Position numbers and translations under genes: made by a program
The notes under the pieces: generated by a model
What the model saw: the letters and a program-made list of their open reading frames with translations, nothing else
What the model was told of the DNA's origin: nothing
Databases searched by the model: none
Shown here: positions 1-23,609 of the stretch, piece by piece
Position numbering within the stretch: the first letter of the stretch is position 1
How the letters are laid out: every line of letters begins with the position of its first letter
DNA from: a virus
IMG/VR virus record: IMGVR_UViG_3300042521_002927
Span: 1-23,609 of that record
Length of the DNA: 23,609 bases
Strand: one strand, 5' to 3'

Positions 1-497
1 AGGCGCTCGGTGTTGAGGGCCGAGACTTTGGCGAGTTCGGCGGTCAACTCCGTGCGGACTTGGCTGGCCACGGTGGCGGCGCTTGGGGCTGTCGCACCGC
101 TGACTGGTGCATCGATGCGGGCGAGTTCGGTGGCGAGTTCCACGCGGACTTCGTCGGCGATGGCTGCTGCGCTGGGGACAGACGGAGCGTTGGTCAAGGT
201 TGTCGTGGTGGCGCAGAGTGTCACATTAGCCACTGCATCTGACGCAGCGTTGAATGTGCTGGCTGGCACTTCGGCGCTACCGCTCCACACGATGCTGCCG
301 CTGCCGACATTGGCTCCGGCGGCGCGGAATGCGATTTGGTAGGTTCCTGCGCTGCCTGCCATGTTTCCGCTGTAGAATCCGGTGCTGCCGGTTTCGGGGC
401 AAGAGATGGCAGAGCCTACGGCAGATCCGTTTTGGTATGGCTGGGCGGTGACGGCGAGGCCGGTGGTGGCGAGGGCGATGTTGAGTTCGTTTGGCAT
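1..497 (-). CDS. Phage fibre/collar-type protein, partial (runs off left edge)
   Basis: The frame is open from an ATG at 497 to the window edge (165 codons), so the C-terminus is missing. The N-terminal ~75 residues form a Gly/Ser/Ala-rich beta-type domain (begins MPNELNIALATTG). From about residue 110 there are two imperfect copies of an alpha-helical motif, DEVRVELATELARIDAPVS and SQVRTELTAELAKVS. Motifs of this 'ExxxELaxidaxvs' type are common in phage fibre, collar and head-fibre proteins. The start follows the stop of the upstream gene by 12 bases, behind an A/C-rich leader with no Shine-Dalgarno. Being last in the fibre block, it is probably a virion surface protein. That is inferred from context and motif; no enzyme motif is visible. 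Confidence 0.6.
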   Translation of the reverse strand, partial: MPNELNIALATTGLAVTAQPYQNGSAVGSAISCPETGSTGFYSGNMAGSAGTYQIAFRAAGANVGSGSIVWSGSAEVPASTFNAASDAVANVTLCATTTTLTNAPSVPSAAAIADEVRVELATELARIDAPVSGATAPSAATVASQVRTELTAELAKVSALNTER

Positions 498-509
498 GGT
501 CGTGTTTGG

Positions 510-749
510 TTAGGAGTTAGCGGGAATCCACTGGCGCTCGACGCGGTCGGCGAACCAGACGATGTTCGGTTCCCAGTCGCCGCTTTCGGGTTGATCTATT
601 TTGACGAGGGGGACGATCATTGGATCAACCCAATCTTCCGGGCAGGGGTATGGGCGGATGGTGTCGATGCGTGGCTCGTCGTTTTCGTCCAGCACGATGC
701 TGGCGAGTTCCTTGCGTCCGTCTGCGAATATAAGTCCGTATGTTCTCAT
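510..749 (-). CDS. Small hypothetical protein, fibre module
   Basis: A 79-residue acidic protein that begins MRTYGLIFADGRKELASIV. An upstream in-frame extension to 791 exists, but it would overlap the preceding gene. The ATG at 749 leaves 13 bases after that gene's stop and has an A/C-rich leader (AACCAAAACCACACC), like its neighbours, so I chose 749. It has no membrane segment or signal peptide and I recognise no family. It contains two Trp-rich stretches (PEDWVDPMIVP and VWFADRVERQWIP). Its position between two fibre genes suggests a small structural or fibre-assembly protein, but no function can be assigned from sequence. Confidence 0.55.
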   Translation of the reverse strand: MRTYGLIFADGRKELASIVLDENDEPRIDTIRPYPCPEDWVDPMIVPLVKIDQPESGDWEPNIVWFADRVERQWIPANS

Positions 750-762
750 GGTGTGGTTTTGG

Positions 763-2058
763 TTAAGTTCCGAATGCAATTTCGACGGCATCGACGCTGG
801 CTACCCAGCGCCAGATGGTGGAGGCTGTGCCGGTGACGCTGACTACGAGCGCGTCTGACGCATCGCTCGCGGAGAGTGCGATGGATGTGCCTGCGGCGTT
901 GTCGGTTCCGATGGTGACGGGTGCGTAAACCTCGCTGGTCGTGCCAGAGACATTCTTGAGAGCATACTGCCGCATGTAGTGCGCCACTGCTGCTCCTGTG
1001 CTGGAGATGCCTGTGATGTTAATGGTGAGGCCGAGGACTTTGCCAGATGGGATCGTGAGGCGTGTCGAGGAGCCGTCCAGAAATAGCTCGACTGCGCTGT
1101 TCGTTGTCGTCTTGTTGCGAAGCACGAACCTGGCGCGTTGGGCATCGCCTTTGGCTGCAAAATGTCCACTCGCATGTGCCTGCATTCCACGACGATCTGC
1201 TAAAGCATTTGCTCCTCCCAAAATTCCAGAATTAAGGCCGGTATTTTGGTTTGAGTCGCCTCCTCCTAAAAATGCAGTCCCCGCAGACGACCTGTTGTAA
1301 TAACCACCAACAATTACTTGGCCTCCGCCTGTGCCAGAAGTTGCATTGTCGTAACCCCCCAAAACGACTCCCCAAGGGGAGCCAGCCGCATTTAGTCCAC
1401 CAGCTCCAACGAAAGCGTTTTCGCTTGTTGCAGAATTTGAATTTCCCCCACAAATAACTGTTCGCGGCGCGTTGCAGCTATTATTTAGCCCGCCGCATAT
1501 CACCGAATTGGCTCCGCTTGCTACTTGTGCCGCAGTTGAGCGTTGGAGCTGCAAATCGACCGCAAAATTTCCTCGCGCATTCCCTCCGGCGGGAGTGCCG
1601 TTAGGCTTATGAGCAATCAACGCACCAGTGCCTTTTGGCGTAAGAACTAAAGCGGAGTTAGTTTCGGTGGTGTTTTGCGAAATGGCCACATTTGCTTGGA
1701 TGGCGATGACCGTTCCGGCAGTGATGTTGGTCGTGAAATTGATGGCTGCGCCGCCGCTGGTGGTCGAGAGTTGGAAGGTGTTCCCAGATGGGTTGTGGAC
1801 GAAATAGACGGTGTTTGCGGACAACCCAGCGCCACCAGTGATGGCGCTGAAAATGACGGTCTGGTTTGCCGTGTAGATATGACCGGTCGCAGTGATGACA
1901 TCCGTGGCGGCATCGCCTGTCACGGAGTATGGCACGACGGCATCGTCCACAATGAGGCCGGAGGATTGCAGGATTGTGCCGTCCGTGCCGTCTGCGCGGA
2001 GGATGGCGTTGTCAACTGAGCCAGCGGTGAGCGGGCGAGGGAGTGCGTTTGCGATCAT
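763..2058 (-). CDS. Tail fibre with YadA-like beta-helix head repeats
   Basis: A 431-residue protein, probably a distal fibre that contacts the host. Residues 1-40 carry a fibre motif (ILRADGTDGTILQSSGLIVDD). Residues ~45-130 are a beta-rich domain. Residues ~185-300 hold short repeats of about 14 residues with a Gly-Gly/Asn pattern (ANSVICGGLNN, RTVICGGNSNS, GVVLGGYDN, GQVIVGGYYN, GILGGANAL). These resemble the left-handed beta-helix of YadA-type trimeric adhesin heads. The C-terminal ~120 residues are a beta-sandwich-like domain ending IWRWVASVDAVEIAFGT. The DNA for the repeat part (about 1200-1660) is visibly richer in A/T than its flanks, consistent with exchange of the receptor-binding tip. 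Assignment as a fibre is fairly sure; the YadA likeness rests on pattern only. Confidence 0.75.
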   Translation of the reverse strand: MIANALPRPLTAGSVDNAILRADGTDGTILQSSGLIVDDAVVPYSVTGDAATDVITATGHIYTANQTVIFSAITGGAGLSANTVYFVHNPSGNTFQLSTTSGGAAINFTTNITAGTVIAIQANVAISQNTTETNSALVLTPKGTGALIAHKPNGTPAGGNARGNFAVDLQLQRSTAAQVASGANSVICGGLNNSCNAPRTVICGGNSNSATSENAFVGAGGLNAAGSPWGVVLGGYDNATSGTGGGQVIVGGYYNRSSAGTAFLGGGDSNQNTGLNSGILGGANALADRRGMQAHASGHFAAKGDAQRARFVLRNKTTTNSAVELFLDGSSTRLTIPSGKVLGLTINITGISSTGAAVAHYMRQYALKNVSGTTSEVYAPVTIGTDNAAGTSIALSASDASDALVVSVTGTASTIWRWVASVDAVEIAFGT

Positions 2059-2061
2059 GTT

Positions 2062-2442
2062 TTAGCTGTAGGTGAGAGATTGTTTGTTCGACCACGCGCC
2101 GGTGGCGCTGGATTCGGTGCTGGTGGTGCCTGCGGCGTTGAAGATGGTGCGGGAGATTTCCCAGGCTGCGCTGTCGTAGACGCTGCCGTTGTTGGGAAAG
2201 TCGGCGTAGAGGAGGAAGCCGAGGAAGGTGGTGGTGCCGTCGCTCGAAAGGTCGAAGGCCCAGACGCGGTCGGGTGCGTCTTTGGTGCCGGCCAATTTAT
2301 ACACCTCGCCTGTGCTGGGGTGCTTGGCGTAGATGCGGCGGTCGGTGTGGTTGACCGAGATGGCGCCGGGGGCGAGCTGGTCGGCGGTTGGGATTTTGCC
2401 CGCGACCGTCGAGAGTTTGGGAACTATTTGTGTGGTTGCCAT
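2062..2442 (-). CDS. Short modular tail fibre protein
   Basis: A 126-residue protein made of two fibre modules. Residues 1-52 match the common fibre N-terminal pattern 'KxSxxxGKxPTxxqLxxGxixvNxxDrxiYxKxxxGxVykl' (LSTVAGKIPTADQLAPGAIS, then NHTDRRIYAKHPSTGEVYKL). Residues ~60-126 resemble the C-terminal domain of the fibre encoded at 4629-3712 (AFDLSSDGTTTFLGFLLYAD, ISRTIFNAAGTTSTESSATG, ending LTYS). It probably acts as a small fibre or as an adaptor for a larger one. It is separated from the upstream fibre gene by a strong hairpin (2516-2473) and stops 3 bases before the start of the next fibre gene. Confidence 0.7.
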   Translation of the reverse strand: MATTQIVPKLSTVAGKIPTADQLAPGAISVNHTDRRIYAKHPSTGEVYKLAGTKDAPDRVWAFDLSSDGTTTFLGFLLYADFPNNGSVYDSAAWEISRTIFNAAGTTSTESSATGAWSNKQSLTYS

Positions 2443-2472
2443 GTGGCGTTTTTATTCGGCGGATTTTTTAAA

Positions 2473-2516
2473 CTCCCCCCGCTTGGCGAGGCGCTATGGA
2501 GCGCCCCGCCGGGGAG
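2473..2516 (-). repeat. Strong intergenic GC-rich hairpin
   Basis: Three nested arms pair in this 83-base gap between fibre genes: 2473-2478 with 2111-type partner at 2511-2516 (CTCCCC/GGGGAG), 2485-2488 with 2507-2510 (GGCG/CGCC) and 2490-2495 with 2500-2505 (GGCGCT/AGCGCC), with a 4-base loop. On the minus strand it is followed by TTTAAAAAA rather than a U-tract, so it is a weak terminator candidate. It could instead be an RNA stability or processing hairpin, or a copy of a dispersed palindrome (compare 14097-14126). Confidence 0.6.
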
Positions 2517-2525
2517 TGGTTGCGG

Positions 2526-3443
2526 TTAGTAGGTGCCGCCGTCGATGGTGGACTCGAGAGCACTGATGCGTGTCTCGTGGTCGGCCACATCGGCTTCGAC
2601 TGCGCTCAGGCGGCTGTCGGCGCTGGCTCCTTCGAGGGCCGTGATCCTGTTGCTCAACGAGGTGTCGGCTGTCGCACGGGTCGAAGCCTCGGCTGTGACC
2701 GAGTTTTGCACGCCGGTGATGGCCGCTGCCCTGGTGGATGCCTCGGAGGCGATGCTGCCTTGAACGCTGGTGATCGCGGCTGCGCGGTCTGCCACTTCGT
2801 CGAGGATGTCTTGCTCGGCTGCGGAGACTCTGGTGGTGAGCGCGGTGGCGGCTGTGACTACGCCGTCGATGCGGATGCCGAGATTGGTGTCGCCTGTTTC
2901 ACGCGAGCTGATTTCGCTGGCGAGTGCGGCGTTGTTCGATGTCACATAACCGGCGAAGGCTTGGTCGTTGGTCGTGTCGACGCTATTGATGAGCGAGACG
3001 ATTTCAGCGAAAGAATCGGAATTTGCCCCTGCGGCTGACAGGATGGCGTCCACACGATTTTTCTCAGTGGTGATTTTCGCGTCGAGAGCGTTATCGCCAG
3101 AAACACGCGAGGAGGCTTCTGCTGAAACAGCCGCGGCACGATCAAGAAGCTCTTGAGCAAGGTTAGCGGCGATTACGTTTTCGGCGTTTGTGGCGCGCGA
3201 AATTTCCGAATTCAGATTCGTTGTGAGGGTCGAATCCGCTGCGGAGCGAAGCGAAGCCTCGGCTGCTACGGCGTCAGAAACGAAGGTCTTCTTAGCGAAG
3301 ACATGCTCGCCGCCGATTGGCAGGACGCCTTCGGCTGTGCCGATGAAAAGGGATTTGTTGAGTGTGTCGAATGCGACTTCACCAGTTTGAAGCGAGACCG
3401 GAGAACCGGAACCGCGCTTGATGCGAATGATAGGATTGGCCAT
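2526..3443 (-). CDS. Coiled-coil tail fibre protein
   Basis: A 305-residue trimeric-fibre-type protein. Residues 1-45 form the fibre anchor pattern 'IrIKRGsgxPxsLxxGEvaFdtxnksLfIGt' (IRIKRGSGSPVSLQTGEVAF). From ~60 to the end is a nearly continuous heptad-rich coiled coil with repeats of the form EASTRAAAITGVQNSVTAEA, ending in a short RISALE coil and GGTY. Known fibres with this design are stalks that set the distance between the tail tip and a receptor-binding end. I chose the ATG at 3443; an in-frame TTG at 3491 would begin inside the stop region of the upstream gene. The leader is A/C-rich (AACCCAACCAACAACCC), with no Shine-Dalgarno. Confidence 0.8.
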   Translation of the reverse strand: MANPIIRIKRGSGSPVSLQTGEVAFDTLNKSLFIGTAEGVLPIGGEHVFAKKTFVSDAVAAEASLRSAADSTLTTNLNSEISRATNAENVIAANLAQELLDRAAAVSAEASSRVSGDNALDAKITTEKNRVDAILSAAGANSDSFAEIVSLINSVDTTNDQAFAGYVTSNNAALASEISSRETGDTNLGIRIDGVVTAATALTTRVSAAEQDILDEVADRAAAITSVQGSIASEASTRAAAITGVQNSVTAEASTRATADTSLSNRITALEGASADSRLSAVEADVADHETRISALESTIDGGTY

Positions 3444-3487
3444 GTGATTAGTGGGTTGTTGGTTGGGTTTCGTTCTTGGGGAAATTG

Positions 3488-3715
3488 TCAAAAATTGCCG
3501 CAGTCGATGACGGGGATAGTGAGCGCGTAGGCGCTTGCTGAGGGCGACCAGCGGTAGGGCATGCCTTCATCCATCGCCATATACAGGCGGTCGGCTTTTC
3601 CGATGCTCGGGAAGCTCAAGCGGTTCGGGTATTCGACGATGACGGGAGGCAGGCTGAGGTTGAAGCCAGAGAGATCGAGCGTCTGCGTGAGGTTGGATTC
3701 GGTGATCGTTGTCAT
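3488..3715 (-). CDS. Small fibre-module protein
   Basis: A 75-residue protein that begins MTTITESNLTQTLDLSGFNL. Residues ~35-65 fit a short motif often found in phage fibre/baseplate proteins, 'fPxiGkadrLYmamdegxxYRWs' (FPSIGKADRLYMAMDEG then YRWSPSASAY). Its start overlaps the stop of the upstream fibre gene by 4 bases (ATGA at 3712-3715), so translation is probably coupled. Its TGA stop lies in a TTTGACA box (3492-3486). It is probably a small fibre component or trimerisation adaptor; the exact role is unknown. Confidence 0.6.
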   Translation of the reverse strand: MTTITESNLTQTLDLSGFNLSLPPVIVEYPNRLSFPSIGKADRLYMAMDEGMPYRWSPSASAYALTIPVIDCGNF

Positions 3716-4629
3716 GCGTAGGACAATGTCTCCCGGTTAAGCCACGAGCCGACGGACGAGGTGGTTGAAAGCACGCGGCCGGCGGCGTTGAGTGTCGAGC
3801 GGCGGATGGTCCAGCTTGTGGCGGTTTCTGGCAGTGCTGGCGCGGCTGGGCGGTTGGCGTTGAGCAGGCGGCCGCTGTAGGTAGTGAGGCCGTTGGAAGA
3901 TTGGTCGAACGCGTAGATGTAGAGGGTGGGGTCGATCGGGCGTTGGACGCTGCGGAGGCCGAGGGCGGTGGCGACGAGGAGTTGACCGGCGGCGGGATAC
4001 CCATCGAGGAAAATGATTTTTCCCGTGGCAAAGTTCACGATGTAGTCCACTCCTGGAGCTTGCACGACGCCGTTGAGGGTCACGATGACATGGGAGGGGT
4101 TTGCCGAAGCGAGGCCGCTTACGGAGTAGGTGTCGGCGAGGCCGTCCGCCGTGTGCGTGGTGGTGGTGATGGAAAGCTCAGGCGCAGAGGCGACAACTGC
4201 GGCCGCAAAGTCAGTTATCTGGTTCGCTGTGTGGGTGTGGACGGCTGGAGCTTTGCCGTCGAGCTGGGTCTGGAGGCTGCCGATCGATGCGGCGGCTTCG
4301 GCGATGGAGTCGAGGGCTGCGGGGTCCAGGTTGGCCGTGATGTAGTCGATGCGCTGGCCGAGGGCTGTGTCTGCGGATGCAAGAGCGGCGAGGTCGGCAG
4401 GCAGGCCGGTGATCTCGCTCTTAAGGTGCTGGTGGGCAGATGGCGGGAATGTGGCAGGCTTGCCGGTGATCGCCTCCCACCTCGTAGCCAAGCTGGTGAC
4501 GACGCCCGATGCGTCGATGGTCGCAAAGTCGCCGTTCGGCAGGAGGTAAAGCCGCTTGCCGGAGGCGGGAACCTGTGGCGCACTTCCGGCGATGCCGAAA
4601 TTGATGTAGCGGACGAGTTGCTCGCTCAT
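3712..4629 (-). CDS. Tail fibre protein
   Basis: A 305-residue fibre protein. I chose the ATG at 4629 (MSEQLVRYINFGIAG), which overlaps the upstream stop as ATGA; a longer in-frame start at 4716 would overlap the upstream gene by about 90 bases. Residues ~40-75 contain the fibre linker WEAITGKPATFPPSAHQHLK, typical of 'ItgkP...fpp..H.H' fibre repeats. Residues ~75-110 are a coiled coil, followed by a second HTHTANQITDF linker (about residue 130). A beta domain follows (SHVIVTLNGVVQ, VDYIVNFATGKIIFLDG). The last ~65 residues (AFDQSSNGLTTYSGRLLNAN ... LNRETLSYA) are the same C-terminal module seen in the 126-residue protein at 2442-2062. A host-contacting fibre is well supported by these modules. 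Confidence 0.78.
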   Translation of the reverse strand: MSEQLVRYINFGIAGSAPQVPASGKRLYLLPNGDFATIDASGVVTSLATRWEAITGKPATFPPSAHQHLKSEITGLPADLAALASADTALGQRIDYITANLDPAALDSIAEAAASIGSLQTQLDGKAPAVHTHTANQITDFAAAVVASAPELSITTTTHTADGLADTYSVSGLASANPSHVIVTLNGVVQAPGVDYIVNFATGKIIFLDGYPAAGQLLVATALGLRSVQRPIDPTLYIYAFDQSSNGLTTYSGRLLNANRPAAPALPETATSWTIRRSTLNAAGRVLSTTSSVGSWLNRETLSYA

Positions 4630-5168
4630 GGCGTGGTCGGTGCTGGCATGAATCCGATGCCTGCGGAGGAGTTGAATGCGGCGATCGCTTGTTTCGTGCG
4701 CAGCGGGGTCATCCACTTGGTGTGGTCTGTGCCTGCTTCAGCTTCGGCTTGCGTAGACTTGCCATCGGGGATGGTCGCGGGTGTGCCTTCGGTGCCGAGA
4801 ATGACGCTGTTTTGAATTTCTACCTGTAGCGTGGCCGTGCGAGTAGCCTCGCCCGTGCGGGTGTAGCGCACCTCGAGGAGGGCGTCGGCGCTGGCAGTGC
4901 TGCCGGGAAAGAGGTCTTCCACGGCGGTGGTGTAGAGGTCGAGCGTGCCGGAGTCGGCCACGGCGAGGAAATTAGCGTCCGAGAATTTGCTTTTGAGCGC
5001 AATGCGGCTGGTGGTGCCTGATGGCGTGGCGACGGCGGCTCCTCGCTGAACGAATATGACCTCTACCGGCATGACATCGCGGCGCTTCAGCACGAGCGTC
5101 GGCAGAGCGGCCGAGGAGGCTGCGCTCTTGACGAACCGCCGAGATGTGAGATCGATGAAAAGTTTCAT
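4626..5168 (-). CDS. Fibre/baseplate-associated protein
   Basis: A 180-residue protein. The N-terminal ~120 residues are beta-rich (KLFIDLTSRRF, TLVLKRRDVMPVEVIFVQRG, LLEVRYTRTGE, TLQVEIQNSVIL). The C-terminal part has the fibre linker QAEAEAGTDHTKWMTPLRTK, commonly found where a fibre joins its next domain ('a.eaeaGtd.tk.mTPlr.kqai'). It probably forms the platform or proximal fibre segment to which the next proteins attach. The ATG directly follows a hairpin (5169-5185) preceded by a TTTGACA box (5195-5189). The gene overlaps the next fibre gene as ATGA at 4626-4629. Identity as a fibre component is fairly sure, the precise role is not. Confidence 0.68.
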   Translation of the reverse strand: MKLFIDLTSRRFVKSAASSAALPTLVLKRRDVMPVEVIFVQRGAAVATPSGTTSRIALKSKFSDANFLAVADSGTLDLYTTAVEDLFPGSTASADALLEVRYTRTGEATRTATLQVEIQNSVILGTEGTPATIPDGKSTQAEAEAGTDHTKWMTPLRTKQAIAAFNSSAGIGFMPAPTTP

Positions 5169-5220
5169 GCCGCTACGCGAGCGGCAGGTGTCAAATCACT
5201 CCGCTTCGCTCACGGAGCGG
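5169..5220 (-). promoter_or_regulatory. TTTGACA box with two hairpins at gene junction
   Basis: Reading the minus strand, the stop of the cysteine-rich gene (5210) lies in a CCGCT/AGCGG hairpin (5201-5205 with 5216-5220). Next comes TTTGACA (5195-5189), then a GCCGCT/AGCGGC hairpin (5169-5185), then immediately the ATG at 5168. No Shine-Dalgarno is visible. The 12-mer gccgctacgcga at 5169-5180 recurs exactly in the hairpin at 14105-14116. The role is unknown: translation control, RNA processing or a dispersed palindromic element are all possible. Confidence 0.5.
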
Positions 5221-5623
5221 GAGGGAGCGGCACAGCCTCCCACTTGCCTATCGGGCAGCGCTCGGTGGCCATGCGGAGCTTTGCCCAGGTCGAGCATTTG
5301 CAAATCTGGCAGCGGCCGGTGGAGTTGAGCGCCTGCGCGTCCCACTCCGGGCATGCGCGGCAGGTGGCTTCGCGGGCGGCGAGGATGTCCGGCGGGGTGG
5401 GAGCAAAGCCGCTGGCAGTCCAGTTGACGAGGGATTTGCCGAGGCTCGCCGCTTGTTGCGGGAGGGTTGGAGGATTGGCTTTGACCTGATCGGCGTGCTC
5501 GGGCGTGTTCTCGCCCCGCTCCATGCAGCGGGCGCATGTGCCTTTACTGGGGCGTCCGCCGTGCAGGCCGAGGGCGCAGGTGTTTGCGTGAGCTGAGATC
5601 GGCGTGGCGTGGGGGCAGGTCAT
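5210..5623 (-). CDS. Cysteine-rich (zinc-knuckle-like) protein
   Basis: A 137-residue protein with ten cysteines in two clusters: C3, C16, C30, C33 and C88, C91, C105, C108, C110, C123. Key segments are GTCARCMERG, TCRACPEWD and RCQICKCSTWAKLRMATERC. The spaced CxxC pairs suggest two structural zinc sites. There is no signal peptide or catalytic motif. It starts as an ATGA overlap with the upstream gene, itself cysteine-rich, so the two are probably co-translated and may work together. Cysteine-rich modules of this kind occur next to fibre genes in some phages, but I cannot name a family; virion structural protein is an inference from position. Confidence 0.65.
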   Translation of the reverse strand: MTCPHATPISAHANTCALGLHGGRPSKGTCARCMERGENTPEHADQVKANPPTLPQQAASLGKSLVNWTASGFAPTPPDILAAREATCRACPEWDAQALNSTGRCQICKCSTWAKLRMATERCPIGKWEAVPLPPAP

Positions 5624-6336
5624 GAGAATGTTATTTGCGATGATATTTCTCTTTTATATGAAAAAGTATTTTGAGGGGGAGCGTCGCTAGGACGCCATAC
5701 ATTGTAAACGGCTGCTAGAGTTTGAATGGAATGCGTGCCAAAGATATTTATTGGGAGGATTGGCCCTGTGATCCCAGTTCTATTAGCAATAAATATCTCG
5801 CCTCCGTCCTGTGAGTCGGCGGTGGCAACTCGTATTGAAAGCCAATACGCACATTCAGCAGTTTCATCCGGCTCCAGAAATTGCCTCCCTGGTATACCGT
5901 GATAAGCGTCGTCATAAGGGTTAGGAGGTTCTGTTATTTTTTTGAATTTCCCAATTACAACACTTCCGCTAACTGAATAACCAAAAAGTTCATGGCAGTT
6001 TTGCGGCCCAGATAAATATACACATAGCCAATCTTGAGCCGGAGTAGGAGATACAAGGCATTTTTCATTAAAAAAATTAAATTCGCATGCTGGAGAATCG
6101 ATGATTCCGCTAATAGAATTTGTCTCCCCATTGCATGAATTAGCCCCAAGAATAACCTGCCATGCAATACTGCTTGGAGGTTCAGCCAGAGGGGCTTCTT
6201 GCGGCAACGATCCAATTAAATCTGGACACCCGCCGCAAGGGCCGGGGTTGCAACACGCACACTCCACCGCGCGGAGGCCTTTGGGCGAGTCGGTCTTTAT
6301 CTTGATCTTGTTGTCGGAGGTGCGGCCCAGCGTCAT
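5620..6336 (-). CDS. Hypothetical virion protein with N-terminal CxCC...CxxC motif
   Basis: A 238-residue protein. After a basic N-terminus (MTLGRTSDNKIKIKTDSPKG) there is a compact cysteine cluster C26-x-C28-C29-x4-C34-x2-C37. The rest is mainly beta with aromatic residues (IAWQVILGANSCNGETNSIS, DWLCVYLSGPQNCHELFGYS). Further cysteines are scattered through the first two thirds. The last ~90 residues include ANRTGITGPILPINIFGTHS and VYNVWRPSDAPPQNTFSY. The DNA from about 5640 to 6200 is clearly more A/T-rich than the flanking fibre genes, suggesting a different origin. It may be a fibre-tip or receptor-binding protein with its metal site at the N-terminus; that is inference. No known family is recognised. 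Confidence 0.6.
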   Translation of the reverse strand: MTLGRTSDNKIKIKTDSPKGLRAVECACCNPGPCGGCPDLIGSLPQEAPLAEPPSSIAWQVILGANSCNGETNSISGIIDSPACEFNFFNEKCLVSPTPAQDWLCVYLSGPQNCHELFGYSVSGSVVIGKFKKITEPPNPYDDAYHGIPGRQFLEPDETAECAYWLSIRVATADSQDGGEIFIANRTGITGPILPINIFGTHSIQTLAAVYNVWRPSDAPPQNTFSYKREISSQITFS

Positions 6337-6347
6337 AAAACGCCCCC

Positions 6348-6375
6348 CTGAAAACTGAACTCTGAAAACTGAAAA
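6348..6375 (-). repeat. Heptanucleotide tandem repeat in intergenic gap
   Basis: Four consecutive 7-base units in register on the plus strand: CTGAAAA, CTGAACT, CTGAAAA, CTGAAAA. They fill most of the 45-base gap between two fibre-module genes and end close to the start at 6336. It may be a simple replication-slippage repeat or a leader element; no function is evident. Confidence 0.7.
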
Positions 6376-6381
6376 CTCATC

Positions 6382-7167
6382 TCAGCATTCCTCGGTAGCG
6401 ATCCATTGCAGCGCGCCGTCCACCGCGCCGAGGACATGCGTGCCGGATGTGGGCGGAGCAGTAAAAGGCACCCACCCGCCGGACTGGGCGACGAGGAGTT
6501 GGCCGTCCACTACGCCTCGGCCAAAAGGCTCCCAAGTTTCGTCAGTTGCATTCCAGCGAAGTAGTTCGTTATTAATCGTGCCAGAGGGGCCGGGCACCCA
6601 GTTTTTAGCAATCGCATCCCACTTTAAGAGTTGGCCTGCTGCCGTTCCCGCGCCCTGCGACTCCCAGCCGTTGGTTGCGTCCCATTGCAGAAAGGCTCCC
6701 TCTGCGCTGCCGGAAAAAGGCACCCAGTTTTTACTAATCGCATTCCACTTTAAGAGTTGGCCTGCTGCCGTTCCCGCGCCCTGCGACTCCCAGCCGTTTA
6801 CGGCGTCCCATTGTGGGAATGCTCCCTCTGCGCTGCCGGAAAATCGAAGCCATTTTTTCGCAGAAGAATCCCAGCGCAAAAACTGACCTTTGAAATTTCC
6901 TTTTTCCAACGGTTCGGACCAAGACAAGTCGGCTTTTAGAAATAAACCTTCCGCTTCCTCCGGTGGGTTGGGAATCTTGAGCCTGCGCGCGCTATGACCA
7001 CCCGCGCCAGTTGTTTGATCAACAAGACCATCTGCGACAACCAATGATGCAAAAACAAAATTTTTATCTAAGTCGGTGCCGCGAATTTGGTATGGGTAGC
7101 CTCCGTTTGCCGGATTCCCACCAGATTTGGCGGCTTGCTCAAAGGAGACTGGAGGGTCGCTCGTCAT
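6382..7167 (-). CDS. Tail fibre/tip protein with ~21-residue Trp repeats
   Basis: A 261-residue protein. Residues ~1-75 form an N-terminal domain. Residues ~100-245 are six to seven copies of a 21-22 residue bead of the form GQLLKWNAxxKxWVP: GQFLRWDSSAKKWLRFSGS, GAFPQWDAVNGWESQGAGT, GQLLKWNAISKNWVPFSGS, and so on. Similar 'GqvLtWngt.WvP' beads are frequent in phage fibre shafts. Two neighbouring double-beads are nearly identical at DNA level with a 126-base period (about 6595-6720 and 6721-6846). The start is an ATGA overlap with the upstream Ig-type gene (7164-7167). The protein ends in a short ALQWIATEEC tail. It is probably a fibre shaft or tail-tip decoration; copy number may vary between relatives. 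Confidence 0.7.
   Translation of the reverse strand: MTSDPPVSFEQAAKSGGNPANGGYPYQIRGTDLDKNFVFASLVVADGLVDQTTGAGGHSARRLKIPNPPEEAEGLFLKADLSWSEPLEKGNFKGQFLRWDSSAKKWLRFSGSAEGAFPQWDAVNGWESQGAGTAAGQLLKWNAISKNWVPFSGSAEGAFLQWDATNGWESQGAGTAAGQLLKWDAIAKNWVPGPSGTINNELLRWNATDETWEPFGRGVVDGQLLVAQSGGWVPFTAPPTSGTHVLGAVDGALQWIATEEC
6595..6846 (-). repeat. 126-bp tandem duplication inside fibre gene
   Basis: Copy one starts at 6595 and copy two at 6721, both beginning cacccagttttta. They share long exact stretches, for example from ctttaagagttggcctgctg onwards for about 40 bases. The period is exactly 42 codons, so the reading frame is kept and two 21-residue beads are added per copy. Confidence 0.75.
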
Positions 7168-9605
7168 AATTGAGTGAAAACAACTTCGTAGGCTGTTGTA
7201 ACTGTAACCTCATCGTAATCGCCATAGGGCACTACATCGTATCGCTCTGTGAATGCGGTGACTGATTTGCCATATCCAGCGATGTCTTCTACGCCAGCCT
7301 CCCCTTCAGGGCTTCCAACAGAGTCCTTATATTCAACAGTGCGGCGCACGGTGTGGGTGTTTGCAAAAATATTTACGCTTCGTTCACTGTAACTGCCCAT
7401 CCATACCGGGGAGCCTCCTCCAGGTGGAACAACTAGAATTTTATCCCGCACTTTTGCGCTCTGGATGCGTGATTGAGATCGCCGGTGCTCACCACCTGTG
7501 CGGCCGTAAGCAGTCACAACCATTTCGACAAAGCCATTATCCACACTTCGAAAATCTGGTGCCGGAAATATTTTAAGGTCGGAAATCGATGTGCTTTCTG
7601 TATCTAGAGTTGCGCCTTCTGCAAAGCGAGCTCGAGCTGCGGATTCGTTCAGAGGACGCATTTTGTAAGTCTCGCTTACAAGCACAAGCCCAGATGGGAA
7701 AGTTTTAACGGTTCTTCCAGGTTGAAGGACTGGCGTCGTTTGTCCGTAGAAAAACGGTCCCGTGATTTGAATTGAAACTTCTGCGCTATCCTCTCCGTAG
7801 TTGTTTTTGCCGATTACAGTGAACTTGCCTTCATACGGATTTGAAAGAGTGCCGCTTATATTACCAAAAGAATCGATCTGGATGCCGCCCGGTAGACCTC
7901 TGGCATCCCAACTTTCTACGGGTCGTGAGGCCAAGTCGTTAAGCGAAATTTGAAAAGAAAATTTGCGATCCGTCTTCGCTTTTAAAACTTGATTGCGCTT
8001 GATAGACGGAGCTGCAAAAGCAACATCAAAAGTGATGGTGGCAGAAGCCGAATCCCATTTGTTTTTTGCAAAGACTGTTACTGTGTATGATCCAGATTTA
8101 GTTGCGCGGCCCGAAAATTTACCTTTTGAAAAGGTAATCCCTGGCGGCAAAAATGAAGTCGTCCATTCCTCAACTATGGAGCGTCCAGCGGTAATTGTCG
8201 GCACGGTAAAATCAACATTTTCGTTTAAAGATAATTCCAGCCCGGCATCTAATGGCGTAACAATTTTCGCCCCAATATCGATAGTGCATTGCGCAGTTGT
8301 TTGGTAGCCAGTCGCTCCTGTGGCGGTGGCTGAAAATACGCTGCGAAGAGGGTTGGCTGGCGTGCCTGTAATTTTCCCAGTTTGAGAATCTAAAACCGCC
8401 CACGCTGGCAAGCTTGAACATGCCCAGCTTACGGCTCCAGTAGCGCTCAGATTTTGAGAAAACAATTTCCCTGCTGCACCAACAAAGTTTTGCGAAACAA
8501 AAACAGGCGGGCCTGAGACGATGTTAATTGTAATCGTAGCCGATGACGCTCCGAGAGCGTTTGTCGCGGTGAAAACAACAGTGAAAACGCCCGCCTTCAG
8601 CGGAGTGCCAGTAAGTCGCCCGGTGTTAGCATTAAGCGTTAATCCCTGCGGCAGTCTGTTGGATGACCAGAATTTTACAAAACTTTGATTACTAGTCTCG
8701 AGCGTGTAATCCAATGCCACCCCAACATTTGCGGATATTTGCGTTGATACAATATCTGGCACCGTCGCGGTCTGCGGAATCACCTCAAGGTGAACCGTAT
8801 CATTGTCCACTCCTCCCGGACCTGTCGCTGTTATTAAAAACGAAAATTCGCCGGATTCAGGTGCGGTCGCCGTCAGCTTCCCTGTGGATGCGTCAAGCTG
8901 CACCCATGCCGGAAGGTTTAACGAGGAATAATTGGTGATGGGAAACGAAGATTGCGACTCTTCAAAGCTTGCTCGACTTTGAATGTTTCCTTCAAAAGCA
9001 ACTCCTTTTACAAGTGAAAATGTTTGATTTGGAAGTAGCTGCGGAGCGCCATAGTCAACCAATATGGTGACCAGTGCGGAGCCAGCCCCCGTTGCATTGG
9101 TAGCCGTTACGGTGAAGGCATAGCTCCCCACATATGGTGGAGTGCCAGACACGACTCCTGTTGCTTGGTTTATTGTGGCCCAATAAGGTAAGTCTTGAGC
9201 AAAAAAGCCTTCCCAAGCTCTATCGCCTGCGGGACGGTTTACAGTATCCTGAAGAATTATTTGTTGGCTAAAAGGCAGATCCGCTCGAGCATTGCAAACT
9301 TGCCCTGTCGTAATGATCGGCGCGCCGACGGCAATCGAAATCTTAAATCCTCGTGTATACGGTATATAGTTGTTATTTATTGAACCAGTAACTTGAGGAG
9401 TAAAATTGCCCACCTCGAGGGGCCTACCTTGAATTACGCCTGAAGCACTTATTTCCAGCCCATTGGGCAATCCAGAGATATTGCCCCAAAACAAAGGACT
9501 TGGAGTAGAACGGAGCTGGTAGCTAAAAAGCTCATTGAAAATGCCTTTCTGATCTGGCACTTCGTAGATGTAGATTAAACTTTTATTTTGGCCGTCAGAT
9601 AGCAT
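7164..9605 (-). CDS. Large putative-Ig (He_PIG-like) repeat protein behind the tape measure
   Basis: An 813-residue protein. Residues ~30-616 contain seven repeats spaced about 85-90 residues, each with the signature 'LPxGLxlxxxtGxlsGTPxxxGxfxfxvtAtN'. The LP positions are about 46, 139, 231, 318, 399, 486 and 571; the clearest copy is LPQGLTLNANTGRLTGTPLK. This is the pattern of the 'putative Ig' (He_PIG) domain found in surface and adhesion proteins. Residues ~617-813 are a separate C-terminal domain without recognised motifs (GQTTPVLQPGRTVKTFPSGL at its start). There is no signal peptide. It starts 2 bases after the tape-measure stop and has no Shine-Dalgarno. It takes the place where distal tail/hub proteins usually lie, so it may be a tail-tip or adhesion protein. 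The gene is more A/T-rich than the head genes, suggesting a different history. Confidence 0.72.
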   Translation of the reverse strand: MLSDGQNKSLIYIYEVPDQKGIFNELFSYQLRSTPSPLFWGNISGLPNGLEISASGVIQGRPLEVGNFTPQVTGSINNNYIPYTRGFKISIAVGAPIITTGQVCNARADLPFSQQIILQDTVNRPAGDRAWEGFFAQDLPYWATINQATGVVSGTPPYVGSYAFTVTATNATGAGSALVTILVDYGAPQLLPNQTFSLVKGVAFEGNIQSRASFEESQSSFPITNYSSLNLPAWVQLDASTGKLTATAPESGEFSFLITATGPGGVDNDTVHLEVIPQTATVPDIVSTQISANVGVALDYTLETSNQSFVKFWSSNRLPQGLTLNANTGRLTGTPLKAGVFTVVFTATNALGASSATITINIVSGPPVFVSQNFVGAAGKLFSQNLSATGAVSWACSSLPAWAVLDSQTGKITGTPANPLRSVFSATATGATGYQTTAQCTIDIGAKIVTPLDAGLELSLNENVDFTVPTITAGRSIVEEWTTSFLPPGITFSKGKFSGRATKSGSYTVTVFAKNKWDSASATITFDVAFAAPSIKRNQVLKAKTDRKFSFQISLNDLASRPVESWDARGLPGGIQIDSFGNISGTLSNPYEGKFTVIGKNNYGEDSAEVSIQITGPFFYGQTTPVLQPGRTVKTFPSGLVLVSETYKMRPLNESAARARFAEGATLDTESTSISDLKIFPAPDFRSVDNGFVEMVVTAYGRTGGEHRRSQSRIQSAKVRDKILVVPPGGGSPVWMGSYSERSVNIFANTHTVRRTVEYKDSVGSPEGEAGVEDIAGYGKSVTAFTERYDVVPYGDYDEVTVTTAYEVVFTQL

Positions 9606-9607
9606 AA

Positions 9608-12220
9608 TTATACAAGGGCTGCGACCGGCAGCTTGGGTTCAAGTTTTTCAACGACGCACCGTTTTAGCTCTTCAACGAATCCGCGAATCTCTCTGAGGAT
9701 GCCGCTCGTGCCGCTCTTCGCAGAGATGTCGAGTTCGATGCCTTCCTTGAGTTGCTGGCGGATGTTTTCGATGGACTGCTCTGCGTCGAGTTCGACGGCG
9801 ACGCCTCCGCCGAGGCCGGCGAGTTGCTCCTCGGCTTTGGTGATGTCGGCGTTGACTTCGACGGTCTTGGGGTTCGCCAGCGTGGCGACTTGCTCCTCGG
9901 CGGTGGTGGTGTTGGCCTCGAGCGGGAGGATGGTTTTCTTGCCGGTGATGGTGTCTTGGATGCCCTGCCAGGTTGAGTTGAAGGCATCCGAGTCGATTGG
10001 GTTGACGGCGAGTTTGTCTTTCGACTCTCCGACAAAATCGATGATCGCTTGGAGTTGTTCCTTGCCGGTCAGTGAGAGATCGCGGACGCCGAGTTTTTTG
10101 GCGATGTCGGCAAAAGACATGTTTTGCAAATCGACATTCATGTATTGGCCGAATGCCTCGATCTCGGCGCGCGCGGCCTTGGCGTCGAGTTTAGCCTCTT
10201 CGACGGCCTTGGATTTTTCGATCTTGCCCATCGCCTCGAGGAAGGACTTGGAGCCTCCGAGCGCGTTTTCCATGGCCTGCGCGTCTTCCTTGGCGGTGGT
10301 AAAGGCTGGCGGCTTGATGTTGTCGGCGTTGATCTTTGCGGCGGCGAGGTTGTTGGCAAATGCTGCGGCTTGCTCCTCACCCATGCCGGAGGCGATAGCT
10401 TTCTTCCAAGCGTCGAGCCATTCCTTTTTCTTGGTAAGGTATTCGATTTCCTCCTTGTTCCCGGTGCCTTTGGCTTCGGCGAGTTCCAACTCTACTTGCA
10501 GGGCGGCTTGAGCTTGCGCTGTGCGCTCAGCTTCTTTGGCCGCGATCTCAGCTTGCTTGGCAGCGACTTCTGCGGCCTTCTCGGCATGCTTGCCGTATGT
10601 ATCGACCAGCGTTTTTGCAAGCTGATCTTGCACGGAGAGCTGTTCATTCAAACCGCCAAGGGATTGGCTTTGCTCCTCGGTTTTGCCCACAAGGGATTCG
10701 CCGAGCGACAGATTGCTGGAGAGCAGTTCTTGGTTGCCGGTGACCTGCTCGTTGACGCCTGCCCAGGCTGAAGCCACACCGTCAAGTTGAGGTGCAAACT
10801 CTGCGTTAAGTGAAAATGAGGAAGCGATGCTCTCGCCTGTGGCATCGGCTTGCGTCCCGAGCGCGCCGACCTTGCCAGTGGCCGTGCTGGAGGCTGTGCC
10901 AACTTCGCCGATTTTCCCTGCCGCCGCCGTAGCGGAGTCCCCTGCATTGTCGATGCCTTGGGCGGCCGAGTCTTGGCTTGCGCGCAAATCTTTGCCACGG
11001 CTAGCAAGCGTCTCCATGAGGAATCCAAATGGAGTGAACTTATTAAAAGAATCGGCCATCATTTTATTGAAGCCATCGAGCGATGTCGTGACTCCACGGT
11101 ATGCGGTGCCGAGGATACCGGTGTCATTGGCCGCTTTGGTATTCGCATCTCCAAGGTCGCCCAAAATGTCAATGGCTCCGCGTGTGGCGTCTGTGAGATT
11201 AACCAAGATGGGAGTCAGATATTCCCCCACCCTCTGGCCAAGCCCGGCAGCGTCTACCTTCTCCATGCTGGAGCCGAGGTCGTCCACGGCAGGGATCACC
11301 TCGGATAAAACGCCTGCCGCAAATGCGGCCATCTTGCCTTTCACGGCATCGATTTTTTCACCGGCAGCGTCAAAGGTTGCGGCGTTCTCATCCATGACCT
11401 GTTCCATGGAACCGACCTTTTCCCTGGCATCGTCAATCGCCGGGGAGAAATCCGTAAGGAGCGGGAGGAGCTTTCCGCCGAGCTTGTCGCCGAAGACATC
11501 CGAAGCGGTCGCAGCGCGCTGCGTGGGGTCGTCGATTGCGGCGATCTTGTCCGCAAAAATCTGCATCTGCTCGGTGGGCGTCTTCCCTTGAAGCTCGGCC
11601 ATGGAAATGCCGAGGCGCTTCATGGTGTCGACCTGCTTGTCGCCTCCATTGGCCGCATCCTGCATGAAGTTTTGCAGTTTGTTGATTGAGGTGCCAACCG
11701 TCTCTGCGCCGAGACCTGCATTTTTGAAGGCAGTCTCCAGCACGAGTAATTTGCCTGCCGATTCCCCTGTGCGGGCGCTGAGTTCGCTCAGGCGTCCACC
11801 AAGATCAAGCGCATCTCCAAAGCCCTGAACCACTGCTTGCGCGCCTGTAAATGCAAGATCCACCGCTTTGTTGAACCCAGCGGCGGCGATGTTGCCGACA
11901 GACACGGCACCGGCCATTTTGGTAAATGATTCGTCAAAGAAACCTCCGAGACCGCTGGCTTTAGCGCCCACGCCTTCCAATTCCTTGCTGAGGTTGTCGA
12001 CCTTCGGGGCTGAAATTGCAGACTCATCGCCGATGGCTTTGAGCTTTTTTTCAAGACCTTCGGCTTGGCCGATTTTGCGCATCGTGCGCTCGAGTTCATC
12101 GAAGGAAAGTTCGCCGCCTTTTACCTTCCCTTGCAGGTCGGTCATCTCGGCTTGGATCGTCTTGAGCGTTTTTTCAAGACCGACATCTTGCGCGCCAAAT
12201 TCTACTGATACATCAGCCAT
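9608..12220 (-). CDS. Tail tape measure protein
   Basis: An 870-residue protein, the longest in the window and in the right place (after the assembly chaperone, before tip genes). Tape measures set tail length and are threaded through the tube; at roughly 1.5 angstrom per residue this suggests a tail near 130 nm. Residues ~1-75 are a coiled coil (EKTLKTIQAEMTDLQGKVKG). Residues ~95-150 are hydrophobic/small-residue rich (GAVSVGNIAAAGFNKAVDLA). Residues ~150-300 carry the usual tape-measure block (LSELSARTGESAGKLLVLET, INKLQNFMQDAANGG). A strong Ala/Glu/Lys coiled coil lies near 545-600. A perfect AGGAGG at 12237-12232 sits 11 bases before the ATG, overlapping the end of the previous gene. This is the clearest Shine-Dalgarno in the window, and the start is well supported. 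Confidence 0.92.
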   Translation of the reverse strand: MADVSVEFGAQDVGLEKTLKTIQAEMTDLQGKVKGGELSFDELERTMRKIGQAEGLEKKLKAIGDESAISAPKVDNLSKELEGVGAKASGLGGFFDESFTKMAGAVSVGNIAAAGFNKAVDLAFTGAQAVVQGFGDALDLGGRLSELSARTGESAGKLLVLETAFKNAGLGAETVGTSINKLQNFMQDAANGGDKQVDTMKRLGISMAELQGKTPTEQMQIFADKIAAIDDPTQRAATASDVFGDKLGGKLLPLLTDFSPAIDDAREKVGSMEQVMDENAATFDAAGEKIDAVKGKMAAFAAGVLSEVIPAVDDLGSSMEKVDAAGLGQRVGEYLTPILVNLTDATRGAIDILGDLGDANTKAANDTGILGTAYRGVTTSLDGFNKMMADSFNKFTPFGFLMETLASRGKDLRASQDSAAQGIDNAGDSATAAAGKIGEVGTASSTATGKVGALGTQADATGESIASSFSLNAEFAPQLDGVASAWAGVNEQVTGNQELLSSNLSLGESLVGKTEEQSQSLGGLNEQLSVQDQLAKTLVDTYGKHAEKAAEVAAKQAEIAAKEAERTAQAQAALQVELELAEAKGTGNKEEIEYLTKKKEWLDAWKKAIASGMGEEQAAAFANNLAAAKINADNIKPPAFTTAKEDAQAMENALGGSKSFLEAMGKIEKSKAVEEAKLDAKAARAEIEAFGQYMNVDLQNMSFADIAKKLGVRDLSLTGKEQLQAIIDFVGESKDKLAVNPIDSDAFNSTWQGIQDTITGKKTILPLEANTTTAEEQVATLANPKTVEVNADITKAEEQLAGLGGGVAVELDAEQSIENIRQQLKEGIELDISAKSGTSGILREIRGFVEELKRCVVEKLEPKLPVAALV

Positions 12221-12223
12221 GGT

Positions 12224-13039
12224 TTACGCGGCCTCCTGAAGTTTGAGTTGGCGCTTCTTGAGGATGGTCTCCATTTGTCGTTTCATTTTTTGAGCGACGA
12301 TGGCCATGCCGTTGAGTTGCTCGATCGTGGTCAGAACCTTGTCTGCATATTTGCAGGTGTTGGTGAGAACTACGGTTGGCGCAAAAACATTTCCCGTGCG
12401 GTCTTCGACTTTGCCCAAATTATAATTACTCAAATGCCGCGTGACCCAGCCAGGGATGCGGCTAGTCATAGAACCGGAAATGACTTTCTTGAGCTGATTC
12501 GCGCAAGCTGCCCAGCCTGACTTGGCCAAGCCGGACTTGGCCATTTGAGACTTCACATAGTCATCCAGCGTGCCGCCTGGAACGAAGTATTTGTCGATGA
12601 ACTTCCAGCGCCCGATGTCGCGTGTTCTGCTGCCAGCACTAGACATCGTCCCGTTTTGAAATGCGCCTTTGTGGATTTGTCTCAATGTTGAGGCTGTGGC
12701 ATCTGTAAGGAAATGAGCTTTGTCTGTGCCGTAAACGGTGCCGTCTTTTTTCACAAAGAGCCGGACATTTCCGGTGGAGTAATGCTCGGCATTTGCAGCC
12801 ATGAACCCTGTCAGCGATGCAAAGATGCCGTATCGTTTCTTGCCTCCAAGAAGGTCGCGCGCGATGGCCTTTTCACCCACCTGCTGGTCATTGCCAAAAG
12901 GCTGAGTGCGGCGTGCAAATTCGACGCAGAGAAGCCGAGCATTCAGATGGACCGCATCCGGGATCGTCTTTTCCAGGATTGTGGCGTAGTCCTTCATGAT
13001 CTGCTCGAATTTCAGGTTCTCGAATTTGAATTTAGCCAT
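12224..13039 (-). CDS. Unknown structural protein between chaperone and tape measure
   Basis: A 271-residue, Lys-rich protein beginning MAKFKFENLKFEQIMKDYAT. Landmarks are a helical N-terminus with LNARLLCVEFARRTQPFGND, then GEKAIARDLLGGKKRYGIFA, then a middle part with GRWKFIDKYFVPGGTLDDYV. Two segments are repeat-like (AKSGLAKSGW). The C-terminus is basic and helical (KMKRQMETILKKRQLKLQEA). No membrane segment is visible. Its ATG lies inside the final codons of the frameshifted chaperone extension (stop at 13034-13032), so translation is coupled. Phages normally place the tape measure directly after the chaperone, so an extra gene here is unusual. It could be a neck/tail-completion (HK97 gp10-type) or minor tail protein, but I cannot show it. 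AAAATAAAAA precedes the start. Confidence 0.65.
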   Translation of the reverse strand: MAKFKFENLKFEQIMKDYATILEKTIPDAVHLNARLLCVEFARRTQPFGNDQQVGEKAIARDLLGGKKRYGIFASLTGFMAANAEHYSTGNVRLFVKKDGTVYGTDKAHFLTDATASTLRQIHKGAFQNGTMSSAGSRTRDIGRWKFIDKYFVPGGTLDDYVKSQMAKSGLAKSGWAACANQLKKVISGSMTSRIPGWVTRHLSNYNLGKVEDRTGNVFAPTVVLTNTCKYADKVLTTIEQLNGMAIVAQKMKRQMETILKKRQLKLQEAA

Positions 13040-13663
13040 TTTTTATTTTCTCAAGGGCAGCGTCTAATTCGGCCACGGAGTCAAAAACGGACTGCGAGTT
13101 GTTTCGCGCCCAGTATTTTTTCTGTCCATTTGCCCAGGCGTCGGCGTGTAGGAGTTGCAAGCCTGCGGAGAATGGAAGTTCCTCGAGGATTTCGCGGAAG
13201 CCCCAGCCGGTGATCTTGGCAAGTCGGTAGACATAGCCTGCGAGCCAGTTGGGGCCATTTAGTTTCCCGCTGAATTTCCCTGCGAGTGGGTGGAAGCAGA
13301 CATGTAAAGCTCGAAGGCTTCATCCATCGCTTTGGAGAGCGTCTGCATATCATCGCGGTGCAGGATGTTTTTTTCGATCCACTGATCCACGGTAATCATG
13401 AAGGCGTCGTTATCGTTCACCACGCTGCGGACCTTTGGAATAGGCTCGGAGTGAAGGAACATGAAGGCAGCGCATTTCCAGATGAGGTCGCGGCCTTCGC
13501 CAAAGAATTTGTTGCGCTGCATCCAGGAGAGGGTGAGCGCGGAGATCGGGCGGAGTTCGCGGCCGGCGACCTGCTTGGGGCCATCCTCCATGCCTTGGAT
13601 GCGGAGGATTTCGTCGTCCGTGGTGAGTTCGTCTGTGTCTGTGTTTTTGGTTTTTTGTTTCAT
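13032..13663 (-). CDS. Tail assembly chaperone, -1 frameshift fusion product (gpGT-like)
   Basis: The 134-residue upstream frame (13663-13259) ends ...GNSAGN-stop. Its last codons are GCG GGA AAC TAA, containing the slippery heptamer GGGAAAC (13268-13262), phased as G GGA AAC. A -1 slip reads on as CTA AAT GGC and opens a 76-residue extension ending at a TAA at 13034-13032. The extension has no start codon of its own but reads like real protein (GPNWLAGYVYRLAKITGWGF, QLLHADAWANGQKKYWARNN). The fusion would be 210 residues. In lambda, gpG/gpGT are made the same way (GGGAAAG) and chaperone the tape measure. Just downstream, GGCCCC and GGGGC stretches about 45 bases apart could pair as a stimulatory structure. 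The position, heptamer and phase together make this convincing. Confidence 0.85.
13259..13663 (-). CDS. Tail assembly chaperone, short form (gpG-like)
   Basis: A 134-residue product of normal termination at 13259. I chose the ATG at 13663 (MKQKTKNTDTDELTTDDEIL), which overlaps the upstream stop as ATGA; a longer in-frame start at 13747 would lie deep inside the upstream gene. It is acidic at the N-terminus, then has a helical core (RPISALTLSWMQRNKFFGEG, LIWKCAAFMFLHSEPI) and a Ser/Gly/Asn-rich end where the frameshift site lies. By analogy with lambda gpG it should coat the tape measure during tail assembly in excess over the fusion form. It is probably not part of the finished virion. Confidence 0.8.
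   Translation of the reverse strand: MKQKTKNTDTDELTTDDEILRIQGMEDGPKQVAGRELRPISALTLSWMQRNKFFGEGRDLIWKCAAFMFLHSEPIPKVRSVVNDNDAFMITVDQWIEKNILHRDDMQTLSKAMDEAFELYMSASTHSQGNSAGN
13262..13268 (-). promoter_or_regulatory. Programmed -1 frameshift slippery site GGGAAAC
   Basis: The minus strand reads GGGAAAC in the X-XXY-YYZ phase, directly before the 0-frame TAA (13261-13259). The -1 frame downstream is open for 76 codons and has protein-like composition, whereas the two other frames there do not look coding. Confidence 0.85.
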
Positions 13664-14067
13664 AGAAATTTGGCGAAGCGTTTCTTGTCCTCGTCGGTGG
13701 CGTGCTCGGAGATGGCGATGGTCTTGCCGTTGCGCTCGATCACGCACATGCGCGGCGTGCGCTTCACGACGCCCACCAGCTCGTCGCGGTTCATCAATGC
13801 GGCGCGCATGTAGGCCACCGGGTGCTCGGGGTTTTTCTCACAAAAGTCATCGCCTTCGACGGTCATCCATCGGTTCACCTGATCGGCAGTCTGGCCGGTG
13901 GTGGGATGCAAAGCGTGAAACCAGAAGACCGTGCTTTCGTTGCCATTCTGGCGAGCTACTCGGGTCACTGGAGCAGCGTCGTTTTCAAAATTAAAACCAA
14001 GCGCCGTAAGCACTGACGCGACCTTGAGGTTCTGCGTCGAAAAAAGTTGGAGTATCTGTTTGCTCAT
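13660..14067 (-). CDS. Tail-module protein of unknown function
   Basis: A 135-residue protein. I chose the ATG at 14067 (MSKQILQLFSTQNLKVASVL); an in-frame GTG at 14085 would start inside a hairpin. It contains FWFHALHPTTGQTADQVNRW, AYMRAALMNRDELVGVVKR and IERNGKTIAISEHATDEDKK. No membrane segment or enzyme motif is visible. It lies between the tail tube gene and the assembly chaperone and is coupled to the latter by an ATGA overlap (13660-13663). That is the position where some phages encode an extra tail or chaperone-associated protein. The role is unknown. Confidence 0.65.
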   Translation of the reverse strand: MSKQILQLFSTQNLKVASVLTALGFNFENDAAPVTRVARQNGNESTVFWFHALHPTTGQTADQVNRWMTVEGDDFCEKNPEHPVAYMRAALMNRDELVGVVKRTPRMCVIERNGKTIAISEHATDEDKKRFAKFL

Positions 14068-14074
14068 TATTTCT

Positions 14075-14126
14075 GGCCGGTTCACCCGGTGGGCCTGCCG
14101 GGGAGCCGCTACGCGACTGCCCCGGC
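14075..14126 (-). repeat. Pair of GC-rich intergenic hairpins
   Basis: The gap between the tail tube gene and the next gene contains a long hairpin with arms GCCGGGG (14097-14103) and CCCCGGC (14120-14126), extended inside by CGC/GCG. A second hairpin has GGCC arms at 14075-14078 and 14092-14095 and CAC/GTG inside. There is no U-tract, so these are not ordinary terminators. They could stabilise or separate the abundant tail tube mRNA. The 12-mer gccgctacgcga (14105-14116) recurs at 5169-5180. Confidence 0.6.
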
Positions 14127-14140
14127 GAGGAGGTGAGGAA

Positions 14141-14506
14141 TTAGGCAGCGGTCATCGTGGTGCCGTAGTGGCGAGCGGTGAGGCTCATCGACTCGAACTG
14201 CTCGGCAGCAAAGGTCGTGTCCAATCCAGTTACGATCGTGGTTCCGCCGGAGGGGAGACCTGCGCCGGAGATCGAGAGCGTGCCGCCCACGGTGGCCGCG
14301 AAGGTGCCGGTGCGCATGCCTTCAATCGAAATTTCGGTGACTGGTTCCGATGCGGCAACGGCAACCACACTGCCCTGGTCATCCTTGACCTCAGAGAGCG
14401 ATGTGGACTCACTTTTGGTGAGGCCGGTTACGATGAGGCCAGACACATCGGGAGTGCCGAAGGTGGCCGAGGAAACTGCGGATGAGCGGTAAATTGATGC
14501 TGCCAT
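14141..14506 (-). CDS. Major tail tube protein (probable)
   Basis: A 121-residue, Ser/Thr/Gly/Ala-rich, beta-strand-rich protein (begins MAASIYRSSAVSSATFGTPD). It contains VTEISIEGMRTGTFAATVGG, IVTGLDTTFAAEQFESMSLT and ends ARHYGTTMTAA. The order terminator protein, then tube, then chaperone is typical of siphophages, and the size and composition suit a small tail tube subunit. It is flanked on both sides by hairpins (14520-14535 and 14075-14126), as expected for a highly expressed gene with its own mRNA stability needs. The leader is A/C-rich (AACCCAAACACCT). The assignment rests mostly on position and composition. Confidence 0.62.
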   Translation of the reverse strand: MAASIYRSSAVSSATFGTPDVSGLIVTGLTKSESTSLSEVKDDQGSVVAVAASEPVTEISIEGMRTGTFAATVGGTLSISGAGLPSGGTTIVTGLDTTFAAEQFESMSLTARHYGTTMTAA

Positions 14507-14519
14507 AGGTGTTTGGGTT

Positions 14520-14540
14520 CACCGACTGGCGGGTGTCAAA
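14520..14540 (-). promoter_or_regulatory. TTTGACA box plus CACC/GGTG hairpin
   Basis: The minus strand reads TTTGACA (14540-14534) overlapping the upstream TGA stop, then a small hairpin with arms 14532-14535 and 14520-14523, then an A/C-rich leader to the ATG at 14506. Same layout as other junctions in this window. Confidence 0.45.
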
Positions 14541-14937
14541 TTTGCGTCAGGCCGAGGACGATTTCCGAGGAGGTCAGCCACCGCTCGTTGGCGGTGGATT
14601 GGGAGAACGAATTGAGCACAGCACCGGCGAGGTGGAGCGATGGCGGCAGGAAATCCACAAGCGCGGAGGGGTCCAAAATCTCAGCCTTCAGCGAGTCGCT
14701 GAGTGCCTGATGTGTCGGCAGGGATTCTTCAATCACGCATGGCGTGGAGATGACGATCTGCGCTGTGACCTTGTAGAGACCAAGCGCCACCGGATCGACG
14801 GTCTCGCAGGCGCAAAAGACAACCGGCGCATCGCCGGGTATGGTCTCGGCGGATTGGCCGGTGTGGATCGAGGAGTCGGCGAATGGGACGGTTGAGAGGA
14901 GCCACTCGCGGAGGCTGGTTTCGATTGCTGCGTTCAT
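14536..14937 (-). CDS. Tail terminator/completion protein (probable, gpU-like position)
   Basis: A 133-residue protein beginning MNAAIETSLREWLLSTVPFA. It contains PVVFCACETVDPVALGLYKV, a strand AQIVISTPCVIEES and a C-terminal WLTSSEIVLGLTQI. The alpha/beta make-up, with a helix first and then strands ending in 'eivlgl', and the size fit tail terminator proteins that cap the tube and join it to the head connector. It lies directly before the tail tube gene and starts as an ATGA overlap with the upstream connector. The family match is by position and fold impression only. The stop codon lies in a TTTGACA box. Confidence 0.55.
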   Translation of the reverse strand: MNAAIETSLREWLLSTVPFADSSIHTGQSAETIPGDAPVVFCACETVDPVALGLYKVTAQIVISTPCVIEESLPTHQALSDSLKAEILDPSALVDFLPPSLHLAGAVLNSFSQSTANERWLTSSEIVLGLTQI

Positions 14938-15257
14938 AAAGCGGAGCCGGGGACGATGGTGACGACGAACTCGAAGGGCGTGCCGGTCTGCTCGCGCACG
15001 GTGGCCACGGTGTAAGTCTTGCCATCCACCAGAAGCTGCTCGCCACGGCGGGGAGCGGATTGCAAGGCGGAGGCGAGAAAGCGCGCGGTGAATTCGCCGC
15101 CTTGGCGCAGACCGCCGGTTTCCAGATCAAGGCCGATGGCGATGGCTGAGAGGCCGACGCGGATGCTCTGCCCGCGAAATGTGACGGGCTTGCCGAGGAG
15201 CGTATTGCGCGCGGTGGCGGCGAGGTTTTCGAGATGGTCTTTTTGCGCGGGCGACAT
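14934..15257 (-). CDS. Head-tail connector/stopper protein (probable)
   Basis: A 107-residue protein with a short N-terminal helix (MSPAQKDHLENLAATARNTL) followed by beta strands (GKPVTFRGQSIRVG, GGEFTARFLASALQ, GEQLLVDGKTYTVATVREQ, FEFVVTIVPGSAL). Small beta-barrel proteins at this place (after the capsid, before the tail terminator) are usually head-completion or stopper proteins such as lambda gpFII. It starts just after an intrinsic terminator and a TTTGACA box, so its expression must depend on read-through or an unseen promoter. The stop overlaps the next start as ATGA. Confidence 0.58.
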   Translation of the reverse strand: MSPAQKDHLENLAATARNTLLGKPVTFRGQSIRVGLSAIAIGLDLETGGLRQGGEFTARFLASALQSAPRRGEQLLVDGKTYTVATVREQTGTPFEFVVTIVPGSAL

Positions 15258-15274
15258 GCCTGTGCGGATGTGTC

Positions 15275-15311
15275 AAAAGAAAACGCCCACCGGATTAGGT
15301 CCGGCGGGCGT
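15275..15311 (-). terminator. Intrinsic terminator after the head module
   Basis: The minus strand has a 12-base-pair stem with arms 15300-15311 and 15283-15294 (ACGCCCGCCGGA/TCCGGTGGGCGT, one G-U pair) and a 5-base loop, followed by TTTTCTTTT (15283-15275). This is a textbook rho-independent terminator placed behind the capsid and the small 78-residue gene. It would reduce transcription of the tail genes relative to the head genes. Confidence 0.85.
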
Positions 15312-15338
15312 CTTCGGGCTGGCGCGGGGAATGCGCTG

Positions 15339-15575
15339 TTATTTTTTCTTTTTGGGTGACTCTTCGACTTCGACGGGCGCGGGTGCGGCGGATGGCTTCT
15401 TCGCATGGCGCTTCAAAGTATCACTTAGCGATACAACGAGCGTTTCTTCGCATGTCAGTTCGCCGGCGACTTGCTTGGCCTTGAAGTCTGCGAGCTGCTC
15501 GCCGAGCGGGACGCTTGGCAGGTGCTGGACCTGCCAAGTGTCGCCGGTGCGAGTGATCGTGATTGCGAGGCGCAT
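15339..15575 (-). CDS. Small protein downstream of capsid
   Basis: A 78-residue protein beginning MRLAITITRTGDTWQVQHLP. The middle part is acidic and helical, and the C-terminus is Pro/Ala/Glu-rich ending in KKKK. It starts 5 bases after the capsid stop and is the last gene before the terminator, so it is likely co-expressed at capsid level. A small head accessory, such as a decoration protein or connector adaptor, is possible. No motif proves it, and the disordered basic tail would also suit a DNA- or capsid-binding role. Confidence 0.6.
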   Translation of the reverse strand: MRLAITITRTGDTWQVQHLPSVPLGEQLADFKAKQVAGELTCEETLVVSLSDTLKRHAKKPSAAPAPVEVEESPKKKK

Positions 15576-15580
15576 CAGAC

Positions 15581-16486
15581 TTAGGCGCTGACGATGCGCT
15601 TGAGGGCGGCGGCGTGGCCGAGGGCGAAGCCGTAGTTGACTTCGAGAACTTGCTTCTCGGTGTCGGTGTCAGGGTCGCCCCATGCGCGGTATTCGATGGT
15701 GAGGCCGGTCTCTGGATCAACTGCCACTTCGTAGGCTGTGAGGTTAGCGCGAACACCTGGGGATGGCTGCACAGGTGAGAAGGCAACCAAGATTGCCTCT
15801 GGGAGTGCGACCATACCGACGAGGTTCTGCGAGTTGCCGGGGATCAAGTTGGTTCCGATAACATCGAAGCCAGCGATCTGTGGCAGGCGGCCGTTTTGGA
15901 TGGCGCTTGCTGTGCCGACTGCGGCGGCGTTCTTGATGCCGGCGTCCTTGAGGAGCGCGCCTTCGTAGGAGTTGTCAAGGATCATCACGCGGCTGGATTT
16001 GGACCATTTGGCCTGGTCAAGCGCGGTCTTGATGTTGACCATATCTTCGCTGTCGAAGGCAGAGGCTGCTCCGGTGTGGATCGCTGCGCCGTAGTTGGCG
16101 AGAGTCACGACGGAGAGGATGTCGCGGAGGATGTCCTCGGCGAGTTTGCGGCCCTTCAAAAATCCGAGTTGTTCAGGATTGAAGTAAGGCTGGCGGGCGA
16201 GTTCGCTGGATGTGAAGGAGAGCGCTTGGTATTTGCGCTTGTTCACGGTGACTTCGCGGGAGTTGATCGCGTTCGTGTCGCCGAAAGAATAGGTTCCGCT
16301 GAAATCGCTCGTCGCGTCAGTGGCGAGAGGGAAGAAGGGAACGGCGATCTTGTCGGTGCCTTGAAGCGGGACCGAGTTGAAGACGGTCGAGAAGGCGGTG
16401 ATGGGAAGAAGGGATTCGCGCAGGGCGACGAGCGCGCTGTCGAGAACCACGTTCAGTTTCAGTTCGGATGAGATGGTGGTGGCCAT
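15581..16486 (-). CDS. Major capsid protein (HK97/P22 coat-type fold)
   Basis: A 301-residue protein. The N-terminus (ATTISSELKLNVVLDSALVA) is followed by a beta-rich P22-coat-like region (LQGTDKIAVPFFPLATDAT). Next are the segment REVTVNKRKYQALSFTSSEL and the helix-rich core FLKGRKLAEDILRDILSVVT. A domain with SSRVMILDNSYEGALLKDAG and GFDVIGTNLI follows. The end, AYEVAVDPETGLTIEYRAWG, continues to a terminal helix (ALGHAAALKRIVSA). The order and length match P22-gp5-like/HK97-fold coat proteins of phages with a separate scaffold. It lies directly after the protease/scaffold gene. The leader is A/C-rich (AACCCAACCACCACC), without Shine-Dalgarno, although the product must be abundant. Confidence 0.85.
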   Translation of the reverse strand: MATTISSELKLNVVLDSALVALRESLLPITAFSTVFNSVPLQGTDKIAVPFFPLATDATSDFSGTYSFGDTNAINSREVTVNKRKYQALSFTSSELARQPYFNPEQLGFLKGRKLAEDILRDILSVVTLANYGAAIHTGAASAFDSEDMVNIKTALDQAKWSKSSRVMILDNSYEGALLKDAGIKNAAAVGTASAIQNGRLPQIAGFDVIGTNLIPGNSQNLVGMVALPEAILVAFSPVQPSPGVRANLTAYEVAVDPETGLTIEYRAWGDPDTDTEKQVLEVNYGFALGHAAALKRIVSA

Positions 16487-16518
16487 GGTGTGTTAGGTGG
16501 TGGTTGGGTTTTCGTGAA

Positions 16519-17040
16519 TTATTGCGGTGTCAAATTTTTGGCCGCGATTTCGAGCGCCTTGCGGTTCGCGCGGAAGATGCGGGTCTTCTCGGCACCGGTG
16601 GCGTTCTTCCAAGCGTCGTAGATGTTTTCCGCGTTCTGCGTGGGCAGGACTTCGGGGATTTCGCGAGCGGCTGAGAGGCCGAGGCTGCGCTCGAGGCGGG
16701 CGAGGGATTCGCGCTCGGCGGCGATTTCGCTGCGGAGGAATTCGATATTCGCGCTGGCTTCTTTGAGTCCGGCCACAGCTGCGTCGCGCTCGGCGATGAC
16801 GGCGTTGTATTTGGCGAGGATTGCATCAGCGGCGGCGAGCTTGGCTTGAGGCTCGGCGGGAGCTTCGACAACTTCGGGCGCGGGAGCTTCGACGGTCTCG
16901 GTTTCGACGACCTCTGTTTCGTTGGTCGTTTCGACGATTGGCTCGGCAGGAGCGGATTCGCTCACGACGGTGGCAGTGATGATCTCGGCGGCTTCTTCAG
17001 CGACTTCGGCTGAGTAGGTGATGACTTCTGTTGGATTCAT
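16519..17040 (-). CDS. Internal scaffold protein (Nu3-like, predicted internal start)
   Basis: Residue 207 of the protease frame is a methionine (MNPTEVITYSAEVAEEAAE) at the exact border between the protease domain and the acidic scaffold domain. Upstream, the minus strand has a TTTGACA box (17070-17064) and an A/C-rich leader (AAAGCACAGAACACC), both features seen before other starts in this window. Translation from here would yield a 173-residue free scaffold, as lambda Nu3 arises inside gene C. This is inference from domain border plus leader; no separate stop or gene marks it. Confidence 0.5.
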   Translation of the reverse strand: MNPTEVITYSAEVAEEAAEIITATVVSESAPAEPIVETTNETEVVETETVEAPAPEVVEAPAEPQAKLAAADAILAKYNAVIAERDAAVAGLKEASANIEFLRSEIAAERESLARLERSLGLSAAREIPEVLPTQNAENIYDAWKNATGAEKTRIFRANRKALEIAAKNLTPQ

Positions 17041-17658
17041 GGTGTTCTGTGCTTTTGCGAATTTGTCAAAACGAGCGCGGAGCATTTCGGGTGTGGCTGT
17101 TGCAGCAGCGGCAACGCCTTCCTCGATGGCATCGGCAAAACCGAGGGCGACGGCTTCGACGGCATCCAGCCATGTCTCAGCGTCCATCATTGCGCCGATT
17201 TCCTCAGCATTGATGCCGGTCTTGCGGACATAGGCGTTGCGGAGATTGACTTTGAGTTTGTCGAGAAGGTCGGCTTCTTTGCGTAGGTCTTTGCTTTCGC
17301 CCATGCTCACCGTCCAAGGGTTGTGGATCATGAGGAGCGCGTTGTCGGCCATGTAAACGGGCGCGCCTGCCATGGCGATGACGCTGGCCATAGATGCGGC
17401 CATGGCGTCGATGTGAACGGTCAAGCCGCCTTCGTGGCGGCGGAGGGCGTTGTAGATGGCCGTGCCTTCGATGACGCTGCCGCCGGGCGAGTTGATGCGC
17501 AGGTGAATGTGTTGGCCGGAGAGTTTGCCGAGGTCAGCGAGGAACTCTTTCGAGCCTGCGCCAAAAGCACCGATCTCGTCGTAGAGCGTAACGGTGGTTT
17601 CGTTGTTGCCGGTTTGTTCCATTGCATAAAATTTCGGGGTGGATGTGGGTGTGGTCAT
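16519..17658 (-). CDS. ClpP-type prohead protease with C-terminal scaffold domain
   Basis: A 379-residue fusion. Residues ~1-190 are a ClpP/S14-like serine protease: NSPGGSVIEG at 56-65, nucleophile S89 in DAMAASMASVIAMAG, and H112 in LMIHNPWTVSMG. The acid is likely in the MMDAETWLDAVEAVALGFAD region (158-176). Residues ~207-379 are very acidic and then coiled-coil (many Glu/Val/Ala, then SLARLERSLG), ending in NRKALEIAAKNLTPQ; this resembles a capsid scaffold. In lambda, protease C overlaps scaffold Nu3 in the same way. The protease should mature the prohead by cutting scaffold and portal or capsid partners. The start overlaps the portal stop as ATGA (17655-17658). Confidence 0.88.
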   Translation of the reverse strand: MTTPTSTPKFYAMEQTGNNETTVTLYDEIGAFGAGSKEFLADLGKLSGQHIHLRINSPGGSVIEGTAIYNALRRHEGGLTVHIDAMAASMASVIAMAGAPVYMADNALLMIHNPWTVSMGESKDLRKEADLLDKLKVNLRNAYVRKTGINAEEIGAMMDAETWLDAVEAVALGFADAIEEGVAAAATATPEMLRARFDKFAKAQNTMNPTEVITYSAEVAEEAAEIITATVVSESAPAEPIVETTNETEVVETETVEAPAPEVVEAPAEPQAKLAAADAILAKYNAVIAERDAAVAGLKEASANIEFLRSEIAAERESLARLERSLGLSAAREIPEVLPTQNAENIYDAWKNATGAEKTRIFRANRKALEIAAKNLTPQ

Positions 17659-19379
17659 GGTTCGGTTGGGTTGTCTTCGGGAGTGGGGTTAGTGGTGGCA
17701 TCTGCGCCCGCGAGTTCACTGCTCAGAGTGATCGGCGAGCGGATTGGGTTTTGTTGCCATTCGGACAAGACATCCGATCCCATTTCGGGCAGCGCCAAGG
17801 ATTGGCGGACGGACTGCTCGAGCGCTTGCTCTGGAGTCAAAACGCCAGCGCGGACAGCAACGCCGATGGCGTCGAGTTTTTCCTTGGCGAGAAGATCGGA
17901 AATGGCGGGAGATTGATTAGAGTCGTCGTCATCCGGCTCGGCGGGTTGTTGCGCGGCGATGCCGTTGCGGAGGGCGTTGGGGAAGACTTCGGAAATGTTG
18001 AGGCCGAGCGCGTCGCACTTGGCTTTGCGGCGGAGGAAGGTATCGATCACATCGTCCTCTTCCTCGGTGGCGCGGAGTCCGAGCATGTTAAAGTAGCGGG
18101 TCGGCGAGAGGTGGCCCTTGTCGAGTTGCTCGCTGTAAGCGCGGGCGTCGCGGCCGCTGTCCACCGTGATCTTGCGCGGGGCGAGCCATTCGTGCCGCCA
18201 CCAGTCGTCGCCGGGGTATTCGAGGCGACCGGCCTGCATTTCGTGCCAGAGCCAGTATTTGTAGAAAGGGCGGCAAAACTGATCGATGACCTGCTGCTGA
18301 AGGCGCTCGAGGAAGTTTTGGGTGACTTCGAGGATGGCCCTTTGCTCGGTTCCTGCCAAGCCGACATTGACCATCATGGCTTCCGGCGGGAGGCCGATGG
18401 CGAAGGCAACATCCGAGCGGAGGGCGCGCATCACGGCTTCGTAGGTCTGGCCAGGTATGTCGTTCTTGAAGGCTTCGAGCTTTTCGCCTGGCTTCAGGCG
18501 CGGGAGGAGGATGCCGTTCGGGAGGTCGGTGGTTTGAAGTTCGCCGACTTCGTTGGTGGTGGATTTCAGTCCCGCACCGAGGCCGATCTTGGCGACTTCG
18601 GTGCTAGTCACCATGTAGCCAATTTGCGCGCCTGCCTTGTATGCGCCTTTCACGAAGCCATTTATTTCGGAGATGTCGCGGAGGTTGGAGACTGCGGAGT
18701 GAAGCCACGACACGCCGCGCGGTTGTCCGTGCCTGCGGATGTGCCGCATGTGTAGCACTTGGTCGGCGGAGATTTCTTTGCCTCCGATCGTGTAGGCTGC
18801 GGGCGCTCCGAATTGGTCGAGGCGCACGCCGTCGTGCGTCATGTCATCCGGGTTGCCGAAGCTGGCAGAGCCTCCGATGGCTTCGCCGCCGATGAAGCGG
18901 ACGCGGGCGGCACCTTCTCTGGTCTTGAGGAATTGCGCGAAGAAATCACCGTCGATGGCGACCTGTCGCAAGATGAGCGATTGCGCGGTGTAAAAATTAA
19001 CCTGTGCCGATGCGTCGAATGCCCATGCCTCGGCGCAGTTTCTGTCTTCAAAATACTGGTCGACCTTTTTGTTCCAAGCGGCGTTCGATGTTTTCGGCTG
19101 AACCACGATGCCGGTCCCGATGGCGCGCTGTGCCAGATGCTCGACAAGGTAGGTCGCCTGCGGTGCGTTGTTGTAGAGCCAGCGCGCGAGGCGCAGGATT
19201 TCCATGCGCGTGTAGGCCGTGAGTTCGCGCTTAGGGTCGGTGGTCGGCACCCAAACGAGGCCGCGATTTAGCGAAGGTTGCGCGGCTTCAAATGCCGCTG
19301 CTTTTGCGTCGAGCTTGCGCGGGCGACCTGCTCCAGAGCGGGTTCCTCCCCAACTTGATTTTTTTGATTTTGACGGCAC
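17655..19379 (-). CDS. Portal protein (lambda-family)
   Basis: A 574-residue protein. The N-terminus is basic with GGTRSGAGRPRKLDAKAAAF. The portal core begins around residue 45 (TDPKRELTAYTRMEILRLAR). The family landmark LHMRHIRRHGQPRGVSWLHS (about 219-238) corresponds to the 'R.GQ.RGvs' region of lambda-type (Phage_portal_2-like) portals. It is followed by GFVKGAYKAGAQIGYMV and later VNVGLAGTEQRAILEVTQNF. It ends with a flexible Pro/Asp/Thr-rich tail (residues ~540-574). The portal is the dodecameric ring for DNA entry and exit. The start is GTG at 19379, inside a CACGCC-N6-GGCGTG palindrome shared with the previous gene's GTG start. The stop overlaps the protease start as ATGA. Confidence 0.9.
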   Translation of the reverse strand: MPSKSKKSSWGGTRSGAGRPRKLDAKAAAFEAAQPSLNRGLVWVPTTDPKRELTAYTRMEILRLARWLYNNAPQATYLVEHLAQRAIGTGIVVQPKTSNAAWNKKVDQYFEDRNCAEAWAFDASAQVNFYTAQSLILRQVAIDGDFFAQFLKTREGAARVRFIGGEAIGGSASFGNPDDMTHDGVRLDQFGAPAAYTIGGKEISADQVLHMRHIRRHGQPRGVSWLHSAVSNLRDISEINGFVKGAYKAGAQIGYMVTSTEVAKIGLGAGLKSTTNEVGELQTTDLPNGILLPRLKPGEKLEAFKNDIPGQTYEAVMRALRSDVAFAIGLPPEAMMVNVGLAGTEQRAILEVTQNFLERLQQQVIDQFCRPFYKYWLWHEMQAGRLEYPGDDWWRHEWLAPRKITVDSGRDARAYSEQLDKGHLSPTRYFNMLGLRATEEEDDVIDTFLRRKAKCDALGLNISEVFPNALRNGIAAQQPAEPDDDDSNQSPAISDLLAKEKLDAIGVAVRAGVLTPEQALEQSVRQSLALPEMGSDVLSEWQQNPIRSPITLSSELAGADATTNPTPEDNPTEP

Positions 19380-19399
19380 GCCACGGGCGGCGTGTCAAA
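19377..19399 (-). promoter_or_regulatory. Start-codon palindrome with TTTGACA box (portal)
   Basis: The minus strand reads TTTGACA (19399-19393), overlapping the previous stop, then CACGCC-N6-GGCGTG. The last three bases, GTG (19379-19377), are the portal start codon. In the mRNA the start would be paired in a hairpin stem. The geometry is identical to 19690-19668. Confidence 0.6.
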
Positions 19400-19670
19400 C
19401 GGCAGTGCCGTATCTGCTGCGGTCGGCGATGGCGAAAAGTTGGCGACCGTTCGGACCTTCCGCGAGGAGTTCTTCGACTGCCTGGAGCAAAAGCCATTTC
19501 GGAAAAGAGACCTGCCCGCCTGTGCCGGTGCCGTCGGATGACAGAGAGGTGATGACGACTTCCTCGGTTGCCGACGCGAATGTGGCGAGCGCGAGGGCTT
19601 CGAGTTCCGCTGTGGTCTTGGTGCGGCGAAGGAAGGATTTAACGCCGGAAATTTTGTCGAGGTCGGTCAC
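19395..19670 (-). CDS. gpW-like head-tail joining protein (probable)
   Basis: A 91-residue protein beginning MTDLDKISGVKSFLRRTKTT from a GTG at 19670. A helix is followed by a beta-hairpin-like stretch (VVITSLSSDGTGTGGQVSFP) and a second helix (KWLLLQAVEELLAEG). This helix-hairpin-helix layout, and the place between terminase and portal, match lambda gpW, which joins the packaged head to the tail. It is longer than lambda gpW (68 residues) and lacks a clear sequence match, so the call leans on context. The GTG lies in a palindrome like the one at the portal start. Confidence 0.5.
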   Translation of the reverse strand: MTDLDKISGVKSFLRRTKTTAELEALALATFASATEEVVITSLSSDGTGTGGQVSFPKWLLLQAVEELLAEGPNGRQLFAIADRSRYGTAV

Positions 19671-19690
19671 GCCTCGGCGGGCGTGTCAAA
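19668..19690 (-). promoter_or_regulatory. Start-codon palindrome with TTTGACA box (gpW-like gene)
   Basis: The minus strand reads TTTGACA (19690-19684), then CACGCC (19685-19680), a 6-base loop and GGCGTG (19673-19668). The final GTG is the start codon. It is the second copy of the element at 19399-19377. There is no Shine-Dalgarno. Confidence 0.6.
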
Positions 19691-19722
19691 ATGGAAAAGC
19701 AGGGACGGTGTGCACTTCCTTT

Positions 19723-19830
19723 TCAAGCGTGGGCTTTCGGGAGTCTTGGACCATACATGGCCGCCCATCCCACCGGCGTCAGTGTGCTTCTACGAGAGGC
19801 CGCTTCGGTCGTGTGTCCGCCTGCCTGCAT
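19723..19830 (-). CDS. Possible 35-residue small ORF
   Basis: ATG at 19830 to TGA at 19723, starting MQAGGHTTEAASRRSTLTPV. A TTTGAC box lies 12 bases upstream, and the ATG sits in the loop of a CCGCCT/AGGCGG hairpin, as at other junctions here. The product is short, unlike any family I know, and the composition gives no further support. It may not be translated. Confidence 0.2.
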   Translation of the reverse strand: MQAGGHTTEAASRRSTLTPVGWAAMYGPRLPKAHA

Positions 19831-19853
19831 GGAGGCGGGAGAGTCAAAGTTTA

Positions 19854-19889
19854 GAAAAGAAAAACACTACACTCGGCGAGTGTAGTGTT
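19854..19889 (-). terminator. Intrinsic terminator with perfect 12-bp stem
   Basis: The minus strand reads AACACTACACTC, loop GCC, GAGTGTAGTGTT, then TTTCTTTTCT. Arms are 19878-19889 and 19863-19874. The stem is perfect and followed by a T-rich tract, so it should stop minus-strand transcription about 200 bases before the gpW-like gene. Confidence 0.85.
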
Positions 19890-19955
19890 CGGCATGATTA
19901 GAATGTGTGCGGCAGTTCAAGCGTGGCTTGAGTTCGCGGCGGTGTTTCTAAACAT

Positions 19956-19983
19956 GTTGAAAAAACAGACCTGTTTTTTCAAC
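19956..19983. repeat. Perfect 13-bp inverted repeat with 2-base spacer
   Basis: GTTGAAAAAACAG (19956-19968), AC, then CTGTTTTTTCAAC (19971-19983). The near-continuous symmetry suits a dimeric DNA-binding protein. As RNA the 2-base loop is too tight unless the inner pairs open. The A6/T6 runs could also weaken transcription in either direction. Operator is the more likely reading; it is unproven. Confidence 0.6.
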
Positions 19984-20022
19984 GATACCCGATGAGATAT
20001 ACGGCAACGAAGATATCCTTTG

Positions 20023-20051
20023 TTTATACCGGTTGAGGTATAAGTCATAAA
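20023..20051 (-). promoter_or_regulatory. Possible promoter with overlapping palindrome
   Basis: The minus strand has TATAAA (20028-20023) 17 bases after TTTATG (20051-20046), a good -10 but a poor -35. The palindrome TTATACC-N6-GGTATAA (20024-20043) covers the -10, as a repressor or activator site would. A transcript from here would pass the 28-base palindrome and end at the terminator near 19854, or read through into the head genes. Confidence 0.3.
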
Positions 20052-20085
20052 AATTATGTCGGAAAAATGTAGTCGTTTTTCTGAC

Positions 20086-20133
20086 AAAAAAAAGACCCGC
20101 CGAATTACGCATGCAAGCAGAGGCGCGGCGGGT
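20086..20133 (-). terminator. Intrinsic terminator after the small-gene cluster
   Basis: On the minus strand ACCCGCCG (20133-20126) pairs with CGGCGGGT (20102-20095), followed by C and eight Ts (20093-20086). The loop is long (23 bases) and contains GCATGC. It lies 20 bases after the stop of the ribbon-helix-helix gene and ends that operon. Confidence 0.78.
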
Positions 20134-20153
20134 TTGATAGATTTACGGGCGAG

Positions 20154-20342
20154 TCAAAGTTTCGACTCGATGAACTTCCCGCGCGACTGCGTGCCGCGCA
20201 GCCGGTCGAGCTTGGCCCACGATTCGGGCTGCATGGAGACGGAGCGAGTGACGGCTGTCCGGCCTTTAGCGTTTTTTGATTTCTTGCCTTTGGGGCGGCC
20301 CGATCCTTTGCGCGTGCCGCCGTGGGTGGTGGGCTTGCTCAT
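20154..20342 (-). CDS. Small basic DNA-binding protein, ribbon-helix-helix type (probable)
   Basis: A 62-residue protein. Residues 1-30 are basic and disordered with an AT-hook-like GRPKGKK. Residues ~31-62 (TAVTRSVSMQPESWAKLDRL, ending KFIESKL) have the strand-helix-helix layout of ribbon-helix-helix (CopG/Arc-type) DNA binders. Such proteins bind palindromic operators as dimers. It is the last gene before a terminator and lies directly beside the palindromes at 19956-20085, which it could bind (inference). It is coupled to the upstream gene by an ATGA overlap (20339-20342). Confidence 0.6.
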   Translation of the reverse strand: MSKPTTHGGTRKGSGRPKGKKSKNAKGRTAVTRSVSMQPESWAKLDRLRGTQSRGKFIESKL

Positions 20343-20587
20343 TGTCCGAAGTATTCCTCAACTGTCATTCCAGATGTTTCTTCCCATTCCTGCCGCGTGC
20401 GGAGCATTAAAGTTTCCTCTTCGCCTTGGTATCCGGCTTTTGCTTTTTCAATCAGCGCATCGATTTCCCAAGTTTCCATTTGTAGAGCTTTTGCGGCGTC
20501 TTGGACGGCGTGCACTTCTGTCATTCCGCTGCCCATGATTTCACCGGCTGGATCGATAACTAAGTTTGCGTGGAAGTCTGTTTTCAT
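20339..20587 (-). CDS. Small acidic hypothetical protein
   Basis: An 82-residue protein beginning MKTDFHANLVIDPAGEIMGS. It is helical and acidic (QDAAKALQMETWEIDALIEK, GMTVEEYFGQ at the end). No motif is recognised. The ATG overlaps the upstream stop by one base (TAATG) and its own stop overlaps the next start (ATGA), so it sits in a tightly coupled run of three small genes. These may act together as an accessory or regulatory group; there is no direct evidence of function. Confidence 0.6.
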   Translation of the reverse strand: MKTDFHANLVIDPAGEIMGSGMTEVHAVQDAAKALQMETWEIDALIEKAKAGYQGEEETLMLRTRQEWEETSGMTVEEYFGQ

Positions 20588-20808
20588 TATTTCAAAAGGT
20601 TAGTGGTTTTGTTCAAGGCGGGCTGGTTGTTCATGTCTTCGCGGAGGTAGTATCCAGAGATGAGGCTGACCTGTTGCAGTTTTGGGTTGAAATAAAAGAG
20701 ACCCCAGACTTGCTCAGGCGTGATGTCGCAATCCAGATCAATGCGGCCCTCAAGATCGCCGCTCAAAAGTTTTTCGTCTTCGGTGTGGCTGATGATTTCG
20801 GTTTTCAT
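20587..20808 (-). CDS. Small hypothetical protein
   Basis: A 73-residue acidic protein beginning MKTEIISHTEDEKLLSGDLE. It contains DITPEQVWGLFYFNPKLQQV and an Asn-rich end. I chose the ATG at 20808; an in-frame TTG at 20844 is less likely. The long leader between is A/C-rich (ACCAACCAAACCAAAAACC) with no Shine-Dalgarno. It follows the tRNA T-arm-like hairpin at 20849-20871. No family is recognised. Confidence 0.55.
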   Translation of the reverse strand: MKTEIISHTEDEKLLSGDLEGRIDLDCDITPEQVWGLFYFNPKLQQVSLISGYYLREDMNNQPALNKTTNLLK

Positions 20809-20848
20809 TTTTTCGATTTTTCGGTTTTTGGTTTGGTTGGTCAAGAGT

Positions 20849-20871
20849 GGCGCGGGGATCGAACCCGCGCC
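20849..20871 (-). other. tRNA T-arm-like hairpin
   Basis: The minus strand has a perfect 8-bp stem (GGCGCGGG/CCCGCGCC) closing the 7-base loop TTCGATC. This matches the universal tRNA T-loop pattern G53-TTCRANY-C61. It is followed by ACTCTTGACCA, like a 3' acceptor end. No matching 5' acceptor (GAGTGGC) or anticodon arm lies within the preceding 80 bases, which are coding, so this is not a complete tRNA. It may be a tRNA fragment, a former attachment core or a tRNA mimic. Confidence 0.55.
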
Positions 20872-20877
20872 GGTGGT

Positions 20878-21078
20878 TTAGATTGAGCGAACAAACTCTG
20901 CCTTTGTTTTAGCGGCTTCATACATAGCCACCCACATTGTTGAGTAAGCATAGCCGCAGTTAGAGCCACCGATTACATGCCATCCTTGGTTGTCTTTAAG
21001 AACTTCCACTTTTGTTTCGTGGCGGTAGTGGCTTTTTGCGATTTTTGTCCATCCTGTCATCAGTGATTTTGTTTTCAT
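20878..21078 (-). CDS. Small hypothetical protein
   Basis: A 66-residue protein from the ATG at 21078 (MKTKSLMTGWTKIAKSHYRH). It contains KVEVLKDNQGWHVIGGSNCG and a C-terminal helix (AMYEAAKTKAEFVRSI). A longer TTG-initiated version to 21165 is possible, but the added part is basic and low-complexity. The beta-hairpin 'gWhViggsncGyay' followed by a helix looks like a small stand-alone fold; no family is named. The leader is A-rich (AAAAAACCAAAACGAAAA). A promoter-like TTGACG lies upstream at 21162-21157. Confidence 0.55.
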   Translation of the reverse strand: MKTKSLMTGWTKIAKSHYRHETKVEVLKDNQGWHVIGGSNCGYAYSTMWVAMYEAAKTKAEFVRSI

Positions 21079-21133
21079 TTTTCGTTTTGGTTTTTTGTTT
21101 TCGTCGTCGCCGTGGTGGCTTCGATCTGGGATG

Positions 21134-21162
21134 ACTTTCTCACAAACTTGATTTCTCGTCAA
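21134..21162 (-). promoter_or_regulatory. Possible promoter for the small-gene cluster
   Basis: The minus strand has TTGACG (21162-21157), a 17-base spacer and GAAAGT (21139-21134). The -35 matches well, the -10 poorly. It lies in a 186-base gap free of genes, upstream of the 21078 start. Confidence 0.3.
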
Positions 21163-21242
21163 CAACTTTTTTTCAAAAAGATGAAAATAATTTTGGTGGC
21201 TTGCGGAGCCGCATGAATACAGGCTCAGAGGGCGGGCATCAA

Positions 21243-21260
21243 TTTCGTGACGCCACGAAA
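21243..21260 (-). repeat. Hairpin after the terminase operon
   Basis: TTTCGTG (21243-21249), loop ACGC, CACGAAA (21254-21260), a perfect 7-bp inverted repeat right after the 70-residue gene. No U-tract follows on the minus strand, so it is at most a weak terminator. Confidence 0.45.
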
Positions 21261-21264
21261 ATGC

Positions 21265-21477
21265 TCAGAACATGCCGAAGATTTTGCGAAGATCGTCCAC
21301 GGCTTTTGAGTCGTTTACCGGCGCGTGTTCGATCTCGTCTTCGCCTTCGTGAAAGGCGTAGTCCCATGTTTGGTCGAAGAGTTTGCGCAGGCCGCGCGCG
21401 CTCATCGTGATGTTGCCGTCTCCCGCGAAGCTGGGATTTTTTGCGACATAGATTTTCCAGAGTTGGGATTTTTTCAT
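21265..21477 (-). CDS. Small protein coupled to terminase
   Basis: A 70-residue protein (MKKSQLWKIYVAKNPSFAGD), mostly helical with an acidic centre (DQTWDYAFHEGEDEIEHAPV) and an end of DDLRKIFGMF. The ATG overlaps the terminase stop (ATGA at 21474-21477), so it is co-translated with the packaging motor subunit. Small genes in this place sometimes encode packaging or head-completion helpers, but no motif shows this here. Confidence 0.6.
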   Translation of the reverse strand: MKKSQLWKIYVAKNPSFAGDGNITMSARGLRKLFDQTWDYAFHEGEDEIEHAPVNDSKAVDDLRKIFGMF

Positions 21478-23153
21478 TTGAATTCGATGGCTCCTGTTTT
21501 GCGCAGTTGTTGCGCGCAGGCGTAGTTGAGGCGGACGGAGTCGGCGAAGTGGTCACCTGCCACCGAGCGCCATTCCTTGCGGCCTTTTTTGCTGACAACG
21601 ATTTTTTGACCCATGAAGGCGGATAGGAATTCTTCGCCTGCGTCTTTCGGGAAAAATAGAAATGGGGATTTCCGCTTGGCGATGCGGTCGATGAACAGGG
21701 AGACCTTCGAGGCGAATTCGTTGACCGTGTAGAGTGGCATGGTTGGGTATTCCTTCAGCACGCTCTCGGAGATGCTGCCGAAGTTTGCGCCTGATCCCTT
21801 TGCCGGGAAAAAGAAATTCCCTGAGAGATAGCAGGCGCGGTAAACGGCATTTGCGTTGAAGCCTGAGTCAAGCAAGCCGCCGATGGGCGTAACCTCCCTG
21901 CCGTCTGGCGTTTTGTATTTCTGCGACTGCGCGACTTCGAGCATGTCGTCGATGCCGGTCACGGTGCCGTAGTCGATGACATAGGCGTCGCCATTTTCTG
22001 CAAAGGCCATCGTGGTCCAGTGCGAGGTGTCTTGACCAACGTCCGCCGAGAGCGTGATGGCGACCGGATCGATGGGGCAGGCTCCGCGAAGGTAGTCCTT
22101 GCGGCAGGCCAGCACCTCGGCGCTGGTGGCTCCGGTGCCTTGCACGGTCCACCGGCGGGCGTTGCGCTTCTGCACGAATTGCTTCATCGCCTCGGTGTCT
22201 CCGGCCTTGCGGTCGAGATCGGCTTTCACCCACTCGACGGCGAGCGATCCCCACGGAATCCACCAGACGGCAGCGGCATCGTAGTGAAAGGCGATCCGCC
22301 CTGGCGCGCCGTGCGATGTCACGATGTAGCGAGAGCCGGATGACAAGGCGCGGCGGATGCGAGGGTCGTCCATGTATTCGTGCGAGCATGTCGGGCAGAC
22401 CAGCCGGGCGCTCTTGGCGACGCGCTCCCAGAGCATAGCGCCATTGGCGTCGGTGTCGCGGTCGAAGGCGATGTTTTTGAAATCCCACGGATGCACAGCA
22501 CCGCATAAGCACTGCCAGGAGAATTCGCGTTTTTCGCACAAGTCTTCTGCGTCGTGGAAATCGTCTCCTTCCTCGCCTCCTTGCGAGACTAGGATGCGGC
22601 GTGCATTCCATCGGTCGTGAGTTCGCCGGCGGAATTCCTCGAGCATCCCGCGCTTCCAACGCCACACCTCATCGGCTATCGCCCAGCGGATGGATTTCTC
22701 CTGAAGGCTGGTGAGGTTTGCCCCGCCGATGAAAAGCGGCATGTGCGGAAAAAGGATCTCCGTCTTGCGCTTCTGGTGCCGGTCTTTTGGGAAGAGCTTG
22801 GCGACGGAGGGAATAGCTTCGAGCATCGGCCCGAGGCGCGACTCTGCCCATTGCTTCGCCGTCTTGTCCGTCTGCCCGGTCACCAATGTTGGGCCGGGGT
22901 TTTCCGAGATGATCCATGCCAGCAGAGACTCGAAAAGCGTGGTCTTCCCGCTGCCGACAGGCGCACAGATAAGGATTTCGTCGTTCGTGTCTTTGGCGAT
23001 CTCTTCGATCGGTTCGTTCATCCACTGCGCTGTCGTGGAATCAAATTGCGTATTTCGTGCCGAGTGCGGAACGACGACATGCCGAGACATCCACTGCACC
23101 GGACTGAGCCGCTCACCGGGGTTCACGCCGAGTTTGAAATATTCAGCGATCAT
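21474..23153 (-). CDS. Terminase large subunit (GpA-type)
   Basis: A 559-residue packaging motor. The N-terminal ATPase has Walker A APVGSGKTT (64-72, K70) and Walker B RWAIADE (156-162, D161/E162). There is a zinc-finger-like insertion with C215-x-C217 and C253-PT-C256, typical of GpA family terminases. The C-terminal nuclease begins at ITLSADVGQDTSHWTTMAFA, where D371 is a probable metal ligand. It ends near residue 559 (RKTGAIEFK). It translocates DNA into proheads and cuts it, in complex with the small subunit. The start overlaps the small subunit stop as ATGA. Length is a little shorter than lambda gpA (641). Confidence 0.93.
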   Translation of the reverse strand: MIAEYFKLGVNPGERLSPVQWMSRHVVVPHSARNTQFDSTTAQWMNEPIEEIAKDTNDEILICAPVGSGKTTLFESLLAWIISENPGPTLVTGQTDKTAKQWAESRLGPMLEAIPSVAKLFPKDRHQKRKTEILFPHMPLFIGGANLTSLQEKSIRWAIADEVWRWKRGMLEEFRRRTHDRWNARRILVSQGGEEGDDFHDAEDLCEKREFSWQCLCGAVHPWDFKNIAFDRDTDANGAMLWERVAKSARLVCPTCSHEYMDDPRIRRALSSGSRYIVTSHGAPGRIAFHYDAAAVWWIPWGSLAVEWVKADLDRKAGDTEAMKQFVQKRNARRWTVQGTGATSAEVLACRKDYLRGACPIDPVAITLSADVGQDTSHWTTMAFAENGDAYVIDYGTVTGIDDMLEVAQSQKYKTPDGREVTPIGGLLDSGFNANAVYRACYLSGNFFFPAKGSGANFGSISESVLKEYPTMPLYTVNEFASKVSLFIDRIAKRKSPFLFFPKDAGEEFLSAFMGQKIVVSKKGRKEWRSVAGDHFADSVRLNYACAQQLRKTGAIEFK

Positions 23154-23554
23154 TCGTCGGAAAGCGTTTTGAGAATCCGATTTATTTCATCTTCTAGGAT
23201 CGGCACCATCTGCGCCGCCGATAGCCCTTCGAGTCGCCCAGGCAATGCGCCCACCCACGAGAAGAGTTGAGCCTTCACGGCCATGCCGAGGCCGATCATT
23301 TCTTCTTCGACCTTCTCCTTTGCAATGTGCTTCCCTTTGGTGACCTCCAGCAGATACTCGATCCGGTCGCCCTCGAGCTTCAGCTTTCTCAGCCTCGCGG
23401 CCTTCATGTCCTCTACGGGAAGTCCGGTGGTCTCGGATTCGGCGGCAAGGTTGCGAGCCTGCCGTTTAGTCACAGCAAGCTCGCTAGCAATGCGATCCGT
23501 AACAGGGTCACGGGGTCGGCCCTTGCCTCTCTTTGGGGTGGTCTTTGGCTTCAT
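23150..23554 (-). CDS. Terminase small subunit (probable)
   Basis: A 134-residue protein. A basic N-terminus (MKPKTTPKRGKGRPRDPVTD) leads into a helix-turn-helix-like segment (RIASELAVTKRQARNLAAES). It is followed by long helices (AARLRKLKLEGDRIEYLLEV, then VEEEMIGLGMAVKAQLFSWV) and a C-terminal helix (EDEINRILKTLSDE). This matches small terminases (Nu1-like), which recognise the packaging site and load the large subunit. It lies directly upstream of, and overlaps, the large subunit gene. The packaging site (cos or pac) would be expected just upstream, mostly outside the window. Confidence 0.82.
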   Translation of the reverse strand: MKPKTTPKRGKGRPRDPVTDRIASELAVTKRQARNLAAESETTGLPVEDMKAARLRKLKLEGDRIEYLLEVTKGKHIAKEKVEEEMIGLGMAVKAQLFSWVGALPGRLEGLSAAQMVPILEDEINRILKTLSDE

Positions 23555-23609
23555 TATGCGGAAACGGGAATTTTATTGCTCACAAAAAACTATCGAGCGA
23601 CGGACAAAC
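23555..23609 (-). other. Upstream region of the terminase operon (cut by window edge)
   Basis: Only 55 bases are visible. On the minus strand they contain GCTCGATAG, TTTTTTGTGAGC and AATAAAAT, so a GCTC/GAGC pair and an A/T-rich possible -10 are present about 25-40 bases before the ATG at 23554. Too little is visible to call a promoter or packaging site. Confidence 0.25.

Follow-up and report, generated by a model that had tools for sequence, protein, structure and literature searches.

How is the DNA between a 134-aa gene and the next gene of a tail gene cluster decoded, and what does it encode? The window that raises this question, meaning the whole stretch of 23,609 nucleotides that we analyzed, is an IMG/VR virus record. 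The original prediction placed a GGGAAAC heptamer in slippery phase directly before the TAA of the 134-aa frame and proposed that a -1 frameshift there reaches the hidden second half of a tail assembly chaperone. The coordinates and the phase hold: the 134-aa frame ends in GCG GGA AAC TAA, and the -1 frame from 13262 reads CTA AAT GGC CCC AAC TGG and, as had been claimed, stays open and protein-like for 76 codons, ending with the TAA at 13034-13032, just inside the following gene, whose ATG is at 13039-13037. The product encoded by the two parts is predicted to be 210 aa long, with the 0-frame part ...SAGN running into LNGPNWLAGYVYR. The window holds 117 heptamers of the X XXY YYZ type on both strands (2.5 per kb), and a stop in one frame or another comes after just 3 of them, so a single heptamer is weak evidence on its own; its conservation is decisive. 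A second in-phase heptamer, GGGAAAT, lies upstream of the conserved one (Table 1) and was absent from the original prediction; it may slip too, and slipping there would also enter the extension frame.

Table 1. Features of the candidate frameshift locus and its neighbors in the window
Feature	Position	Strand	Remarks
0-frame ORF, short (gpG-like) product	13259..13663	-	134 aa + stop; start ATG 13663, stop TAA 13261-13259; 38-sequence family alignment A1
Slippery heptamer GGGAAAC (G GGA AAC), in phase X XXY YYZ	13262..13268	-	Same place in 168/168 distinct junctions
0-frame stop TAA	13259..13261	-	Abuts heptamer (distance 0); in relatives always a stop (TAA/TAG/TGA)
-1 frame extension, predicted C-terminal part of long (gpGT-like) product	13032..13262	-	76 codons + stop TAA; dN/dS 0.03-0.21, this frame only
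5' stem arm	13245..13256	-	+5 to +16 after heptamer, GGCCCCAACTGG
3' stem arm	13199..13210	-	+51 to +62 after heptamer, CCGGCTGGGGCT; 34-nt loop
Second in-phase heptamer GGGAAAT	13274..13280	-	12 nt upstream of conserved heptamer; only in window's near relatives (L201, L202)
Upstream 141-aa gene, part of conserved gene order	13660..14085	-	
271-aa gene between extension and tape measure gene	12224..13039	-	Start overlaps extension end
Tail tape measure protein, 870 aa	9608..12220	-	Pfam PF10145 3e-8; PHROG tape-measure families 1.7e-12

Using the extension, the upstream half and divergent sub-alignments as queries, together with a genome scan, we drew relatives from IMG/VR and from Verrucomicrobiota metagenome-assembled genomes (MAGs), which yielded 168 distinct 300-nt junctions, some of them from closely related contigs; L060, from a Synechococcus MAG, was dropped as a false match. 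A heptamer abutting the 0-frame stop was found in every one of these junctions (GGGAAAC in 95, GGGAAAG in 26, AAAAAAC in 17, CCCAAAC in 15 and GGGGGAG in 15), and the stop was TAA in 95, TAG in 65 and TGA in 8. The heptamer was an exact X XXY YYZ in 153, and the other 15 carry GGGGGAG, a weaker, imperfect heptamer used by one clade. Selection by the upstream half alone gave 80 loci; one of these is cut off by its contig end before the junction, and all 79 that reach it carry the heptamer and the stop, so the arrangement was not selected for by the search. At least 10 heptamer changes are required on a quick tree built without the junction codons, and changes at the X bases affect all three at once. 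Eight amino acids (A, S, L, P, G, T, I and R) occur at the codon preceding the heptamer, but its third base always equals the first X. The alignment of relatives that the original prediction had proposed as a check thus found both the heptamer and an open -1 frame conserved in every relative. We also considered a sequencing or assembly error or a decayed pseudogene, a reading for which we found no supporting point; its probability is negligible, and it is already refuted by the relatives, given that the same arrangement recurs in 168 distinct junctions from many metagenomes, that the upstream half is conserved and that the extension is under purifying selection. Close relatives alternate between GGGAAAC and CCCAAAC (L213-L223, L233 and L260 versus L212 and L255), with TCG GGA AAC in the one case and AGC CCA AAC in the other, a difference of five bases that keeps the serine.

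The extension evolves as a protein in the predicted frame. Codons 2-70 gave dN/dS values of 0.03-0.21 in the -1 frame, while those in the other two frames were around 1 or above. This is the synonymous-biased change named beforehand as support, and the -1 frame was open in all 123 unique sequences. The claim that 13258-13032 lacks a credible start-to-stop gene was borne out as well, since the ATG at 13258 is present in just 11 of the 123 unique relatives. The wrong-frame ORF that starts there (13064-13258) is open in half of them and shows no purifying selection, and a further one at 13081-13353 likewise shows none in its frame; both were rejected as genes. An alternative is that the 76 codons form a separate gene, expressed by re-initiation after the upstream stop (a termination-coupled start) with no frameshift, given that this stop sits right where the downstream frame begins and that many relatives carry Shine-Dalgarno (SD)-like motifs upstream. 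However, a start at a conserved place is lacking: 32 of 130 loci have no ATG, GTG or TTG anywhere in the extension frame, the first such codon is scattered in the rest, and 104 of 130 have no upstream ATG or GTG in that frame, which argues against a separate gene. The conserved domain, moreover, starts at codons 4-6 after the slip, and re-initiation would leave the conservation of a heptamer through GGG, AAA and CCC unexplained. We consider re-initiation very improbable.

The GGCCCC and GGGGC stretches downstream, suggested earlier as a possible stimulator, proved to be the two arms of a conserved, covarying 12-bp stem, a putative stimulator, which was found with RNAalifold and pair counting (+5 to +16 with +51 to +62; 13256-13245 with 13210-13199) and begins 5 nt downstream of the heptamer, fitting the 5-9 nt placing of a putative stimulatory structure. 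On average, 11.1 of the 12 pairs are formed, compared to 4.9-7.3 when the stem is slid; across 81 sequences, 92.7% of the stem cells are paired compared to at most 60.6% when slid, and 44 cells are doubly changed compared to 19.9 in shuffles, with none of 500 shuffles as high. The clearest covariation lies at pair +6/+61, where codon 3 changes from AGC to TCC (Ser) together with codon 21 from GGC to GGG (Gly); both changes are synonymous, such that the protein is unchanged and only the RNA pair changes. Pair +7/+60 flips from C-G to G-C, and pair +12/+55 goes from A-U to G-C. Most stem pairs sit in codons that are also conserved as protein, and the covariation rests on these three pairs. The codon for Pro4 is CCC in 83 of 84 sequences, whereas Pro30 uses all four codons, and in each of the 21 sequences tested the stem region was stabler than nulls with synonymous codons (mean z of -2.1). 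A search from -30 to +120 for a pseudoknot or a second conserved helix found none, and a search of Rfam returned only a chance snoRNA match. Upstream of the heptamer, SD-like motifs occur in 70% of unique sequences compared to 25% in codon shuffles, a lineage-restricted excess (the motifs are absent from many lineages) that is suggestive of a stimulator role, although the matches may be driven by the amino acids. Their commonest spacing is 9 nt, within the range of 9-14 nt reported for SD sequences that stimulate -1 frameshifting (PMC5009743); in the window itself there is just AGGGA.

Taken together, comparison among the relatives establishes a slippery heptamer followed by an invariant stop, a -1 frame that codes for protein, and the stem, and we put the probability at about 0.93 that programmed -1 ribosomal frameshifting on GGGAAAC gives products of 134 and 210 aa. 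Most ribosomes would stay in the 0 frame through GGA AAC and release at the TAA that follows, yielding the 134-aa product. The 12-bp stem, perhaps aided in many relatives by an internal SD-like AAGG about 9 nt upstream, would hold up a minority; a shift of one base backward (GGA AAC to GGG AAA) would carry these ribosomes through a further 76 codons, giving the 210-aa product. That slippage occurs, its efficiency and the gpG/gpGT-like roles of the two products are what we infer from these sequences. A fusion could also be made by transcriptional slippage, in which RNA polymerase adds or drops a base, and the six-A run of the AAAAAAC lineages and a ten-A run in the distant locus L290 would suit such a process. 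GGGAAAC, GGGAAAG and CCCAAAC, in contrast, offer runs of only three, the X XXY YYZ phase with respect to the codons never varies, and the stem starts 5 nt downstream, as with ribosomal stimulators; slippage by the polymerase is therefore extremely improbable in our view.

The abutting stop may itself have a role at this site. Depending on the last heptamer base, the residue next to it is Leu or Val, yet all 168 junctions retain a stop, of varying identity (TAA, TAG or TGA), and from this the stop seems to be selected for itself. It is possible, though we regard it as doubtful, that the stop is part of the mechanism, in that slippage would compete with release factor as long as the stop is in the A site and this would set the product ratio (a shifty stop in the -1 direction). 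Published chaperone sites precede the stop by 26 nt (SEA-PHAGES) or 36 nt (Xu set) on average (PMC10885494).

What the two products do is suggested in part by their place. The conserved gene order is a small tail-tube candidate (14141-14506 in the window), the 141-aa gene, the 134-aa gene, the -1 extension, a 271- or 213-aa gene and the tape measure protein, such that a short and an extended product are encoded upstream of the tape measure gene, as for gpG/gpGT-like chaperones, with one gene between. A phylum-wide profile search around a Verrucomicrobiota MAG relative, which matched in 5 of 388 genomes, further identified a distant locus, L289, which carries this extension domain (hhalign 95%, E 3e-8) after CCCAAAC, with a stop 15 nt on. 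Its tape measure gene (PF20155, 4e-19) follows directly after the extension with no gene between, the arrangement in which chaperones classically occur. One proposed check, matching against chaperone profiles by HMM search, came back negative: neither half, nor any member of the alignments, had a credible match in Pfam or PHROGs, and hhalign comparisons to lambda G and T and to phiCbK gp93/94 were negative. There was also no match by tblastn or blastn to cultured phages, by sequence search of the PDB, or at E < 0.001 in Foldseek with AlphaFold models (pLDDT of 79 for the upstream half and 71 for the extension). Known tail chaperones are themselves very divergent in sequence (PMC5009743). The -1 extension on GGGAAAC claimed in the original prediction is thus supported, while its chaperone label is one that we infer and that no family match backs. 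Gene order, the frameshift itself and the homologue L289 make a gpG/gpGT-like tail assembly chaperone pair the likely function, in which many short copies would coat the tape measure protein and a few long copies would recruit tail tube protein subunits, in line with lambda tail chaperone biology (reviewed in PMC5009743). We considered that the frameshift could be real and the protein some other two-form product of the tail operon, given the lack of sequence or fold homology to known chaperones and the 271- or 213-aa gene that stands between the frameshifted gene and the tape measure gene. This is unlikely, given that a frameshifted gene right ahead of the tape measure gene typically encodes the chaperone and that the homologous extension in L289 is followed at once by a PF20155 tape measure gene.

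An extension domain of this type was also seen after other slip sites (GGGAAAC, CCCAAAC and an A10 run) in the Verrucomicrobiota loci L288 (minus strand), L289 and L290, where the 0-frame stop lies 15-18 nt from the slip site or further; L288, from the phylum search, is the weakest of these distant loci and a weak lead only. Two apparently distinct cassettes, encoding 271 or 213 aa, occupy the place between the extension and the tape measure gene, and the one present can differ even where the chaperones are 96% identical (window 12224-13039; L012:3228-3869, L014:3219-3860 and L058:5226-5870). The 141-aa upstream protein has no match in Pfam or PHROG, and a similar-looking protein of 139 aa occupies the same place in the distant Verrucomicrobiota locus (L289:664-1083).

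Among known systems, the phiCbK gp93/gp94 chaperone (Caulobacter phage, JX100813; PMC3556154) shares the -1 frameshift, the placement before the tape measure gene and a TAA abutting the heptamer, in its case AAAAAAC, so stop abutment has precedent. The phiCbK extension, however, has 156 codons compared to 76 here, no gene stands between it and the tape measure gene, there is no detectable sequence similarity, and the fold predicted after its heptamer is another one. Lambda G/GT also encodes a short and a -1-extended product before the tape measure gene, and its heptamer is GGGAAAG, as the original prediction noted; a clade of the present family (26 of 168 junctions) has the same one. The lambda stop lies 15 nt beyond the heptamer rather than abutting it, T has 144 codons as annotated, no extra gene separates chaperone and tape measure gene, and there is no sequence similarity. 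The Escherichia coli dnaX cassette likewise combines a heptamer with a downstream stem, and its upstream SD may have a counterpart in the SD-like motifs seen here, but dnaX is not a tail gene, uses A AAA AAG, and its shift shortens the product. The g-t sites of the haloarchaeal viruses HCTV-1, HCTV-2 and HCTV-5 (PMC5009743), likened here by description, use three heptamers that all occur in the present family, although these are archaeal viruses. GGGAAAC and AAAAAAC are documented tail-chaperone slip sites in Caulobacter phages, including GGGAAAC in phage Colossus (PMC3556154), and in haloarchaeal viruses (PMC5009743).

Near relatives of the window occur in Verrucomicrobiota MAGs (L058 and L059 from the genome scan, L287 from the phylum search), and the host is likely to be Verrucomicrobiota bacteria, with the caution that binning of phage contigs can err. 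While -1 frameshifting on such heptamers is known, the novelty lies in the protein family and how broad it is, and in an adjacent stop that never varies in place. To the known -1 frameshift systems the locus would add a chaperone family that neither Pfam nor PHROGs contains, from phages of a poorly sampled phylum, and it would account for a stretch that ordinary gene callers leave empty in many viral contigs or assign to a wrong-frame ORF. At one fixed place the family offers a natural series of heptamers (GGGAAAC, GGGAAAG, AAAAAAC, CCCAAAC and GGGGGAG), which with a covarying stem and an invariant stop makes a good test set for the trade-off of slippery sequence, structure and termination.

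Elsewhere in the window, 6382-7167 encodes a predicted repeat-unit protein (GQLLKWNA.SKNWVPFSGSAEGAFLQWDA.NGWESQG) that is probably tail associated. Past the tail genes, 5210-6336 contains two cysteine-rich ORFs (CACCNPGPCGGCP and CRACPEW..CQICKC), and L058 and L059 have similar cysteine clusters downstream of their tape measure genes.
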